NCBI RefSeq assembly: GCF_011059185.1
Contig: NZ_JAALFE010000002.1
Location: 186,001-250,000, forward strand
From: Paragemmobacter kunshanensis
GTDB lineage: Bacteria; Pseudomonadota; Alphaproteobacteria; Rhodobacterales; Rhodobacteraceae
DNA: 64,000 bases
Direction: 5' to 3'
Below are positions 1 through 64,000 of the stretch, piece by piece. Each line of letters begins with the position of its first letter. Position 1 is the first letter of the stretch. The notes beneath the pieces were generated by a model. The model worked only from the letters and a program-made list of their open reading frames with translations, did no database searches and was not told the DNA's origin. A program made the translations under genes and the position numbers.

Positions 1-89
1 AGGACATTGCCGGGCAGCGCGCAGACCAGCGAAGCCAGCGTGGCGATCAGCATGGGCGGCAGGGTGAGGGCGAGGAACTCGGCCAGCAT
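1..89 (-). CDS. Metal ABC transporter permease, second subunit (partial)
   Basis: Only the first 29 or so codons are inside the window; the gene continues leftward. The visible N-terminus begins MLAEFLALTLPPMLIATLAS, a hydrophobic stretch typical of the first membrane helix of Mn/Zn ABC permeases. The ATG at 87-89 lies four bases beyond the TGA of the upstream permease (93-95), so the two are tightly coupled. Gene order binding protein, ATPase, permease, permease is the SitABCD/MntABCD arrangement rather than the three-gene ZnuABC one. That assignment rests on context because so little sequence is visible. Confidence 0.7.
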   Translation of the reverse strand, partial: MLAEFLALTLPPMLIATLASLVCALPGNV

Positions 90-92
90 GGA

Positions 93-1004
93 TCAGACCC
101 CGGGTCGCGCATGCGCGCGGCGCAGGCGGGACAGCAGGCCGCGCCCGGGGGCCAGCAGTGCCGACATCACGAAGGCCGCGAAGGCCAGCAGGATGATGGC
201 CGGGCCGGTGGGCAGATCCGGCAGCGCGAGCGAGAGCGCCGCCCCGACATGGCCCGCCGCCGCGCCGATCAGGCCGGCGAGGAGGGCCACGATGCCGATG
301 CGATCCGACCAGAGCCGCGCGGCAAGGGCCGGGGTGATCAGCAGGGCCACGATCAGGATCAGCCCGACGACGCGCAGGCCCAGCAGGACGCAGGCCAGCG
401 TCATCAGAAGCAGCATCAGGTCGGTGCTGCGGGTGTCGATGCCCATCATGCGGGCATGGACCGGATCGAAGGCCGTCATGGCCAGCGGGCGGCGCAGGCT
501 GGCCAGCAGGCCCAGCAGCAGCGCCCCGCCCAGCGCGATCAGCAGGGCATCGGCGCGCAGCATCCCGGCGGTGGAGCCGAGCAGGAAGCCTTCCAGCCCG
601 GCGGGGCGGCCGATGCCGACATTCTGGATCACGGTCAGGATGACGATGCCTGCGCCGTAGAAGGCCGACAGGATGGCGCCGGTTGCGGCATCCTCGGGCA
701 GGCGGGTGCGGCTGGACAGGGCCTGCAGCAGGATCAGGCCGAGTGCGGCCGACAGCGCCGCCCCGGCCAGAAGGCCCGGCAGGGCACGGCCATCGCCCCC
801 GAGGGCGGCCATGGCCAGGAAGGCCAGCCCGATGCCGGGCAGGGTGGCATGGGCCATCGCGTCGGAAACCAGCGCGCGCCGGCGCAGGGTGGTGAAGGCC
901 CCGACCGCGCCTGCGGCAAGGCCGAGCAGCGCCGCGCCCAGACTGACCAGCGCGGCATTGTAGCCGGCCTGGAAGAACAGGGCCTGAAGCAGGGTTTCGG
1001 TCAT
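93..1004 (-). CDS. Metal (Mn/Zn/Fe) ABC transporter permease
   Basis: Inner-membrane permease of the ABC-3 (ZnuB/TroC/SitC) family, 303 residues and almost entirely hydrophobic, consistent with eight to nine helices. Conserved-looking features include the early TTLRRRALVSDAMAHATLPG segment (ABC-3 permeases have a similar conserved sequence after helix 2) and the VGLILIVALLITPALAARL segment near the C-terminus. I chose the ATG at 1002-1004 because the protein then starts MTETLLQALFF, directly before the first helix; the open frame further upstream is an overlap with the ATPase gene. It lies between the ATPase gene (stop at 1021) and a second permease, so it probably forms one half of a heterodimeric channel. 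The metal cannot be decided from this subunit. Confidence 0.9.
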   Translation of the reverse strand: MTETLLQALFFQAGYNAALVSLGAALLGLAAGAVGAFTTLRRRALVSDAMAHATLPGIGLAFLAMAALGGDGRALPGLLAGAALSAALGLILLQALSSRTRLPEDAATGAILSAFYGAGIVILTVIQNVGIGRPAGLEGFLLGSTAGMLRADALLIALGGALLLGLLASLRRPLAMTAFDPVHARMMGIDTRSTDLMLLLMTLACVLLGLRVVGLILIVALLITPALAARLWSDRIGIVALLAGLIGAAAGHVGAALSLALPDLPTGPAIILLAFAAFVMSALLAPGRGLLSRLRRAHARPGV

Positions 1005-1020
1005 TCGGGTTGGGGCATCG

Positions 1021-1782
1021 TCAGGCGGGGATCGCGGTGAGAAGCTGGTTGCCATAAGCCTCGGCCACGCGGTCGCGGTGGAAGGTGGTGGAGGTGGGGC
1101 CTTCGGCGATGACACGGCGGTTGAGCAGCAGGACGCGGTCGAAATAGGCGGGCACGGTGGACAGGTCGTGATGCACGGCGATGACGGTGCGGCCCCGGGC
1201 GCGCAGGCCATGCAGGACGGCGATGATCGCGGCCTCGGTCGCGGCATCGACACCGGCGAAGGGTTCGTCCAGCACGATCAGATCGCCCTGCTGGGCCAGG
1301 GCGCGGGCAAGGAAGACGCGCTGTTGCTGGCCGCCGGACAGCGCGCCGATCTGGCGCTGGGCGAAATCGGCCATGCCGAGATCGGCAAGGCTTTGCTCTG
1401 CGCGGGCGCGCAGGTCGGGGGTGAGGCGGCCCAGAGGGCCGGTCTGGCGATAAAGGCCCATCTGCACCACGTCGATGACGCGGGCGGGGAAATCCCAGTC
1501 CACCGCAGCACGCTGGGGGACATAGGCGATGCGGGGCAGGGCGCGGGCGACGGGCTGGCCGAAGGCGCGCACCTCGCCCGCGAGGGCAGGCACAAGGCCC
1601 AGCGCGGCCTTGAGGAGCGTCGACTTGCCCGCGCCATTTGGGCCGATGATCGCGGTCATGGAGCCCGCCGGAAAGCGCGCCGTCGCAGCCTCGACCACCG
1701 GCATGCCGCCATAGGCCACGCTGAGGCCCGAAAGGGCGAGGGCGATTTCGGGCAGGGGTGTGGCGCTGTCGGCTGGGGCCAT
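1021..1782 (-). CDS. Metal ABC transporter ATP-binding protein
   Basis: Cytoplasmic ATPase that powers the metal importer, 253 residues. Walker A is GPNGAGKST (about residue 50), the signature is LSGGQQQRV (about 150), Walker B is LIVLDEP, followed by the switch His in VHHDLSTV. These are intact, so the protein should be active. The ATG at 1780-1782 follows the binding-protein stop (1785-1787) by two bases; a TTG three codons... two codons upstream overlaps that stop and is less attractive. It is cotranscribed with the binding protein and the permeases. Family: ZnuC/MntB/SitB, which cannot be separated by sequence inspection alone. Confidence 0.93.
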   Translation of the reverse strand: MAPADSATPLPEIALALSGLSVAYGGMPVVEAATARFPAGSMTAIIGPNGAGKSTLLKAALGLVPALAGEVRAFGQPVARALPRIAYVPQRAAVDWDFPARVIDVVQMGLYRQTGPLGRLTPDLRARAEQSLADLGMADFAQRQIGALSGGQQQRVFLARALAQQGDLIVLDEPFAGVDAATEAAIIAVLHGLRARGRTVIAVHHDLSTVPAYFDRVLLLNRRVIAEGPTSTTFHRDRVAEAYGNQLLTAIPA

Positions 1783-1784
1783 GG

Positions 1785-2726
1785 TCAAAGCCCCGCGCTG
1801 AGCCTGCCCGCCATGCCACGGGGCGGGGCGGTGCCGCCAAGGGCCGTGGCGATGGTGGTGACATTGTGATCTATCATGCCGGGATAGGTGCCTTCATAGC
1901 TGCCGTCGGGCCCCATCGCATCGGAAAACAGCTCTCCGCCGATGCGGACGGTGTGGCCCTGCGCCTCGGCCCCTTCGATCAGGGCGCGGATGGCCCGGTC
2001 GGAGACCGAGCTTTCGACAAAGACGGCGGGGATTTGGCGGGACACCAGCAGATCCACCAGTTCCGCGATCCGGGCGAGGCCCGCCTCGGAGTCGGTCGAG
2101 ATGCCCTGGATGCCTTCGACCTGCCAGCCATAGGCGCGGCCGAAATAGGCGAAGGCGTCATGCGCGGTGACAAGGATGCGGCGGTCTTCCGGCACGGTCT
2201 GCAGCACCTGCCCGGCATAGGCATCGAGGGCGGCGATTTCGTCAAGGAACAGGCGGGCGGGCTCTTCGGTCGCGAAGCCGGCTTCGGCGAGGGTCGTTGC
2301 GGCGTGGCGGGTGACATCGGACCACAGGCGCGGATCGAACCAGACATGGGGATCGGGGCGGTCGGGATAGAGCGGGTCGGAGAGCAGCCGGTCGGCGGGC
2401 AGGCTGTCGGCCAGGGCCACGACGCGGCGGCGGCTGGCCAGTTCGGACAGGACGTCGGCGAATTGCGCCTCGAGGTTGAGGCCGTGCCAGAGGATCACAT
2501 CGGCGCGCGACAGGGCGAGGATGTCAGACCGCGTCGGGCGGTAGCTGTGCGGATCCATCCCCGCGCCGAGAAGCGCGGTCACCTCGGCCCCGGTCAGGCG
2601 GCGGGCGATATCGGCGATCATGCCGGTGGTGGCGGTGATGGAAGCGGGGGCGGCGGCGAAGGCGGGGCTGCGCGCCAGAGGCGCGGCGGCGAGAAGACCG
2701 AGAAGGCTGCGGCGGGTGATCGTCAT
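1785..2726 (-). CDS. Periplasmic metal-binding protein of ABC importer (ZnuA/TroA/SitA family)
   Basis: Cluster A-I substrate-binding protein, 313 residues from the ATG at 2724-2726 (an in-frame ATG at 2744 is an alternative; neither has a strong ribosome site). The N-terminus MTITRRSLLGLLAAAP has a twin-Arg followed by a hydrophobic stretch, so export may be by Tat or Sec, with cleavage after PAFA. Expected metal ligands are visible: H60 (DPHSY), H127 (DPHVWFDP), H189 (TAHDAF) and D269 (LFSDAMG), the His-His-His-Asp set of TroA. The His/acid-rich loop of many ZnuA proteins is absent. With two permease genes downstream, a manganese (Sit/Mnt) role is favoured, zinc is possible. A Fur-family-like operator lies just upstream. 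Confidence 0.88.
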   Translation of the reverse strand: MTITRRSLLGLLAAAPLARSPAFAAAPASITATTGMIADIARRLTGAEVTALLGAGMDPHSYRPTRSDILALSRADVILWHGLNLEAQFADVLSELASRRRVVALADSLPADRLLSDPLYPDRPDPHVWFDPRLWSDVTRHAATTLAEAGFATEEPARLFLDEIAALDAYAGQVLQTVPEDRRILVTAHDAFAYFGRAYGWQVEGIQGISTDSEAGLARIAELVDLLVSRQIPAVFVESSVSDRAIRALIEGAEAQGHTVRIGGELFSDAMGPDGSYEGTYPGMIDHNVTTIATALGGTAPPRGMAGRLSAGL

Positions 2727-2835
2727 GATGCGGGCGTTTCCCATTGTATGGCGATGGTCCTGCGGCGGCGCGGGGGATTGCGGATGCCCCGCGCCTTGGA
2801 TGGAAGATGTGAGAACGCTTCGCAAAAGTCAATTG

Positions 2836-2850
2836 GAATGAGAACCATTC
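2836..2850. promoter_or_regulatory. Putative Fur/Mur-family operator of the metal importer
   Basis: GAATG-AGAAC-CATTC is a 5-5-5 inverted repeat located about 110 bases upstream of the binding-protein start. Extended to 19 bases (GCGAATGGTTCTCATTCCA, minus strand) it agrees with the classical Fur consensus at about 11 positions by eye. In Rhodobacterales and Rhizobiales the Fur homologue Mur represses sitABCD in response to Mn, which would suit this context. No binding evidence exists; this is pattern matching. Confidence 0.5.
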
Positions 2851-3011
2851 GCAAAACTGTGAGCGGCTGGTGGCCCTCGTTCCCCATCAGCGGCGGAACT
2901 GGGGTGAAATATCTGTGGAAAACCCGGCATTCTCCACTTTAACGGGTGGGTGCGCTGCCGTTCTCTCTTTGTGGATGACCCTGTTCCGACCCCCGGGGTT
3001 CTGGAGGACCC

Positions 3012-3998
3012 ATGCGCATTGTCTGTGTCGACGACGATCCGATCTTCCTGTCGATCCTGACGGAATTCCTGCGCGCGGAAGGCCGGACCGAGGTGACGAC
3101 CTATGGCGATCCGGTGAAGGTTGCGGATCTGGCTGTTCTGGGGCGGATCGAGGCGGATGTCTTCCTGCTGGATCTGGAAATGCCGGGGATGACCGGGGCG
3201 GAGCTTTGCGCGGCCCTGCGCGCGACCGGGGCGCATGGTGCCACGCCGATCATCATGGTGTCCTCGGTCAAGGAACGCGGGCGGGTGAAGGAGGCGCTGG
3301 CGGCGGGGGCGAACGATTTCCTGAACAAGCCGCTGGAGACGGTCGAACTGGGGGCGCGGCTGTCCATGGTGGAGCGGGTGCTGAAGGAGCGACGACGCAG
3401 CGAGCGGCTGGAATCCGAGATGCGCGCGATCCAGGCCCAGCCGGAATTCAGTTTCCGTTTCGAGGATGCGGTGCTGCCCAATGCCGAGGATGGGGTGGTG
3501 GATTACCTGGCGCTGGAAAACCACCTGATGTCGCTGGGCTGGTCAGGCCTGCCGGGGACGGTGGTGCTGTGCTTCCGGCTGCGCAATGCGTTGTGGGCCT
3601 ATGCCAATCTGGAGCGGGTGGATTACTTCGATTTCCTGTCCGAGGCGGCCTCGGTGATCCTGGAGGAATGTCCGGGCGCGCATTACCGGCTGGCCTATGC
3701 CGGAAGCGGGGATTTCGTGGCGGTGCTGGATCGCGGGCAAAGGCCCGATCCGGTGGAGTTGCAGATGGCCCTGCAGGCGGCGCAGGGGCAGATGTGGGAG
3801 GCCTATCGTCTGCTGGGGATCCCTGCGCCCGATCTGGTGGTGGGGGTGCCGGTGCATGCGCCCTTTGTCGGCGGCAATCCCCGGCGGCTGATCCAGCAGG
3901 CGCGCGAGCGGGTGGCGACCACGGATACGGGCCTGCCAGAGGCGGAAATCCGCGCGGCGCGGCAGGCGGCAGGGCGGAAAGTCGCCTTCGGCGGCTAG
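3012..3998 (+). CDS. Response regulator with degenerate GGDEF-like output domain
   Basis: 328 residues. Residues 1-120 are a receiver domain with the acidic pocket (D7-D9), phospho-acceptor D54 in LLDLEMPG, the conserved Ser pair near 84-85 and K106 in NKPLE. A basic helical linker (about 120-145) follows. The C-terminal part carries a dispersed resemblance to a diguanylate cyclase core: a strand-turn-strand near 226-240 reads RLAYAGSGDFVAVL where an active enzyme would have GG[D/E]EF. The signature is therefore SGDF, so cyclase activity is unlikely and the domain could be a binding or interaction module. Start ATG is preceded by GGAGG at 3002-3006. No sensor kinase is adjacent, so the partner is unknown. 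Confidence 0.75.
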   Translation: MRIVCVDDDPIFLSILTEFLRAEGRTEVTTYGDPVKVADLAVLGRIEADVFLLDLEMPGMTGAELCAALRATGAHGATPIIMVSSVKERGRVKEALAAGANDFLNKPLETVELGARLSMVERVLKERRRSERLESEMRAIQAQPEFSFRFEDAVLPNAEDGVVDYLALENHLMSLGWSGLPGTVVLCFRLRNALWAYANLERVDYFDFLSEAASVILEECPGAHYRLAYAGSGDFVAVLDRGQRPDPVELQMALQAAQGQMWEAYRLLGIPAPDLVVGVPVHAPFVGGNPRRLIQQARERVATTDTGLPEAEIRAARQAAGRKVAFGG

Positions 3999-4095
3999 GC
4001 GGCGCGGGCTTGCTTGACCGGATTGCCCCGGCTGTGCCCTGCTGGTGCCATAATCGGCGGCCAGCAAGGTGCGCGACAGAGGCGGGGGCGGAAAG

Positions 4096-4413
4096 ATGAA
4101 GCGGACCAATGTGTTGATGGCCAGCATCGCGATGACGGTGGCGGGCCTGGGCGCGGCGCTTGCGGGCGATGCGGTTTCGGCGCGGGCGGTGTCTTCGGAT
4201 CAGGTGGAGGTGCGGGTGAGCAGCGCCTTCGGTTGGCATTGCGAGGGGCTTTTCGCCCATCCCGCACAGCGGGGCGATGCCGTGCGCTTTCCGCTGGCCT
4301 GTTCGGATGACGTGAAGGGCAAGGCGCTGATGTCGATCGAGGGCAAGCGCGCGGCGCTGATCTTTTCGCGCGCGGATGGCAGCAAGGGCAGCGCGGCTTT
4401 CCGGCTGGAATGA
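4096..4413 (+). CDS. Small secreted hypothetical protein
   Basis: 105 residues. The N-terminus MKRTNVLMASIAMTVAGLG followed by AALA is a clear Sec-type signal peptide, giving a mature protein of about 80 residues with two cysteines (in the GWHCEG and LACSDD contexts) that could form a disulfide. I do not recognise the family. The ATG at 4096 is chosen because it begins the signal peptide and is preceded by a GGCGGAAAG ribosome site; an upstream in-frame start adds only a low-complexity leader. It stands alone between the response regulator and tRNA-Gly. Confidence 0.7.
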   Translation: MKRTNVLMASIAMTVAGLGAALAGDAVSARAVSSDQVEVRVSSAFGWHCEGLFAHPAQRGDAVRFPLACSDDVKGKALMSIEGKRAALIFSRADGSKGSAAFRLE

Positions 4414-4472
4414 ACCGCCGCGCTTCGGGCCGTCTGGCCCGGGCCACGTGGTCATGCCGATTTTCGAGAAAC

Positions 4473-4547
4473 TGGAGCGGGCGATGAGATTCGAACTCAC
4501 GACCCTAACCTTGGCAAGGTTATGCTCTACCCCTGAGCTACGCCCGC
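4473..4547 (-). tRNA. tRNA-Gly (anticodon GCC)
   Basis: A complete 75-base cloverleaf including encoded CCA reads on the minus strand: acceptor GCGGGCG paired with CGCCCGC, D arm GCTC/GAGC, anticodon arm TAACC/GGTTA enclosing TTGCCAA (anticodon GCC), T arm GTGAG/CTCAT with TTCGAAT loop, discriminator T, then CCA. All arms pair perfectly by inspection. Confidence 0.97.
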
Positions 4548-4627
4548 ACTCCGTAGCGGCGTGATAGTGTGGCAGGCGGGGCGGCGCAAGGGGTATTTTC
4601 CGGCCTGCTTGCGCCGGTTGGGCCGCG

Positions 4628-5089
4628 TCAGGTGAATTCCTTTATCGCCTCCATCGCCACATAGGTGGAGGTCGAGGCGACATGGGGCAGGGCGCTGATG
4701 CGTTCGGCCAGAACGCGGCGATATTCCTGGATGTCGCCCGTGCGGACCTTGAGCAGATAGTCGAAGCGCGAGGCGATCATGTGGCACTGTTCCACCTCTG
4801 GCACCGCAAGGACCGCCCTGTTGAAGGCCTGAAGCGCGGCTTCGCGGGTGTCGGACAGTTTCACCTCGACGAAGGCGACATGGGCCTGACCCATGCGGAT
4901 CGGGTCCAGCAGGGCGCGATAGCCGGTGATGATGCCGGTTTCCTCCAGCCGTTTGAGGCGCGCCTGGGTGGGGGATTTCGACAGGCCGATGCGCCGGGCA
5001 AGTTCGGTGGCGCTGATGCGGCCGTCAGTGGAAAGGATGCGCAGGATCGCCTCGTCGAAACGGTCGATCGGGATGCGGTCGTTTGCCAT
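4628..5089 (-). CDS. putR: Lrp/AsnC-family regulator, probable PutR (proline catabolism activator)
   Basis: 153 residues. An N-terminal winged helix (about 8-60; DEAILRILSTDGRISATELA and GLSKSPTQARLKRLEETG) precedes an AsnC-type ligand/oligomerisation domain (about 70-150). The gene is divergent from putA with about 100 bases between starts. This is the arrangement described for PutR in Rhodobacter capsulatus and Agrobacterium, where PutR activates putA in the presence of proline and represses itself. The ATG at 5087-5089 starts MANDRIP; longer reading into the intergenic region has no domain support. Function by context and family is strong, though untested here. Confidence 0.85.
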   Translation of the reverse strand: MANDRIPIDRFDEAILRILSTDGRISATELARRIGLSKSPTQARLKRLEETGIITGYRALLDPIRMGQAHVAFVEVKLSDTREAALQAFNRAVLAVPEVEQCHMIASRFDYLLKVRTGDIQEYRRVLAERISALPHVASTSTYVAMEAIKEFT

Positions 5090-5134
5090 GAAAACCCCCT
5101 TGAATGCGGGCGAAAGGATTGCGGGATGGGCCAT

Positions 5135-5146
5135 GTTCGGGAGAAC
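5135..5146. promoter_or_regulatory. Candidate operator dyad between putR and putA
   Basis: GTTC-GGGA-GAAC is a small perfect inverted repeat near the middle of the putR-putA intergenic region. It is the most obvious dyad there and could contribute to PutR binding or to a promoter, but Lrp-family sites are degenerate and this may be chance. Confidence 0.25.
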
Positions 5147-5193
5147 CGCCCGCAAGTCTTGCGTTATCATGGGCCAAACAGGAGAAAAAGCCC

Positions 5194-8100
5194 ATGCCCC
5201 GCGACATTCCCGCCGACCCAAGGACCGTGATCGAGTTGGAGAGCCTTGCCGACGAGGCGGCGCTGCTCAGCGCGCTGATCGCGGAGGCCGGGTTGGACGC
5301 GGCGGCGCGGGCAAGGGTGACGGCGGCGGGGGCGGGGCTGGTGCGGCGCATCCGCGAGTCGGTGAAGCCGGGGCTGATGGAGGTATTCCTTGCCGAATAC
5401 GGGCTGTCCACCGAGGAGGGGATCGCGCTCATGTGTCTGGCCGAGGCGCTGCTGCGCGTGCCGGATGCCGAGACGATGGATGCGCTGATCGAGGACAAGA
5501 TCGCGCCAAGCGATTGGGGGCGGCATCTGGGCAAGTCGGCGTCTTCGCTGGTCAATGCCTCCACCTGGGCGCTGATGCTGACGGGGAAGGTGCTTGAAGA
5601 TCGGGAGCCCGGCGTGGTGGGGCATCTGCGCGCCGCCGTGAAGCGGTTGGGCGAGCCGGTGATCCGCCGCGCGGTGGCGCAGGCGATGAAGGAGATGGGG
5701 CGGCAGTTCGTTCTGGGCGAGACGATCGAGGCCGCGATGAAGCGGGCGGAGGAGCTGGAGGCGAAGGGGTATACCTACAGCTATGACATGCTGGGGGAGG
5801 CTGCGCGGACGGAAGGGGACGCGCGGCGGTATCATCTGGCCTATTCCAAGGCGATCACGGCGATTGCGGCGGCGGCGAAGGGCGCGGATATCCGCGCCAA
5901 TCCGGGGATTTCGGTGAAGCTGTCGGCGCTGCATCCGCGATACGAGGTCGCGAAGCGCGCGCGGGTCATGGCGGAGCTGGTGCCGCGGGTCCGCGCGCTG
6001 GCAGGGCTGGCGAAGGCGGCGGGGCTGGGCTTCAACATTGATGCCGAAGAGGCGGACCGTCTGGCGCTGTCGCTGGAGGTGATCGAGGCGGTGCTGTCGG
6101 ATGCGTCGCTGGCCGGATGGGACGGTTTCGGGGTTGTCGTGCAGGCCTATGGCCGTCGCGCGGGGGCGGTGATCGACTGGCTTCATGCGCTGGCCGAGCG
6201 GCTGGACCGGCGGATCATGGTGCGGCTGGTGAAGGGCGCCTATTGGGACGCGGAAGTGAAGCGGGCGCAGGTGCTGGGGCTGGATGGCTTCCCGGTGTTC
6301 ACCCGCAAGCAGGCGACGGATGTGTCCTATATCGCCAATGCGCGGAAGCTGCTGGGCATGACGGATCGCATCTATCCGCAATTTGCCACGCACAACGCGC
6401 ATACGGTCGCGGCGATCCTTGAGATGGCGACCGACAAGCGGGCCTTCGAGTTCCAGCGGCTGCACGGAATGGGCGAGCGGCTGCATGATCTGGTGCTGAC
6501 GGATGAGGGGACGCGGTGCCGCATCTATGCGCCGGTCGGGGCGCATCGGGACTTGCTGGCCTATCTCGTGCGGCGGTTGTTGGAGAATGGGGCGAATTCG
6601 TCCTTCGTCAATCAGATCGTGAATGACGAGGTGCCGCCTGAGGTGGTGGCGGCCTGTCCGCTGACGGCGATGGAGGGGATGGCGGCGGTTGCCAATCCGG
6701 CGTTGAAGACGGGGCCTGCGCTGTTCGGGGCGCGGGTGAATTCGCGCGGGTTCGATCTGACGGATGCGGGGCATCTGGCGGCGATCGAGGAAGGCCGCGC
6801 GCCTTACGCGACGCATCAGTTCGAGGCGGGGCCGATGCTGGCGGGGCGGCCTGTTGGGGGGCTGCGGGTCGAGGTGCGGAACCCGGCGACGGGCGATCTT
6901 GTGGGCCATGTGGTGCAGGCGGGCGCGCCGGATGTGGATACGGCGCTGCGGCTGGCCGAGCCTTGGGCTGCGGCGGCGCCGGAACGGGCGGCGGTGTTGC
7001 GGCAGGTGGCAGACCTATATGAAGCCGAGTTCGGGCCGATCTTCGCGCTGCTGGCGCGGGAGGCGGGCAAGACGCTGGCCGATGCGGTGGCGGAGTTGCG
7101 GGAGGCCGTTGATTTCCTGCGCTATTACGCCGATGGGGCGGCGGGGCTGACGGCGCCGGCGCGGGGGGTGTTCACCTGCATCTCGCCCTGGAATTTCCCG
7201 CTGGCGATCTTTACCGGGCAGATTGCGGCGGCCTTGGCGGCGGGGAATGCGGTGCTGGCGAAACCGGCGGAGCAGACGCCGTTGATAGCGGGCTTTGCGG
7301 TGGGGCTGATGCATCGGGCGGGGGTTCCGGTCACCGCGCTGCAGCTCTTGCCGGGGGATGGGCCGGTCGTGGGGCGGGCGCTGACGTCGGATGCGCGGGT
7401 GGGCGGCGTGTGCTTTACCGGATCGACGGAAACCGCGCTGATGATCCGCCGCGCGATGGCCGAGCATCTGGATCCGACCGCGCCGCTGATCGCGGAGACG
7501 GGCGGGTTGAATGCGATGCTGGTCGACTCCACCGCCCTGCCCGAGCAGGCGGTGCGGGATATCCTTGCTTCCTCCTTCCAGTCGGCGGGGCAGCGGTGTT
7601 CGGCGCTGCGCTGCCTTTATGTGCAGGAGGATGTGGCCGGGACGGTTCTGGACATGCTGTCGGGCGCGATGGATGAACTGGTGCTGGGCAATCCCTGGGA
7701 TCTGGCCTGCGATGTGGGGCCGGTGATTGACGCCGAGGCGGCGGCGGGGATTGCCGCCCATGTCGCGGCGGCGCGGGCCGAGGGGCGGGTGATCAAGGAA
7801 CTGCCTGCGCCTGCGGGCGGCACCTTCATCGGGCCCGCGGTGATCCGCGTGCCCGGGATCGCGTCCATGACGCGCGAGATCTTCGGCCCGGTGCTGCATG
7901 TGGCGACCTTTCGCGCCGACGAGATCGACGCGGTGGTCGAGGCGGTGAATGCAACCGGCTATGGCCTGACCTTCGGCCTGCATACGCGGATCGACGACCG
8001 GGTGCAGCGGATCGTGGAGCGTCTGCGCGTGGGCAACACCTATGTGAACCGCAACCAGATCGGGGCCGTGGTGGGCAGCCAGCCCTTTGGCGGCGAGGGC

Positions 8101-8637
8101 CTGTCGGGCACCGGGCCGAAGGCGGGGGGGCCGGATTACCTGACGCGCTTCACGCGGGCCGACATGCCGGTGGTGACGGGGGCGGATCAGGTGGCAAGGG
8201 TCGAGGATGTGGCGCTGGCGCTGCATCGGCTTGGCCCGGCGGCGGGCCCGCAAAGCCACGACCTGCCGGGGCCGACGGGCGAATCGAACCGTCTGACGAC
8301 GCTGGCGCGCGATCCGGTGATCTGCCTTGGCCCGACGGCGGCGGCTGCTGCGGCACAGGCGGCGGCGATCCGGGCGCTGGGCGGGCAGGCGGTCGAGGCG
8401 CCCTCGCTCGCCCCTGGGGATCTGGCTGGGATGGACGGGATTTCGGGCGCGATCTGGTGGGGCGAGGCCGGGCCGGGCCGTGCCTATGCGCAGGCGCTGG
8501 CCGGGCGGAAGGGGCCGATCCTGCCGCTGATCGGCGGCGCGCCGGATGCGGGCCATGCCCGGCTGGAGCGACATGTCTGCATCGATACCACCGCCTCGGG
8601 CGGGAATGCGCAACTTCTGATGGAGGTGGCGGGATAG
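5194..8637 (+). CDS. putA: Bifunctional proline dehydrogenase / L-glutamate-gamma-semialdehyde dehydrogenase
   Basis: 1147 residues. Oxidises proline to glutamate in two steps, feeding electrons to quinone via FAD and to NAD+. Order: N-terminal arm and alpha region (1-200), FAD-binding PRODH barrel (about 210-480; RLVKGAYWD at 344-352), aldehyde dehydrogenase (about 560-1020; SPWNFPLAIF, catalytic Cys802 in AGQRCSALR), then a C-terminal extension ending HVCIDTTASGGNAQLL. The N-terminal ribbon-helix-helix DNA-binding domain of E. coli PutA is absent, so regulation must be external, consistent with the divergent putR. Length and C-terminal domain match type B PutA. Start ATG is preceded by AGGAGAA at about 5180. 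Confidence 0.97.
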   Translation: MPRDIPADPRTVIELESLADEAALLSALIAEAGLDAAARARVTAAGAGLVRRIRESVKPGLMEVFLAEYGLSTEEGIALMCLAEALLRVPDAETMDALIEDKIAPSDWGRHLGKSASSLVNASTWALMLTGKVLEDREPGVVGHLRAAVKRLGEPVIRRAVAQAMKEMGRQFVLGETIEAAMKRAEELEAKGYTYSYDMLGEAARTEGDARRYHLAYSKAITAIAAAAKGADIRANPGISVKLSALHPRYEVAKRARVMAELVPRVRALAGLAKAAGLGFNIDAEEADRLALSLEVIEAVLSDASLAGWDGFGVVVQAYGRRAGAVIDWLHALAERLDRRIMVRLVKGAYWDAEVKRAQVLGLDGFPVFTRKQATDVSYIANARKLLGMTDRIYPQFATHNAHTVAAILEMATDKRAFEFQRLHGMGERLHDLVLTDEGTRCRIYAPVGAHRDLLAYLVRRLLENGANSSFVNQIVNDEVPPEVVAACPLTAMEGMAAVANPALKTGPALFGARVNSRGFDLTDAGHLAAIEEGRAPYATHQFEAGPMLAGRPVGGLRVEVRNPATGDLVGHVVQAGAPDVDTALRLAEPWAAAAPERAAVLRQVADLYEAEFGPIFALLAREAGKTLADAVAELREAVDFLRYYADGAAGLTAPARGVFTCISPWNFPLAIFTGQIAAALAAGNAVLAKPAEQTPLIAGFAVGLMHRAGVPVTALQLLPGDGPVVGRALTSDARVGGVCFTGSTETALMIRRAMAEHLDPTAPLIAETGGLNAMLVDSTALPEQAVRDILASSFQSAGQRCSALRCLYVQEDVAGTVLDMLSGAMDELVLGNPWDLACDVGPVIDAEAAAGIAAHVAAARAEGRVIKELPAPAGGTFIGPAVIRVPGIASMTREIFGPVLHVATFRADEIDAVVEAVNATGYGLTFGLHTRIDDRVQRIVERLRVGNTYVNRNQIGAVVGSQPFGGEGLSGTGPKAGGPDYLTRFTRADMPVVTGADQVARVEDVALALHRLGPAAGPQSHDLPGPTGESNRLTTLARDPVICLGPTAAAAAAQAAAIRALGGQAVEAPSLAPGDLAGMDGISGAIWWGEAGPGRAYAQALAGRKGPILPLIGGAPDAGHARLERHVCIDTTASGGNAQLLMEVAG

Positions 8638-8649
8638 GCGGGCAGGGCA

Positions 8650-8692
8650 GGATCTTCTGCGAGGATCCGGTGTGATCTTTCGCAGAAAGATC
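8650..8692. repeat. Two tandem short hairpins between putA and rhomboid gene
   Basis: GGATCTTC-TGC-GAGGATCC (8650-8668, one G-T wobble) and GATCTTTC-GCA-GAAAGATC (8674-8692, perfect). Each has an 8-bp stem and a TGC/GCA loop, like the other hairpins in this window. There is no T tract, so a classical intrinsic terminator is not indicated, though they follow the putA stop closely. Confidence 0.65.
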
Positions 8693-8759
8693 GGGGGAAA
8701 AGTCTTCGCAGGGGAATTTTCGCTTTGACGGCGGCGGCGGGCTGCGGGACGCTGCGCGC

Positions 8760-9521
8760 ATGTTTCCGATCCGCGACCACAATCCTTCCGGGCGGGTGCC
8801 CCATGTCACGCGCCTGCTGATCGGCGTGAACGTTCTGGTCTTTCTGGCCTATTGGTTCGCCCTGCCATCCGAGATGGCGCTTGCGCGCTTCTTCTTCGAC
8901 TGGGGCCTCGTTCCGGCGCGGATCGCTGCGGGCGAGGGGATGGCCACCTTTGTCACCTCGATGTTCCTGCATGGCGGCTGGATGCATCTGGCGGGCAACA
9001 TGCTGTTTCTTTACGTTTTCGGCGACAATCTGGAAGACGAGATGGGCCATGGCCGCTTTCTCGGCTTCTATGTGCTGTCGGGGCTGGCGGCGGCGGGGCT
9101 GCAATTCGCGGCGGAGCCTGCCTCAACGATCCCGATGGTGGGCGCTTCGGGCGCAATTGCCGGGGTGATGGGGGGCTATCTGCTGCTGTTTCCGCGGGCG
9201 AAGGTGGATGTGCTGTTCTTTTTCGTCATCTTCTTCCGCGTCATCCCCATCCCGGCCTGGATCATGCTGGGGGTCTGGTTTGGCCTGCAGCTTTTCAACG
9301 GGGCGATGACGCCTGCCGATGTGGGCGGGGTGGCCTATTGGGCCCATGCCGGCGGGTTCGTCGCCGGGCTGGCGCTGTGCCTGCCCCTGTGGCTGCGCCG
9401 GGGGGGGCCGGGATTCTGGGCGCGCACGCAGGGCGCGCCGCCGCATCCCGAAGCGGTCTATCGCGTGGCGCGCAGTTCCATCCCGCGCGTCCGGCGGGGC
9501 GGCCCGGGGCCCTGGGGATAG
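8760..9521 (+). CDS. Rhomboid family intramembrane protein
   Basis: 253 residues with about six predicted helices. Probable catalytic Ser is in GASGAIAGVMGGYL (the rhomboid GxSG motif, about residue 128) and probable His in AHAGGFVAGL (about 198); the HGGWMHLAGNMLFLYVFG loop matches the H-x-N region of rhomboid peptidases. All look intact, so an active intramembrane serine protease is plausible; substrate unknown. The C-terminal tail is basic and Pro/Gly-rich. The gene is convergent with the phosphatase-family gene, stops only two bases apart, which leaves no room for a separate terminator. Confidence 0.9.
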   Translation: MFPIRDHNPSGRVPHVTRLLIGVNVLVFLAYWFALPSEMALARFFFDWGLVPARIAAGEGMATFVTSMFLHGGWMHLAGNMLFLYVFGDNLEDEMGHGRFLGFYVLSGLAAAGLQFAAEPASTIPMVGASGAIAGVMGGYLLLFPRAKVDVLFFFVIFFRVIPIPAWIMLGVWFGLQLFNGAMTPADVGGVAYWAHAGGFVAGLALCLPLWLRRGGPGFWARTQGAPPHPEAVYRVARSSIPRVRRGGPGPWG

Positions 9522-9523
9522 GA

Positions 9524-10312
9524 TCAGGCGCCGCGGATGATGCGACGGAAGGGTTCGAAGAGCGGCTCGTTGGCGCAGATCAGCGCGCCCTTCTCCAGCG
9601 GATCGTCGCCCTCGCGGATGGCCGAGACGAAGCCGCCCGCCTCGCGCACCAGAAGGATCCCGGCGGCGATGTCCCAGGCGCTGAGTTCGCGTTCCCAGAA
9701 GCCATCGTAGCGGCCCGCCGCGACATAGGCGAGATCGAGCGCCGCTGCGCCCCAGCGCCGGACGCCTGCGCAGGCGGGCATCAGGCGGGCCAGATCCTGC
9801 AGCATGGCGGGCAGGGTGGATTTCGCGCCGAAGGGAATGCCGGTGGCGAAGACCGCCTCATGCATCTCGCGCCGGCCGGAAACGCGCATGCGGCGGTCGT
9901 TCATCCAGGCGCCTGCGCCCTTTTCGGCCCAGAACAGTTCGTCCTTGGCTGCGTCATAGACGACGGCAGAGACAATCTCGCCCTTGTGTTCCAGCGCGAT
10001 GGAGACGGCCCAATGCGGCATGCCGTGCAGGAAGTTGGTGGTTCCGTCCAGCGGATCGACGATCCAGCGGCGGGTGGGATCCTGCCCGTCCTGGCCGCCG
10101 GTTTCCTCGCCCAGCCAGCCATAGGTGGGGCGGGCGCCCATGAGTTCTTCCTTGATGATCCGCTCTGCCTCGCGGTCGGCCCTGGAGACGAAATCACCGG
10201 GGCCCTTGGTCGAGACCTGAAGGTTCTCCACCTCGCGGAAATCCTTGACGAGCGAACGGCCAGCCTTGCGGGCGGCCTTGATCATCAGGTTGAGGTTCGC
10301 GCTGCCTTGCAT
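9524..10312 (-). CDS. suhB: Inositol monophosphatase family protein (SuhB-like)
   Basis: 262 residues. Metal-dependent phosphatase fold with the three expected motifs: GEET near residue 69 (E ligand), WIVDPLDGTTNFLHGMPHWA near 83-102 (D-P-L-D-G-T) and ELSAWDIAAGILLVREAGG near 210-228 (WD motif). All acidic metal ligands are present. Likely hydrolyses inositol-1-phosphate or a related sugar phosphate; E. coli SuhB also acts in rRNA antitermination, which cannot be judged here. Start ATG at 10310-10312 gives the standard family N-terminus. Monocistronic between the rhomboid gene and the RTX gene. Confidence 0.9.
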   Translation of the reverse strand: MQGSANLNLMIKAARKAGRSLVKDFREVENLQVSTKGPGDFVSRADREAERIIKEELMGARPTYGWLGEETGGQDGQDPTRRWIVDPLDGTTNFLHGMPHWAVSIALEHKGEIVSAVVYDAAKDELFWAEKGAGAWMNDRRMRVSGRREMHEAVFATGIPFGAKSTLPAMLQDLARLMPACAGVRRWGAAALDLAYVAAGRYDGFWERELSAWDIAAGILLVREAGGFVSAIREGDDPLEKGALICANEPLFEPFRRIIRGA

Positions 10313-10394
10313 TGCAGGGGCTCCGGGCTTTGGGATCAGGGAAGGGCCATTACACGCGGGCGGGGGGGAAGGGAAGGGGGAAGCGGGAAAAGGC

Positions 10395-10423
10395 TTGGCA
10401 GTGGGTGCGCCGAGGGGTAGCTT
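10395..10423 (+). promoter_or_regulatory. Sigma-70-like promoter of the RTX gene
   Basis: TTGGCA (10395-10400) and TAGCTT (10418-10423) are separated by exactly 17 bases and lie about 40 bases before the chosen RTX start. The match to -35/-10 consensus is reasonable for a high-GC alphaproteobacterium; no transcription data. Confidence 0.45.
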
Positions 10424-10459
10424 GCGCTGCAGTGGTTAATGAGTTTGGGAGTGCGCAAC

Positions 10460-12031
10460 ATGGCCGTTGTTACCTATACGAACGCTGCGAATTCGGATCT
10501 TTACTACCTGCCGGATCTGTTCGAGTTCGATTTCTCGGATCCGAATCTGGAGGTGGATCCGGTCGTCTCCGAAACGCAGGTTTCCCTGTCCGTGATGCGA
10601 GACCCGGGATTGGTGACAATCACGGTCACTGGCACGGGCTTTACGTTCTATGAGGACCCGGTGGAAGGTGGCGGTCCGCCCCTGACCGGGATCGTCGAGT
10701 CGCTGACGCTGGAGGTAAACGGGCAAGTCTGGATGACGATGACCGGCCTGACGGTGGAACTGACGGATCTGGATCATTTCGTGTTCGGCTGGATGAGGAA
10801 CGGGTTCTATCGTCCGGGAGACGGGTTTGACCTGTTTTCGCTGCTGCTTGCGGGGAATGACACGATCAACGGGTCGGACAATGGCGATGACCTCATCGGT
10901 GGGCGCAATACCGGCAATGACCTGATCAATGCCGGGGGCGGATCGGATTACATCAAGGCCGACGCGGGCAATGACACGATCTTTGGCGGCGACGGGCGCG
11001 ACACCTATTCGCTGACCGAAACCTTCTGGGATGGCACGGCCTATCGCGGGGCGATCGTCAACCTTGGCACGGGCGTGGTGACCGACAGTTGGGGGGGCAC
11101 GGATACGATCTCGTCCATCGAGCGGGTTCAGGGATCGCGGATGGCGGACCGGTTCACCGGATCGGCCGAGGATGAGCAGTTCATGGGTCTGCGCGGGAAT
11201 GACACGATCAATGGCGGCGGGGGGGATGACTGGGTCCGCTATGACAGGGATCACGAATGGGGCGGGATGCTTGCGGTCAACGTCAATCTGGCCACTGGCC
11301 TTGCCACCGATGGCTGGGGCAATACCGACCGGCTGAGCAATATCGAAGGGGTCATCGGCACGGCAGGGAATGACGTGCTGATCGGCAATGCGGCCGACAA
11401 TACCTTTGCGGGTGGCGAAGGGGTGGATGACATCCGTGGCGGCGCGGGCCGGGATGCGGTGGATTTCTGGCAGGACAATGTGGAAAGCGGGGCAGTGGTC
11501 AATCTGGCGCGGACCAGCGGGCAGGTGCGCAATGACGGCTTCGGCAATATCGAAACCCTGAGCAGTATCGAAGACCTCTGGGGCACGTGGCGTGCCGACA
11601 GTTTCACCGGCAATGCGGCGAACAATTCCTTTTACGGGGATCAGGGGGCCGACACGCTGTCTGGCGGGGCGGGCGATGACACGCTGAATGGCGGGGCCGG
11701 GCGTGACCGGCTGGTGGGCGGTGCCGATGCGGATGTCTTTGTCTTTGACAGCTGGGACGGGTCGAACCCCTTTGGCGACACGATCACGGATTTCGTCTCG
11801 GGCGTGGATCGTCTGGCCTTTGCCACTGGCGATTTCGCCGGGATGGATGGCACGCTGCGGTTCCAGAACGGCACCTCTGCGGGTGGCAGCGGGCAGTCCT
11901 GGTTCTTCTTCAACGACGCCACTGACCGGCTGTTCTGGGATGCCGACGGGACCGGCGGCGCGGCCGCCGTCTGGGTGGCGACGCTGACCGGGGTGACCAG
12001 CCTGACAGCTGCGGATTTCGACCTGTTCTGA
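10460..12031 (+). CDS. RTX calcium-binding repeat protein, probably type I secreted
   Basis: 523 residues with no N-terminal signal peptide. About residues 130-180 and 390-420 carry glycine/aspartate-rich nonapeptides (GGGSDYIKADAGNDTIFGGD; LSGGAGDDTLNGGAGRDRLV) that form Ca2+-binding beta-rolls, with looser repeats of a VVNLxxG...TISSIE type between them. The C-terminus (ADVFVFDSWDG, ITDFVSGVDRLAF, then AADFDLF at the very end) is the usual type I secretion signal region. No enzymatic domain is recognised and no ABC exporter is adjacent, so it must use a secretion system encoded elsewhere. I prefer the ATG at 10460 (GGGAG at 10447-10451) over the one at 10439, which lies very close to the candidate promoter. 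Confidence 0.85.
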   Translation: MAVVTYTNAANSDLYYLPDLFEFDFSDPNLEVDPVVSETQVSLSVMRDPGLVTITVTGTGFTFYEDPVEGGGPPLTGIVESLTLEVNGQVWMTMTGLTVELTDLDHFVFGWMRNGFYRPGDGFDLFSLLLAGNDTINGSDNGDDLIGGRNTGNDLINAGGGSDYIKADAGNDTIFGGDGRDTYSLTETFWDGTAYRGAIVNLGTGVVTDSWGGTDTISSIERVQGSRMADRFTGSAEDEQFMGLRGNDTINGGGGDDWVRYDRDHEWGGMLAVNVNLATGLATDGWGNTDRLSNIEGVIGTAGNDVLIGNAADNTFAGGEGVDDIRGGAGRDAVDFWQDNVESGAVVNLARTSGQVRNDGFGNIETLSSIEDLWGTWRADSFTGNAANNSFYGDQGADTLSGGAGDDTLNGGAGRDRLVGGADADVFVFDSWDGSNPFGDTITDFVSGVDRLAFATGDFAGMDGTLRFQNGTSAGGSGQSWFFFNDATDRLFWDADGTGGAAAVWVATLTGVTSLTAADFDLF

Positions 12032-12076
12032 TCCGGGGGGAGCGCGCCTTCCAGGCGCGGATTTCAAGCGGTTTAA

Positions 12077-12101
12077 CGGGGCGGTCCTTCGGGCCGCCCC
12101 G
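12077..12101 (+). terminator. Possible terminator after RTX gene
   Basis: A GC-rich hairpin with an 11-bp stem (CGGGGCGGTCC, loop TTC, GGGCCGCCCCG, one U-G pair) about 45 bases after the RTX stop. It lacks a proper T tract (AATTCTGTCC follows), so it may be weak or only a 3' processing block. Confidence 0.45.
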
Positions 12102-12151
12102 AATTCTGTCCGGGTTGGGGCTGGACGGGGCGGAGGGTTTGAGGCAGATAT

Positions 12152-12169
12152 GTAATAGTATAACATTAC
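12152..12169. promoter_or_regulatory. Putative Zur box upstream of G3E GTPase gene
   Basis: GTAATAGTATAACATTAC is an 18-base near-palindrome (14 of 18 positions symmetrical) and closely resembles the GTnATGTTATAACATnAC-type Zur operator of proteobacteria. It ends ten bases before the start codon, overlapping the ribosome-binding region, so occupancy would block transcription directly. It is also a conspicuous AT-rich patch in GC-rich surroundings. Confidence 0.65.
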
Positions 12170-12179
12170 GGAGTCGCCC

Positions 12180-13388
12180 ATGCCCGCTGCCCGCGAGAGA
12201 GACAACCGCCTGCCCGTGACCGTGCTTTCGGGCTTCCTTGGCGCCGGAAAGACCACGCTTCTGAGCCATGTACTGAACAACCGGCAGGGGCTGCGGGTGG
12301 CGGTCATCGTCAATGACATGGCCGAGGTGAATATCGATGCCGATCTGATCCGCGCGGGGGCGGAGTTGCATCAGGCGGAGGAGAAGCTGGTCGAGATGAC
12401 CAATGGCTGCATCTGCTGCACGCTGCGCGACGACCTGCTGTCGGAGGTGCGCAAGCTGGCCGAGGCGGGGCGGTTTGACCATCTGCTGATCGAATCGAGC
12501 GGGATTTCGGAGCCGCTGCCGGTGGCCGCCACCTTCGATTTCCGCGATGCAGAGGGGGTGAGCCTGTCGGATGTGGCGCGGCTGGATACGATGGTGACGG
12601 TGGTCGATGCGGTGAACCTGCTGCGCGACTTTTCCAGCCACGATTTCCTGGCAGTGCGGGTGGAGGTGCCGGAAGGGGACGGGCGCACGCTGGTCAATCT
12701 GCTGGTGGAGCAGATCGAGTTTTCCAACGTGGTCGTGCTGAACAAGGTCAGCGATGCGGGACCCGCGCGGGTGGATGCGGCGCGCAAGATCATCGCGGCG
12801 CTGAACCCGGATGCGCGGGTGATCGAGGTGGATCGCGGCGCGGTGGCCTTGGGCGCGGTGATGGGGACGGGGCTGTTCGATTTCGACCGGGCGGCAGAGC
12901 ATCCGCTCTGGGCGAAGGAGCTTTACGGCTTTGCCTCCCATGTGCCGGAGAGCGAGGAATACGGGATCGAGAGTTTCGTCTTTCGCGCGCGGCGGCCCTT
13001 CGATCCGGCGCGGGTGCATGGCGTTTTGAATGGCGATTTGCCGGGGGTGATCCGGGCGAAGGGGCATTTCTGGCTGGCGACGCGGCCGGATTGGGCGGCG
13101 GAGTTTTCGCTGGCCGGGGCGGTGAGTTCGGTGTCGCCCCTCGGGCGGTGGTGGGCGGCGGTGCCGCAGGCGCGCTGGCCCAAGGGGGGCGAGGGCTTGG
13201 CCTCGGTGCAGGCGGTGTGGTCGGAGCCTTGGGGGGATCGGCGGCAGGAGATCGTCTTCATCGGGCATGGGATGGACCGTGCGGCGATCGTGGCGGCGCT
13301 GGAGGGGGCCTTGGTCACGGCGGAGGATTTCGCGCCATGGGAATGGGAGGGGATGGCGGATCCCTTCCCGCTGTGGCGGGCGGCATGA
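12180..13388 (+). CDS. G3E (CobW/COG0523) family GTPase, likely Zn metallochaperone
   Basis: 402 residues. N-terminal GTPase with Walker A GFLGAGKT (18-25), the family metal motif CICC at 77-80 ([11 protein letters not shown]), SSGISEP and a guanine-recognition LNKVSD segment (about 183). A CobW C-terminal domain follows (about 265-400; HFWLATRPD). No His-rich stretch is present. COG0523 proteins under Zur control (ZigA/ZagA/Zng1-like) deliver zinc to enzymes when zinc is scarce; the Zur-like box just upstream supports that role here rather than cobalamin synthesis, since no cob genes are nearby. The next small gene overlaps its stop by ATGA. Confidence 0.88.
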
Positions 13389-13630
13389 GGAACCTGCGGT
13401 CGCCCAAGGCGCGGTGGCGCGCGGGTTGTCCGATGGCGGCACATGACGCTTTGCCTGCGCCGCTGCGGTTGTGGCTGAAGAAGGCGGCGCTGCCGTGGTC
13501 GGCGGTGAGCGCGCGGCGGGTCTGGGAGCGGGAAGTGCGGCGGTCGGGGGTGGAGGGGGCCTTGCGGCGGCTGGCGGAGGTGGAGGCGGCGACTTTGGCA
13601 CGGGAGCGGGGTCGGGGAGGCGAAATCTGA
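13385..13630 (+). CDS. Small basic protein, DUF6525-like
   Basis: 81 residues, Arg-rich, translationally coupled to the GTPase gene through an ATGA overlap. The core [18 protein letters not shown] and the preceding [12 protein letters not shown] resemble a small Rhodobacterales family I know as DUF6525; that name is from memory and uncertain. No membrane segment or known motif. The coupling suggests it shares the zinc-dependent regulation of its neighbour. Its last codons overlap the first hairpin of the array that follows. Confidence 0.65.
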
Positions 13631-13736
13631 CGCAGATTTCGCGACGATTTCTGCACGCAGAAATCGGGGGGATGCGGAAGGTATGGGGTCCGGAATTTGT
13701 GTCAAATTCCGGCGCGGTTTTTGCGTCAAAAACCGC
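13621..13736. repeat. Array of four short hairpins (copy 1)
   Basis: Four perfect stem-loops in a row: 13621-13641 (CGAAATCTG, loop ACG), 13645-13666 (CGATTTCTG, loop CACG), 13690-13712 (CCGGAATTTG, loop TGT) and 13714-13736 (GCGGTTTTTG, loop CGT). Stems are 9-10 bp and AT-rich inside, GC at the base. The array sits between convergent genes and ends one base before the metR stop. The first two units are identical to those in the array at 44441. Confidence 0.9.
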
Positions 13737-13737
13737 T

Positions 13738-14643
13738 TCAGCCGCGTTGGAGTTTGACGGGTTCGGTGCGGCCCAGTCGCAGGAAATGCGCCATGAAGGG
13801 TTTGGCGGCATCCTCTTGGCGCGTGGCGGCGTAGAGGCGGCGGGTGATCGTCTTGGGGCCCAACGGCCGCGTGATGTAATCGGCGTTGCTGCGGATGTCG
13901 CGCAGCACCCAGTCGGGCAGGACGGCCACGCCGCGGTTCGATCCCACCAGCATCAGGATGACGGCGGTCAGTTCCACCGGGCGCTGGCCGCGGGGTTCGA
14001 TCTTGGCGGGTGTCAGGATTTCGGTGAAGACGTCCAGCTTGTCGCGGCTGACGGGGTAGGTGATGAGGATTTCGTCGCGGAAATCCTCGGCCCCGATCCA
14101 GTCTTTCGAGGCCAGCGGGTGGTCCTTGGAGGCGACGAAGGTGGGGTGGTAGTCGAAGAGCGGGTTGTAGACCACCCCGTCGAGGCGAAGGGGGTCGGAG
14201 GAGATGACGAGGTCCACCTCCTCGCGCAACAGCGCGGGGATGGCGTCGAAGGCGAGGCCCGCGCGGATGTCCACGTCCACTTCGGGCCAGGCGTGGCGGA
14301 ATTGTTCCAGCACGGGGAAGAGCCAGTCGAAGCAGGCGTGGCATTCGATGGCGATGTGAAGCCGCCCCGTCTTGCCGGATTTGAGGGCGCGGAATTCCTC
14401 TTCCAGCGCGTCTATTTCCGGCAGGATGCGTTCGGCGAGTTTGAGCATGCGTAGGCCCGCTGCGGAGAGGCGCATGGGTTTGGAGCGGCGGACGAAAAGC
14501 TCGATCCCCGCCTGATCTTCCAGCCCCTTCACCTGATGGGAGAGGGCGGATTGCGTCATGTTCAGGATTTCGGCGGCACGGGCGAGGCCACCCGCCTGAT
14601 GGATGGCGCGGATGGTGCGGAGGTGGCGGAATTCGAGATGCAT
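13738..14643 (-). CDS. metR: LysR-family regulator, probable MetR
   Basis: 301 residues. N-terminal winged helix-turn-helix (about 1-60; GGLARAAEILNMTQSALSHQ) and a LysR substrate-binding domain (about 90-290) with IECHACFDWLFPVLEQFR, which matches the MetR co-inducer region (homocysteine in E. coli). It is divergent from metF, the classical arrangement for MetR control of methionine synthesis. ATG at 14641-14643 gives the normal LysR N-terminus MHLEFRHLRTI. The metR-metF gap of about 95 bases contains only an imperfect TTCAT...ATGAA dyad (14658-14683) as a possible site. Confidence 0.88.
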   Translation of the reverse strand: MHLEFRHLRTIRAIHQAGGLARAAEILNMTQSALSHQVKGLEDQAGIELFVRRSKPMRLSAAGLRMLKLAERILPEIDALEEEFRALKSGKTGRLHIAIECHACFDWLFPVLEQFRHAWPEVDVDIRAGLAFDAIPALLREEVDLVISSDPLRLDGVVYNPLFDYHPTFVASKDHPLASKDWIGAEDFRDEILITYPVSRDKLDVFTEILTPAKIEPRGQRPVELTAVILMLVGSNRGVAVLPDWVLRDIRSNADYITRPLGPKTITRRLYAATRQEDAAKPFMAHFLRLGRTEPVKLQRG

Positions 14644-14738
14644 GGTTATGCGAGGATTTCATGTTGATGATGAGTATTATGAATTTGTCTCACATCACGG
14701 GATTTGCGACAAGGGGGCATCAAGGATGGAGAGTGACC

Positions 14739-15605
14739 ATGTCGACCCCGCGCATCAGCTTCGAATTCTTTCCGCCACAGACGCTGGATGCGTCTTTCCG
14801 GCTGTGGGAGACGGTGCAGATGCTGGCGCCGCTGAAGCCGTCCTTCGTGTCGGTGACCTATGGCGCCGGTGGCACGACGCGGAAGCTGACGCATGAGGCG
14901 GTGGGGGCGATCGGGCGGAATTACGGGCTGAACGTCGCGGCGCATCTGACCTGCGTCGATGCGACGAAGGCCGAGACGTTGGAGATTGCCGAAGCCTATG
15001 CGGCGGCGGGCGTGACGGAGATCGTGGCGCTGCGCGGCGATGCGCCCAAGGGGGCGGAGCGGTTCACGGCGCATCAGGAGGGGTTTGCGTCGAGCGTCGA
15101 GCTGGTGGAGGCGCTGGCGCGGACGGGGAAGTTCAAGATCCGCGTCGGGGCATACCCTGAGCCGCATCCCGATGCGGGCTTTGCGGGGGCGGATGTGGAG
15201 CATCTGAAGCGCAAGGTGGATGCGGGGGCGACGAGCGCGATCACGCAGTTCTTCTTCAATGCCGATACCTATTTCCGCTTCCGCGATGCCTGCGTGAAGG
15301 CAGGGATCAACGTGCCGATCATTCCGGGCATCCTGCCGATCATCAGCTGGGAGGGGGCGAAGAAGTTCGCCGCCCGCTGCGGGGCGCAGGTGCCTGCGGC
15401 GCTGGATGAGGGGTTCCGGGTGGCGGCGCGCGACGGGCGCGAGGAGTTGCTGGCGCTGACGCAATGCACGACGCTGTGCGCGCGGCTGATCGAGGGGGGC
15501 GTGGAGGACCTGCATTTCTACACGCTGAACCGTCCGCATCTGACGCAGGCGGTGGTGCGCGCGCTGGGGATCACCCCGGAGGTGGCGCTGGAGAAGGTTG
15601 CCTAA
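14739..15605 (+). CDS. metF: 5,10-methylenetetrahydrofolate reductase
   Basis: 288 residues, the full length of bacterial MetF. Reduces methylene-THF to methyl-THF with NADH and FAD, supplying the methyl group for methionine. Family landmarks: ISFEFFPPQ at the N-terminus (catalytic Glu), TYGAGGTTR (about 40-48), TCVDATKAE, ALRGDAPKG (about 100-108) and AITQFFFNAD (about 167-176). The ATG at 14739 is chosen over upstream in-frame codons because it gives the standard N-terminus and follows AAGGATGGAG. Divergent from metR. Confidence 0.96.
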   Translation: MSTPRISFEFFPPQTLDASFRLWETVQMLAPLKPSFVSVTYGAGGTTRKLTHEAVGAIGRNYGLNVAAHLTCVDATKAETLEIAEAYAAAGVTEIVALRGDAPKGAERFTAHQEGFASSVELVEALARTGKFKIRVGAYPEPHPDAGFAGADVEHLKRKVDAGATSAITQFFFNADTYFRFRDACVKAGINVPIIPGILPIISWEGAKKFAARCGAQVPAALDEGFRVAARDGREELLALTQCTTLCARLIEGGVEDLHFYTLNRPHLTQAVVRALGITPEVALEKVA

Positions 15606-15774
15606 GGGGTTGACGGAACTTCTCTGTCCCCAGAGGAGTGGCTGACTGGGCGTCCGTTCCTGATCCACGATTGCCGACCTGCACGGCTCCCGCAGGTGGT
15701 GACCAAGGATCGCGATGGGGGCGGGCGCCTATTTTTGCAGGCCTTCCCTTGCACGCTTTCGGCAGGACATCAGG

Positions 15775-16065
15775 TCAATTGCCGGGGGACGGGCTGGGGC
15801 TTGGATTGGGGACAGTGCGGCTGTGAAGTTCATCCCCAAGTTCCTTGAGCAGGTCCTGTTGCAGCGAGGTTCTTTCGTTTGGCGGGACAGCGCCATAGGC
15901 CTTGATCACTTGTGAAAGCTGGTCATCCGGAAGTGTCCTTGCGATGGCGCGGACGGTCTGGCGGAATTCTCCCTCATCCCTGGGTCCATGTTCGGCTTGT
16001 TCCTGGCCGGGAACCGGCCGTCCGACGCTGTGGTAGAGGTTCAAGAGCTCTTGCATGGCCGACAT
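15775..16065 (-). CDS. Hypothetical protein
   Basis: 96 residues starting MSAMQELLNLYHSVGRPVPG, hydrophilic, no signal or membrane segment, Ser/Pro-rich C-terminus. GGAAAGG lies 6-12 bases before the ATG at 16063-16065, and the charged helical middle (EGEFRQTVRAIARTLPDDQL) reads like a real protein rather than a shadow frame. I do not recognise a family. It is isolated: metF ends about 170 bases to its left and aroQ begins 300 bases to its right on the other strand. Confidence 0.6.
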   Translation of the reverse strand: MSAMQELLNLYHSVGRPVPGQEQAEHGPRDEGEFRQTVRAIARTLPDDQLSQVIKAYGAVPPNERTSLQQDLLKELGDELHSRTVPNPSPSPSPGN

Positions 16066-16366
16066 GGCGGGCACCTTTCCTGATTGCACAGGTCCAGTGA
16101 GGGCGCAGAGGCTGTTTTCTGTCAAGGCTCAGGATGGCGAAGGGCGGGCGGCCTTTCATCCTGGTCTAAACACTCCGGGGGTTTGGGGGCAGCGCCCCCA
16201 TCAGCCGAGCCGAAGCGCGCATGCGCGCAGGCGAGACAAAAGCCGTGCGGGCGCATGCCCGCGCCGCTGGATTTCGGCGGCCGTCCGAGAGCGCTGACGG
16301 GCAGAGGTTGCGGGCGGGGCGGGGCGCGATTAACGTTCCCGCGAACGCATCCAAGGAGCCGCAACC
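16066..16366. other. Intergenic region without recognised gene
   Basis: About 300 bases upstream of aroQ. It contains the GC-rich stretch CTCCGGGGGTTTGGGGGC followed by AGCGCCCCC, which can fold, and a purine-rich ribosome site (AAGGAG at 16352-16357) just before aroQ. I see no convincing coding frame, tRNA or promoter consensus. Confidence 0.6.
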
Positions 16367-16807
16367 GTGGCACAGCCCATCTACATCCTGAACGGTCCCA
16401 ATCTGAACCTGCTGGGGTTGCGACAGCCTGAAATCTATGGCCGCGCGACGTTGGAGGATGTGGCCGAGGATTGCGCCTCGCTCGCCGAGGAACTGGGCAT
16501 GACCATCCGGTTTCACCAATCCAATCACGAGGGTCAGATCATCGACTGGATCCATCAGGCGCGGGGCGAGGGGGCGGGGGTGATCATCAATCCCGGCGCG
16601 CTGACGCATACGTCGATTGCCATTCTGGATGCGCTGAACGCCTTTGACGGGCCGGTGATCGAGGTGCATATCTCGAACATCCACAAGCGCGAGTCCTTCC
16701 GGCATCATTCCTATGTCTCGCTCCGCGCCGAAGGCGTCATTGCGGGCTGTGGGGTCGAGGGCTATCTCTTGGCGCTGCGGCGGATGAAGACGCTGGTGGC
16801 GAAATGA
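16367..16807 (+). CDS. aroQ: Type II 3-dehydroquinate dehydratase
   Basis: 146 residues, typical of type II enzymes. Third step of the shikimate pathway. Landmarks: [19 protein letters not shown] (catalytic Tyr of the flexible lid), [20 protein letters not shown] (active-site loop), [18 protein letters not shown] and an [13 protein letters not shown] tail. GTG start at 16367 is supported by AAGGAG nine bases upstream and the family N-terminus. Its stop overlaps the aldolase start (ATGATG), so the two are cotranscribed, although their pathways are not obviously related. Confidence 0.95.
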
Positions 16808-17571
16808 TGTTGCCGCAGAACCGGTTCAAGCGGGCGCTGAAGGACGGGCGGCAGCAGATCGGGTTGTGGAATTCCATTCCCGGATCGCTGGTGACGGAGT
16901 TGCTCGCGACCTGCGGTTATGACTGGGTGGTGATCGATACCGAACATGCGGTGACCGATGTGCCCGACACATTGCCGATGATGCAGGCGATGGCGCCCTA
17001 TCGGACGCAGGCGGTGGTGCGGCCTGCGTCGAATGACGTGGTGCTGATCAAGCGGCTTCTGGACCTTGGCGCGCAGACGCTGCTGATCCCCTATGTGCAA
17101 TCGGCCGAGGAGGCGCGGGCGGCGGTGGCCGCGATGCGCTATGCCCCGCGCGGCATAAGGGGCGTGGCCGGGATGACGCGGGCTTCGGTCTTTGGGCAGG
17201 TGGCGGGCTATCACGCGCGGGCGGAAGAGGAATTGTGCCTGCTGGTGCAGGTGGAAACCGCCGAGGCCCTGACGCGCATCCCCGAGATTGCGGCGGTGGA
17301 TGGGGTGGATGGGCTGTTCATCGGGCCGGCCGACCTTGCCGCCAGCATGGGCCATCCGGGCAATAGCAGCCATCCCGAAGTGGTGGCGGCCATCGAGGGG
17401 GCCATAAGGGCCATCGTGGCGGCGGGCAAGCCTGCGGGCATCCTGACCCCGGACCCCGATTTTGCGCGGCGCTGCATGGACTGGGGGACAACCTTCACGG
17501 CGGTGGGGATGGATATCTCGCTTCTGGCGCAGGCGGCGCGGGGGCTTTCGGCGCGGTTCCGGCCGGAGTAG
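16804..17571 (+). CDS. HpcH/HpaI aldolase family protein
   Basis: 255 residues. Metal-dependent class II pyruvate aldolase/citrate lyase beta-like barrel: [11 protein letters not shown] (catalytic/structural Asp-Glu-His), [23 protein letters not shown] (metal Glu) and [17 protein letters not shown] (metal Asp). Members retro-aldol cleave 2-keto-3-deoxy or 4-hydroxy-2-keto acids to pyruvate plus an aldehyde; the exact substrate cannot be read from sequence. Starts inside the aroQ stop (a second ATG follows immediately) and is six bases from the ligase gene. A second pyruvate-aldolase-type protein (RraA-like) is encoded 3 kb downstream on the other strand. Confidence 0.87.
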
Positions 17572-17577
17572 CGGCCC

Positions 17578-18819
17578 ATGGTGCAGGGGGCGGCGCGGCG
17601 GGTGGCGATACCGGACAGGTTCCGCTGGCATCCCGATGCGCGCCTTTACGGGCCGGATGGCGCGGAGGTGCGGCCTGCTGCCGTCGCGGATGCGGCGGTG
17701 ATCGCGCCTGCGCCTTGTGGGGCGGCGGTGGCGGCGGCCTTGGCGCGGGGGGCGGCGGGGTTGCCGTTCCGGGTGGGGGCCGAAGAGATGCCCGCGCCGG
17801 AGGCGGGGCGGCGGCCTGTCTTCGAGACGCTGACATCGGGATCGACGGGGCTGCCGCGCCGCATCCGGCGCAGCCAGAGGAGCTGGTGCGCGAGTTTCGC
17901 GGTGAATGCGGGGCTGTTCGGGATCGGGCCGGGGGTGCGGGTCGCGGTACCGGGGCGCATGGTGCATTCGCTGTCGTTGTACGGGGCGCTGGAGGGGGCC
18001 TGTCTGGGGGCGGAGGTGCATCTTCTGGCGGGGCTGCGCCCGGATGCGCAGGTGGCGGCCTTGCGGGCGCGGGAGGTGGCGGTGCTTTATGCGACGCCTG
18101 CGCAATTGCGGCTGATGGTGGAGGCGGGGCCTGCGTCGCTGCCTGCGCTGCGGCGGGTGATCGTGGGGGGATCGAAGCTGGACGCCGTGCTGCGCGCGGC
18201 CCTGGCGTCCATCGCGCCAGGGGCGGAGGTGCGGGAATTCTATGGCGCGGCGGAAGCCTCTTTCGTGACGCTGACCGATGCGAGTTGTGCCGAGGGGAGC
18301 GTGGGGCGGCCCTATCCCGGTGTGAGGCTGGTCGTCCGGTCGCCGGGCGGCGTGGTGCTGGGGCGGGGCGGCGTGGGGGAGATCTGGGTGAAGTCGCCCT
18401 ATCTGTGCGACCGCTATGCCGGGGGGCGGGGGATGCCCGCGCTGCGGCAGGGGGGGTGGTTGTCGGTGGGCGAGATGGGCTGGATGGAGCGGGGGGAACT
18501 GTATCTGGCGGGGCGGGTCGGCCGGATGGTGACGGTGGCGGATCAGAATGTCTTTCCCGAGGAGATCGAGGTGTTTCTGGCGGGTCTGCCGGGGGTGCGG
18601 CGGGTGGCGGTGCTGCCCAAGGCGGACCTGATGCGGGGACATGTGCTGGTGGCGGTGATGCTGGGCGATGCGGGGCGCGAGGCGGAGATCCTGCGCGCGG
18701 CGCGGCAGCGGCTTGGGCCGCTGAAGGCGCCGAAGGCGGTGATCTGGCGGGAGGAGTGGCCGGAACTGGCCAGCGGCAAGACGGACCTGACACGCATCGC
18801 GGCGGAGGCGGGGTTGTGA
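17578..18819 (+). CDS. AMP-dependent acyl-CoA synthetase/ligase family protein, short form
   Basis: 413 residues, noticeably shorter than the usual 500-600. Core signatures are present: TSGSTGLPRR (P-loop, about 84-93), EFYGAAEASF (adenine-binding), GWLSVGEMGWMERGELYLAGR (with a G[D/E]-like A7/A8 region) and ASGKTDLTRIA with the catalytic Lys near the C-terminus. The missing portion is N-terminal, before the P-loop. Such short forms occur among ligases that activate small or aromatic acids. Cotranscribed with the aldolase and followed about 100 bases later by a thiolase, suggesting activation of an acid to a CoA thioester. Substrate unknown. Confidence 0.82.
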   Translation: MVQGAARRVAIPDRFRWHPDARLYGPDGAEVRPAAVADAAVIAPAPCGAAVAAALARGAAGLPFRVGAEEMPAPEAGRRPVFETLTSGSTGLPRRIRRSQRSWCASFAVNAGLFGIGPGVRVAVPGRMVHSLSLYGALEGACLGAEVHLLAGLRPDAQVAALRAREVAVLYATPAQLRLMVEAGPASLPALRRVIVGGSKLDAVLRAALASIAPGAEVREFYGAAEASFVTLTDASCAEGSVGRPYPGVRLVVRSPGGVVLGRGGVGEIWVKSPYLCDRYAGGRGMPALRQGGWLSVGEMGWMERGELYLAGRVGRMVTVADQNVFPEEIEVFLAGLPGVRRVAVLPKADLMRGHVLVAVMLGDAGREAEILRAARQRLGPLKAPKAVIWREEWPELASGKTDLTRIAAEAGL

Positions 18820-18869
18820 GGGCCTCTGTTCCCGAAGGCCGGAGCCGCGCGCCCGTGGCAGCGTCTTTT

Positions 18870-18894
18870 GGGTATTTGGGCCAAGATGAAGGGG
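18870..18894 (+). repeat. Dispersed GGTATTTGGG...GATGAAGGGG motif
   Basis: GGTATTTGGGCCAAGATGAA followed by GGGG, between the ligase and thiolase genes. Variants of the same string recur at 22074-22097 and in every unit of the tandem repeat at 47865-48252. I recall similar strings after gene ends in other Rhodobacterales genomes, but cannot search. Its role is unknown. Confidence 0.6.
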
Positions 18895-18925
18895 CATTCA
18901 TTGCGCCTTCGGGACGGGGGGCGGG

Positions 18926-20002
18926 ATGGGCGTCTTTCTGATCGGGGGGAAGCGGACGGCGGTGGTGCCGCGCGGCGGGGCCTTTCGGGACCTGTCGCTG
19001 GAGGAATTGGGCGCGCCCGTCGTGGGCGCCCTGCTGGAGGCTGCGGGGATTGCGCCGGGGCAGGTGGATGAGATCGTGCTGGCCAATGCCATAGGGCCGG
19101 GCGGGAACCCGGCGCGGCGGGTGGCGCTGGCGGCGGGCTTGCCCGAGCGGGTGGCGGGGCTGAGCCTTGACCGGCAATGCGCGGGGGGGCTGGATGCGGT
19201 GCTGGTGGCGGCGGCGCTGATCGGCGCGGGGATGGCGGAGGTCGTGATCGCGGGCGGGGTGGAGAGCCATTCGCAACGGCCCGAGCGGCGGATGCCGGGG
19301 GCGGAGGTCCCCTATGACGCCGCGCCCTTCACCCCCTGGCCGGAGCGCGACCCGGACATGGCGGAGGCGGCGAATGCGCTGGGCCGCCGTCTGGGGATTG
19401 CGCGGGCGCGGGCAGAGGCATGGGCGGTGGAAAGCCATCGCAAGGCGCGCATCGCGGAGTTGGGTGGCGAGATCGTGCCGGTCGCGGGTGTGGGGCGGGA
19501 TGCCTTTGCGCGCGATCTGACGCCTGCGCTGGCGGCGCGGGCGAAGGTGGTGGCGGGCGATGTGACGGCGGCCACGGCGGCGGTGGCGGCGGATGCGGCG
19601 GCCTTCGTCCTTGTGGTGTCGGAGCGGGTGGCGGCGGGGGCGGCGCGGGCCTGCCGTCTGGCGGCTGGGGCGACGCGGGGATCGGTGCCCTGGGAGCCGG
19701 GATTGGCGCCACTGGTCGCGATGCGGGAGGTGATGGGGCGGGCAGGGACAGGGCCGGGGGAACTGGCGCTGGCGGAGGTGATGGAGGCCTATGCGGTGCA
19801 GGCCATCGCCTGTGTGGAGGGGGCGGGGCTGGACCCTTTGCAGGTGAACCGGAAGGGCGGCGCGCTGGCGCGGGGGCATCCCATCGGGGCCTCGGGCGCG
19901 GTGCTGGCGGTGCGGGCCTTCCAGGATCTGGAGGCGGGGTTCGCTTTGTGCGCGATTGCCGCCGCCGGGGGGATCGGCACGGCGCTCTTGTTGGAGCGGT
20001 AG
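18926..20002 (+). CDS. Thiolase family protein (acetyl-CoA acetyltransferase-like)
   Basis: 358 residues, somewhat shorter than the usual 390. All thiolase catalytic positions appear: nucleophilic Cys in LSLDRQCAGGLDAV (about 88), GGVESHSQRP, the HP motif in ARGHPIGASGA (about 312-316) and a C-terminal Cys in LCAIAAAGGIGTALLL (about 342). It may condense acyl-CoA with acetyl-CoA or cleave 3-ketoacyl-CoA. Placed directly after an acyl-CoA ligase gene, it probably works on that product. ATG at 18926 gives the family N-terminus; preceded by a GGGGCGGGATGG... purine-rich stretch. Confidence 0.87.
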   Translation: MGVFLIGGKRTAVVPRGGAFRDLSLEELGAPVVGALLEAAGIAPGQVDEIVLANAIGPGGNPARRVALAAGLPERVAGLSLDRQCAGGLDAVLVAAALIGAGMAEVVIAGGVESHSQRPERRMPGAEVPYDAAPFTPWPERDPDMAEAANALGRRLGIARARAEAWAVESHRKARIAELGGEIVPVAGVGRDAFARDLTPALAARAKVVAGDVTAATAAVAADAAAFVLVVSERVAAGAARACRLAAGATRGSVPWEPGLAPLVAMREVMGRAGTGPGELALAEVMEAYAVQAIACVEGAGLDPLQVNRKGGALARGHPIGASGAVLAVRAFQDLEAGFALCAIAAAGGIGTALLLER

Positions 20003-20005
20003 GGG

Positions 20006-20026
20006 CGATTTTTCTGCGAAAAATTG
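20006..20026. repeat. Single short hairpin between convergent genes
   Basis: CGATTTTTC-TGC-GAAAAATTG, a 7-bp perfect AT-rich stem extended by a G-T and a C-G pair, loop TGC. It lies between the thiolase stop (20002) and the stop of the RraA-like gene (20038), so could serve both as a weak terminator; on the plus strand no T tract follows. Same general form as the arrays at 13621 and 44441. Confidence 0.6.
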
Positions 20027-20037
20027 GGCTGACGGCG

Positions 20038-20700
20038 TCAGCGGCGGAAGGGGGCGGCGAGGGAGAAGGCCTGTGCCGCCGTACCTTGGCGCAGGGCGCG
20101 GGTCCAGGTATCCTCGAGCGCGAGTTTGGCGCGGGCGGGGGCGAGGCCTGCCTGCCATGTTTCGGGTGGGAGGCAGACGAGGCCGTCATCATCGCCGAGG
20201 ATCAGGTCGCCGGGATGGATGATCGTGCCTGCGAAGGTGACGGGGCCGTTGACGCCGCCCTCGGTGGCGCCGGTGGGGCCGCGCGGGGTGATGTGGCGGG
20301 CGAAGGCGGCGAAATCGTCCCATTGGCCGATGGTGCCCGTGTCGCGGATCGCGCCATCGACGATGACGCCCGATGCGCCCTTGTCGCGCAAGTGGCCCGA
20401 GAGGATGTCGCCGATCATCGCGTGGTCGCGGTGGCCGCGCGCGGCGATGACGAGGACATGGCCGGGACCCGTGAGGTCGAGCGCGTGGAGGACGGCGCCG
20501 AAATCGGGGGCGCGACAATCCACCGTGATGGCGCGGCCCATCAGGCGGGGTTGCTGCCCTGCGGGGCGCAGGGGGCGGATGTCGGGGTCGATCTGGCGCG
20601 CGCCGGGGACGGTGTCGATGGCGATGGCTGTGGGGATCGTGGCCCAGCCTGAGAGGTCCGGCGCGGCGGGGAGGGTTTCGGCATGCAGGGTCACGGGCAT
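20038..20700 (-). CDS. RraA-like / 4-hydroxy-4-methyl-2-oxoglutarate aldolase family protein
   Basis: 220 residues. The family core is clear: MIGDILSGHLRDKGASGVIV then DGAIRDT, i.e. the G-D-I...R-D-T arrangement in which the Arg-Asp pair binds substrate and Mg2+ in HMG/CHA aldolases. The C-terminus reads VNGPVTFAGTIIHPGDLILG followed by DDDGLVCLP, also typical. RNase E-inhibiting RraA of gammaproteobacteria is shorter (about 160) and has a different active site, so an aldolase or oxaloacetate decarboxylase role is favoured. The gene overlaps the aminotransferase stop by ten bases; amino-acid-to-keto-acid conversion followed by aldol cleavage is a natural reading. Confidence 0.82.
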   Translation of the reverse strand: MPVTLHAETLPAAPDLSGWATIPTAIAIDTVPGARQIDPDIRPLRPAGQQPRLMGRAITVDCRAPDFGAVLHALDLTGPGHVLVIAARGHRDHAMIGDILSGHLRDKGASGVIVDGAIRDTGTIGQWDDFAAFARHITPRGPTGATEGGVNGPVTFAGTIIHPGDLILGDDDGLVCLPPETWQAGLAPARAKLALEDTWTRALRQGTAAQAFSLAAPFRR

Positions 20701-21896
20701 GAGAGATGGTCCTTCAGGCAGTGGCCGAGGGCGGCGATCCCGGTGCGGATGCGGTCTTCGGATTGGGCGGAGAAGTTGATGCGGGCGTGGTTCGGTTGCG
20801 GGGAGGTGGCAAAGAACGTGCCACCGGGGACATAGGCCACGCGCGCCTTGGGAAGGGCATGGTCGCGCAGGAAGGCAGTCGCGTCAAAGCCTTGCGGAAA
20901 GCGCGCCCAGGTGAAGAGGCCGCCCTGCGGATCGGTCACGGTCACCTCTTGCGGGAAGTGCTGGCGGATCGCCTGCAGCATCACCTCTTTCTTGCGGGCA
21001 TAGGCGGCGCGCAGGGTGGCGACATGCGCCCAGAGGTCGTGGCGTTCGAGGAAGAGGGAGGTCGCGGCCATGTTGAGGGTGGAGGTTTGCGTGTCTGCCG
21101 CGACCTTGAGGAGGGAGAGTTTCTCAAGAAGCGGGGGCGCGGCCACGGCCCAGCCGATGCGCAGCGCGGGGACGAGGATCTTGGAGAAGCTGCCGAGATG
21201 GATCACGCGGCCCTGGGTATCGAGCGATTTCAGGGTGGGGAGCGCGTCGCCCGCAAAACGGATGTGGCGATAGGGTGTGTCCTCCAGCACGATGAGATCA
21301 TGGCGGTTGGCGAGGTCGATCAGGCGCTGGCGGCGGGGGAGCGAGAGGGTGGCGCCGGTCGGGTTCTGGAAATCGGGGACGGTGTAGAGCAGGCGGGCGG
21401 AGGGCGTGGCGCGCAGCGCGGCCTCCAGCGCATCCATATCCATGCCGTCTGCATCCATCGGGATCGCGGCATAGCGGGGCTGGGCGGGGGCGAAGGCGAT
21501 GAGCGCGCCGAGGAAGGTGGGGTCTTCGACAAGGATCGTGTCGCCGGGGTTGACGAGCATTTTCGCCGCGAAATCAAGCCCCTGCTGGGAGCCCTGCAGG
21601 ATGAGAACGTCTTCTGGTGCCGTGGGGGTGCCGTCGGCCGTCATCAGGGCCGCGATCTGGGCGCGCAGTTTCGGCAGGCCGTCGGAAGGGGCGTATTGCA
21701 GCGGATCGCCGGAGGGATCGGCGATGGCGTCGCGGAAGACATCCTGAAGCAGCGCCTTCGGGAAGAGCGTGGCATCGGGATAGCCGCCGCCGAAGGAGAG
21801 GATGGCGGGATCCGCGCCGAGCGCGAGGAGGTCGCGGATGGCGGAGGGACGGACCTGATCCATCCGCTGGGCGAAGGGGGGAAGGGTATCGGGCAT
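20691..21896 (-). CDS. PLP-dependent class I/II aminotransferase (2-aminoadipate type)
   Basis: 401 residues. Fold type I aminotransferase resembling LysN/2-aminoadipate and MocR-related transaminases: ISFGGGYPDATLFP at the N-terminus, YAPSDGLPKLR, TVPDFQNPTGATLS (N-P-T-G), LEDTPYRHIRF and the PLP Lys in LGSFSKILVPALRIGW (about residue 237). No DNA-binding domain precedes it, so it is not a MocR regulator. Chosen ATG at 21894-21896. It is cotranscribed with the RraA-like gene and convergent with the ligase-thiolase genes. Amino donor and acceptor cannot be assigned. Confidence 0.88.
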   Translation of the reverse strand: MPDTLPPFAQRMDQVRPSAIRDLLALGADPAILSFGGGYPDATLFPKALLQDVFRDAIADPSGDPLQYAPSDGLPKLRAQIAALMTADGTPTAPEDVLILQGSQQGLDFAAKMLVNPGDTILVEDPTFLGALIAFAPAQPRYAAIPMDADGMDMDALEAALRATPSARLLYTVPDFQNPTGATLSLPRRQRLIDLANRHDLIVLEDTPYRHIRFAGDALPTLKSLDTQGRVIHLGSFSKILVPALRIGWAVAAPPLLEKLSLLKVAADTQTSTLNMAATSLFLERHDLWAHVATLRAAYARKKEVMLQAIRQHFPQEVTVTDPQGGLFTWARFPQGFDATAFLRDHALPKARVAYVPGGTFFATSPQPNHARINFSAQSEDRIRTGIAALGHCLKDHLSCP

Positions 21897-22175
21897 GGGG
21901 GGGAGGAGATACCTTATTCGCGCGGCGCGCAAGGCGGGCGGCGGTTTTCCTGCGGAGCGCGCCTGCGCGCGCAAGTCCCTTGGGTCGCCTGCGCGGCCTG
22001 CGCCGCTTGGCTCCGCCGGGGTTTCACCCCTGACGGGGGGGCTGAGGCGGGGGGGGGGACGGGCCGGTGAAGGGGGTATTTGGGCCGGGACGAAGGGGGG
22101 GCTTGTCCGGGGTGGGCTTTTCCTTCGGACCGGATTCTCCTATCCCATGGGGGCGGATTTGGCGGAGGTGGTGCG
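21897..22175. other. Divergent intergenic region before murD
   Basis: About 280 bases between the leftward aminotransferase and rightward murD. It holds GC-rich alternating sequence (GGAGCGCGCCTGCGCGCGCA), a G-tract region near 22030-22060 and the dispersed motif GGGTATTTGGGCCGGGACGA at 22073-22092. No gene is visible. The genes mraY/murF that often precede murD are not here. Confidence 0.6.
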
Positions 22176-23597
22176 ATGATCCCGGTTCAGGGCGTGCAGG
22201 GGCGGAAGGTGGCGGTGCTGGGATTGGGGCGGTCGGGCCTTGCCACGGCGCGGGCCTTGCTGGCCGGGGGGGCGGAGGCGCTGCTGTGGGATGACAGCCC
22301 GGAGAGCCGTGCCAAGGCCGAGGCGGAAGGGTTCGCGATGACGGATCTGACCCGGAACGGCGCGCTGGAGGGGGTGGCGTTTCTGGTGGTTTCCCCAGGG
22401 ATTCCGCACCTTTACCCCGCACCGCACAAGGTGATCGCGCGGGCGATGGAGGCGGGGGTGCCGGTGGACAATGACATCGGGCTGTTCTTCCGCAGCTTTG
22501 CCACGAAGGCGTGGGACGGGTTCGATCAGGCGCCGCGGGTGGTGGCGGTGACGGGGTCGAACGGGAAATCCACCACGACCGCGCTGATCCGGCACATCCT
22601 GGACGAGGCGGGGCGGCCGGTGCAGATGGCAGGCAATATCGGGCGGGGGGTGCTGGACCTTGACCCGGCGCGGGATGGCGAGGTGGTGGTGCTGGAACTG
22701 TCTTCATACCAGACGGAGCTTGCCCGCGCCCTGACCCCGGATGTTGCTGTTTTCACGAACCTTTCTCCGGATCATCTGGATCGTCATGGCGGGATGGGGG
22801 GCTATTTCGCGGCCAAGCGGCGGCTGTTTTCGGAAGGCGGGCCGGACCGCGCGGTGATCGGGGTGGATGAGGTGGAGGGGCGGTTCCTGGCCGATCAGAC
22901 GGGCGAGGGCGCGGCGGATGACCGGGTGATCCGGGTGTCTTCCGGGACGAAGCTGGAAGGGTTCGGCTGGGCGGTTTTCGCGCGCAAGGGCTTTCTGGCG
23001 GAATGGCGCAAGGGGCGGCAGGTGGCGGCGATAGACCTGAGGGATATCAAGGGCTTGCCGGGGGCGCACAACCATCAGAACGCCTGCGCGGCCTATGCGG
23101 CCTGCCGGTCTCTGGGCCTTGGCCCGAAGGAGATCGAGGGGGGGTTGCGGTCTTTTGCGGGCCTGCCGCATCGCAGCCAGCTGGTGGGCGAACGGGGCGG
23201 CGTGCGCTTCGTCAATGACAGCAAGGCCACGAATGTGGATTCGGCCGCCAAGGCCTTGCAGGCATTCGATAAAATCCGCTGGATTGCCGGGGGCATGGGC
23301 AAGGAGGGCGGCATCGCTGCCCTGCAGCCCCTGCTGGGTTCGGTGGTGAAAGCCTATCTGATCGGCCATTCGGCGCGGGATTTTGCCTTGCAGATCGGGG
23401 ACTTGCCGCACGAGATCTGCGAGACCATGGCGCGCGCCGTGGCGCGGGCGGCGGCGGAGGCGGGGCCGGGCGAGGTGGTGCTGCTGGCCCCCGCGGCGGC
23501 GAGTTTCGACCAGTATCCGAACTTCGAGAAACGGGGCGAGGATTTCATGGCGCAGGTGGCCGCGGTTCTGGGCCAACCCCCTGCGGACGCAGGATAA
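22176..23597 (+). CDS. murD: UDP-N-acetylmuramoyl-L-alanine--D-glutamate ligase
   Basis: 473 residues. Adds D-Glu to UDP-MurNAc-L-Ala in the cytoplasm. Mur ligase order: Rossmann N-terminus ([18 protein letters not shown]), ATP-binding central domain with [10 protein letters not shown] (about 128-137) and [13 protein letters not shown]-terminal domain with [21 protein letters not shown] and a [18 protein letters not shown] tail. ATG at 22176 gives the family N-terminus. First gene of the division/peptidoglycan cluster in this window; the next cluster gene, ftsW, starts 1.9 kb later instead of adjoining it. Confidence 0.95.
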
Positions 23598-23977
23598 ATT
23601 TCCGGGATTTCCGGCTTTTGGCAGTGCCGCGCCCGGTGCAGACAGCCAGTGCAGACGGCTGTGCAGACGTGCGGGCTGGTCAGGGCGCGTTAAGGTTAAT
23701 GGGCTTTGAGAACAGGCGGGTGAGTCGGGGCATGGTCGTTGGGGCATGGTCAGAGACAACCAGGCCCGATCATCCGGAATGGGCCTTGGCAAGGTGCTCC
23801 TTTTGATCGGAGTCGATTGCGACTTGTTGTTCGTATGCCCGATAGCGTCGTCACGCGCGGGAAAGCGAGACCTGGACTGACCATTGGTCGGGCCTGCTTT
23901 TGGCGGGGTGAGGCCGTGCGACCGAGGATCAACTTCGATCCGTGTTCACACCGGCGCCACGAGGCATAAGCCGCAGG
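23598..23977. other. Intergenic stretch after murD, no recognised gene
   Basis: About 380 bases. Base composition falls from very GC-rich to mixed in this stretch. I find no open frame with credible start and composition, no tRNA and no clear intrinsic terminator after murD. Direct repeats of CAGTGCAGACGGC / TGTGCAGACG type near 23640-23670 are present. TTAAGGTTAA at 23690-23699 has the wrong spacing for a CtrA site. Confidence 0.5.
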
Positions 23978-24268
23978 TCAATTGCCTGACTTGTTCATCA
24001 TGTCACCACCCGTCTTGGGAGCCCGCCTGCGGTACTTCTGTATCTCGAGAGCGTTTCTCTGCAGACCTGAAACCACCGCCTTCTTGACCGTAAGAAATGG
24101 CATGAGGAACATGTCTTTTGCATAGTCGAGCTCGTCTGCCACAACCCCCCGGAAAAAAAAGGTTCCGACGTCCTTCTTCGGCCCGTCGGCCTTTGCGTAC
24201 CGTTTCGGCTTGGTCGGGGGTCTTGCGATCTTCTTGCCGTGTGCGACACGCTTTTTAATGCGGCTCAT
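23978..24268 (-). CDS. Small basic hypothetical protein, coupled to membrane protein gene
   Basis: 96 residues, very Lys/Arg-rich at the N-terminus (SRIKKRVAHGKKIARPPTKP) and at the C-terminus (IQKYRRRAPKTGG), with an amphipathic middle (FLMPFLTVKKAVVSGLQRNA). No known family. The ATG at 24266-24268 has GGAGAG a few bases upstream inside the preceding gene, and overlaps it by 14 bases, which strongly implies translational coupling. Codon choice contains many A/T-ending and AAA/AAG codons unlike the neighbouring mur genes, suggesting later acquisition. The gene runs opposite to the division cluster. Confidence 0.6.
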   Translation of the reverse strand: MSRIKKRVAHGKKIARPPTKPKRYAKADGPKKDVGTFFFRGVVADELDYAKDMFLMPFLTVKKAVVSGLQRNALEIQKYRRRAPKTGGDMMNKSGN

Positions 24269-24530
24269 TCCGATCTCTCCAGACGGCTGCGATGAACTTG
24301 ACGGTCGACATGAACGCGAGGAACGCAAATGCGATCCCATCTGCAATAAACAGACCATATTCCAGCGCAATCATGGTCTTGATGATCCAGCTTGGCACGA
24401 CGTCGAAGGAGTCGATCCATTTCACGAACTTCCCGAGCGCCAGAGCAGCCAGCCCGACAACGATAAAGCCCAAGATACCGAAGACAATGTCCAAGATGAA
24501 CCTGAGCACGAGTTCGGCGGACTTCCGCAT
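24255..24530 (-). CDS. Small two-to-three-helix membrane protein, unknown function
   Basis: 91 residues from the ATG at 24528-24530 (another ATG at 24540-24542 would add four residues). Hydrophobic segments at about 8-32 (LRFILDIVFGILGFIVVGLA) and 50-80 (IIKTMIALEYGLFIADGIAF onward) are separated by a short loop. TTGACC lies about 30 bases upstream on the same strand and may be a -35 element. No family recognised. Its stop overlaps the basic protein gene by 14 bases. A membrane protein paired with a small cationic protein could be a toxin-antidote, a membrane stress factor or a phage remnant; none can be chosen from sequence. Confidence 0.6.
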   Translation of the reverse strand: MRKSAELVLRFILDIVFGILGFIVVGLAALALGKFVKWIDSFDVVPSWIIKTMIALEYGLFIADGIAFAFLAFMSTVKFIAAVWRDRNEPH

Positions 24531-24901
24531 AAAAACACACATGGGTTAAGGGCTGGTCAAGCTTTTGTGATAGTTGTGGTGCATTGATGTGTCAAAGGCC
24601 TTGATCGCATCGGTGCGTCGGGAACGTTGCCCACGGCATGGAACGCACCGCCCGCTTCTAGCCCTGTCGCGGCAGCGTGTTTGATCGTTGTGAGGCTCCG
24701 TTTCTATCGGTTTTGCCATCCTATTTCTGACGGCAAGAAGGTGTGCATGAAGAGAATTCGGGGAGGTTCTGCCGCGCGTCTTGTGACGATGGACATGGCG
24801 GCGCCTGGGTGTCGGTTCTGGCGGAACCGCCTGACCTGCATCAAGGCGGGGGGCGGCGGGATCGGATAGGCTGCCTGCATGGACAATCGGAGGATCGAGA
24901 C
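24531..24901. other. Intergenic stretch before usp gene
   Basis: About 370 bases of mixed composition between the small membrane protein gene (leftward) and the universal stress protein gene (rightward), so likely to hold both promoters. TTGATCGCATCGG (24601-24613) is only half of an FnrL site. Short frames here lack credible composition. Confidence 0.5.
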
Positions 24902-25315
24902 ATGTTCCAGAAAATCCTGTGCCCGGTGGACGGGACCGAACATGCGACGCTGGCGCTGGAGCGGGCTGTCGAACTGGCGGGCAAATACGGGGCCTCGCTC
25001 AGCATCTGCCTGATCAATGTGGCCCATGGCACCGGGCGCAGCCCGCGCATCAATCATTGGAGCGACGATCAGGTGGCCGGGATCCTTGGCGATGCCGAGG
25101 CGCTGGCGAAAAGCCTGGGCCATGCGGCGCCGAACATGGTGCAGCTGGTGGCGCGCGAGGTGGGGCCGTCGATCGTGCAATATGCCGAGACGGGGCATTA
25201 TGACTGCATCGTGATGGGCACCGGCGACAAGCGCGGCCTGTCGCGGCTGATGCTGGGATCGGTCGCGGCGGATGTGTCGGGCCGGGCGCATTGTTCGGTG
25301 CTGGTCGCCCGCTGA
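24902..25315 (+). CDS. Universal stress protein (UspA family)
   Basis: 137 residues, a single Usp domain starting MFQKILCPVDGTEHATLALE and ending SGRAHCSVLVAR. The nucleotide loop reads GTGDKRGLSRLMLGS; in ATP-binding members the pattern is G-2x-G-9x-G-S, so the second Gly is Asp here and ATP binding is uncertain. ATG at 24902 gives the family start. Preceded by CGGAGGATCGAG as ribosome site and followed by a strong intrinsic terminator, so it is a single-gene unit lying between murD and ftsW. Confidence 0.9.
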   Translation: MFQKILCPVDGTEHATLALERAVELAGKYGASLSICLINVAHGTGRSPRINHWSDDQVAGILGDAEALAKSLGHAAPNMVQLVAREVGPSIVQYAETGHYDCIVMGTGDKRGLSRLMLGSVAADVSGRAHCSVLVAR

Positions 25316-25340
25316 AGGGCCGTGCGTGAGACGGGATCGG

Positions 25341-25370
25341 AACCGCCGCCTTCGGGCGGCGGTTTGCGTT
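25341..25370 (+). terminator. Intrinsic terminator of usp gene
   Basis: Perfect 10-bp stem AACCGCCGCC / GGCGGCGGTT with a TTCG tetraloop (25341-25364), followed by TGCGTT. The UUCG loop and GC-rich stem make it very stable; the T tract is short. It isolates usp from ftsW. Confidence 0.8.
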
Positions 25371-25532
25371 CCTGCCCCCTTTCCGGCCCCGGTCCGGATG
25401 CCGTGCGGCGCGGCCGAATCGGCGGGGAATCGGCGGTGCTTTGCGCTGGCATGATTCGGAAACTTGGGCTAGAGTTTCCGACAAGCCCGGCGAAACGGGC
25501 ATCGAGCAGTGCAGGCGACAGGCGTATCAACC

Positions 25533-26699
25533 ATGACTGAGATGGTCTATGGCTCCATGCCCTCACGGGTGACGGAGCCTGTTCTTCCCCGCTGGTGGCG
25601 GACAATCGACAAGTGGTCGATGACCTGCATCATGGTGCTGTTCGGGATCGGGCTGCTTCTGGGCCTTGCCGCGAGCGTGCCGCTGGCAAGCCGGAACGGG
25701 CTGGAGCCTTTCTATTACGTGCAGCGGCAGGCCTTCTTTGGCGGCATCGCCATGGCGGTGATGCTGGGGATTTCGATGATGACGCCCGCGATGGTGCGGC
25801 GGGTGGGGGTGATGGGCTTTGCGCTGGCCTTTGTGGCGATCTGCCTGCTGCCTTTCATCGGCACGGATTTCGGCAAGGGCGCGGTGCGCTGGTTCAGTTT
25901 CGGCTTCGCCTCGGTCCAGCCGTCGGAATTCCTGAAGCCCGGCTTCATCATCGTGGTGGCCTGGCTGATGGCGGCGAGTTTCGATCTGAACGGGCCGCCC
26001 GGCAAGACAGCGAGTTTCGCCATCGCCATGGTGGTGGTGGGGCTTCTGGCGATGCAGCCCGATTTCGGGCAGGCGGCGCTGGTGCTGTTCGGCTGGGGTG
26101 TCGTCTATTTCGTGGCGGGCGCGCCGATGACGCTGATTGCCATCGTGGTGGGGCTGGTCGTGGTGGGCGGGTTCGCCGCCTATGAGAGCAGCGAGCATTT
26201 CGCGCGGCGGATCGACGGCTTCCTGACGCCCGATCTGGACCCGCGCACGCAGCTTGGCTATGCGACCAATGCCATCCAGGAGGGCGGGTTCTTCGGGGTG
26301 GGCGTGGGCGAGGGGCAGGTGAAATGGTCGCTGCCCGATGCGCATACCGATTTCATCATCGCGGTGGCGGCAGAGGAATACGGGCTGATCCTCGTCCTTG
26401 TGATCATCGCGCTTTATACCACGGTGGTGGTGCGGTCGCTGATGCGGCTGACGAAGGAGCGGGATCCCTTCATCCGGCTGGCGGGGACGGGGCTGGCCTG
26501 CATCTTTGGCGTACAGGCGATGATCAACATGGGGGTGGCGGTGCGGCTGCTGCCCGCCAAGGGGATGACGCTGCCCTTTGTCAGCTATGGCGGGTCTTCG
26601 GTGATTGCCGCCGGGATCACGGCGGGCGCGCTGCTGGCGATGACGCGGATGCGGCCGCAGGGCAAGATGGGCGATATCTTCGGGCGGGGCGGGCGCTGA
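25533..26699 (+). CDS. ftsW: Septal peptidoglycan glycosyltransferase / division protein
   Basis: 388 residues, about ten membrane helices, SEDS family. Polymerises lipid II at the septum with its partner penicillin-binding protein. Landmarks: [20 protein letters not shown] with KPGFI (the conserved RW...QPSE...K motif, about 118-143), [10 protein letters not shown] with the catalytic-type Asp, [14 protein letters not shown] (about 272-285) and [13 protein letters not shown] near the C-terminus. ATG at 25533 is preferred to an upstream TTG/CTG-type start because it gives a normal cytoplasmic N-terminus. Its TGA overlaps the murG ATG by one base (TGATG). Confidence 0.95.
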
Positions 26700-27796
26700 T
26701 GGCGGGGCCGCTTCTCCTGATCGCGGCAGGGGGAACGGGGGGGCACATGTTCCCCGCGCAGGCGCTGGCCGAGGCGATGGTGCGCCGGGGGTGGCGGGTG
26801 AAGCTGTCCACCGATGCGCGCGGCGCGCGCTATGCGGGCGGGTTTCCCCATGTGGTGCAGGTGGAAGAGGTGGCTTCGGCCACCTTTGCGCGTGGTGGCG
26901 CGCTGGCCAGGCTGGCGGTGCCGTTCCGCATCGCGGGGGGCGTGCTGTCGGCGGTTCTGGGGATGCTGCGGGACCGGCCTGCGGTGGTGGTGGGGTTTGG
27001 CGGCTATCCGACGATCCCGGCTTTGTCCGCCGCATGGGTGCTGCGGCGGCCCCGGATGATCCATGAGCAGAACGGGGTTCTGGGGCGGGTCAATCAGGTT
27101 TTCGCGCGCCGGGTGGACCGGGTTGCCTGCGGGACATGGCCCACGGCTTTGCCTGCGGGGGTGGAGGGGATCCATACCGGGAACCCCGTCCGCGCGGCGG
27201 TGCTGGAGCGGGCAGCGGCGGGGTATATTCCGCCCGGTGACTATCCGATGAGCCTTCTGGTGATCGGCGGGTCGCAGGGGGCGCGCATCCTTTCGGATGT
27301 GGTGCCTGCGGCGGTGGCGGCCCTGCCCGAGGGCATCCGGCGGTACCTGCGCGTGGCGCATCAGGCGCGGGAAGAAGACCTGCCGCGCGTCGTGGCCGCC
27401 TATGAGGCGGCGGGCATCATGGCCGAAGTGGAGCCGTTCTTTCGCGACATCCCGCGCAGGCTTTCGGAGGCGCAGTTGGTGATCAGCCGGTCGGGCGCCT
27501 CTTCCGTGGCGGATATCAGCGTGATCGGGCGGCCTGCGGTGCTGATCCCCTTTGCGGCGGCGACGGGGGACCATCAGACGGCCAATGCGCGCGGGCTGGT
27601 TGACGCGGGGGCAGCGGTTCTGATTGCGGAAAAGCTGCTTGACCCCGAAACGCTCTGCGCGCAGATGGGGGCCATTCTGGCCTCGCCCGACCGGGCGGTG
27701 GCCATGGCGCAGCATGCGCTGGGGCAGGGGCGCCCCGATGCGACCGAGCGGCTGGTGGCGCTGGTCGAGGAACTGGCGAAGGGAATTTCGACATGA
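26699..27796 (+). CDS. murG: UDP-GlcNAc:lipid I N-acetylglucosaminyltransferase
   Basis: 365 residues. Makes lipid II at the inner face of the membrane. GT28 landmarks: [19 protein letters not shown] (about 9-27), [11 protein letters not shown] (about 122-132), [19 protein letters not shown] (about 188-197), [12 protein letters not shown] (about 262-273) and [14 protein letters not shown] with the GlcNAc-binding Glu/Gln region. All present, normal length. Start overlaps ftsW stop; its own stop overlaps murC by four bases. Confidence 0.95.
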
Positions 27797-29217
27797 ACGC
27801 GGCGACGAAGCTTCCCATGGAGTTGGGCCCCATTCATTTCGTAGGGATGGGCGGGATCGGGATGTCGGGGATCGCCGAGGTCCTGATGACGCTGGGCTAT
27901 CCGGTGCAGGGATCGGACAGCAAGGCATCGAAGATCACCGACCGGCTGGTATCGCTGGGGGCGCGGTTCTTCGAGGGGCAGAAGGCCGAGAATATCGGGG
28001 ATGCGGCGGTGGTGGTGATTTCCTCGGCCATCAAGAAGGGGAACCCGGAGCTGGAAGAGGCGCGGCGGCGCAAGCTGCCGGTGGTGCGGCGGGCCGAGAT
28101 GCTGGCCGAGCTGATGCGGCTGAAATCCAACATCGCGATTGCCGGGACGCATGGGAAGACGACCACCACGACGATGGTGGCGACGCTGCTGGACAAGGGC
28201 GGGTTCGACCCTACGGTGATCAATGGCGGGGTGATCCATGCCTATGGATCGAACGCGCGGGCCGGTGCGGGCGAGTGGATGGTGGTGGAGGCGGATGAGT
28301 CTGACGGCTCGTTCAACAAGCTGCCCGCGACGATTGCGATCGTCACGAATATCGACCCCGAACATATGGAGCATTGGGGGTCTTTCGACGCGCTGAGGAA
28401 GGGTTTCCTCGATTTCGTGTCGAACATTCCCTTCTACGGGCTGGCCGTCTGCTGCACGGATCATCCGGAGGTGCAGGCGCTGGTGGGCCGCGTCACGGAT
28501 CGGCGGATCGTGACCTTCGGGTTCAACGCGCAGGCCGATGTGCGGGCGGTGAATCTGTCCTATCGGAATGGAAAGGCCCATTTCGACGTTCTCCTTCAGA
28601 ATGAAGGGGAGGGCGCGATGATCGAGGGGTGCACGCTGCCGATGCCGGGGGATCACAATGTCTCCAACGCTCTGTCGGCGATTGCCGTGGCGCGGCATCT
28701 GGGGATGAAGAAGGACGAGATCCGCGAGGCTTTGGCCGGTTTTGGCGGGGTGAACCGGCGGTTCACCCGCGTGGGCGAGGTGGGGGGCGTCACCATCATC
28801 GACGATTACGGCCATCACCCGGTGGAGATTGCCGCCGTGCTGAAGGCGGCGCGGCAGGCTGTGGCGGGCACGCCCGGCGCGCGGATCATCGCGGTGCATC
28901 AGCCGCATCGCTATACGCGGCTGAGTAGCCTCTTCGAGGAGTTCTGCACCTGCTTCAACGAGGCGGATGTGGTGGCGATTGCCGATGTCTATGCGGCGGG
29001 CGAGGATCCCATTCCGGGGGCATCGCGCGATGACCTGATATCGGGGCTGATCGCGCATGGGCATCGTCATGCCCGGGGGATCACGGATGAGGTGGATCTG
29101 GCGCGGCTGGTGAAGGAACAGGCGCGGCCGGGGGATATGGTGGTCTGCCTTGGGGCGGGCACGATTTCGGCCTGGGCCAACGGGCTGCCCGCGCGGCTGA
29201 TGGGGGCTGCGGCATGA
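27793..29217 (+). CDS. murC: UDP-N-acetylmuramate--L-alanine ligase
   Basis: 474 residues. First amino-acid addition in peptidoglycan precursor synthesis. Mur ligase architecture: [17 protein letters not shown] (N-terminal UDP site), [18 protein letters not shown] (P-loop, about 117-134), [38 protein letters not shown] and HQPHRYTRL. Normal length and complete. Overlaps murG (ATGA) and the following small gene (ATGA), typical of strong translational coupling in this cluster. Confidence 0.96.
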
Positions 29218-29471
29218 TCTGGGCGCTGGGGGCGGCGTTTCTCTGGCTGATCGTGGCGAATGTGATCGCCATGCTGCCGAGCCGGGACCAGCACTGGCGC
29301 TTTGCCTTTGCGCTGATCGCGGTGGGGATCCCGATCCTGGGCTGGGTGACCTGGATGGCCGGGCCGATCTGGGGGATGGTGATGCTGGCGGCGGGGGCGA
29401 GCGTGCTGCGCTGGCCGGTGATCTATCTGGTGCGCTGGCTGCGCCGGAAGGGCGCAGAGCCAGCGGAATAG
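29214..29471 (+). CDS. Small membrane protein, DUF2484-like
   Basis: 85 residues, about three hydrophobic segments ([60 protein letters not shown]), ending in a basic tail. I associate this sequence and its location between murC and murB with the Rhodobacterales family DUF2484. Function unknown; conservation of position in the mur cluster suggests an envelope or division role. Its start overlaps the murC stop; it is followed by a large GC-rich inverted repeat before murB. Confidence 0.8.
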
Positions 29472-29553
29472 GGGGGGTGCGGGGGGGCGCATGCCCCCCC
29501 GCCCTCGGCCGGGTCAGGGCGGGGGGGGCCAGTGGCCCCCCCCGCACCCCCCC
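29471..29553. repeat. Nested GC-rich inverted repeat between small membrane gene and murB
   Basis: A 17-base G-rich arm (GGGGGGGTGCGGGGGGG, 29471-29487) pairs perfectly with a C-rich arm ending at 29553. Two inner hairpins are possible alternatives: GCGGGGGGGC-GCAT-GCCCCCCCGC (29479-29502) and GCGGGGGGGGCC-AGT-GGCCCCCCCCGC (29519-29545). No T tract follows. Confidence 0.8.
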
Positions 29554-29617
29554 GGTTCCCGGACATCCCGGCCTGGCGCGGCTTGCATTCGGGCGCAGGG
29601 CGCGGGTAGGAGACGGC

Positions 29618-30547
29618 ATGGCACAGAACTATCCCATCCCCCGTGGCACCCTGACCGAAGCGCGCCCGCTGGCCGATCTGACATGGCTGCGCGTGGGCGG
29701 GCCTGCGGATGCCCTCTTCCAGCCTGCCGATGAGGCCGATCTTGCCGCCTTCCTGCGCGACCTCGACCCCGGGGTGACGGTCTTTCCCATGGGGGTGGGA
29801 TCGAACCTGATCGTGCGCGACGGGGGCTTGCGCGCCGTGGTGATCCGGCTGGGGCGGGGGTTCAACGGGATTTCGGTCGAGGGGGACAGGGTCACGGCGG
29901 GGGCGGCGGCGCTGGATGCGCATGTGGCGCGGCGGGCGGCCGAGGCGGGGCTGGACCTGACCTTCCTGCGCACCATCCCCGGCAGCATCGGGGGCGCGGT
30001 GCGGATGAATGCGGGCTGCTATGGCAGCTATGTCGCCGATCACCTGCTGGAAGTGCGGGCGGTGACGCGGGCGGGGGATATGGTGACGATCCCGGCGGCG
30101 GACCTGCATCTGCGCTATCGGCAATCGACCCTGCCCGAGGGATGGGTGATCGTGGCGGCGGTGTTCCGCGCGGAGCGGGGCGCGCCTGAGGCGCTGGAGG
30201 CGCGGATGGCCGAGCAGATCGCCAAGCGCGATGCGAGCCAGCCGACGAAGGAGCGCAGCGCGGGGTCGACCTTCCGCAATCCGCTGGGGCGGTCTTCGAC
30301 CGGGCGCTCGGATGACACGCATGAATTGAAGGCCTGGAAGGTGATCGACGAGGCCGGAATGCGCGGTGCGCGGCGGGGGGGCGCGCAGATGAGCGAGATG
30401 CATTCCAACTTCCTGATCAATGCGGGCGGGGCGACGGCCGCCGATCTGGAAGGATTGGGCGAAGAGGTGCGAAAAAGGGTTTTCCAACACAGCGGGATCA
30501 CGCTAGAATGGGAAATCATGCGCGTCGGGGAACCGGCGGCGGAATAG
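29618..30547 (+). CDS. murB: UDP-N-acetylenolpyruvoylglucosamine reductase
   Basis: 309 residues, type II MurB length. FAD enzyme that converts UDP-GlcNAc-enolpyruvate to UDP-MurNAc. Landmarks: [15 protein letters not shown] (FAD-binding), [20 protein letters not shown] (about 56-75), [19 protein letters not shown] (about 124-142), RYRQSTLP and [12 protein letters not shown] with the catalytic Ser, then [20 protein letters not shown] and a C-terminal Glu. Start ATG at 29618 follows GTAGGAGACGGC. Confidence 0.95.
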
Positions 30548-30585
30548 ATGAAAATCGGGCGCAAGACCCGGGGTTTGAGGCGTAA

Positions 30586-31506
30586 ATGGCGGGCGGTTCG
30601 GGCAGAAGCGTCCCCCTTGTGGCGGTGTTGAAGGGTGGGCTTTCCGCAGAGCGGGAGGTCTCTCTGTCTACGGGGCGTGAATGCGCCAAGGCACTGCGTG
30701 AGGCGGGATATGAGGTTGTCGAGGTCGATTGCGGCCTCGATCTGGCTGCGCGCCTTGTCGAGATCTCTCCTGATGTCTGTTTCAACGCCCTGCATGGCCG
30801 CTGGGGCGAGGATGGCTGCGTGCAGGGGATGCTGGAATGGCTGCGCATTCCCTATACGCATTCGGGGGTGCTGGCCTCCGCGCTGGCAATGGACAAGCAG
30901 CGCGCGAAGGAGGCCTATCGCGCGGCGGGGCTGCCTTGCGTGGAAAGCGTCGTGGTGCCGCGCGAGGCGGTGGAGGCGGGGCATGTGCTGGCCGCGCCTT
31001 ATGTCGTGAAGCCGGTGAACGAGGGGTCTTCGGTCGGCGTCTATATCGTGCATCCGGGGTCGAACGCGCCGCGGCTGGCGGCGGAGATGCCCGCGCAGGT
31101 GATGGTGGAGACCTATGCGCCGGGGCGCGAGATGACGGTGAGCGTGCTGGGGGACCGGGCGCTGTGCGTGACCGACATCATCACCGATGGCTGGTATGAC
31201 TATGACGCGAAATACAAGCCCGGCGGCAGCCGCCATGAGCTGCCCGCGCGCATTCCGGCCGAGATCGAGGCGGCCTGCCTCGATTACGCGCTGCGGGCGC
31301 ATCGGGCGCTGGGCTGCCGGGGGCTGAGCCGGACGGATTTCCGCTGGGACGAGGCGCGGGGGTTGGCGGGGCTGATCCTTTTGGAGACGAATACCCAGCC
31401 GGGGATGACGCCGACTTCCCTGAGCCCGGAGCAGGCGGCGCATGTGGGCCTGTCCTTTCCGGAGCTGTGCCGGTGGATCGTGGAGGATGCATCGTGCAAT
31501 CGATAA
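30586..31506 (+). CDS. ddl: D-alanine--D-alanine ligase
   Basis: 306 residues. ATP-grasp ligase making D-Ala-D-Ala for the precursor pentapeptide. Landmarks: VLKGGLSAEREVSLSTGREC, FNALHGRWGEDG (about 66-77), YVVKPVNEGSSVGVY (about 141-155), LSRTDFRWDE and ETNTQPGMTPTSLSPEQA near the C-terminus. Complete. A short form relative to vancomycin-type ligases, normal for Ddl B. The last twelve bases overlap the ftsQ GTG start region. Sits in the usual murB-ddl-ftsQ order. Confidence 0.95.
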   Translation: MAGGSGRSVPLVAVLKGGLSAEREVSLSTGRECAKALREAGYEVVEVDCGLDLAARLVEISPDVCFNALHGRWGEDGCVQGMLEWLRIPYTHSGVLASALAMDKQRAKEAYRAAGLPCVESVVVPREAVEAGHVLAAPYVVKPVNEGSSVGVYIVHPGSNAPRLAAEMPAQVMVETYAPGREMTVSVLGDRALCVTDIITDGWYDYDAKYKPGGSRHELPARIPAEIEAACLDYALRAHRALGCRGLSRTDFRWDEARGLAGLILLETNTQPGMTPTSLSPEQAAHVGLSFPELCRWIVEDASCNR

Positions 31507-32396
31507 GGCCCGAGCCGCGTGTCTATCATCGCCAGCCGCGCCGCGATCCGGCGCCGTCGCGCTGGGCTTACCGGATGCAGCGGCTGTGGCTGACACCGCA
31601 ATTCCGGGTGCTGGCGCGGGTGGGGCTGCCGGTCTTTCTGCTGGCGGCGGCGGTGGGCCTGTTTGCGAGCGATGCGGATCGGCGCGCGGCCATCGCGGGG
31701 GCCTATGGCGATCTGAAGGAGGCCTTCCAGAGCCGCCCGGAATTCATGGTGGGTCTGGTCTCGGTCGAGGGGGCGTCGCCCGAACTGACCGACGCGATCC
31801 GCGACCGGATCGGGCTGAAGCTGCCCTTGTCGTCCTTTGACATCGACCTTGATGCCGTGCGGGCGCGGGTCGAGGGGCTGGATGCCGTGGCGCGGGCGGA
31901 ATTGCGCGTGCGGTCGGGGGGCGTGTTGCAGGTGCTGATCACCGAGCGGATGCCGGTGCTGGTTTGGCGCATGGACGAGCGGCTGGAGATGCTGGACGAG
32001 GCGGGCCATCGCGTGGCGGGGCTGGCGGCGCGGACGGACCGGCCCGACCTGCCGCTGATCGCGGGCGAGGGTGCCGCGGCGGCGACGGGCGAGGCGCTGG
32101 AGATCTTTGCCGCGGCGCAGGCGATCCTGCCGCGGGTGCGGGGCCTGGTGCGGATGGGTGAGCGGCGCTGGGATCTGGTGCTGGACCGCAACCAGCGCGT
32201 GCTTTTGCCCGAGACGGGCGCGGTGGCGGCGGTGGAGCGGCTGATGGCGCTGGACAAGGCCGAGGACCTGCTGGCGCGGGATGTGCTGAGTGTGGATTTG
32301 AGAAACGAGAAGAGACCCGTGCTGCGGCTGGCGCCATTCGCGCTGAACGAGCATCGCAAGGCACAGGGCATTGATGTGAGCGGGAGCGAATTATGA
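31494..32396 (+). CDS. ftsQ: Cell division protein FtsQ
   Basis: 300 residues. Bitopic protein: cytoplasmic basic N-terminus (about 1-45), one helix (FRVLARVGLPVFLLAAAVGL), then a periplasmic POTRA domain (FMVGLVSVEGASPELTDAIR region, about 85-155) and FtsQ/DivIB domain with ITERMPVLVWRMDERLEML. Start is taken as GTG at 31494, with GGAGG ten bases upstream, since the first ATG in this frame within the gene would remove part of the cytoplasmic tail and an upstream frame lacks a site. Start lies inside ddl; end overlaps ftsA by four bases. Confidence 0.9.
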   Translation: MQSIRPEPRVYHRQPRRDPAPSRWAYRMQRLWLTPQFRVLARVGLPVFLLAAAVGLFASDADRRAAIAGAYGDLKEAFQSRPEFMVGLVSVEGASPELTDAIRDRIGLKLPLSSFDIDLDAVRARVEGLDAVARAELRVRSGGVLQVLITERMPVLVWRMDERLEMLDEAGHRVAGLAARTDRPDLPLIAGEGAAAATGEALEIFAAAQAILPRVRGLVRMGERRWDLVLDRNQRVLLPETGAVAAVERLMALDKAEDLLARDVLSVDLRNEKRPVLRLAPFALNEHRKAQGIDVSGSEL

Positions 32397-33727
32397 CGGG
32401 CCTTTACGAATCCCAGCGGGCGATGCGGCACATGCGGCGGGCGGCCATGCAGCGCGGCGTGGTGGCGGTGCTGGATGTGGGGACATCGAAGATCGCCTGT
32501 CTGATCCTGCGCTTTGACGGGCCGGAGCGGCTGCGCGAGGTGGATGGCGTGGGGCCGATGGCAGGGCAATCCTCGTTCCGGGTGATCGGGGCGGCGACGA
32601 CGCGGTCGCGCGGTGTGAAATTCGGCGAGATCGCCGTGATGAACGAGACGGAGCGCGCGATCCGGACGGCGGTGCAGGCGGCGCAGAAGATGGCCAATGT
32701 GCGGGTGGATCATGTGATCGCCTGTTTCTCGGGCGCCGAGCCGCGCAGCTATGGGCTGGCGGGCGAGTGGGATCTGCAGGATTCGGTGGTGACCGAGCAG
32801 GATGTGGCGCGGGTGCTGGCGGCCTGCGATGTGCCCGACCTTGGGCCGGGGCGCGAGGTGCTGCATGCGCAGCCGGTGAATTTCGCGCTGGACCATCGCA
32901 CGGGCCTTGGCGATCCGCGCGGGCAGATCGGCAACCGGCTGGCCTGTGACATGCATCTTCTGTCGGTTGACGGGGCGGTGGTGCAGAACCTGCTGTACTG
33001 CATCAAGCGCTGTGATCTGGAACTGGCCGGGATTGCCTCTTCCGCCTATGTGTCGGGCGTGTCGAGCCTGGTGGAGGACGAGCAGGAACTGGGGGCGGCC
33101 TGTGTGGACATGGGCGGCGGATCGACCGGCATCTCGATCTTCATGAAGAAGCACATGATCTATGCGGATTCGGTGCGTCTGGGCGGGGATCATGTGACGT
33201 CGGACATTTCCAAGGGGCTACAGATCCCGCTGGCCATGGCCGAGAAGATCAAGACCAAGCATGGCGGCATTCATGCCACCAGCATGGATGACCGCGAGAT
33301 GATCGAGATCGGCGGGGAAAGCGGCGACTGGGAGAAGGACCGCCGCCAGATCAGCCGGACGGAACTGATCGGGATCATGCGGCCGCGGGTGGAAGAGATC
33401 CTGGAAGAGGCGCGGGTGCGGCTGGATGCGGCGGGGTTCGAATATCTGCCGAGCCAGCAGATCGTGCTGACGGGGGGCGCAAGCCAGATCCCGGGGCTGG
33501 ATGGCCTCGCGGCGCGGATCCTGGGCCAGCAGGTGCGGCTGGGCCGTCCGCTGCGCGTGCAGGGCCTGCCGCAGGCCGCCACGGGCGCGGCCTTCGCCAG
33601 CGCGGTGGGGCTGTGCCTGTTCGCGGCGCATCCGCAGGACGAGTGGTGGGACTTCGAGATTCCGAGTGAGCGCTACCCGGCGCGTTCGTTGAAGAGGGCG
33701 TTCAAATGGTTCAAGGACAACTGGTAA
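32393..33727 (+). CDS. ftsA: Cell division protein FtsA (actin-like membrane tether of FtsZ)
   Basis: 444 residues. Actin fold: GVVAVLDVGTSKIACLIL (phosphate-1), ACVDMGGGSTGISIF (about 240-254), VLTGGASQIPGLDGLAARI (about 363-381). The 1C domain insertion lies at about 105-185. The C-terminal amphipathic helix KRAFKWFKDNW is the membrane-targeting sequence, intact. An N-terminal extension of about 20 residues before the actin fold (ESQRAMRHMRRAAMQ) is also seen in other alphaproteobacteria. Starts inside the ftsQ stop. About 200 bases separate it from ftsZ. Confidence 0.95.
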   Translation: MTGLYESQRAMRHMRRAAMQRGVVAVLDVGTSKIACLILRFDGPERLREVDGVGPMAGQSSFRVIGAATTRSRGVKFGEIAVMNETERAIRTAVQAAQKMANVRVDHVIACFSGAEPRSYGLAGEWDLQDSVVTEQDVARVLAACDVPDLGPGREVLHAQPVNFALDHRTGLGDPRGQIGNRLACDMHLLSVDGAVVQNLLYCIKRCDLELAGIASSAYVSGVSSLVEDEQELGAACVDMGGGSTGISIFMKKHMIYADSVRLGGDHVTSDISKGLQIPLAMAEKIKTKHGGIHATSMDDREMIEIGGESGDWEKDRRQISRTELIGIMRPRVEEILEEARVRLDAAGFEYLPSQQIVLTGGASQIPGLDGLAARILGQQVRLGRPLRVQGLPQAATGAAFASAVGLCLFAAHPQDEWWDFEIPSERYPARSLKRAFKWFKDNW

Positions 33728-33934
33728 ACCCGAGATGCAGTGCTGACGGCGAAATCCCGCTTAAAGTTGCGGGCGCTGCCCCATATTTTGTGGCAGTTTT
33801 GCGTTTTTCGCGTGACCTGATGCGCCCTTGTGGATAGAATCGTGGATAAATTCGGATTCCTGCGCCCGGGACAGGCGCGACCAATGGCCGGACGGCAAAA
33901 GACGGCGGCTCAACGAACAGCAGGCGGAGTGGCG

Positions 33935-35578
33935 ATGACCCTGAATCTCATGATGACCTCTCAGCAGGATGAGCTGAAGCCGCGGATCACCGTGTTCGGT
34001 GTGGGCGGGGCGGGTGGCAACGCCGTCAACAACATGATCGACAAGCAGCTTGAGGGCGTCGAGTTCGTGGTGGCCAATACCGATGCGCAGGCGCTGAAGC
34101 ACAGCCGGGCGCATGCGCGGATCCAGATGGGCCTGAAGGTGACCGAGGGGCTGGGCGCGGGTGCGCGGCCGCAGGTCGGCGCGGCGGCGGCGGAAGAGAC
34201 GATCGAGGAGATCGTCGACCACCTGGCGGGGGCGCATATGTGCTTCATCACGGCAGGGATGGGTGGCGGCACCGGCACCGGTGCGGCCCCGATCATCGCG
34301 CAGGCGGCGCGGGAGCTGGGCGTGCTGACGGTGGGCGTGGTCACCAAGCCCTTCCAGTTCGAAGGCTCCAAGCGGATGAAGCAGGCCGAAGAGGGGATCG
34401 AGTCCCTTCAGAAGGTTGTCGATACGCTGATCATCATCCCGAACCAGAACCTGTTCCGCCTGGCCAATGAGCGGACGACCTTCACCGAGGCCTTCGCCAT
34501 GGCCGATGACGTGCTGTATCAGGGCGTGAAGGGTGTGACGGACCTGATGGTGCGGCCGGGGCTGATCAACCTCGACTTCGCCGACGTGCGCGCGGTGATG
34601 GACGAGATGGGCAAGGCCATGATGGGCACCGGCGAGGCGCAGGGCGATGACCGCGCGGTTCAGGCGGCCGAGAAGGCGATTGCCAACCCGCTGCTGGACG
34701 AGATCAGCCTGAACGGCGCCAAGGGCGTGCTGATCAACATCACCGGCGGCTATGACCTGACGCTGTTCGAACTGGACGAGGCGGCCAATATCATCCGCGA
34801 GAAGGTGGATCCGGAAGCGAACATCATCGTGGGGTCCACGCTGGACGAGACGATGGAAGGCGCGATCCGCGTGTCGGTCGTGGCCACGGGCATCGATGTG
34901 AGCAAGGCCGCCAAGCAGGAGGCCCCGGTGGCCCGCCGCAGCATGGCCGCGCCGTTGCAGCCCGCGCAGGAACCGCGCCGCGAGGTGCCGGTTTCGGTGC
35001 AGCATGTGGCCCCGGCCCCGATGCCGGCCCCCGCGCCCGCGCCGCAGCCCGAGCCCGTGATGCAGCAGCCGCAGGCCGCGCCGGAGCCTTCGCTGTTCGA
35101 TCCGGCCCCGGCCTTCGAGCCTGCGCCCGAGCAGGACATGGCCGATGACCTGCCGCCCCCGGCCTATCGCCCGCAGCCCGCGCCGGTGCAGCAGGCCCGC
35201 CCGACCCCGCCGATGGATCAGGATGCCGCGGCCTTTGTCGCGCCGCGTCCGCGTGCGCCGGGAACCCCGACCCCGGAAGCGCTGGCCCGCCTTCAGGCGG
35301 CGGTGAGCAAGGCCCCGGGCGTCGCGGCGCAGGCGCCGCGCCCGATGGCCGCGCAGCCGCGCGTGCATGCCCCGGCCCCCAAGCCCGCCGAGGCCCAGCG
35401 TCCGCGCTTCGGGATCGGATCGCTGATCAACCGGATGGCGGGTGGCGGCCATGGCGAAAGCCAGGGCGCGGCGGTGCGCCAGCAGCCGCAGGTGCAGGGC
35501 TATGATGACGAGCCCGAACTGAGCGCGGATCAGGAACGGATCGAGATTCCGGCCTTCCTGCGGCGCCAGGCGAACTGA
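33935..35578 (+). CDS. ftsZ: Cell division GTPase FtsZ
   Basis: 547 residues, long for FtsZ because of the linker. GTPase core residues 1-320: [15 protein letters not shown], the tubulin signature [14 protein letters not shown] (about 107-120), NQNLFR, and T7 loop [11 protein letters not shown]. The C-terminal linker (about 325-530) is Pro/Ala/Gln-rich and probably disordered, as in Caulobacter relatives. It ends with the FtsA-binding peptide [10 protein letters not shown]. Start at 33935 is chosen because the core begins normally and the upstream frame is unrelated. Followed by an intrinsic terminator, which likely closes the murD-ftsZ unit. Confidence 0.96.
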
Positions 35579-35610
35579 CGGTTTACGATAAGCCTTGAAA
35601 CAATTCGCGA

Positions 35611-35642
35611 AACCCGGCCGGATATGGCCGGGTTTTTCTTTT
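35611..35642 (+). terminator. Intrinsic terminator after ftsZ
   Basis: 9-bp perfect stem AACCCGGCC / GGCCGGGTT (35611-35634), six-base loop GGATAT, followed directly by TTTCTTTTG. About 35 bases after the ftsZ stop. One of the best terminators in the window. Confidence 0.9.
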
Positions 35643-35815
35643 GAAAGCAATGGCTTGGCGAAATGCTGCCTTTGTCACACTCCGTCACAAAGAGTGAGTT
35701 GAGTTCGCAACTGCAGCAAATTAGCTAAGACTTCGCGAGACTGGCCCTGATCCTGGATGCGTTCGGGGCCGCGCCTGACGGGCAGACAAAGAAACGAGAC
35801 CGGGATAAACGGACC

Positions 35816-36736
35816 TTGCAACGCACGCTGAAAACCGCTGTCACCTTTGACGGGCTTGGCCTTCATGGCGGCCAGCCTGTCCGGATGACCGTCCGCCCGG
35901 CCCCCGTGGGGCATGGGATCGTTTTCCTGCGGAGCGATGTCGCGCCGGATGTGGCGCGGGTTGCCGCGCGCTGGGATCTGGTGGTACCGTCGCGGCTTTG
36001 CACGCTGGTGGCCAATGGGCATGGCGTTTCGGTTTCCACCATCGAACATGTGATGGCCGCGCTTTCGGGCTGTGCCGTGCATAACGCGCTGATCGAGATC
36101 GACGGGCCGGAAGTGCCGATCCTGGACGGATCGGCGATGCCCTTCGTGGCGGGCTTCCTTGAGGCGGGGATCACCGGGCAGGATGCCGCCGTGAAGGCCA
36201 TTCGCGTGCTGCGCCCCATCGAGGTGCGCGAGGGCGAGGCGATGGCGCGGCTGGATCCGGCCGAGAACCTTGAGATCGATTTCCGCATCGACTTTGCCGA
36301 AGCCGCGATCGGGCGGCAGGAAAAGACGATGAGCCTGGCCAACGGGGCCTTTGTGCGCGAATTGTCCGACAGCCGGACCTTCTGCCGCCAGTCGGATGTG
36401 GATGCGATGCGGGCCAATGGCCTGGCGCTGGGTGGCACGCTGGAGAATGCGGTGGTGTTCGACGGCGACCAGGTGCTGAGCCCGGGCGGCCTGCGCCACA
36501 GCGACGAGCCGGTGCGGCACAAGATGCTGGATGCGATGGGCGACCTGTTCCTTGCGGGCGCGCCGATTCTGGGGCGCTATACCGGCCTGCGCGCGGGCCA
36601 TGCCCTGACCAACCGCCTGCTGCGCGCGCTGTTCGCCGCGCCGGATGCCTGGACCATGGTCGAGGTGGGCGAGCAGACGGGGTGCAAGCTGCCCGGCGTG
36701 GGCGTGCATGAGGCGGATTTGCCCCGCCGCGCCTGA
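35816..36736 (+). CDS. lpxC: UDP-3-O-acyl-N-acetylglucosamine deacetylase
   Basis: 306 residues. Zinc enzyme for the committed step of lipid A synthesis. Landmarks: TFDGLGLHGGQPV, STIEHVMAALSGC (catalytic Glu and Zn His, about 75-80), EIDGPEVPILDGSAMPF, SRTFCRQ, and RHKMLDAMGDLFLAG with the second Zn His and Asp, then GHALTNRLLRALF. Complete. No ATG gives the correct N-terminus; TTG at 35816 (MQRTLKTAVTFDG) is the natural start. A rare start plus a long leader of about 170 bases after the ftsZ terminator suggests modest, separately controlled translation. Confidence 0.93.
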   Translation: MQRTLKTAVTFDGLGLHGGQPVRMTVRPAPVGHGIVFLRSDVAPDVARVAARWDLVVPSRLCTLVANGHGVSVSTIEHVMAALSGCAVHNALIEIDGPEVPILDGSAMPFVAGFLEAGITGQDAAVKAIRVLRPIEVREGEAMARLDPAENLEIDFRIDFAEAAIGRQEKTMSLANGAFVRELSDSRTFCRQSDVDAMRANGLALGGTLENAVVFDGDQVLSPGGLRHSDEPVRHKMLDAMGDLFLAGAPILGRYTGLRAGHALTNRLLRALFAAPDAWTMVEVGEQTGCKLPGVGVHEADLPRRA

Positions 36737-36858
36737 CGGATGCCGAAAGCGCGAAAGCCGTTTTGCGCCCCGGATTTTTCTGTGCTAGGACGACTGCAAG
36801 AAGACGGTCGCGGCGGTGCATTCGGCGCGCAGAAGGAATGACGTGGGGTAGGCGGAAG

Positions 36859-37707
36859 ATGGCGGTCGTGAAATCGGGCGTGAAGTCGGGCGCGCGGTTC
36901 CTGGGCATGGCGGTGCTGGCCTCGGCGCTGGTTGCATGCGGTGGACAGCGTGAGCGGCCCCTTGATTCCTATACCGCCGAAGAGATCTTCAAGCAGGGCG
37001 AGCTGAAGCTGTCATCGGTGCGCCGCCCGGATGAGGCGATCCGCTATTTCCAGGAAGTGGAACGGCTGTATCCCTATTCCGAATTCGCCAAGCGCGCCCT
37101 GATCATGCAGGCCTATGCCTATCACAAGGCGAAGAAATACGAAGAGGCGCGGGCCGCGTCGCAGCGCTACCTTGATTTCTATCCGGGCGACGAGGACGCG
37201 CCCTATGCTCTCTACCTCATGGCGCTGAGCTATTATGACCAGATCGACGATGTGGGCCGCGACCAGGGCGTGACCTTCCAGGCGCTGACGGGGATGCGCG
37301 ACGTGATCGAGCAATATCCCGACAGCGACTATGCGCGGTCGGCGATGCTGAAATTCGAACTGGCCTTCGATCATCTGGCGGCCAAGGAGATGGAGATCGG
37401 GCGCTATTACCTGAAGCGCGGCAATTACACGGCGGCGATCAACCGGTTCCGCTCTGTCGTGCAGGATTTCCAGACCACCACGCATACGGCCGAGGCGCTG
37501 CACCGGCTGGTGGAGGCCTATCTGGCGCTGGGCTTCACGCAAGAGGCGCAGACGGCCGGGGCGATCCTGGGCTACAACTATCAGTCGTCGCCCTTCTATG
37601 ACGACAGCTTCCGCCTGCTGAAGGGCCGGGGTCTGAACCCCGAGGCGGTTGGCGACAGCTGGCTGCGGGCCGTCTATCGCCAGATGATCAAGGGCGAATG
37701 GTTGTAA
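36859..37707 (+). CDS. bamD: Outer membrane assembly lipoprotein BamD
   Basis: 282 residues. Signal peptide with lipobox LVAC (Cys about residue 28; GMAVLASALVACGGQ), then TPR repeats from about residue 50 (EIFKQGELKL, AIRYFQEVERLYPYSEFAKR, YEEARAASQRYLDFYPGDED, AINRFRSVVQDFQTTTHTAE). Component of the beta-barrel assembly machine facing the periplasm. A sigma-70-like promoter may lie at 36760-36790 (TTTTGC, 16 bases, TGCTAG). Stands between lpxC and recN, common in alphaproteobacteria. ATG at 36859 gives the lipoprotein signal. Confidence 0.94.
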   Translation: MAVVKSGVKSGARFLGMAVLASALVACGGQRERPLDSYTAEEIFKQGELKLSSVRRPDEAIRYFQEVERLYPYSEFAKRALIMQAYAYHKAKKYEEARAASQRYLDFYPGDEDAPYALYLMALSYYDQIDDVGRDQGVTFQALTGMRDVIEQYPDSDYARSAMLKFELAFDHLAAKEMEIGRYYLKRGNYTAAINRFRSVVQDFQTTTHTAEALHRLVEAYLALGFTQEAQTAGAILGYNYQSSPFYDDSFRLLKGRGLNPEAVGDSWLRAVYRQMIKGEWL

Positions 37708-37717
37708 CCTTTGGGGG

Positions 37718-37742
37718 GGATGGGCGGCGCGCCCATCCTACG
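37718..37742. repeat. REP-like hairpin ending CCTACGG
   Basis: GGATGGGC-GGCGC-GCCCATCC followed by TACGG, between bamD and recN. The same end (CCCTACGG) follows the hairpin at 51661-51684. Looks like a dispersed palindromic element. Confidence 0.55.
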
Positions 37743-37750
37743 GCTGGCGC

Positions 37751-39397
37751 GTGCTGCGGACGCTGGACATTCGGGATGTGCTGATCATCGACCGGCTGGA
37801 GCTTGAGTTCCGGCCCGGGCTGAATGTGCTGACCGGCGAGACGGGGGCGGGCAAGTCGATCCTGCTGGATGCGCTGGGATTCGTGCTGGGCTGGCGGGGA
37901 AGGGCGGAACTGGTGCGGCAGGGGGCCGAGCAGGGCAGCGTGACGGCGGTGTTCGATCTGCCCGAGGGCCATGCGGGCCGGGCGGTGCTGGCCGAGGCGG
38001 GGATCGAGCCGGAGGATGGCGAGCTGATCCTGCGGCGCGTGAACAGCGTGGACGGGCGCAAGACGGCCTGGATCAACGATCGCCGGGTGTCGGGCGAGGT
38101 GTTGCGCGATCTGTCCGAGACGCTGGTGGAGTTGCATGGGCAGCATGATGACCGGGGGCTGTTGAACCCGCGGGGGCATCGGGCCTTGCTGGATGCCTTT
38201 GCGGGGCTGGACCTTGGGGCGGTGCGGGCGGCGTGGCGGGCGCAGGCGGTGGCGCGGGCGACCCTGGCCGAGGCAGAGGCGGCGCTGGCGGCGGCGCGGA
38301 AGGAAGAGGATTTCCTTCGCCATGCCGTGGCGGAGCTGGACAGGCTGAACCCCGAGCCGGGGGAAGAGGCGGTTCTGGATGCGCGGCGTCGGTTGATGCA
38401 GGGGGCGGAGAAGATCCGCACTGACATCGCGCGGGCGCATCAGGCGCTGTCCGATCAGGGGGCCGAAGGGATGATGCGCGATGCCGTCCGCTGGCTGGAG
38501 GGCGCGGCGGATCGGGCCGAGGGGCGGCTGGAGGGGGCGCTGGCGGCGCTGGACCGGGCGCTGATCGAGCTGGGCGAGGCGCAGCAGGGGGTGGAGGAGT
38601 GCCTGGCGGCGCTGGATTTCAACCCGGCCGAGCTGGAGGCGCTGGAGGAACGGCTGTTCGCGATCCGGGCGCTGGCGCGCAAGCATGGGGTGCTGGCGGA
38701 TGATCTGGGCGGCTTTGCCGATGCCTTGCGGGCGCGGCTGGTGGCGCTGGACAGTGGCGAGGCGGGGATTGCCGCCAAGGCCAAGGCGGTGGTGCAGGCC
38801 GAGGCCGCCTATGCGGCCGAGGCCGCGCGCCTGACGGCGGCACGGCGGGCGGCGGCGGGGCGGCTGGATGCGGCGATGGCGGCGGAACTGGCGCCGTTGA
38901 AGATGGAACGCGCGGTCTTCGCGACCGAGGTCGCGGTGGGCGAGCCGGGGCCGGAGGGGGTGGATGCGGTAACCTTCACTGTGGCCACCAATCCGGGCGC
39001 GCCGTCGGGGCCGCTGAACCGGATCGCGTCGGGGGGCGAGTTGAGCCGGTTCCTGCTGGCGCTGAAGGTGTGCCTGACGGGCGATGCGCCGGGGCTGACG
39101 ATGATCTTTGACGAGATCGACCGCGGCGTGGGCGGGGCCACGGCGGATGCCGTGGGGCGGCGGTTGAAGGCATTGGCCGAGGGGGGGCAGGTGCTGGTGG
39201 TGACCCATTCGCCGCAGGTGGCGGCGCTGGGGGCATCGCATTGGCGGGTGGAGAAGCGGGTGGCGGGGGATGTGACGCTGTCCACTGTGACGCCGCTTGA
39301 TCCCGCGGCGCGGGTTGAGGAAGTGGCGCGGATGCTGGCGGGGGATACCGTCACCGAAGCCGCGCGCGAGGCGGCGCGGGCGCTGCTGCTGGCCTAG
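37751..39397 (+). CDS. recN: DNA repair ATPase RecN
   Basis: 548 residues. SMC-like ATPase for double-strand break repair. Walker A GETGAGKSILLDALGF (about 34-49) near the N-terminus, central long coiled coil (about 155-350, rich in Ala/Glu/Leu), signature ASGGELSRFLLALK (about 425-438), Walker B LTMIFDEIDRGVGG (about 449-462), and VVTHSPQVAALG. GTG start at 37751, right after the hairpin; MLRTLDIRDVLIIDRLELEF is the normal RecN N-terminus. No GTTC-N7-GTTC LexA box is visible upstream, unlike the usual SOS-regulated recN of gammaproteobacteria. Confidence 0.95.
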   Translation: MLRTLDIRDVLIIDRLELEFRPGLNVLTGETGAGKSILLDALGFVLGWRGRAELVRQGAEQGSVTAVFDLPEGHAGRAVLAEAGIEPEDGELILRRVNSVDGRKTAWINDRRVSGEVLRDLSETLVELHGQHDDRGLLNPRGHRALLDAFAGLDLGAVRAAWRAQAVARATLAEAEAALAAARKEEDFLRHAVAELDRLNPEPGEEAVLDARRRLMQGAEKIRTDIARAHQALSDQGAEGMMRDAVRWLEGAADRAEGRLEGALAALDRALIELGEAQQGVEECLAALDFNPAELEALEERLFAIRALARKHGVLADDLGGFADALRARLVALDSGEAGIAAKAKAVVQAEAAYAAEAARLTAARRAAAGRLDAAMAAELAPLKMERAVFATEVAVGEPGPEGVDAVTFTVATNPGAPSGPLNRIASGGELSRFLLALKVCLTGDAPGLTMIFDEIDRGVGGATADAVGRRLKALAEGGQVLVVTHSPQVAALGASHWRVEKRVAGDVTLSTVTPLDPAARVEEVARMLAGDTVTEAAREAARALLLA

Positions 39398-39540
39398 GCG
39401 GGCCGGGGCCGGGACTGCCGGTTATCCATGCGGTTTGTGGACGAGCGTTGCGCTGCGCGCATGGCGGCTTTGGCCTTCTGTCGGTTTAATGCTGCGCTGC
39501 GGCATCCTATCTTCCGGGCATCGGCAGAAGGAAAAAGACC

Positions 39541-39696
39541 ATGTTTGAACGTGTCAGGAACATCATCCGCAGCTTTCATATCCCCACGACGGCAGAGCTG
39601 GAGCGGGAGTATCTGAACGGGGCCGCGAACCGCGTGGACCTGGAATTCCGTCAGCGGCAGATCGACCGCGGGATGTTCCGCCGGTTTGACGCCTAA
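39541..39696 (+). CDS. Small DUF3563-like protein
   Basis: 51 residues: MFERVRNIIRSFHIPTTAEL then EREYLNGAANRVDLEFRQRQ and a short basic tail. Similar to small proteins I know as DUF3563, which share an L-x-x-A/S-x-x-x-x-DLExRQRxxDRG core. Soluble, amphipathic; function unknown. Preceded by AGAAGGAAAAAG as ribosome site. Its TAA overlaps the tail of the next gene on the opposite strand by two or three bases. Confidence 0.7.
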   Translation: MFERVRNIIRSFHIPTTAELEREYLNGAANRVDLEFRQRQIDRGMFRRFDA

Positions 39697-40079
39697 TCCG
39701 CAAGGACCGACAGTTGCGCGGCCAGCGCCTGCCAGCCCGCTTGCGTGGCGGCGAGGGTCGCGGTCAGCACCAGCGCACAGCGGGGCAGGTCTGCCCCGCT
39801 TTCGTTTTGCGCGCCGGTCACCACATAGCGCTGGGTGATCAGGGCGGCCCCGGGGCCTGGCGCGCGCAGGCGCAGCTTGCCCTTCACCAGCCGGGCCGTG
39901 CGGAAGACGCCCGCGAATTCGGCGGCGAGGGCCGCTTCGATGGCGGGGCGGCCTTCGGCATATTGGCCGGTGGGGGTGACGAGATCGGCATCTTCCCCCA
40001 TCAGGGCGGCGATGGCGGCGGCATCCTGCGCCGAAAACGCCGTGGCGAAGGCGCGGGGGAAATCTTCGGGGGTCATCAT
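39693..40079 (-). CDS. SnoaL/NTF2-like domain protein
   Basis: 128 residues from the ATG at 40077-40079 (ATG at 40074 also possible). One small alpha+beta cone: AFSAQDAAAIAALMGEDADL, VTPTGQYAEGRPAIEAALA and a beta-rich C-terminus, the pattern of SnoaL-like/SgcJ-type stress or enzyme-accessory proteins. No catalytic residues can be named. Separate from DUF1638 gene to its right by about 50 bases and possibly in the same transcript. Confidence 0.7.
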   Translation of the reverse strand: MMTPEDFPRAFATAFSAQDAAAIAALMGEDADLVTPTGQYAEGRPAIEAALAAEFAGVFRTARLVKGKLRLRAPGPGAALITQRYVVTGAQNESGADLPRCALVLTATLAATQAGWQALAAQLSVLAD

Positions 40080-40128
40080 CTGCCTGGGGGCCTGTCCTGC
40101 TTTGGCGGCAGGATAGGGGAGCGCCGCG

Positions 40129-40803
40129 TCAGGTGCCAGCGACACGGGCGAGGGCGGGGGCCAGATCGCCATAACCGGTCAATCTCCGCTCATAGGCGAG
40201 GTTGAGGCGGGCGGCGCAGTCGCGGGCGCGGGCATCCAGCGCGGGATCGTCGATCTGGGCCTGATAGACGAGCTTGGTGTAATTGCCGAAATACATGTCG
40301 CGCAATTCGGGGTGCCGGTCGAGGCCCATGGGCCGCCAGACGAAGGCATCGAACTGTCGGACGAGGAAATCGGTCAGGTAGAAGGCGGTGAATTCGTCCT
40401 CGGCCTTGGCCGCGAAGGCGGCGTTGCCTTCAAAAAACGAATAGCAATGCGGGCCTTCAACCATTTCGACGCCCAGTTCCTTGCACTTTTGCTGCAAGAG
40501 GCCGCCTGTGCCGCAATCGGCATAGACGATGAAGATACCGTCATAGGCGGCGCGGTGCTGGGCGACGGCGGCTTCGACGGCGGCGGGGATGCGGTCGGGC
40601 CAGAGATGCAGGTTGGCGGGCAGGCATTGCAGATCGAGATGGTCCCAGCCGTTCATCCGTTTCAGCGCGAGGATTTCATGGGCCAGCGCGCCGCAGGCGA
40701 TGAGGAGGACGCGGCCCGGAGATGCGCCCTGCGCGCCGGGGGCGAGGCCCTGTTCGGTGAGGGTGGTGTCGTCGAGGGGGGGCGTGCCGTCGGTCAGCGC
40801 CAT
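40129..40803 (-). CDS. DUF1638 family protein
   Basis: 224 residues. Matches DUF1638 as I know it: an N-terminal LLIACGALAHEILALKRMNG segment, LHLWPDRIPAAVEAAV, IVYADCGTGGLLQQKCKELG and a MVEGPHCYSFFEGN segment, with several conserved Cys and His that look like metal ligands. The family commonly sits beside genes for corrinoid proteins and methyltransferases, as here: a corrinoid protein gene lies 350 bases upstream on the same strand. Biochemical role not established to my knowledge. Overlaps the small membrane gene by ten bases. Confidence 0.82.
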   Translation of the reverse strand: MALTDGTPPLDDTTLTEQGLAPGAQGASPGRVLLIACGALAHEILALKRMNGWDHLDLQCLPANLHLWPDRIPAAVEAAVAQHRAAYDGIFIVYADCGTGGLLQQKCKELGVEMVEGPHCYSFFEGNAAFAAKAEDEFTAFYLTDFLVRQFDAFVWRPMGLDRHPELRDMYFGNYTKLVYQAQIDDPALDARARDCAARLNLAYERRLTGYGDLAPALARVAGT

Positions 40804-40952
40804 TGCCGCGCGCCAAGGATCAGGCTGCCGGCAAGCGCGGCAAGGCCGAGGGCCACGAGCGGCAGTTCGGCCCAGAGGGCCAGGCCGATGGTGGCCCCGG
40901 CGGCGAGGATCACGAAGGTGATGAGGGCAAGGAAATGGGTGAGCGGCATCAT
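40794..40952 (-). CDS. Small membrane protein between corrinoid and DUF1638 genes
   Basis: 52 residues, two hydrophobic segments (LALITFVILAAGATIGLALW; LVALGLAALAGSLILGA) and a short basic tail. Choice of ATG at 40950-40952 follows GGAAAGG about nine bases upstream; neighbouring ATGs at 40949 and 40961 are possible. Stop overlaps the DUF1638 start, so the two are translationally coupled. No family known to me. Confidence 0.65.
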   Translation of the reverse strand: MMPLTHFLALITFVILAAGATIGLALWAELPLVALGLAALAGSLILGARQWR

Positions 40953-41075
40953 GGGCGGCATCCTTTCCCTTTCAAGATGGCCCTGTCGGGCGGGAAAGCC
41001 AAGGGCCTGTCGCGGAAGGGTGATCGGCGGGGGATGCGCGGTCCGTCCTTGGCGGGGGCGCGACCCCCTCCCCGA

Positions 41076-41099
41076 CCCTCCCCCGCGGGCGGGGGAGGG
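41076..41099. repeat. GC-rich hairpin between corrinoid protein and small membrane gene
   Basis: CCCTCCCCC-GCGGGC-GGGGGAGGG, 9-bp stem. It lies about 50 bases after the corrinoid gene stop and 120 before the next gene on the same strand. On the minus strand no T tract follows. May reduce read-through or separate transcripts. Confidence 0.6.
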
Positions 41100-41152
41100 G
41101 GAAGTGGGGTGTTCCCGTCCCGCCGTTGCGCGGGGGACGGGGGAAGGGCGCG

Positions 41153-41851
41153 TCAGGCGCCGATCTGGTTGTGCTTGCGTGCGACGAACTGCTTGGCGGT
41201 TTCCACCGCCACGGCGGCATCGCGGCAATAGGCATCGGCCCCGATGGCCTTGCCGAATTCCTCGTTCAGGGGCGCGCCGCCGACGAGGACGATGTAATCC
41301 TCGCGCAGGCCCTTTTCCTTCATCGTGTCGATCACGACCTTCATGTAGGGCATGGTGGTGGTGAGCAGCGCCGACATGCCGAGGATATCGGGCTTTTCAG
41401 CCTCGAGCGCCTCGAGGTATTTCTCGACCGAGTTGTTGATGCCGAGATCCAGCACTTCGAAGCCCGCGCCTTCCATCATCATGGCGACGAGGTTCTTGCC
41501 GATGTCGTGGATATCGCCCTTGACCGTGCCGATGACCATCTTGCCCATGCGCGGGGCGCCGGTTTCCACCAGAAGCGGCTTGAGGATATGCATACCGGCC
41601 TTCATGGCATTGGCGGCGAGCAGCACTTCGGGGACGAAGAGGATGCCATCGCGGAAGTCGGCGCCGACGATCGTCATGCCGGCGACGAGCGCCTTGGTCA
41701 GGACGTCATAGGGCGTCCAGCCGCGTTCGATGAGGATGTTGACGCCTTCCTCGATCTCTTCCTTGAGACCATCGTAAAGGTCGTCATGCATCTGAAGGAC
41801 GAGTTCGTCGTCGGAAAGTTCGGAAAGGATGATCTCGTCTTCGTCGGCCAT
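41153..41851 (-). CDS. Methyltransferase cognate corrinoid (B12-binding) protein
   Basis: 232 residues. N-terminal four-helix cap (about 15-95) and a B12-binding Rossmann domain (about 100-225) with the cobalt-ligating His in KGDIHDIGKN (D-x-H-x-x-G motif), followed by LGMSALLTTTMPYMK and VLVGGAPLNEEFG. These are the two middle domains of MetH, as a stand-alone protein like MtbC. It shuttles methyl groups between a methyl donor enzyme and an acceptor enzyme. Neither is adjacent here. In some Rhodobacterales, methionine synthase is split into separate polypeptides; this could be its cobalamin subunit, or serve methylamine/betaine demethylation. ATG at 41849-41851. Confidence 0.88.
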   Translation of the reverse strand: MADEDEIILSELSDDELVLQMHDDLYDGLKEEIEEGVNILIERGWTPYDVLTKALVAGMTIVGADFRDGILFVPEVLLAANAMKAGMHILKPLLVETGAPRMGKMVIGTVKGDIHDIGKNLVAMMMEGAGFEVLDLGINNSVEKYLEALEAEKPDILGMSALLTTTMPYMKVVIDTMKEKGLREDYIVLVGGAPLNEEFGKAIGADAYCRDAAVAVETAKQFVARKHNQIGA

Positions 41852-41984
41852 GGTGGCGTTCCCTTTGGGGTATGCGTTCCCAGCCTGCATGGGCCGAAAG
41901 CGGCATGTGGACTTTTCGGATTGCGACATGCCCCGGATGAAAGCCGACAGCAAGGGGTCGGCGGTGAATTATGGGTGGCGGATG

Positions 41985-41999
41985 TTCCCGTTATGTTCT
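41985..41999 (+). promoter_or_regulatory. LexA box (GTTC-N7-GTTC)
   Basis: GTTC-CCGTTAT-GTTC matches the alphaproteobacterial LexA operator GTTC-N7-GTTC exactly. It sits 10 bases before the radical SAM start codon, where binding would block initiation. The divergent corrinoid gene begins about 130 bases away and is less likely to be the target. Confidence 0.7.
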
Positions 42000-42009
42000 A
42001 TGCTGGGGC

Positions 42010-43104
42010 ATGGATTGGCGCGGGGAACAAGGGGACGGGATCCTGCCGGGGCGGCGCCTGCGGGCGCGGGGGGCCCTGTCGAATGCGGCGGGGCGGTTCG
42101 AGGCGCATGGGGTGGAGGGGGTTGCCGATGGCTGGGAGCCGGTGGAGGCGCATCTGCTGCGGACCGAGGTGCGGGTGGAGCGGGCGCGGTCGGCGCTGAG
42201 TTTCAACCGATCACCCGATCTGCCCTTCGACCGGTCGGTCAACCCCTATCGGGGCTGCGAGCATGGCTGCATCTATTGTTTCGCCCGGCCCAGCCATGCC
42301 TTTCTGAACCTGTCGCCGGGGCTGGATTTCGAGACGCGGCTGATCGCGCGGCCGGGCATCGGGGCGGTGCTGGCGCGGGAGTTGCGGGCGAAGGGGTATC
42401 GGGTGGCACCGACTGCGATCGGGACGAATACCGACCCCTATCAGCCTTGCGAGGCGGAGTGGCGCGTGATGCGTGAGGTGGTGGAGGTTCTTGCGGGGTG
42501 CGATCATCCGCTGGCGATCACCACGAAGGGGACGTTGATCGAGCGGGATCTGGATTTGCTGGGGCCGATGGCGGCGAAGGGGCTGTTGCGGGTCGGGGTG
42601 TCGGTGACGACGCTGGAGGCGGGGCTGTCGCGGCGGATGGAGCCGCGCGCTGCGCTGCCCGCGCGGCGGCTGGAGGTGATCCGGCGGCTGACGGCGGCGG
42701 GGGTGCCGGTGCGGGTGATGGTGGCGCCGGTGGTCCCCGGTCTGACGGATCACGAGTTGGAGGGGATCCTGGCCGCGGCGCGGGAGGCGGGGGCGGTGGG
42801 GGCGAGCTGGATCATGCTGCGCCTGCCTTTGGAGGTGGCGGGTTTGTGGCGCGACTGGCTGGAGGTGGCGGAGCCGGGGCGCGCGGCCAAGGTCATGGCG
42901 CGGCTGCGCGAGGCGCGCGGAGGGAAGGAATACGATGCCGAGTGGGGCAAGCGGATGCGGGGCGAGGGGCTGTTCGCCGAATTGATCGGGCAGCGCTTCG
43001 CGAAGGCGGTGGCGCGGCTGGGGCTGGCGGAGGCCCTGCCCGCGCTGCGCTGCGATCTGTTCCGGCCCCCCGCGCGGGCGGGGGACCAGTTGAGCCTGTT
43101 CTAG
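42010..43104 (+). CDS. Radical SAM protein, SplB-like (PA0069 family)
   Basis: 364 residues. Radical SAM cluster motif CEHGCIYC (about 77-84) in NPYRGCEHGCIYCFARPSHA, followed by ITTKGTLIERDLDLL and a SAM-binding GVSVTT segment; no SPASM-type extra clusters are evident. The family (PA0069/Rv2578c-like) is related to spore photoproduct lyase and is often annotated as a DNA repair photolyase-like protein. The LexA box directly upstream supports a DNA damage role. ATG at 42010 places the box in the promoter. The last bases overlap purD, tail to tail. Confidence 0.85.
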   Translation: MDWRGEQGDGILPGRRLRARGALSNAAGRFEAHGVEGVADGWEPVEAHLLRTEVRVERARSALSFNRSPDLPFDRSVNPYRGCEHGCIYCFARPSHAFLNLSPGLDFETRLIARPGIGAVLARELRAKGYRVAPTAIGTNTDPYQPCEAEWRVMREVVEVLAGCDHPLAITTKGTLIERDLDLLGPMAAKGLLRVGVSVTTLEAGLSRRMEPRAALPARRLEVIRRLTAAGVPVRVMVAPVVPGLTDHELEGILAAAREAGAVGASWIMLRLPLEVAGLWRDWLEVAEPGRAAKVMARLREARGGKEYDAEWGKRMRGEGLFAELIGQRFAKAVARLGLAEALPALRCDLFRPPARAGDQLSLF

Positions 43105-44363
43105 AGGGCGCGCCAGCCGATATCGCGGCGGCAGAAGCCTTCGGGCCAGTCGATGGCATCGACCATGGCATAGGCGCGGGCCTGCGCCTCGGCCAGGGTT
43201 GCGCCGCGGGCGGTGACGTTGAGGACGCGGCCGCCGGTGGCGGCGATCTGGCCATCCCTTTCGGTGGTGCCGGCGTGGAAGACCATCTGGGACGAAGTTT
43301 CGGGGAGGGTGTCGAGGCCCTTGATGATGCTGCCCTTGCCGTAGCTGCCGGGGTAGCCTCTTGTCGCCATGACGACGGTGAGGGCGTGGTCATCGGCCCA
43401 GTTGACGCGGGCCTGGTCGAGGCGGCCCTCGGCGCAGGCGAGCAGGAGGTCGAGCGCCTGGGCGCCGAGGCGCATCATCAGCACCTGGCATTCGGGGTCG
43501 CCGAAGCGGGCGTTGTATTCGACAAGGCGGGCGCGGCCGTTCTCGATCATCAGGCCTGCATAGAGGACGCCCTGATAGGGCGTGCCGCGGCGGGCCATTT
43601 CGCGGATGGTGGGGAGGACGATGTCCTCCATCGCCTGCCGTGCGATGGCATCGGTCAGGACGGGGGCGGGGCTGTAGGCGCCCATGCCGCCAGTGTTGGG
43701 GCCGGTGTCGCCATCGCCCACGCGCTTGTGGTCCTGCGCGGTGCCGATGGGCAGGGCATGGGTGCCGTCGGTGAGGATGAAGAAGGAGGCTTCTTCGCCT
43801 GCCATGAATTCCTCGATCACCACTTCCGCGCCGGCCGCGCCGAATTCGCCGCCGAACATGTCGTCGATGGCGGCGAGGGCCTCGGCCTCGGTCATGGCGA
43901 CGATGACGCCCTTGCCTGCGGCGAGGCCGTCGGCCTTGACCACGATGGGGGCGCCCCTGGCGGTGATATAGGCGCGGGCGGGGGGGGCTTCGGTGAAGCG
44001 CGCCCAGGCGGCGGTGGGGGCGGCGCAGGCGTCGCAGATGTCCTTGGTGAAGGATTTGGAGGCTTCGAGCCTGGCGGCTGCCGCCGAGGGGCCGAAGGTG
44101 AGGAAGCCTGCGGCGCGGGTGGCATCGGCCACGCCTGCGGCGAGGGGGGCCTCTGGCCCGACGATGACGAAGTCGATGGCGTTTTCCTCGCAGAAGGTGA
44201 CGACGGTCTGGCCATCGAGGATGTCGATATCGGCGCATTCGGCGAGGAGCGCGATGCCCGCATTGCCGGGGGCGACGATGAGGCGGTCGGTCTTGGGGTT
44301 CTGCTTGACCGCCCAGGCGAGGGCATGTTCGCGCCCGCCGCTGCCGAGGATGAGGATGTTCAT
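43101..44363 (-). CDS. purD: Phosphoribosylamine--glycine ligase
   Basis: 420 residues. Second step of purine synthesis, ATP-grasp enzyme. Landmarks: MNILILGSGGREHALAWAVK, VIVGPEAPLAAGV, FGPSAAAARLEASKSFTKDI (about 90-109), IVVKADGLAAGKGVIVA (about 138-154), GPNTGGMGAYSPAP (about 225-238) and RFGDPECQVLMMRL (about 283-296). Complete and normal length. Stop overlaps that of the radical SAM gene. Its upstream region holds the second four-hairpin array, shared with xseA. Confidence 0.96.
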   Translation of the reverse strand: MNILILGSGGREHALAWAVKQNPKTDRLIVAPGNAGIALLAECADIDILDGQTVVTFCEENAIDFVIVGPEAPLAAGVADATRAAGFLTFGPSAAAARLEASKSFTKDICDACAAPTAAWARFTEAPPARAYITARGAPIVVKADGLAAGKGVIVAMTEAEALAAIDDMFGGEFGAAGAEVVIEEFMAGEEASFFILTDGTHALPIGTAQDHKRVGDGDTGPNTGGMGAYSPAPVLTDAIARQAMEDIVLPTIREMARRGTPYQGVLYAGLMIENGRARLVEYNARFGDPECQVLMMRLGAQALDLLLACAEGRLDQARVNWADDHALTVVMATRGYPGSYGKGSIIKGLDTLPETSSQMVFHAGTTERDGQIAATGGRVLNVTARGATLAEAQARAYAMVDAIDWPEGFCRRDIGWRAL

Positions 44364-44440
44364 GGCGGATGCCCCCTGCGCTGGATGGGTGGGGCTATAG
44401 GGGGGGTGGGGGCGTGGTGCAAGGGGATGGGGCGGGAAGG

Positions 44441-44558
44441 CGAAATCTGACGCAGATTTCGCGACGATTTCTGCACGCAGAAATCGGGGGGAGAGGGCGC
44501 GCGGGGTGGGGGCGGAATTTGCGTCAAATTCCGCTGCGATTTGTGTGTCACAAATCGC
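44441..44558. repeat. Array of four short hairpins (copy 2)
   Basis: 44441-44461 (CGAAATCTG, loop ACG), 44465-44486 (CGATTTCTG, loop CACG), 44512-44534 (GCGGAATTTG, loop CGT) and 44536-44558 (GCGATTTGTG, loop TGT). The first two units are base-for-base the same as at 13621, while units 3 and 4 keep stem length and loop pattern but differ in arm sequence with the complementary change. Here the array lies between divergent purD and xseA, so it is not a simple terminator. Confidence 0.92.
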
Positions 44559-44621
44559 CTTCCCGGTGCTTTCCCTTGCGGCTTTGGCGACCTAACATCG
44601 GGCACGATCACGGAGATGCAG

Positions 44622-46184
44622 ATGGACCTGTTCGAAGACACCCCCAGCCCGCCGCAGGGCAACCAGCCGGAATATACCGTGTCGGAGCTTTCCGGCGCGG
44701 TGAAGCGGGTGATCGAGGGGGAATTCGGCCTTGTCCGCGTGCGGGGCGAGGTGGGGCGGGTGTCGCGGCCTGCGTCGGGGCATCTGTACTTCGACCTGAA
44801 GGATGACCGGTCCGTCATTGCGGCGATCAGCTGGAAGGGGCAGGTCGCGCGGATGCAGGTCCGGCCCGAGGAGGGGATGGAGGTTGTCGCCACGGGGCGG
44901 ATGACCACCTTTCCTGGGCAGTCGAAATATCAGCTGATCGTCGAGGATGTGGCCCCTGCAGGGGCCGGTGCCCTGATGGCGATGCTGGAGAAGCGGCGGG
45001 CGGCGCTGGCGGCGGAGGGGCTGTTCGATGCGGATCGCAAGAAGGCAATTCCGTTCCTGCCGGGGGTGATCGGGGTTGTCACGTCTCCGAGCGGGGCGGT
45101 GATCCGGGATATCCTGCATCGCCTGCGCGACCGTTTTCCGCGCCATGTGCTGATCTGGCCTGTGGCTGTGCAGGGGCAGGCCTGCGCGCCGGAGGTGGCC
45201 GCCGCGATCCGGGGGTTCAACGCGATCGAGCCGGGGGGCGCGGTGCCGCGGCCGGACCTGATCATCGTGGCGCGGGGGGGCGGGTCGCTGGAGGATCTGT
45301 GGGGGTTCAACGAGGAGATCGTGGTGCGCGCGGCGGCGGCGTCGCGCATCCCGCTGATTTCCGCCGTGGGGCATGAGACGGATACGACGCTGATCGACTT
45401 TGCCGCCGACCGGCGCGCGCCGACGCCCACGGCGGCGGCCGAGATGGCGGTGCCGGTGCGGCTGGAATTGCTGGCGGCGGTGGATGGGTTCGGGGCGCGC
45501 GCCGTGCGGGCGGCGGTCAGCGGCGTGGGATTGCGCGGGCAGCGCCTGCGCGACCTCGCCCGCGCCCTGCCGCGACCCGAGGCGCTGGTGCAGGGGGCGG
45601 CGCAGCGGATGGACCTGTGGTCTGGCCGGCTGGGCGCGGGGCTGGGGATGGCCGCGGCGCGGAAGCGGCAGGTCTATGAGGCGCGGGCGGGGCTGGTGCG
45701 GCCCGAATTGCTGCTGGGGCTGGTGGCGCATCGGCGGCGCGATCTGGCGGAGCGGGCGGCGAAGGTCGCGGTGCTGGCGGAGCGGGCGGTCGAGCGCAAG
45801 GGCGCGCGGCTGGACGCGCTGGCGGGGCGGCTGCGCCCGTCGCTGGCGCGGATCGTGGGCGATGCCGCGCGGGATGTCAGGAAGGGGCGCGAGCGGCTGG
45901 ACGCGCTGGCCGAGCGGCTGGAGGCGGTGCCGGCGGTGCGGTTCGCACAGGCGCGGCAGCGGATGGAGGCGCTGGACCGGACGCGGATGACGCTGGGCTA
46001 TGCCGAGACGCTGAAGCGCGGTTTCGCCGTGGTGCGGGGCGATGGGGCGGTGGTCACGTCCAGGGCCGGGGCGGAGAAGGCGGCCGTGCTGGAGATCGAG
46101 TTCACGGATGGGCGCCTGGCGCTGGGCGGGCGGCCCAGGGCGCGCAAGGCGGGCGAGGGGCCGGAGCAGGGATCGCTCTTCTGA
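44622..46184 (+). CDS. xseA: Exodeoxyribonuclease VII large subunit
   Basis: 520 residues. Degrades single-stranded DNA with XseB. N-terminal OB fold (about 15-110; VSELSGAVKRVIEGEFGLVR, GHLYFDLKDDRSVIAAISWK), catalytic region (IGVVTSPSGAVIRDILHRL, PDLIIVARGGGSLEDLWGFN, ISAVGHETDTTLIDFAADRR, TPTAAAE) and a long coiled coil (about 290-455). All present. ATG at 44622 has GGAG six bases upstream; ATG at 44616 is too close to it. xseB is not adjacent. Confidence 0.95.
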   Translation: MDLFEDTPSPPQGNQPEYTVSELSGAVKRVIEGEFGLVRVRGEVGRVSRPASGHLYFDLKDDRSVIAAISWKGQVARMQVRPEEGMEVVATGRMTTFPGQSKYQLIVEDVAPAGAGALMAMLEKRRAALAAEGLFDADRKKAIPFLPGVIGVVTSPSGAVIRDILHRLRDRFPRHVLIWPVAVQGQACAPEVAAAIRGFNAIEPGGAVPRPDLIIVARGGGSLEDLWGFNEEIVVRAAAASRIPLISAVGHETDTTLIDFAADRRAPTPTAAAEMAVPVRLELLAAVDGFGARAVRAAVSGVGLRGQRLRDLARALPRPEALVQGAAQRMDLWSGRLGAGLGMAAARKRQVYEARAGLVRPELLLGLVAHRRRDLAERAAKVAVLAERAVERKGARLDALAGRLRPSLARIVGDAARDVRKGRERLDALAERLEAVPAVRFAQARQRMEALDRTRMTLGYAETLKRGFAVVRGDGAVVTSRAGAEKAAVLEIEFTDGRLALGGRPRARKAGEGPEQGSLF

Positions 46185-46205
46185 GTGGCGGGGCGGGCAA
46201 GGGGC

Positions 46206-46249
46206 CAAAAATCTTGGAAGATTTTTGCAAATTTCTTCGAAGAAATCTG
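46206..46249. repeat. Pair of 22-base palindromes between convergent genes
   Basis: CAAAAATCTTGGAAGATTTTTG (46206-46227) has 10-bp arms; the next, 46228-46249, is CAAATTTCTT-CGAAGAAATCTG with one mismatch pair. They abut, fill the 67-base space between the xseA stop and the following gene's stop, and are related to those at 52152. Confidence 0.8.
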
Positions 46250-46251
46250 GG

Positions 46252-46668
46252 TCAGACCCCGACGTCGGGGCCGGGGCAGTTGAGGGGTGTTTCGCTCTGG
46301 CCGACCTCGGACAGCGAGGTGCCGCCATCGGCGCCCATGAAGATGGCGCGCAGGCCGGTGGTTTCGCGGAAGAAGCGCCAGCATTGCGGCTGGTCCTGAT
46401 CCTCGTAGAGGAAGCAGATGTTTCCCTGATCCTCGAACCAGTGGCCGTATTGGCAATCATCCTCGGTGAAGGCCCAGATCACGCGGCGGCCGGGCAGGTA
46501 TTGCTCGGCCCCCCAGACCACGCCGCCCTGCGCGTAGGAGAGGGTCTTTCCGGTGGCATAGGCTTCGAATTCCTGGGCGGTGAGGGGGGCATCCGCCACC
46601 TGCAGTGGCGTTTCGGCGAAGGCCGGGCCAAGGAGGCCGAGGCAGAGGGCGAGGGTGGCAAGGCGCAT
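46252..46668 (-). CDS. Secreted hypothetical protein
   Basis: 138 residues. Signal peptide MRLATLALCLGLLGPAFA, then a mature domain of about 120 residues with four cysteines (EDDCQYG, NICFLYE, QPQCWRFF, LNCPG) likely forming disulfides in the periplasm. The pattern LTAQEFEAYATGKTLSYAQG and EQYLPGRRVIWAFTEDDCQY recurs in Rhodobacterales secreted proteins I have seen, but without known function. ATG at 46666-46668 begins the signal peptide. It is next to the AlkB-like gene on the same strand, 53 bases downstream. Confidence 0.75.
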   Translation of the reverse strand: MRLATLALCLGLLGPAFAETPLQVADAPLTAQEFEAYATGKTLSYAQGGVVWGAEQYLPGRRVIWAFTEDDCQYGHWFEDQGNICFLYEDQDQPQCWRFFRETTGLRAIFMGADGGTSLSEVGQSETPLNCPGPDVGV

Positions 46669-46721
46669 GGCGGCTCCGTTCCGATGGGCGGACCATGCCA
46701 GAGCGCGGGGGATTTGGCCAG

Positions 46722-47798
46722 TCAGGCCGTGCTGTCGCCGGGGGGCGGTGGCGGGGCGGGGGGGGTGAGGCGGGCGAGATGGGGCCGCATCAGCCGGTGC
46801 CAGAGTGGCGGGACAAGGGCGATGGCCGCGGCAAGCGGCAGGGGCCAGGGCAGGCGGGGGGCATCCTCGGGCAGGCGCAGGGCGGGATAGGGGCGGGACG
46901 GGTGGCTGTGGTGATCCGAATGGCGCGGCGCGTTGAGCAGGAGCGCGGATGAGAACCAATGCGCCGTGTTCCAGGAATGGCGCGCGGCGACGGGTTCGTC
47001 GCGGCCATCGGGCAGGCGTGCGCGGATCAGGCCGTAGTGCTGCACATAGTCGGAAAGGTGGATCTGCAGCTGGGCATGGGCCGCGATCAGCAGCCAGAGG
47101 GCGATGCCCGGGGGCCCCGCGATCAGGGCGGCGAGGCTGAGGGCGGCGGCCGAGGCGAGGGCATGGTGCAGGTAGGGATGCAGGCCGGGGGCGGCGCTGC
47201 GCCGGCGCAGGGCGGTTTCGGCGCGCAGCCCTTCGCGGAAGCCGCCCAGTGCGGCACGCGGCAGGTAGCGCCAGAAGCCGCGCCCGCGCGGGGCGCTGGC
47301 GGGATCGGCGGGGGTTGCGACATGGCGGTGATGCACGAGGCGGTGGCTGGAGGCGTGATGGCCGATCAGCATCCAGGAATAGACCAGCACGCCCAGGCGG
47401 AACAGGCGGCGGTCGCTGCGGTGGATCAGTTCATGCGCGGCGGGATGGGCGATCTGGCCCAGCCAGAGGCCGGTGGAAAAGACAAGCGCCGCCTTTTCGG
47501 GCAGGGTCAGGGCGCTGCCCGTCGCCCCGGCAAGGGCCAGGGGCGGCAGGGCGAGGGCGACGAGGCCAAGGAGGACGAGCAGGCTGTCGGCGGCCGGAAA
47601 CTCGGCCCCTTCGACGGGGTCGGCATCCACAAGGGGCAGCAGTTGATCGAGCAGCAGCGACAGGAGCCCCAGCCAGGCCAGCGCCGCCCAGAGCCAGAGA
47701 CCGCCAGAGGCGCTGCCCATGGCCAGAAGGGGCACCGGGGCGAGGGTGGCCGCCGCGAAGGCGGAGAGGGGAAGGGGTCTGGACGCGGCGCTACTCAT
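46722..47798 (-). CDS. AlkB-like membrane alkane/fatty acid hydroxylase
   Basis: 358 residues. Integral-membrane diiron oxygenase: about six helices and three His clusters, HELIHR (about 118-123), HHASSHRLVHHRHVATPADP (about 144-163) and APRHSDHHSHPSRPY (about 286-300), plus a YVQHYGLIR segment (about 243-251). These match AlkB alkane 1-monooxygenase signatures (HELxHK, EHxxGHHxxVATPxDPAS, RHSDHHxxxxRxY) more closely than fatty acid desaturases. The Lys of the first motif is Arg. Rubredoxin and reductase genes are not adjacent. Could oxidise medium-chain alkanes or terminal methyls of fatty acids. ATG at 47796-47798. Confidence 0.82.
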   Translation of the reverse strand: MSSAASRPLPLSAFAAATLAPVPLLAMGSASGGLWLWAALAWLGLLSLLLDQLLPLVDADPVEGAEFPAADSLLVLLGLVALALPPLALAGATGSALTLPEKAALVFSTGLWLGQIAHPAAHELIHRSDRRLFRLGVLVYSWMLIGHHASSHRLVHHRHVATPADPASAPRGRGFWRYLPRAALGGFREGLRAETALRRRSAAPGLHPYLHHALASAAALSLAALIAGPPGIALWLLIAAHAQLQIHLSDYVQHYGLIRARLPDGRDEPVAARHSWNTAHWFSSALLLNAPRHSDHHSHPSRPYPALRLPEDAPRLPWPLPLAAAIALVPPLWHRLMRPHLARLTPPAPPPPPGDSTA

Positions 47799-47864
47799 GA
47801 CGGGGGGAAGGTAGCATCGGGGAGGGGGCGCGTCACGGGGGATGGTGTCGCGGGTGGAAAGGGC

Positions 47865-48252
47865 GGGACCGGGGGTTTTTCACCCCCGGACCCCCGCAGG
47901 ATTTTTTTCGAACAGGTGAAGGGGTGAGGGGTGCGGGGGCATGGTCCGGGCGGGGGATGGTGGAGGGGGGGGGACCGGGGGTTTTGCACCCCCGGACCCC
48001 CGCAGGATATTTCTTGAACAGGTGAAGGGGTGAAGGGTGCGGGGGCATGGTCCGGGCGGGGGGATGGTGGAGGGGGCGGGACCGGGGGTTTTGCACCCCC
48101 GGACCCCCGCAGGATATTTTCCGAACAGATGAAGGGGTGAGGGGGTTGCGGGGGCTGGCATGGTCGGGGCGGGGGGATGGTGGAGGGGTGGGACCGGGGG
48201 AGGTGTCCATGGGTCCGCGCAGGACATTTGGGGAGAAGAGGGAAGGTGGGGG
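47865..48252. repeat. Tandem repeat of ~106-112 bp, three units plus a decayed fourth
   Basis: Units begin GGGACCGGGGG at 47865, 47971, 48078 and 48190. Each has a hairpin (CCGGGGG, loop TTTTTCA or TTTTGCA, CCCCCGG), then ACCCCCGCAGGAT, then a TATTT...GAACAG[A/G]TGAAGGGG motif, then a GGGGGCATGGTCCGGGCGGG tail. Units 1-3 are nearly identical, unit 4 keeps the start and motif in altered form. The array fills the divergent space between the AlkB-like gene and the secreted protein gene; the 560-base gap holds nothing else I can see. Confidence 0.9.
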
Positions 48253-48359
48253 GCCAGGAGGGTGGCGATCGGGATGGGCGGTCTGGCGCCTTCGGGGGTT
48301 GGAGTTCCGGCCAGGGGCGCGCAATGTGGGGTTGCGGGATGGCGTGGCGAGGGCGCGTG

Positions 48360-48899
48360 ATGTGGCGGTTTGTGATGGTGCTGTGGTGGCTTGCCCTTCC
48401 TGTACTGGCGGCGGAGACGGGGGACCGGGTTACGCCGGCTTTCGGGCTGGATCCGGGATCGGGGCTGCGATCCTTTCATCTGCCCGACGCGCTGGTGCCC
48501 GGAGGGCGCTTGCTGCGGGTGCAGTTCTATCCGGGTTACGTCGCCAGGCCCTGGGATGCGACCTTTGTGGTCCTGTCGAATGTGGATGAGCGCCCGGCTG
48601 TGCTGCGCCACGAGGTCCGGCTGTGGAGGCGCGAGGCGTGGCGGCCGCGCGACGCGGGGGAGCGGGTGTTGAGCGCGGCGGAGATCGAGCGGATCCGGCA
48701 GGCGTTCCGGGCTGTCCGGCTCTGCGCCACGGCGGCGGAGCGGCCCGCGTTTTCGGATGGGCCGATGGTGCAGATCGAGTTTGCCAACGAGACGCGCTAT
48801 TGTTTCGCGTCGCGTGCGCCGCAGCGGGAGGGGGAGCCCGAATTCGGCGCGTTTCTGGATCTTGTGCGGGGTCTGGCCGGGGTCGAATGGCCGGGTTGA
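48360..48899 (+). CDS. Secreted hypothetical protein
   Basis: 179 residues. N-terminus MWRFVMVLWWLALPVLAAET is a signal peptide with cleavage after VLAA. Mature part is beta-rich in feel with two cysteines (RLCATAAE, RYCFAS). No family recognised. Start is uncertain: ATG at 48360 has GCGAGGG about six bases upstream; ATGs at 48324 and 48339 are possible. It follows the tandem repeat and ends about 100 bases before ftsY. Confidence 0.65.
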   Translation: MWRFVMVLWWLALPVLAAETGDRVTPAFGLDPGSGLRSFHLPDALVPGGRLLRVQFYPGYVARPWDATFVVLSNVDERPAVLRHEVRLWRREAWRPRDAGERVLSAAEIERIRQAFRAVRLCATAAERPAFSDGPMVQIEFANETRYCFASRAPQREGEPEFGAFLDLVRGLAGVEWPG

Positions 48900-48995
48900 G
48901 GGGCGATCCCGGGGGCATGGACCGGCGCGGAGGGCCTTCCGTTCAAGGGCGGAAGGGATTAGGTGACGGGAAGGCCATTGGCGGAAAGGGGCGGC

Positions 48996-50141
48996 ATGTC
49001 CTTCTTCAAGAAACTGCGCGACCGGATGTTCCGGTCTTCCGACAAGATCGGCGAGGGGCTGGAGGCCCTGGTGGCCGAGGATGCCGCCGCGCCGGAGGGG
49101 GCGGAAACCGGGGCATCGGAGGCGGCGCGTGCTGCAGAGGTTGCGCCCGCGCAGCCCCCGGCAGCGCCCCCGGCAGCGCCAGTGTCACCGCCCCCGGCCA
49201 TGCCACAGGCACAGGCGCGAGAGGCCGAGCGGAAGGTGGAGCCGGAAGCGGCGAAGCCGGGGCTTCTGGGGCGGCTGTTCGGCGGCGGCGGGGCGGCGGT
49301 GGAGGAGCCACGCCGGCTGGTCGATGACGCGATGCTGGAAAGCCTGGAAGAGGTGCTGATCCAGACGGATATGGGGGTGGAAACCTCGATGCGCGTGACG
49401 GCCAATATCGCGGAGGGGCGGTTCGGGAAGCGGATTTCCACGCGGGAGTTGAAGGCGGCCTTGGCGGGCGAGGTGGCGCGGATCATGGAGCCGGTCGCGC
49501 GGCCCTTGCCGATTTACCCCAAGCGGCCGCAGGTGGTGCTGGTGGTGGGGGTGAACGGGTCGGGCAAGACGACGACCATCGGCAAGCTGGCGAGCCAGTT
49601 CAAGGCGGCGGGGAAATCGGTGGTGATTGCCGCAGGCGACACTTTCCGCGCGGCGGCGGTGGAGCAGTTGCAGGTCTGGGGGCAGCGGGCGGGGGTGCCT
49701 GTGCTGACCGCGCCGGAAGGATCGGACCCGGCCAGCCTGGCCTTTGATGCGTTGACGCAGGCGCAGGCGCAGGGGGCGGATCTGCTGCTGATCGACACGG
49801 CGGGGCGGTTGCAGAACCGTCAGGACCTGATGGAGGAACTGGCCAAGATCGTGCGGGTGATCCGCAAGGTGGATGCGACGGCGCCGCATAACACGCTCTT
49901 GGTGCTGGATGCGACGACGGGGCAGAATGCGCTGAGCCAGGTGGAGATCTTCCGCAAGATTGCCGATGTGACGGGGCTGGTGATGACCAAGCTCGATGGC
50001 ACGGCCAAGGGCGGCGTGCTGGTCGCGCTGGCGGATCGGTTCGGGCTGCCCATCCATGCGATCGGGGTGGGGGAGCAGATCGACGATCTGGCGCCGTTCG
50101 ATCCGGAAGATTTCGCGAAGGCGCTGGTCGGGCAGGAGTGA
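48996..50141 (+). CDS. ftsY: Signal recognition particle receptor FtsY
   Basis: 381 residues. Docks SRP-ribosome complexes at the inner membrane. N-terminal A region (about 20-85) is Ala/Pro/Glu-rich and short relative to E. coli, with an amphipathic start MSFFKKLRDRMFRSS and a second LLGRLFGGGG segment likely to bind membrane. NG domain: LEEVLIQTDMG, P-loop GVNGSGKTTTIGKLA (about 184-198), GDTFRAAAVEQL, IDTAGRLQNRQDLM, VLDATTGQNAL and TKLDGTAKGG. ATG at 48996 follows GGAAAGGGG. Overlaps the following transporter gene. Confidence 0.95.
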   Translation: MSFFKKLRDRMFRSSDKIGEGLEALVAEDAAAPEGAETGASEAARAAEVAPAQPPAAPPAAPVSPPPAMPQAQAREAERKVEPEAAKPGLLGRLFGGGGAAVEEPRRLVDDAMLESLEEVLIQTDMGVETSMRVTANIAEGRFGKRISTRELKAALAGEVARIMEPVARPLPIYPKRPQVVLVVGVNGSGKTTTIGKLASQFKAAGKSVVIAAGDTFRAAAVEQLQVWGQRAGVPVLTAPEGSDPASLAFDALTQAQAQGADLLLIDTAGRLQNRQDLMEELAKIVRVIRKVDATAPHNTLLVLDATTGQNALSQVEIFRKIADVTGLVMTKLDGTAKGGVLVALADRFGLPIHAIGVGEQIDDLAPFDPEDFAKALVGQE

Positions 50142-51037
50142 GCGGCTGGCTGATCTCGCTGGAAGGGACGGCGGCGGGGCGGGATCTGGCGCTGGCGCTG
50201 GCCCTGCTGGCGGCGGTGCTGCATGCGCTGTTCGGGGCGCTTCAGAAGGGGCGGCATGATCCCTGGCTGTCGCGGGCGGTGATCGACCTTTGCTATGGGG
50301 TAATGGCCATTCCCTTCGCGCTGTTCGTGGTGCCCTGGCCCGAGCCGCATATGTGGGTGATCTTTGCCGGGGCCTTTGTCATCCATGCGGCCTACAAGCT
50401 GTTGCAGGCCATGGCCTATACGCGGGGGGCCTATACGGTGGTTTACCCAGTGGTGCGCGGCACGGGGCCGTTCTTTGCGGTGATCGGGGCGGGGATCGTC
50501 TTTGGCGAGACCTATTCCGCCGGGCAATGGGCGGGGGTGGGCATCCTGATGGCGGGGATCTTTGGCCTTGCGGCCTGGAACCTGCGCCATGTCGAGGTGG
50601 CGCGCGAGACGCTGGTGCCCGCGCTGGCGCTGGCGGTGGCGACGGGGGCCTTTGTCGCGCTTTACACCACCTATGATGCCTATGGCATCCGGGCGACGGC
50701 GGACCCCTTCACCTTTCTGGCCTGGTTCTTCATGCTGGATGGCATCTTCTTTCCGCTGATCATGGCGCGTCGCCTGGCGGGGCTGGGGCGGGCGGAGATC
50801 GGGCCTTTGCTGCGGCGGGGTGCAATCGGGGCGATGGTGGCCTATGTCTCGTTCGGGTCGGTCATGCTGGCCACACGGCTGGACAAGGTGGGCGAGGCGG
50901 CGGTGCTGCGCGAGACATCCACCGTCTTTGCCGCGCTGATCGGCTGGTGGGTGCTGGGCGAGAGGGTGGGCGCGGTGCGCGCCGGATTGATGGGATTGAT
51001 CGCGGCCGGTGCCGTGGTGATGGAATGGGCAGGATGA
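50138..51037 (+). CDS. EamA/DMT-superfamily transporter
   Basis: 299 residues, about ten helices in two EamA repeats (about 5-145 and 150-298), with the usual conserved GTGPFFAVIGAGIVFGET at the fourth/fifth helices and RETSTVFAALIGWWVLGERV near the end. Likely exports a small metabolite; substrate unknown. GTG start at 50138 overlaps the ftsY TGA (GTGA), giving MSGWLIS. The next gene follows by four bases, so ftsY-eamA-yciB appear cotranscribed. Confidence 0.88.
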   Translation: MSGWLISLEGTAAGRDLALALALLAAVLHALFGALQKGRHDPWLSRAVIDLCYGVMAIPFALFVVPWPEPHMWVIFAGAFVIHAAYKLLQAMAYTRGAYTVVYPVVRGTGPFFAVIGAGIVFGETYSAGQWAGVGILMAGIFGLAAWNLRHVEVARETLVPALALAVATGAFVALYTTYDAYGIRATADPFTFLAWFFMLDGIFFPLIMARRLAGLGRAEIGPLLRRGAIGAMVAYVSFGSVMLATRLDKVGEAAVLRETSTVFAALIGWWVLGERVGAVRAGLMGLIAAGAVVMEWAG

Positions 51038-51041
51038 ACCG

Positions 51042-51647
51042 ATGAGCGAGAAGAAACTGCGCCCTTGGGTGAAGCTGGTGCTGGAACTGGGGCCGATTGC
51101 CCTGTTCTTTGCCGGATATGTGAAGCTGAAGGATCAGGTCTTTGTCATCGGCGGCACGGAATATGACGGCTTCATCGTCGTGACCGCGCTGTTCATCCCC
51201 TTGATGCTGGTGACGACGGGATTGCTGTGGGGGCTGACGGGGAAGCTGTCGAAGATGCAGATCGCCACCGTGGTGCTGGTGGTGCTGTTCGGGGGGCTGT
51301 CGGTCTGGTTGAATGACGAGCGGTTCTTCAAGATGAAGCCCACGATGATCTATCTGCTGTTCGGGGGCCTCCTGGGCTTTGGGCTTTTGCGCGGGCAGAG
51401 CTATCTGCGCGCGGTGATGGAAGAGGCGCTGCCGATGCAGGCGGAGGGATGGATGATCCTGACGCGGCGGCTGTGCGCCTTCTTCTTCGCGCTGGCGGTG
51501 CTGAACGAGGTGATCTGGAGGACGATGTCGACCGAGGCTTGGGTGAATTTCAAGACATTCGGGCTGACGGCGGCCTTGTTCCTGTTCTTCATGACGCAAG
51601 GGGGGGTGTTGAGCCGCTATGCGATCGAGGAAGAGAAGAAGGATTAA
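51042..51647 (+). CDS. yciB: Inner-membrane septation protein (YciB/IspZ)
   Basis: 201 residues with about five helices. Family landmarks: LELGPIALFFAGY near the N-terminus, LSKMQIATVVLVVLFGGLSV, WLNDERFFKMKPTMIYLLFG (about 88-107) and VLNEVIWRTMSTEAWVNFK (about 153-171). Contributes to cell envelope integrity and septation in Shigella/E. coli. Slightly longer C-terminus than E. coli YciB. Follows the EamA gene closely and ends before a REP-like hairpin and a bidirectional terminator. Confidence 0.92.
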   Translation: MSEKKLRPWVKLVLELGPIALFFAGYVKLKDQVFVIGGTEYDGFIVVTALFIPLMLVTTGLLWGLTGKLSKMQIATVVLVVLFGGLSVWLNDERFFKMKPTMIYLLFGGLLGFGLLRGQSYLRAVMEEALPMQAEGWMILTRRLCAFFFALAVLNEVIWRTMSTEAWVNFKTFGLTAALFLFFMTQGGVLSRYAIEEEKKD

Positions 51648-51660
51648 AGGGGGCCGGGGT

Positions 51661-51716
51661 GGCGGGGTGAACCCCGCCCTACGGAATGGAAAAGGGCGGC
51701 CCGAGGGCCGCCCTTT
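51661..51716. terminator. REP-like hairpin plus bidirectional terminator
   Basis: GGCGGGGT-GA-ACCCCGCC followed by CTACGG (51661-51684), then a longer stem AAAGGGCGGCC-CGAG-GGCCGCCCTTT (51691-51716) with 11 perfect pairs and A/T ends on both sides. It lies between convergent yciB and the cold-shock gene and would work in both directions. Confidence 0.8.
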
Positions 51717-51739
51717 CCGCATGTCGTGCCTTGGGCCGA

Positions 51740-51946
51740 TCAGGCCAGGGCGAGGTTCGTTGCGGATTCGCGGCCCTGACGATCGGTTTCCAGATCGAAG
51801 GTGACGGCCTGGCCGTCATTCAGGCCGCGCAGGCCAGCACGCTCCAGCGCGGTGATGTGGACGAACACGTCCTTCTTGCCGCCTTCCGGGGCGATGAAGC
51901 CGAAGCCTTTGGTGGCGTTGAACCATTTCACGGTGCCGTTGGCCAT
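51740..51946 (-). CDS. Cold-shock domain protein
   Basis: 68 residues. Single OB-fold cold-shock domain with RNP1 KGFGFIAPE and RNP2 VFVHITAL in the sequence after MANGTVKWFNAT. Nucleic-acid chaperone. ATG at 51944-51946 follows AGGAGATCTCACG. About 200 bases upstream before the next feature could be a structured leader as in cspA-type genes, but I cannot identify a known element. Terminated by the shared stem at 51691-51716. Confidence 0.95.
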   Translation of the reverse strand: MANGTVKWFNATKGFGFIAPEGGKKDVFVHITALERAGLRGLNDGQAVTFDLETDRQGRESATNLALA

Positions 51947-52151
51947 CGTGAGATCTCCTGTCAAAAATGCCACCCGCGAAGGTGCGGTGGCCTGGCTCAG
52001 GGTCGTGTCAAGCGCGCGTCTGACAGCCCGAGGGAAGACAGAAGGTCGAAAGATCGAATAAAGCCCCTGTGGCTTGCGCCCTTTCGGGGCGGATGGCAAG
52101 GGAATTCGTCCCGGTGGGTGGAAAAGGGCGGTGCCTTGCCCGCCGCCCTTT

Positions 52152-52195
52152 CAAATTCGTTCGAACGAATTTGCAAATTTCTTCGAAGAAATTTG
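52152..52195. repeat. Two adjacent perfect 22-base palindromes
   Basis: CAAATTCGTTCGAACGAATTTG (52152-52173) and CAAATTTCTTCGAAGAAATTTG (52174-52195). Both are fully self-complementary and abut exactly; they end just before the GST stop. The second differs from the second palindrome at 46228 at a single base. AT-rich islands in high-GC surroundings. Confidence 0.92.
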
Positions 52196-52199
52196 GGGA

Positions 52200-52901
52200 T
52201 CAGCGCTTGAAGAGGATTTCCTGCGCCTTCTTGTCGGTTGCGGCATCGCTGCGGCGCTCCATGCCGATGGCGGCGCCTTTCTCGAAGGCGGGCCGGGCGG
52301 CGAGTTCGTCGAGCCAGCGCTTGAAGTTGGGCTTGTCGTCCAGCGTCTGTTCCTGCGCCTGCCAGCCCATCGCCCAGGGCCAGATCGCGAAATCGGCGAT
52401 GGAGAGGAAATCGCCCGCGGCGTAGCGGGTTTTCGCAAGCTGCTTGTCGAGGACGCCGTAGAGGCGGCCCACCTCGCGGCGGTAGCGGTCTTTCGCATAG
52501 GGCAGGTCGTGGGGCGGGTCCATGGAGGGCGCGTATTTCAGGAAGTGATGCGCCTGCCCTGCCATGGGGCCGACGCCGCCCATCTGCCACATCAGCCACT
52601 GTTCGACGGCAGCCTGTTCGCGGGCGTTGGAGCCGCCGAACTTGCCCGTCTTGCGCGCCAGATATTGCAGGATCGCGCCGGATTCGAAGAGGGAGAGGGG
52701 CGCGCCATCCGGGCCTTCGGGATCGACGATGGCGGGCATGCGGTTGTTGGGGGCAATGGCCAGGAATTCGGGCTTGAACTGATCGCCCGCGCCGATGTTG
52801 ACGAAGTGGACCTCGTAGGGGAGGCCCATTTCTTCCAGGGCGATGGTGATCTTCTTGCCGTTCGGGGTGGGCCAGTAGTGGAGTTGGATGGGGGCGGTCA
52901 T
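52200..52901 (-). CDS. Glutathione S-transferase family protein (YfcG/YghU-like)
   Basis: 233 residues. Thioredoxin-like N-terminal domain (1-85) with TPNGKKITIALEEMGLPY, in which the Thr-Pro-Asn-Gly motif places the catalytic Thr/Asn as in the nu-class disulfide reductases YfcG/YghU, and NNRMPAIVDPEG plus FESGAILQYLARKTG (glutathione site). All-helical C-terminal domain (about 95-225) with SIADFAIWPW. Likely a glutathione-dependent disulfide oxidoreductase. ATG at 52899-52901 follows AGGAGCATCC. Confidence 0.9.
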   Translation of the reverse strand: MTAPIQLHYWPTPNGKKITIALEEMGLPYEVHFVNIGAGDQFKPEFLAIAPNNRMPAIVDPEGPDGAPLSLFESGAILQYLARKTGKFGGSNAREQAAVEQWLMWQMGGVGPMAGQAHHFLKYAPSMDPPHDLPYAKDRYRREVGRLYGVLDKQLAKTRYAAGDFLSIADFAIWPWAMGWQAQEQTLDDKPNFKRWLDELAARPAFEKGAAIGMERRSDAATDKKAQEILFKR

Positions 52902-53032
52902 GGATGCTCCTGTTCCTGCTTGTAATGATCATGCGGGTCGGGGACGGATCGGCAAGGCGCAAAATGCGCCACTGCCCTGTGCGCCGTTGCGCGGGCGTTG
53001 ACCTTTCGGACCAAGGGGCGTATCGGGCGGAT

Positions 53033-53082
53033 GTGGCGCTTTGTTACCGGATTGCGGGCCACGTTAAACATTCCGCTAAAGA
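53033..53082 (+). ncRNA. SAM-II riboswitch aptamer upstream of metZ
   Basis: Core: GTGGCGCTTTG (53033 on), then CCGGATTGCGG, then GGCCACGTTAAACATTCCGC and TAAAG. Stem P1 is GTGG/CCAC, the pseudoknot stem is CGGA (53048-53051)/TCCG (53072-53075), and the strongly conserved CCACGTTAAACA...CGCTAAAG string of SAM-II RNAs is present. SAM-II elements regulate metA/metX/metZ in alphaproteobacteria, as here. An intrinsic terminator follows, so transcription attenuation at high SAM is the likely mode. Confidence 0.88.
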
Positions 53083-53098
53083 GGGTTCGGGCATCGCG

Positions 53099-53131
53099 CC
53101 CCGGCACCTCTGGGTTTGCCGGGGCTTTTTC
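53099..53131 (+). terminator. Regulatory terminator downstream of SAM-II aptamer
   Basis: CCCCGGC (53099-53105), 12-base loop, GCCGGGG (53118-53124), then CTTTTTCTT. Located between the riboswitch and the metZ start at 53152. A competing antiterminator is not obvious by eye. Confidence 0.8.
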
Positions 53132-53151
53132 TTGGCCGGGGGCCGCTGACG

Positions 53152-54330
53152 ATGACCGACTGGAAGACGCGCACGAAGCTGGTGCATGAGGGAACCCGCC
53201 GCAGCCAGTATGGCGAGATGGCGGAGGCGATCTTCCTGACCCAAGGGTTTGCCTATGAGAGCGCCGAGAGCGCCGAGGCGCGGTTCGTGAAGGCGGGGGA
53301 GGATGAGTTCATCTATGCCCGCTATGGCAACCCCACCACGCGGATGTTCGAGGAACGGATCGCGGCGCTGGAGGGGACGGAGGATGCCTTTGCCACGGCC
53401 TCGGGCATGGCGGCGGTCAATGGCGCGCTGGTGTCGATGCTGCGGGCGGGGGATCATGTCGTATCGTCCCGCGCGCTGTTCGGGTCGTGCCTTTACATTC
53501 TGGAGGAGGTTCTCACGCGCTACGGCGTGAAGGTGACCTTCGTGGACGGGGCCGATCTGGACCAGTGGAAGAAGGCGGTGGTGCCGGGGGTGAAGGCGGT
53601 GTTCTTCGAGTCGATGTCGAACCCGACGCTGGAACTGGTGGACATCCGCGCGGTCAGCGAGATTGCCCATGCGGTGGGTGCGGTGGTGATCGTGGACAAT
53701 GTCTTTGCCACGCCGATCTTTTCGCGGGCGGTGGAGCAGGGGGCGGATGTGGTGGTCTATTCGACCACCAAGCATGTCGATGGGCAGGGGCGCGCGCTGG
53801 GCGGCGTGGTCTGCGGGTCGAAGGAGTGGATCCGCAAGGTTCTTGAGCCCTACATGAAGCATACGGGCGGGTCGATGAGCCCGTTCACGGCGTGGATGCA
53901 TCTGAACGGGATGGCGACGCTGGATCTGCGCTGCCGGGCGATGGCGGATTCGGCGCTGCGTGTCGCGCAGGCGCTGGAGGGGGAGGCGGCCGTGAGCCGG
54001 GTGATCTATCCGGGGTTGGCGTCGCATCCGCAGCATGCGCTGGCGATGGCGCAGATGGGATCGGGCGGGACGCTGGTGACCTTCGAGGTGGCGGGCGGCA
54101 AGGAGGCCGCGTTCCGTTTCATGAACGCGCTGGAGATTGCCAAGATTTCCAACAATCTGGGGGACGCCAAGACGATTGCCACCCATCCGGCCACCACGAC
54201 GCATCAGCGGCTGCCGCAGGAGCAGAAGGACAAGCTGGGAATCACGCCCGGCCTGATCCGGCTGTCGGTGGGGCTGGAGGATGCGGAAGACCTGATCGCG
54301 GACCTGCGGCAGGCGCTGGCGCAGGCCTGA
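53152..54330 (+). CDS. metZ: O-succinylhomoserine sulfhydrylase
   Basis: 392 residues. Cys/Met metabolism PLP family enzyme that makes homocysteine from O-succinylhomoserine and sulfide. Landmarks: IYARYGNPTTRMFEERIAAL, ATASGMAAVNGALVS, FFESMSNPTLELVDI, VIVDNVFATPIF, and PLP Lys in VVYSTTKHVDGQGRALGG (about 203-220), then GGSMSPFTAWM. Sequence favours MetZ over cystathionine gamma-synthase, and the riboswitch supports methionine biosynthesis. ATG at 53152 follows the terminator by about 20 bases. Confidence 0.93.
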   Translation: MTDWKTRTKLVHEGTRRSQYGEMAEAIFLTQGFAYESAESAEARFVKAGEDEFIYARYGNPTTRMFEERIAALEGTEDAFATASGMAAVNGALVSMLRAGDHVVSSRALFGSCLYILEEVLTRYGVKVTFVDGADLDQWKKAVVPGVKAVFFESMSNPTLELVDIRAVSEIAHAVGAVVIVDNVFATPIFSRAVEQGADVVVYSTTKHVDGQGRALGGVVCGSKEWIRKVLEPYMKHTGGSMSPFTAWMHLNGMATLDLRCRAMADSALRVAQALEGEAAVSRVIYPGLASHPQHALAMAQMGSGGTLVTFEVAGGKEAAFRFMNALEIAKISNNLGDAKTIATHPATTTHQRLPQEQKDKLGITPGLIRLSVGLEDAEDLIADLRQALAQA

Positions 54331-54540
54331 GCGGCTTAGTTCCCGAAAGGGGTTGGTCAATGTCGGATTCGGGTGCCATCTGTGCGTCCGACGTCATTTC
54401 ATTGTGATGGGCGAGCGCCTATATTCGACCTCTCTCCGGGGGGCATTGCCCCGGGCAGGGTGATCCGAGACGGTTAAGGCTGCGTATACCTGTTGACATT
54501 GACGGCCGGCGAAAGCCCGCCCGAACCGAAAGGCAAGACC

Positions 54541-55632
54541 ATGAACATCCATACCCCCGAACTCGACCGCCAACCCTCGCGCGAGGAGGCGGAGGCGGCG
54601 CTGGCCGTGCTGAAGCGCTGGGCGGGGAAGGCTTCGGATGCCGAGATCGCCACGCTGGATTCCGCCGTGGCCTATCTGCTGCCGGGCGAGGGCTATCCGG
54701 CGCTGAGCCGGGTCTATCCGTCGGATTTCGTGGTGGATGAAGCCTACAAGGACAGCCTGCCCGACTTGCAGAACGGGCCTGCCAGCCTGATCCGGGGCGA
54801 GAAGGCGCTGATCCAGCATGTGGGGATTTCCAATTTCCGCCTGCCGATCCGCTATCGCACCCGCGACAATGGCGACCTGACGCTGGAGACCAGCGTGACC
54901 GGCACCGTCAGCCTTGAGGCGGAGAAGAAGGGCATCAACATGAGCCGCATCATGCGGTCCTTCTATGCCCATGCGGAGCGGGATTTCAGCTTTGCGGTGA
55001 TCGAGCACGCGCTGGAGGATTACAAGCGCGACCTGGAAAGCTTTGATGCACGGATCCAGATGCGGTTCTCCTTCCCGGTGAAGGTGGGATCGCTGCGGTC
55101 GGGCCTTTCGGGCTGGCAGTATTACGACATCGCGCTGGAACTGGTGGATGTGGCCGGGGTGCGCAAGAAGATCATGCATCTGGACTTTGTCTATTCGTCC
55201 ACCTGCCCCTGCTCGCTGGAACTGAGCGAACATGCGCGCCGCACGCGGGGGCAGCTGGCGACGCCCCATTCGCAGCGGTCGGTGGCGCGGATCTCGGTCG
55301 AGGTGAAGCCGGGCACGCGGCTGTGGTTCGAGGACCTGATCGATCTGGCGCGCGAGGCGGTGCCGACCGAGACGCAGGTGATGGTGAAGCGCGAGGATGA
55401 GCAGGCCTTCGCCGAGTTGAACGCGGCCAATCCCATCTTCGTGGAAGATGCGGCGCGGTCTTTCTGTCAGGCGCTGAAGGGCGACGGGCGGATCGGCGAT
55501 TTCCGCATCGTGGCCAGCCATCAGGAAAGCCTGCACAGCCATGATGCGGTCAGCGTGCTGACCGAGGGCGAGACCTTTGCACAGGAAAGCCTGGACCCGC
55601 GGCTGTTCTCGACCCTGTTCCACGTCGGCTGA
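54541..55632 (+). CDS. folE2: GTP cyclohydrolase FolE2 (type IB)
   Basis: 363 residues. Converts GTP to dihydroneopterin triphosphate, first step of folate synthesis, with less dependence on zinc than FolE. Landmarks: VGISNFRLPIRYR near the N-terminus, FSFPVKVGSL, and SSTCPCSLELSEHARR (about 220-235) with the catalytic Cys pair, plus RFVED... VEDAARSFCQAL and ASHQESLHSHDA. Longer than B. subtilis FolE2 by an N-terminal extension. Zur control is common for folE2 but I do not see a Zur-like box in its leader. ATG at 54541 follows GAAAGGCAAGACC. Confidence 0.93.
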   Translation: MNIHTPELDRQPSREEAEAALAVLKRWAGKASDAEIATLDSAVAYLLPGEGYPALSRVYPSDFVVDEAYKDSLPDLQNGPASLIRGEKALIQHVGISNFRLPIRYRTRDNGDLTLETSVTGTVSLEAEKKGINMSRIMRSFYAHAERDFSFAVIEHALEDYKRDLESFDARIQMRFSFPVKVGSLRSGLSGWQYYDIALELVDVAGVRKKIMHLDFVYSSTCPCSLELSEHARRTRGQLATPHSQRSVARISVEVKPGTRLWFEDLIDLAREAVPTETQVMVKREDEQAFAELNAANPIFVEDAARSFCQALKGDGRIGDFRIVASHQESLHSHDAVSVLTEGETFAQESLDPRLFSTLFHVG

Positions 55633-55752
55633 TCCCGGGCGGGATCGGGCCGCAGGGGGGCTGGCAGGCAGCTGCCTGCCCGGGCGGTGGATGCCTGCCG
55701 ATGACGGAGGCGATTGACGGCTGGGGGCAGGTGCGACTAGCACTTGCCCATC
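55633..55752. other. Intergenic region with palindrome before trkH
   Basis: Contains GGCAGGCAGCTGCCTGCC (55663-55680), an 18-base perfect palindrome, about 30 bases after folE2 stop. It might be a weak terminator or an operator. Nothing else is evident. Confidence 0.5.
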
Positions 55753-57201
55753 ATGCTGGATTTCCGGCCCATCTCCTATGTCTTCGGGCGCATCCTGATC
55801 GTGCTGGCGATCCTGATGGTGGCCCCGGCCATCGTGGACTGGAGCGCGGGGGACAGCAATGCCTGGGCCTTTGTCGTATCGGCGCTGGTGACGGGCGGGG
55901 GCGGGGGGCTGGTGGCGCTGGCCACGGTGAACCGGGCGGTCGGGGCTTTTGACATCCGGCAGGCCTATCTTCTGACCGCGGCGATCTGGTTCGGCCTGCC
56001 GGTCTTTGCCGCCTTGCCCTTCATGCTGGGCGTGCCGCATCTGAATTTCACCGAAGCCTATTTCGAGGCCGTGTCGGGGCTGACGACGACCGGGGCCACG
56101 GTGATCTATGGGCTGGACGAGATGCCCGCGGGGATGAACCTGTGGCGGGGCCTGCTGAACGGGGCGGGGGGGCTGGGCATCGCCTTTGTCGCCATGATCT
56201 TCCTGCCGGTGATGCGGGTGGGGGGGATGCAGTTCTTCCGGACCGAGGGTTTTGACACCTTCGGCAAGGCCCTGCCGCGGGCCACGGATATCGCGCGCGA
56301 TCTGCTGGGGGTCTATGTCGGGCTGATCCTGATCGCCGGGGTGACCTTTGCCGCCATCGGGATGACGGCGCTGGATGCGACGGTGCATGCGATTGCCGCC
56401 ATCGCGACGGGCGGGTTTTCACCGCGCGACGCCTCGTTCAACCCCTATTCCGGGGCGGGGGAGTATTTCGGGGCGCTGTTCATGCTGCTGGGGAGCCTGC
56501 CCTATATCCGCTATGTGCAACTGGTGCGGGGCACGCCGCGGGCGCTGTGGCGGGACGGGCAGGTGCGGGCCTATCTGAAGATCCTGGCGGTGGCCGTGGG
56601 ATCGGTGACGCTGTGGCGCTGGCTGACTTCGGACATGGATCTGGAGACGGTCTTTCGCGAATCGCTGTTCAACCTGACCTCGATCATCTCGTCCACCGGG
56701 TTCTTTTCGGGGAGCTTTTCGCTCTGGGGCGGGTTCATGCTGCCGGTGGCCTTTGTGATCGGGATGATGGGGGCCTGTTCGGGATCGAGCGCGGCGGGGC
56801 TTTCGGTGTTCCGGGTGCAGCTGATCTGGGCCGCGCTGGTGCAGCAGATCCGGCTGATCGTGATGCCGGGGCGGGTGGTGCCGGTGAAATATGACGGGCG
56901 GACGGTGGAGCCGGACGTGATGGATGCGCTGATCCTTTATGTCGGCGGGTTCATCCTGACGCTGGGCGTGCTGACCGTGGCCATGACGCTGACGGGGGTG
57001 GATGCGATGTCGTCGCTGTTCGCCGTCTGGACCTGTCTTGGCAATATCGGCTACGGCTTCGGCCCGCTGGTAGAGCGGACCGGCACCTTCGTGGATTTTC
57101 CCGATATCGCGAAATGGGTGATGACGCTGGCGATGATTTCGGGACGGCTGGGGTTGCTTGCGATCTTCGTGCTGGTGCTGCCGCGGTTCTGGCAGCGCTG
57201 A
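55753..57201 (+). CDS. trkH: TrkH family potassium transporter, divergent copy
   Basis: 482 residues, membrane protein with four pore loops. P1 is SGLTTTGATV, P2 ATGGFS, P3 SSTGFFS, P4 CLGNIGYGFG. P1 and P2 are standard, but P3 is followed by G rather than the usual T/S and P4 reads GYG where canonical TrkH has NVGPG. The gating-loop region GACSGSSAAGLSVFR lacks the Lys usually found (GGIKV). So this copy may have altered conductance or gating. ATG at 55753; a TTG nine bases earlier is in frame. Tandem with the next trkH; the cytoplasmic TrkA regulator is not nearby. Confidence 0.88.
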   Translation: MLDFRPISYVFGRILIVLAILMVAPAIVDWSAGDSNAWAFVVSALVTGGGGGLVALATVNRAVGAFDIRQAYLLTAAIWFGLPVFAALPFMLGVPHLNFTEAYFEAVSGLTTTGATVIYGLDEMPAGMNLWRGLLNGAGGLGIAFVAMIFLPVMRVGGMQFFRTEGFDTFGKALPRATDIARDLLGVYVGLILIAGVTFAAIGMTALDATVHAIAAIATGGFSPRDASFNPYSGAGEYFGALFMLLGSLPYIRYVQLVRGTPRALWRDGQVRAYLKILAVAVGSVTLWRWLTSDMDLETVFRESLFNLTSIISSTGFFSGSFSLWGGFMLPVAFVIGMMGACSGSSAAGLSVFRVQLIWAALVQQIRLIVMPGRVVPVKYDGRTVEPDVMDALILYVGGFILTLGVLTVAMTLTGVDAMSSLFAVWTCLGNIGYGFGPLVERTGTFVDFPDIAKWVMTLAMISGRLGLLAIFVLVLPRFWQR

Positions 57202-57258
57202 GGCGCGGGCGGGGGCAGTGGTTGACAGCGCAGGCGCGGCACCCCACCTTCCCGCCCC

Positions 57259-58707
57259 ATGATTGATCCGCGCCCTGTTGCCCATGTCATCGGCCTTGTG
57301 ATTGTCGCGCTGGGCGGGGCGATGCTGTTCCCGATGATCCTTGATCTTTCGGCGGGCGATCCGAACTGGGCGGCCTTCCTGAAGGCGGGGATGATCTGCC
57401 TGGTGGCGGGTGGGGCGACGGCGCTGGCCACGGCCAATTCGCTGGCGGGGGGGCTGACGCTGCAGCAGATCTTTCTGCTGACGGTGCTGACATGGGTGGC
57501 GGCCTGCTTCTTTGGCGCGCTGCCCCTGGTGCTGGGCGCGCCGGGGCTGGACTGGACGGAGGCGATCTTCGAGGCGACCTCGGGCCTGACGACGACGGGG
57601 GCCACGATGATCGTGGGGCTGGATGACCTGCCGCTGGGGGCGAATCTGTGGCGGGGGATGCTGCACTGGCTGGGGGGGCTGGGCATCGTGATCGTGGCGA
57701 TGCTGTTCCTGCCGGTGATGAAGGTGGGGGGGATGCAGTTCTTCCGGTCGGAGGGGTTCGACACGCTGGGCAAGATCCTGCCGCGCGCGCTGGATATCTC
57801 GTCGGCGCTGGTGCAGATCTATGTGGTGCTGACGCTGGCCTGTGCGGCGACCTATGCCGCGCTGGGGATGAGCGGCTTCGACGCGGTGGTGCATGCGTTG
57901 TCGACGGTGTCGACGGGGGGATTTTCCACATCGGACCAGTCCTTCGGGAAATTCGTCGGGCCGCTGGAATATGCGGCGGTGGTCTTCATGCTGGCGGGCA
58001 GCCTGCCCTTCATCCGCTTCATCCAGCTTTGGCAGGGGGAATGGGTGCCGATGTGGAAGGACCGGCAGGTGCGGGCCTATCTGCGCTGGAATGCCTATGC
58101 GGTGGCGGCGATCGTGGTCTATGAGATGGGAAGCAACGATTTCGCCTTCTGGGCGGTGCTGCGCGAGGCATCCTTCAATGTGGTGTCGGTCTTTTCCGGG
58201 ACCGGCTTCACCAGCACGGACCTGTCGCTCTGGGGGCCGTTTCCCTTTGCGATCCTGTTCATCACCGGGCTGATCGGGGGCTGCACCTCATCCACGGGAT
58301 GTTCGGTGAAGGTGTTCCGCTATCTGATCCTGTTCGAGGCGGTGAAGCTGCAATTGCGCCGCTTGTATGAGCCCAATGCCGTGAATGCGCTGCGCTATGA
58401 CGGGCGGGCGGTGGGCGATGACGTGCTGAACGCGGTGATTTCCTTCTTCACGCTGTTCATGCTGACCTTCGGGCTGCTGGCCGTGGCGCTGGGGCTGGCG
58501 GGGCTGGAATTCAAGACCGCCGTGACGGCGGCCTGGACGGCGATTGCCAATGTCGGCCCCGCCTTCGGGCCGGAGGTACATCCGACCGGCGCCCTGCTGG
58601 CCTTTCCCGATGCGGCCAAGTGGATCATGATCCTGGGCATGCTGATCGGGCGGCTGGAGCTGATGGCGGTCTATGTCATCCTGATGCCGCGCTTCTGGCG
58701 GACCTGA
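57259..58707 (+). CDS. trkH: TrkH family potassium transporter, more canonical copy
   Basis: 482 residues. P1 SGLTTTGATM, P2 STGGFS, P3 SGTGFTST, P4 IANVGPAFG, and intramembrane loop GGCTSSTGCSVKVFR retaining the conserved Lys. Adheres to TrkH consensus better than its upstream neighbour, with which it shares length and much of its sequence, indicating a tandem duplication. Forms K+ uptake channel dimers with TrkA-type RCK subunits encoded elsewhere. Starts 57 bases after the upstream copy ends; stop abuts that of the next gene on the opposite strand. Confidence 0.92.
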   Translation: MIDPRPVAHVIGLVIVALGGAMLFPMILDLSAGDPNWAAFLKAGMICLVAGGATALATANSLAGGLTLQQIFLLTVLTWVAACFFGALPLVLGAPGLDWTEAIFEATSGLTTTGATMIVGLDDLPLGANLWRGMLHWLGGLGIVIVAMLFLPVMKVGGMQFFRSEGFDTLGKILPRALDISSALVQIYVVLTLACAATYAALGMSGFDAVVHALSTVSTGGFSTSDQSFGKFVGPLEYAAVVFMLAGSLPFIRFIQLWQGEWVPMWKDRQVRAYLRWNAYAVAAIVVYEMGSNDFAFWAVLREASFNVVSVFSGTGFTSTDLSLWGPFPFAILFITGLIGGCTSSTGCSVKVFRYLILFEAVKLQLRRLYEPNAVNALRYDGRAVGDDVLNAVISFFTLFMLTFGLLAVALGLAGLEFKTAVTAAWTAIANVGPAFGPEVHPTGALLAFPDAAKWIMILGMLIGRLELMAVYVILMPRFWRT

Positions 58708-60489
58708 TCATTCCCAGCAGGAGACGAGGACCGTCATCCGCCCGGCCGCGCGGGCCAGATCCTCGGGCGGGAGGGCGCCCTGACGGGCGGCCTGCGCAAG
58801 GGTGACACCGCGCGCCTGAAGGGCGGCGGCGATGGCCGGGCCGGTGGCCGCGAAGGCCACGCCTTCGGGCAGGACGCGGGCGGGATCGTCGCTGGCGGGC
58901 AGAAGAAGGCCCAGCACCGCGCCGGTATTGTCAAGGACGGGGCCGCCGGCATCGCCCGGCAGGGCAGCGAGGGCGAGGCGCTTGACCCCGGTTTCGCCGG
59001 AGAGGCCCTCGGCGGCCTCGAGCGTGCCGAAGGTCAGCACGGGGGCGGGCAGGGCATCGCCATAGCTGTAGCCCGAGACGGCGATCTCGCTGCCGATGCG
59101 ATCGGGGGCAAGCTGGAATTCGGCGCTGCCCGGCGGGCTGACGGGGGTGGCGGGGGCGAGAAGGGCGATGCCCGCCGCCGGATCGGCGAGGGTGACGCGC
59201 GCCTCGGTCGTGCCGTCGAGGGTGATGCGGCTGCAATGGTCCACCGCATCGGCGGTGGTCAGGACATTGCCCTGCGCATCGACGAAGAAGCCCGAGCGGG
59301 TGAGGCGGGGCTTGCGCACCTCGAGCCCGGAAAGGAGCCCGGCGCGGGTGCCGCCATCCATCGGCACGATGCCGGGATCCAGCGCACGGTCGCCGATGGG
59401 GCGGAAGCTGGCCTCGACCGCGCCGAGGATGCGGTCGATGGGCAGGTCGGCGGTGGGGGACCAGGTGACGATCCAGCCCTTGATCATGCCGCGCGACAGT
59501 TCGGCATAGGCCTGGCTGGACAGATCGGCGCTGTCGCCGCGCAGGGTGAAGCTGCGTTCACCGCGTTCGCGCGGGCCGGTGGTGGGCATGATCTGCAGCG
59601 TCTGGAGCATGTCGTAAAGGCCGTAGAGCGCGGCCTGGTCGCCCGGCTGGCTGATCAGGGTGACGCGCAGCGCATCGCTGCCGTCGCGCGCGACGAAATG
59701 CACGAAGGGCGGTTCGTAGTGATCGAAGGCCACCAGCGCGGTGGGCAGCGTCACCTCGATCCCGGCTTCGGGTTCGGTGATCGTGGCAAGGCCGAGGGCG
59801 GCCTGTTCGGCCTGGTAATTGGCAACCAGCGTATCGCGCTGGAAGCTGGTCAGGATGCCGGTGGGTTCATAGCCCATGGCAGATTGCCAGTCCGCCATGG
59901 AGGCGCGGGTGCCGCGCCCGAAGGCGCCGTCGATGCTGCTGTCGTAATGGCCGAACCATTTCAGCGCGGTTTGCAGAAGTTCGCGATCCGCCTGCGAAAG
60001 CAGGGATTCGCTTTGCCGCGCCTGTTCGGTGGTTTCATCGGGAAGGGCGGGCGTCGGGGCGGGTTCGGGGACCGGCGTCGCCTCGGCCAGGGGGGCGGCG
60101 GGGTCGGTGCCGGGGTCTGCTGCGGGGTCGGCGGCAGGATCCGCAAGCGGGGCGCCGACGGGCCAGAAGGCCGCGCGATGGGTGCGGCCGTCGCTGATGA
60201 AGCTGTCGGCGGGCACGAGATTCTCGCGCAGGAGGCCGGCCAGACGCAGCGCGGCCTCGTCCCTGTCGAAGGGGCCGAGCGCGATCACATGCCAGCCCGA
60301 GCCCAGGAAATAGCCCTGCACATTGTCGAACATCGCCGTCCAGGCGGCGGCGCGATCCTCGGCCTCGGCCAGGTTGGGCTTGGCCTCGATCTGGATCCAG
60401 ACCTTGTCCGTGGATTGCTGGGCCGGTGCGGGGGGGGAAAGGAGGATCGAGACAAGGACGGCGAGGCAGGCAATCAGCAGGCGAGACAT
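58708..60489 (-). CDS. Secreted SPOR-like / peptidoglycan-binding protein with inactive trypsin-like domain
   Basis: 593 residues. Signal peptide (1-23, ends PAPAQQ), SPOR-like repeat (about 30-110; [31 protein letters not shown]), Ala/Pro/Asp-rich linker (112-160), peptidoglycan-binding type 1 domain (about 168-205; [20 protein letters not shown]), a domain of unknown kind (235-370) and a C-terminal chymotrypsin/HtrA-like fold (about 392-560). The triad positions read D414 in LTTADAV (for His), G440 in PAAGIALL (for Asp) and A514 in GDAGGPV (for Ser), so the protease is almost certainly dead. Likely a periplasmic cell-wall-associated protein. Start ATG at 60487-60489. Confidence 0.8.
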
Positions 60490-60663
60490 CGGCAGGAACC
60501 CATTTGCATTTCAGGCCGAACCCTAGCAGAGCGCGGCCCCGAGTTACACGTCCTTTCGGAGGGGTGCGGCTGTCGGGCAAGGCGGCTGTTGCCGGATGGT
60601 GCGAGGATTGACCCCCAAGCGCCTCTTGCCTATGGAGGGGGCGGTTTTCAAGAGGGCCCGGCC

Positions 60664-61605
60664 ATGGCTGATACCGCGACGCTTCCCCGCAGCTTTCAGG
60701 AGATCATCCTGCGCCTGCAATCCTATTGGGCGTCGAAAGGCTGTGCCGTGTTGCAGCCCTATGACATGGAGGTGGGCGCGGGCACCTTTCACCCGGCCAC
60801 CACGCTGCGGGCGCTGGGATCGAAGGCCTGGGCCGCGGCCTATGTGCAGCCCTCGCGCCGCCCGACCGACGGGCGCTATGGCGAGAACCCGAACCGGCTG
60901 CAGCATTACTATCAGTATCAGGTGATCATCAAACCCTCGCCCCCTGATCTGCAGGATCTGTATCTGGGCAGCTTGCGGGCCATCGGGCTGGATCCGATGC
61001 TGCATGACATCCGCTTTGTCGAGGATGACTGGGAAAGCCCCACGCTGGGCGCCTGGGGCCTGGGCTGGGAGGTGTGGTGCGACGGGATGGAGGTGAGCCA
61101 GTTCACCTATTTCCAGCAGGTCGGCGGGCATGACTGCCGCCCGGTATCGGGCGAGCTGACCTATGGGCTGGAGCGGCTGGCGATGTATGTGCTGGGGATC
61201 GACCATGTGATGGAGATGCCCTTCAACGATCCGGCCTCGCCCATCCCGTTGAAATACGGCGACATCTTCCGCCAGACGGAAGAGGAATTCAGCCGCCACA
61301 ACTTTGACGGGGCGACGACCGAGATGCTGTTCCAGCATTTCAAGGATGCCGAAGCGGAATGCGAGCGGCTGCTGGCCTTCGCGCCCGAGGATCCGAAATC
61401 GGGCAAGCGCATCGTGATGGCGCATCCCGCCTATGACCAGTGCATCAAGGCCAGCCACCTGTTCAACCTGCTGGATGCGCGGGGGGTGATTTCCGTCACC
61501 GAACGGCAGGCCTATATCGGGCGGGTGCGGGCGCTGGCCAAGCGCTGTGCCGATGCCTTCGTGACGACCGAGGCCGGCGGTGCCCTTGGGGGGGCGGCGG
61601 CGTGA
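60664..61605 (+). CDS. glyQ: Glycyl-tRNA synthetase alpha subunit
   Basis: 313 residues. Catalytic class II core of the heterotetrameric bacterial enzyme. Landmarks: [75 protein letters not shown] and [17 protein letters not shown] at 60664. Ends with GTGA overlap into the next gene. The order glyQ-small protein-glyS is characteristic of Rhodobacterales. Confidence 0.97.
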
Positions 61606-62075
61606 ATGGCAAGATTGCAGCGGGGAGCATCGTGGTGATCGGGGCGCTTGCGGGCGTGGTCATGTATTGGCTGCAGGTCTATGCCTTTTACGAGGAGGCG
61701 GCCTTCGTGCCGGGCGAGGAGATCCGCCTGACGCTGATCGAGGGCGGCCAGGCGGAGCCGATCATCGCCGAGGATGTGACGGGCATCGACAGCGAGTCGA
61801 GCCCGATCCGCTTTCGCGCCTGTTTCCGCACGCCGATGACGCAGGCGATGCTGACCGAGACCTATCAGATCTATCAAGGCGCCGTGCCCAATGTGGCGCC
61901 CGGCTGGTTCGACTGTTTCGATGCACAGGCCATTGGCGCGGCCATCGAAAGGGGCGAGGCCATCCCCTTCCTTTCGGAAGCCGAAATCCACCCGGGCGTG
62001 GACCGCGTCGTCGCGGTCTTTCCCGATGGCCGGGCCTTTGCCTGGCACCAGTTGAACGCCTCGGCGAGCGAGTGA
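61602..62075 (+). CDS. Small membrane-anchored protein between glyQ and glyS (DUF6446-like)
   Basis: 157 residues. GTG start overlapping the glyQ stop, one N-terminal helix ([20 protein letters not shown]), then a soluble, probably periplasmic domain with paired cysteines ([18 protein letters not shown]). I associate this gene and place with DUF6446, from memory. No enzymatic motif. Insertion between synthetase subunits implies cotranscription rather than shared function. Confidence 0.75.
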
Positions 62076-62082
62076 TCCCATC

Positions 62083-64000
62083 ATGCCTGACCTGCTGATC
62101 GAACTGTTCTCGGAAGAAATCCCCGCGCGGATGCAGGGGAAGGCTGCGGCTGACTTCAAGAAGCTGGTGACCGACGGGCTGGTCGAGGCGGGGCTGACCT
62201 ATGCCAGCGCCGGGGCCTTTTCGACGCCGCGCCGTCTGGTGCTGTCGGTGGAGGAATTGACGGCGGAAAGCCGGGCCGTGCGGGAAGAGCGCAAGGGGCC
62301 GCGCGTCGATGCGCCGGTGGCGGCGCTGGAGGGGTTCCTGCGGTCGACCGGGCTGACGAAGGACCAGCTTGAGGTGCGCGAAGACAAGAAGGCGCAGGTC
62401 TATTTCGCGGTAGTGGAAAAGCCCGGCCGCGCGGCGGATGCGATCGTGGCCGAGGTGCTGGAAGGCGTGATCCGCAATTTCCCCTGGCCCAAATCGATGC
62501 GCTGGGGGTCTGGGTCGCTCCGTTGGGTGCGGCCTTTGCAATCGGTGCTGTGCCTGATGGTGGATGAGGCGGGCGCGCGGGTCGTGCCCTTCGAGATTGA
62601 CGGAATCCGCGCGGGCAACACGACGGAAGGGCATCGCTTCATGGGGGCGGGGCGGTTTGCCGTGACCTCCTTTGACGATTACCGCGTGAAGCTGTCCCGC
62701 GCGAAGGTGATGCTGGATGCCGCCGAGCGTGAGGGGCAGATCTGGCAGGAGGCCACGAACATGGCCTTTGCCGCCGGGCTGGAGGTGGTGGAGGATCGCG
62801 GCCTGCTGGCGGAAGTGGCAGGGCTGGTGGAATGGCCTGTCGTGCTGATGGGGCAGATCGGCGAGGAATTCATGGGCCTGCCGCCGGAAGTGCTGCAGAC
62901 ATCCATGAAGGAGCATCAGAAGTTCTTTTCCGTGCGAAACCCCAGGACGGGGCGGATCGAACGCTTCATCACGGTCGCCAATATCGAGGCGGCGGATGGC
63001 GGGGCGGCGATCCTGAAGGGCAACCAGAAGGTGCTGCGCGCCCGCCTGTCGGATGCGCGCTTCTTCTGGGAGAATGACCTGCGGGTGGCCAAGGGCGGCA
63101 TGGGCGACTGGGCCGAGGGGCTGCGCGCCGTGACCTTCCACAACAAGCTGGGCAGCCAGGCGGAACGGATCGAGCGCATCGCGGCCTTGGCGCGCGAGAT
63201 TGCGCCCCTGGTGGGGGCGGATGCGGCGCTGGCCGAACAGGCGGCAAAGGTGGCGAAGCTGGACCTGCGGTCGTCGATGGTGGGGGAATTCCCTGAATTG
63301 CAGGGGGTGATGGGCCGCTATTACGCGCTGGAGGCGGGGATGGCTGCCTCCGTTGCGGATGCCTGCCGGGATCACTATTCGCCGCTGGGGCCTGCGGATG
63401 CGGTGCCGGTGGAGCCGGTATCGGTCGCCGTGGCGCTGGCCGACAAGATCGACACGCTGACCGGGTTCTGGGCGATCGACGAGAAGCCGACGGGAAGCAA
63501 GGACCCGTTTGCGCTGCGTCGGGCGGCTTTGGGGGTGATCCGGCTGGTGTTGGTGAATGGGGTGCGCGCTTCGCTTCTCAATGTTTTCGACCGTCATTTC
63601 AGTATTGCACTGGTCCTTGCCCGCAAAGTTGGCGAGCAAATTTCAGGCGAGATGTCGAAAACTGAAGATGCAGACCTCCTCGCCTTCTTCCACGACCGAC
63701 TGAAGGTCTTCCTCCGCGATCAGGGCATCCGGCATGACGTCATCGACGCCTGCCTTGCCATGCCCGGCAACGATGACCTCACGCTGCTGGTCAAGCGGGC
63801 GCAGGCCTTGCAATCCTTCCTCACGTCAGACGATGGCACCAACCTGCTGCAGGGCTTCAAGCGGGCGAACAACATCCTGAGCCAGGCCGAGGCGAAGGAT
63901 GGCGTCGAGTATTCCTTCGGCGCCGATCCGAAATTCGCCGAATCCGACGCGGAACGCGCCCTGTTCAATGCGCTGGACGTGGCCGAACAGGCCATCGGCC
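62083..64000 (+). CDS. glyS: Glycyl-tRNA synthetase beta subunit (truncated by window end)
   Basis: About 639 residues visible of roughly 690 or more. Starts MPDLLIELFSEEIPARMQGK, the standard GlyS N-terminus, seven bases after the small protein stop. Includes HQKFFSVRN, RARLSDARFFWENDL and SVAVALADKIDTLTGFWAID (HD-like region); the reading frame is open to the window edge. Around 63560-63700 codon use turns distinctly A/T-richer, though the frame stays open and the protein remains plausible. Confidence 0.95.
   Translation, partial: MPDLLIELFSEEIPARMQGKAAADFKKLVTDGLVEAGLTYASAGAFSTPRRLVLSVEELTAESRAVREERKGPRVDAPVAALEGFLRSTGLTKDQLEVREDKKAQVYFAVVEKPGRAADAIVAEVLEGVIRNFPWPKSMRWGSGSLRWVRPLQSVLCLMVDEAGARVVPFEIDGIRAGNTTEGHRFMGAGRFAVTSFDDYRVKLSRAKVMLDAAEREGQIWQEATNMAFAAGLEVVEDRGLLAEVAGLVEWPVVLMGQIGEEFMGLPPEVLQTSMKEHQKFFSVRNPRTGRIERFITVANIEAADGGAAILKGNQKVLRARLSDARFFWENDLRVAKGGMGDWAEGLRAVTFHNKLGSQAERIERIAALAREIAPLVGADAALAEQAAKVAKLDLRSSMVGEFPELQGVMGRYYALEAGMAASVADACRDHYSPLGPADAVPVEPVSVAVALADKIDTLTGFWAIDEKPTGSKDPFALRRAALGVIRLVLVNGVRASLLNVFDRHFSIALVLARKVGEQISGEMSKTEDADLLAFFHDRLKVFLRDQGIRHDVIDACLAMPGNDDLTLLVKRAQALQSFLTSDDGTNLLQGFKRANNILSQAEAKDGVEYSFGADPKFAESDAERALFNALDVAEQAIG

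Follow-up and report, generated by a model that had tools for sequence, protein, structure and literature searches.

The window analyzed, a single stretch of DNA of 64,000 nucleotides, contains two arrays (array 1, 13620–13736; array 2, 44440–44558) that each consist of four perfect stem–loops with 10-bp arms and arm gaps of 3, 2, 3, and 3 nt (Table 1). Four-hairpin arrays had been reported here in a preliminary description, and their presence is confirmed, but each array begins one base to the left of the position it gave (13621 and 44441). Hairpins 1 and 2 are the same in both arrays, as had been described, and this identity extends six bases beyond them (GGGGGA). The arms of hairpins 3 and 4 indeed differ with pairing kept, hairpin 3 in its outermost pair only and hairpin 4 in three pairs. 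What the preliminary description missed is the orientation: in both arrays, the tip (TGACGCA or TGCACGCA) is read on the plus strand in hairpins 1 and 2 and on the minus strand in hairpins 3 and 4. Each array is therefore inverted, with the layout + + spacer − −. The usual gap between the hairpins of a pair is 1 nt, which corresponds to a 24-nt period; in arrays 1 and 2, hairpin 2 is a 22-nt variant and the gap is 2 nt. Tandem palindrome pairs occur six times in the window, four times within arrays 1 and 2, and are absent from each of 10 Markov shuffles.

Table 1. Hairpin arrays, second-class palindrome pairs, and neighboring genes in the window
Feature	Position	Strand	Remarks
Array 1 hairpin 1 (outer), stem word AAATC, tip TGACGCA	13620..13642	+	perfect 10-bp inverted repeat
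TGA stop codon of left DUF6525 gene, in hairpin 1 tip	13628..13630	+	ORF 13091-13630; PF20135 E=2.5e-22
Array 1 hairpin 2 (inner), 22-nt variant, tip TGCACGCA	13645..13666	+	
Array 1 spacer	13667..13689	.	between hairpins 2 and 3
Array 1 hairpin 3 (inner), TGTGTCA on + (TGACACA on -)	13690..13712	-	
Array 1 hairpin 4 (outer), end 1 nt from LysR gene stop	13714..13736	-	
LysR-type regulator gene facing array 1	13738..14643	-	PF03466/PF00126
purD (phosphoribosylamine-glycine ligase), start 76 nt from array 2	43101..44363	-	GARS domains
Array 2 hairpin 1 (outer), same as array 1 hairpin 1	44440..44462	+	
Array 2 hairpin 2 (inner), same as array 1 hairpin 2	44465..44486	+	
Array 2 spacer	44487..44511	.	
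Array 2 hairpin 3 (inner), stem word GAATT	44512..44534	-	
Array 2 hairpin 4 (outer), TGTGTCA on +	44536..44558	-	
xseA (exonuclease VII large subunit), start 63 nt after array 2	44622..46184	+	PF02601
Second-class tandem pair, CTTGGAAG / CTTCGAAG centers	46206..46246	.	5 nt from facing stop
Second-class pair CAAA..TTCGAA..TTTG, two different stems	52152..52195	.	4 nt from GST-like gene stop

As previously recognized, array 1 lies between convergent genes, and array 2 lies between the divergent genes purD and xseA. Because the stop codon of the DUF6525 gene is inside the tip of hairpin 1, array 1 fills the gap between two convergent stop codons. The C terminus of the DUF6525 protein (...RGRGGEI*) falls inside this hairpin; the G003 ortholog of the protein extends to ...RDEVWRA* (DNA read by eye).

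Copies of the family were sought with the pattern CGNNNNNTGACGCANNNNNCG, which does not require pairing, and with its reversal as a control. The genome that carries the window has 109 matches and none to the control, and by eye about 8 of the roughly 100 matches listed are non-palindromic. Between 20 and 175 matches are present in 18 of the 19 genomes of the genus (controls 0–6), and one small genome has a single match. Elsewhere in the family, 246 genomes from other genera have 0–16 matches each (controls 0–10), which is background, and those listed look non-palindromic by eye. These counts bear out the earlier proposal that the arrays belong to a dispersed palindrome family. Among named genomes, the tandem pattern was found in at least 105 stretches; 77 of the 80 listed are labeled Rhodobacter, Rhodobacteraceae, Gemmobacter straminiformis, or Tabrizicola sp. 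TH137, and the other three (Paenibacillus, Rhodococcoides, and Acidimicrobiia) pair poorly and seem to be chance matches. G. straminiformis and R. amnigenus are now placed in Paragemmobacter, and from the named matches we infer that this is the genus of the 19 genomes.

Outside the genus, a covariance model of 47 nt, built from 70 dimers, detects related dimers (E ≤ 0.001) in 14 of 196 genomes. The 20 loci fetched from six of these genomes have the same tandem design with other tips, several of them as full quartets, and 13 of the 20 arrays are located within 15 nt of a facing stop codon. A plasmid collection queried with array 2 yielded four weak partial matches, none over 80% of the query. 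One exact pattern match was found among viral contigs, in a long ORF of a phage-like contig, and was attributed to chance, given that a sequence can fit the pattern without being paired.

For the analysis of gene context, 147 arrays were kept (38 from the genome of the window, 16 from G010, 15 from G011, and 78 from named genomes), 138 of them distinct. Clusters were left out if they had no tandem pair, were <300 nt from the end of the locus, or had no called gene on either side. Genes were called by a codon-usage script that misplaced the end of the DUF6525 gene, and some distances, including that of array 1, are wrong as a result. To be accepted by the hairpin finder, a hairpin had to have no more than one mismatch among 8 pairs (5 of 8 pairs sufficed in relaxed versions) and A/T at 6 or more of the 10 positions of its stem core, so that the pairing and AT-richness of the stems are partly built in.

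The arrays are intergenic, and some extend 11 nt into the end of a gene. The 138 distinct arrays are found in convergent (61), codirectional (65), and divergent (12) contexts. In 97 of them, an array end is located −12 to 10 nt from a facing stop codon; random intergenic placement gives a mean of 41.9 and a maximum of 54 in 1000 trials. This proximity is seen for 55 of 61 convergent, 42 of 65 codirectional, and 0 of 12 divergent arrays. Where at least 60 nt of spare room is available (n = 97), 61 arrays are that close to a stop codon versus 10.8 expected, and only 3 of 89 sides that face a start codon are that close. The stop codon is the TGA of a hairpin tip in 18 cases, and array 1 is an additional case that was missed by the gene caller. 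We count against a role at gene 3′ ends the 12 divergent arrays, array 2 among them, that have no facing stop codon, the 23 codirectional arrays that are not near one, and the terminator-like hairpin (by eye) that separates gene and array at L110, L138, and L274. Divergent arrays are nevertheless the exception and most arrays abut a facing stop codon, so the earlier contention that termination cannot be the common purpose of the arrays is less supported.

The + + spacer − − layout is present in 85 of the 147 arrays, and the remainder are mostly partial or extended. Spacers measure 14–123 nt in 77 quartets, with 57 of them at 29 nt or less, and an extra hairpin of at least 6 bp is found in 13 of the 77 (2.3 in shuffles). 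Near-identical pairs of hairpins 1 and 2 recur among arrays. The stems draw on 29 distinct 5-bp words, 27 of which (505 of 511 hairpins) lack a pyrimidine-to-purine step. Neighboring hairpins share a stem word in 0 of 228 pairs, versus a mean of 22.7 and a minimum of 8 after permutation; one adjacent GAATT pair in G002 is an exception to the rule. Within 78 quartets, identity between the two inner stems is rare (3 versus 14.2 expected), and identity between the two outer stems is somewhat low but not significantly so (5 versus 9.0). Crossed identities are common (22 versus 9.8, and 11 versus 6.3). Identical neighboring stems would make one long palindrome, and the available text of one paper on REPs (PMC3733652) discusses SbcCD cleavage as a possible reason for REP heterodimers.

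A second class of tandem palindromes, with 22-nt units of the form CAAA..TTCGAA..TTTG, is present in 18 of the 19 genomes of the genus, at up to 61 pattern matches per genome and with none in G002. Among the matches listed, 0 of 23 pairs are identical, versus 5.0 expected.

The constraint on the stems was estimated from 18 array pairs of G010 and G011, which were chosen because both genomes carry an array and which cannot, for that reason, show gains. Changes were found at 19 of 1339 stem, 13 of 205 loop, 51 of 564 spacer, and 471 of 19682 flank positions, and the stems therefore diverge six times less than the spacers. Length changes in the array units of these genomes include two 24-nt losses between tip copies. 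At L223/L243 and L229/L249, a 24-nt deletion between neighboring TGACGCA tips is seen in one of two close species. Such a tip-to-tip deletion leaves a chimeric, broken hairpin and is one route of array decay.

Across 158 ortholog pairs, which share arrays, some in both directions, and thus are not independent (pairs with differing hairpin order were dropped), 332 changes of stem pairs are compensated, 66 are one-sided, and 3 are of other kinds. The ratio of compensated to one-sided changes is 0:10 at flank identities of 97% or more, 8:14 at 92%–97%, 130:25 at 85%–92%, and 194:17 below 85%. The earlier statement that arm changes keep pairing thus holds over longer divergence but not in the closest genomes, where single breaks come first; the rising ratio is the course expected when such breaks are later compensated. 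In 518 hairpins picked at a threshold of at least 5 of 8 pairs, only 29 of 3626 cells in the seven inner pairs are mismatched, which means that the stems are 99% paired. In alignment A1, 98.0% of cells are paired, and 313 cells are changed on both sides compared with 102.6 after shuffling. Double changes that affect two to four pairs at once were found in 97 of 619 hairpin comparisons between orthologs.

Upstream of xseA, an array is kept, partly decayed in places, in 10 of the 18 genomes with xseA; some of these copies are broken in part, and one is truncated by the end of a contig. The stems of unit 4 at this site read ATTTG, ATTTC, or GTTTC, with both arms changed together. At the site of array 1, an intact or decayed quartet adjoins 5 of 18 LysR orthologs (G000, G001, G004, G010, and G011). 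Thirteen sites are without the quartet, and 12 of them were read (G009 was left out). In nine of the 12, the 130 nt that follow the LysR stop codon contain another hairpin with 7 bp or more (shuffled mean 0.9, maximum 4); in 7 of these nine it lies within 20 nt of the stop codon (shuffled 0.2), and the remaining 3 sites have no such hairpin. A second empty site has two GC hairpins, one beside each stop codon (by eye). Overall, no array is present at the orthologous place in 119 of 722 comparison rows, many of which are repeated xseA and LysR sites.

All 13 array places on contigs C5, C6, and C7 of G010 have counterparts in G011 by coordinates, 12 of which were aligned, and this correspondence indicates slow turnover. 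One place on contig C3 of G010 has no G011 counterpart among the matches listed, and L255, the stretch retrieved for comparison, could not be aligned with it, so that an array may have been gained or lost there. In the genome of the window, one quartet is present at two loci, L085 and L099, in inverted orientation relative to each other, and the two spacers agree at 20 of 22 bases. The similarity between the loci covers 134 bases (89.6%), from one hairpin foot to within 15 nt of the other, and the flanks are unrelated. The quartet was thus copied whole between the two loci, by what could be transposition or conversion, and this one event lends support to past mobility of the family, which had been suggested earlier. 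The copying is not recent, because both places have arrayed orthologs in other genomes. A shared 14-mer was found in only five pairs among the 77 spacers, namely three pairs of G010/G011 orthologs, one pair of G000/G010 orthologs (L098/L226), and L085/L099. Inversion of arrays in situ was also considered; the word orders in two ortholog pairs (L179/L257 and L153/L201) are suggestive, and the spacers do not prove inversion.

Structure predictions were made for both nucleic acids. Array 1 folded as RNA has a z-score of −5.40, and array 2 folded as DNA has a z-score of −7.79; in each case, 0 of 200 shuffles are as good. As DNA, the arrays are predicted to fold into separate hairpins. As RNA, array 1 is predicted to form hairpins 1–3, and hairpin 4 is drawn into pairing with the spacer. 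RNA-level selection usually tolerates G–U pairs. In the ten core pairs of alignment A1, there are 288 double changes, one G–U, and two unpaired cells. No preference for G–U on the transcribed strand was found in codirectional arrays, whose 13 mismatches are 3 G–T, 3 A–C, and 7 others; these strand counts are low, and transcription enters convergent arrays from either side. The scarcity of G–U mildly favors selection on DNA or on both strands. When the whole window was searched against Rfam, neither array had a match at gathering level. A search of the surroundings of array 2 at E ≤ 1 gave nothing credible, the best of the weak matches being to a microRNA family (E 0.13) and to a GRIK4 3′UTR element (E 0.51). 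With no credible Rfam match and no G–U preference among these few mismatches, the processed RNA suggested earlier as one possibility finds no support here. The arrays also do not have the GC-rich hairpin and U-tract of intrinsic terminators. Their stem cores are AT-rich, and over the 20 positions that follow hairpin 2, the share of T at any one position is 6%–25% in 220 half-arrays, with no averaged T-tract; single spacers can hold a T run (L082).

Several characteristics of known repeats are found in this family. Its members are palindromes of 20–40 bp that are dispersed, extragenic, and high in copy number, as is general for REPs, and the 85 arrays with inverted units around a spacer resemble BIMEs and REPINs in this regard. 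In position alone, the 97 arrays close to a facing stop codon match the translation-stalling REPs of E. coli, which are characterized by a location within 15 nt of a stop codon together with ribosome stalling. The REPs and BIMEs of enterobacteria and pseudomonads are likewise short extragenic palindromes of high copy number that are paired in inverted orientation. In contrast to these, each half of an array consists of two hairpins in tandem at a period of 24 nt, the conserved part is the hairpin tip and not a GTAG foot, neighboring stems differ, and no RAYT over the cut-off accompanies the family. Specifically, none of the 19 genomes of the genus has a RAYT (Y1 transposase, PF01797) over the cut-off, with one weak match in G006 (E 7.8e-4), in a search whose control was positive in 5 of 14 known genomes. 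Neither the GTAG nor the CGTC tag is among the 40 commonest 4-mers at the outer stem foot of 220 ends, where the counts include GGGG 29, GAAG 15, CTAG 8, and GACG (the complement of CGTC) 2; the inner foot was inspected only as a base profile. REPINs are two REP units inverted around a spacer and dispersed in one genus. The arrays share this inversion and the dispersion in one genus, but they have four hairpins and no RAYT over the cut-off, and of the 77 spacers, no more than two that are not orthologous to each other have a 14-mer in common.

The available text of Di Nocera 2013 (PMC3733652) describes CGTC-tagged REPs as palindromic, mostly alphaproteobacterial, apparently without a dedicated transposase, and commonly heterodimeric in several families. 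Rhodobacter, Paracoccus, and Roseobacter are not mentioned in its main text. Compared with the repeats so described, the arrays lack CGTC at the outer stem foot and are tandem, not mostly head–head, dimers. In the accessible part of another paper (PMC12306157), E. coli REPs located within 15 nt of a stop codon number 260 of 496 (earlier study) or 446 of 4,072 (RepRanger). Hairpin clusters close to stop codons, for which poly-U is not needed, have been proposed as terminators, as far as the available portion of that report goes (PMC8355165); unlike the clusters portrayed there, the arrays form a family of repeats that have tips in common, are mirror-symmetric, and also occur between divergent genes. 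The family is REP/BIME-like with a distinct architecture, is not assigned to the GTAG or CGTC superfamilies, and has no RAYT over the cut-off, and the arrays look like a previously undescribed relative of known hairpin repeats. No REP-like family was found in the literature on Rhodobacteraceae as judged by titles and the beginnings of abstracts, and no paper was found that combines Paragemmobacter or Gemmobacter with both palindrome and repeat terms. The arrays thus add a REP-like family to a clade without one in the literature searched, to the extent that titles and abstract openings reveal.

Dispersion, layout, stop-codon position, pairing constraint, compensation, the stem rule, and the copy event point to a module for gene 3′ ends. 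The most likely role is that of a bidirectional gene-3′-end element, and we regard its chances as falling just short of even. Such a role fits most copies because most adjoin a stop codon. Since the element is mirror-symmetric and its tandem pairs face inward, either incoming gene meets the same type of hairpin pair after its stop codon. Once the terminating ribosome leaves, the hairpin pair would fold in the 3′UTR, where it could block 3′-to-5′ exonucleases. It may also stop RNA polymerase or delay the last ribosome, effects of the kind that have been reported of E. coli REPs near stop codons. The differing stems would allow each hairpin to fold alone and would avoid a long palindrome liable to cutting or deletion.

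Among the competing explanations, the least doubtful, though still rather unlikely, is that the arrays might act as DNA behind transcription units, either as extruded cruciforms or as a binding array for gyrase, a nucleoid protein, or another palindrome-binding protein. In E. coli, the BIMEs that gyrase binds likewise lie behind transcription units. An action at the DNA level is consistent with mismatches in which G–U is as rare as other kinds and strand-symmetric, with the mirror symmetry of the element, with the 27 stem words that lack a pyrimidine–purine step, which is an A-tract-like DNA property, and with the copies in divergent promoter regions. However, a DNA site would not need exact stop-codon abutment, and the tips differ between genera while the design stays and change fast in close species (13 of 205 positions). 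We consider it unlikely that the family is mainly a non-autonomous selfish repeat, whose hairpins would be recognized by a putative mobilizing enzyme and whose position at 3′ ends would reflect tolerated or targeted insertion. The whole quartet shared by L085 and L099 amid unrelated flanks, the range of 1 to 175 pattern matches per genome, and the recurrent hairpin 1–2 pairs would be expected of such a repeat. Against this stand the lack of a Y1/RAYT over the cut-off in all 19 genomes, the slow turnover between G010 and G011, and the fact that old copies stay paired through compensation, which a dead transposon would not need.

It is improbable that the arrays are U-less tandem-hairpin intrinsic terminators and nothing more. 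Their location directly after stop codons, the extra spacer hairpins, the other hairpins at most empty array-1 sites, and the comparable clusters proposed as terminators in the part of that paper available (PMC8355165) agree with this explanation, but the divergent copies, the lack of an average T-tract, and the arrays behind a terminator-like hairpin do not. Moreover, arrays number in the tens per genome, so that most genes lack one at their end. We judge it very improbable that there is no structural selection at all and that palindromes are corrected by template switching or by gene conversion among copies. This process could produce the double changes of two to four pairs and would leave hardly any G–U intermediates, as observed, but it accounts neither for the sixfold lower divergence of stems relative to spacers nor for stop-codon abutment, and conversion would create the identical neighboring stems that are missing from 228 pairs.

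A wider reading, which we put forward tentatively and regard as doubtful, would join these observations into a design found throughout the Rhodobacterales. Gene ends would be capped by mirror-symmetric hairpin sets that use a small vocabulary of purine-then-pyrimidine stems, in which neighboring and nested stems differ. The design would have been reinvented, or kept with other tips, in several genera and in the TTCGAA second class, and would be selected at the DNA level, where a cruciform or a bound protein would mark the border from one transcription unit to the next. How REP-like palindromes are kept perfect, and at which level, RNA or DNA, they act, are long-standing questions. The 19-genome genus offers orthologous copies at graded divergence, with double compensation, a strong rule against identical neighbors, stop codons built into hairpin tips, and sites with substitute hairpins. 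Together, these make the choice between RNA and DNA directly testable in cultured species.

Other hairpins and structured elements were observed in the course of this analysis. At two array-1 sites without the array (L055 and L059), a hairpin repeat, GTAGGATGGGCA..TGCCCATCCTAC, with a GTAG foot is located in the array's place. This repeat looks like a GTAG-type REP, though the genus has no RAYT over the cut-off, and a similar core is present in the window at 37718–37738. In G151, a tandem hairpin dimer (L287) follows an apparent tRNA gene instead of a protein gene (by eye). Three near-identical hairpins, CCGGGGGTTTTNCACCCCCGG, occur in the window at 47869–47889, 47975–47995, and 48082–48102, with a spacing of ∼106 nt, in a long stretch without a called gene that precedes a gene at 48360. 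Finally, positions 53023–53100 of the window contain a SAM-alpha riboswitch (RF00521, 50.2 bits) on the plus strand.
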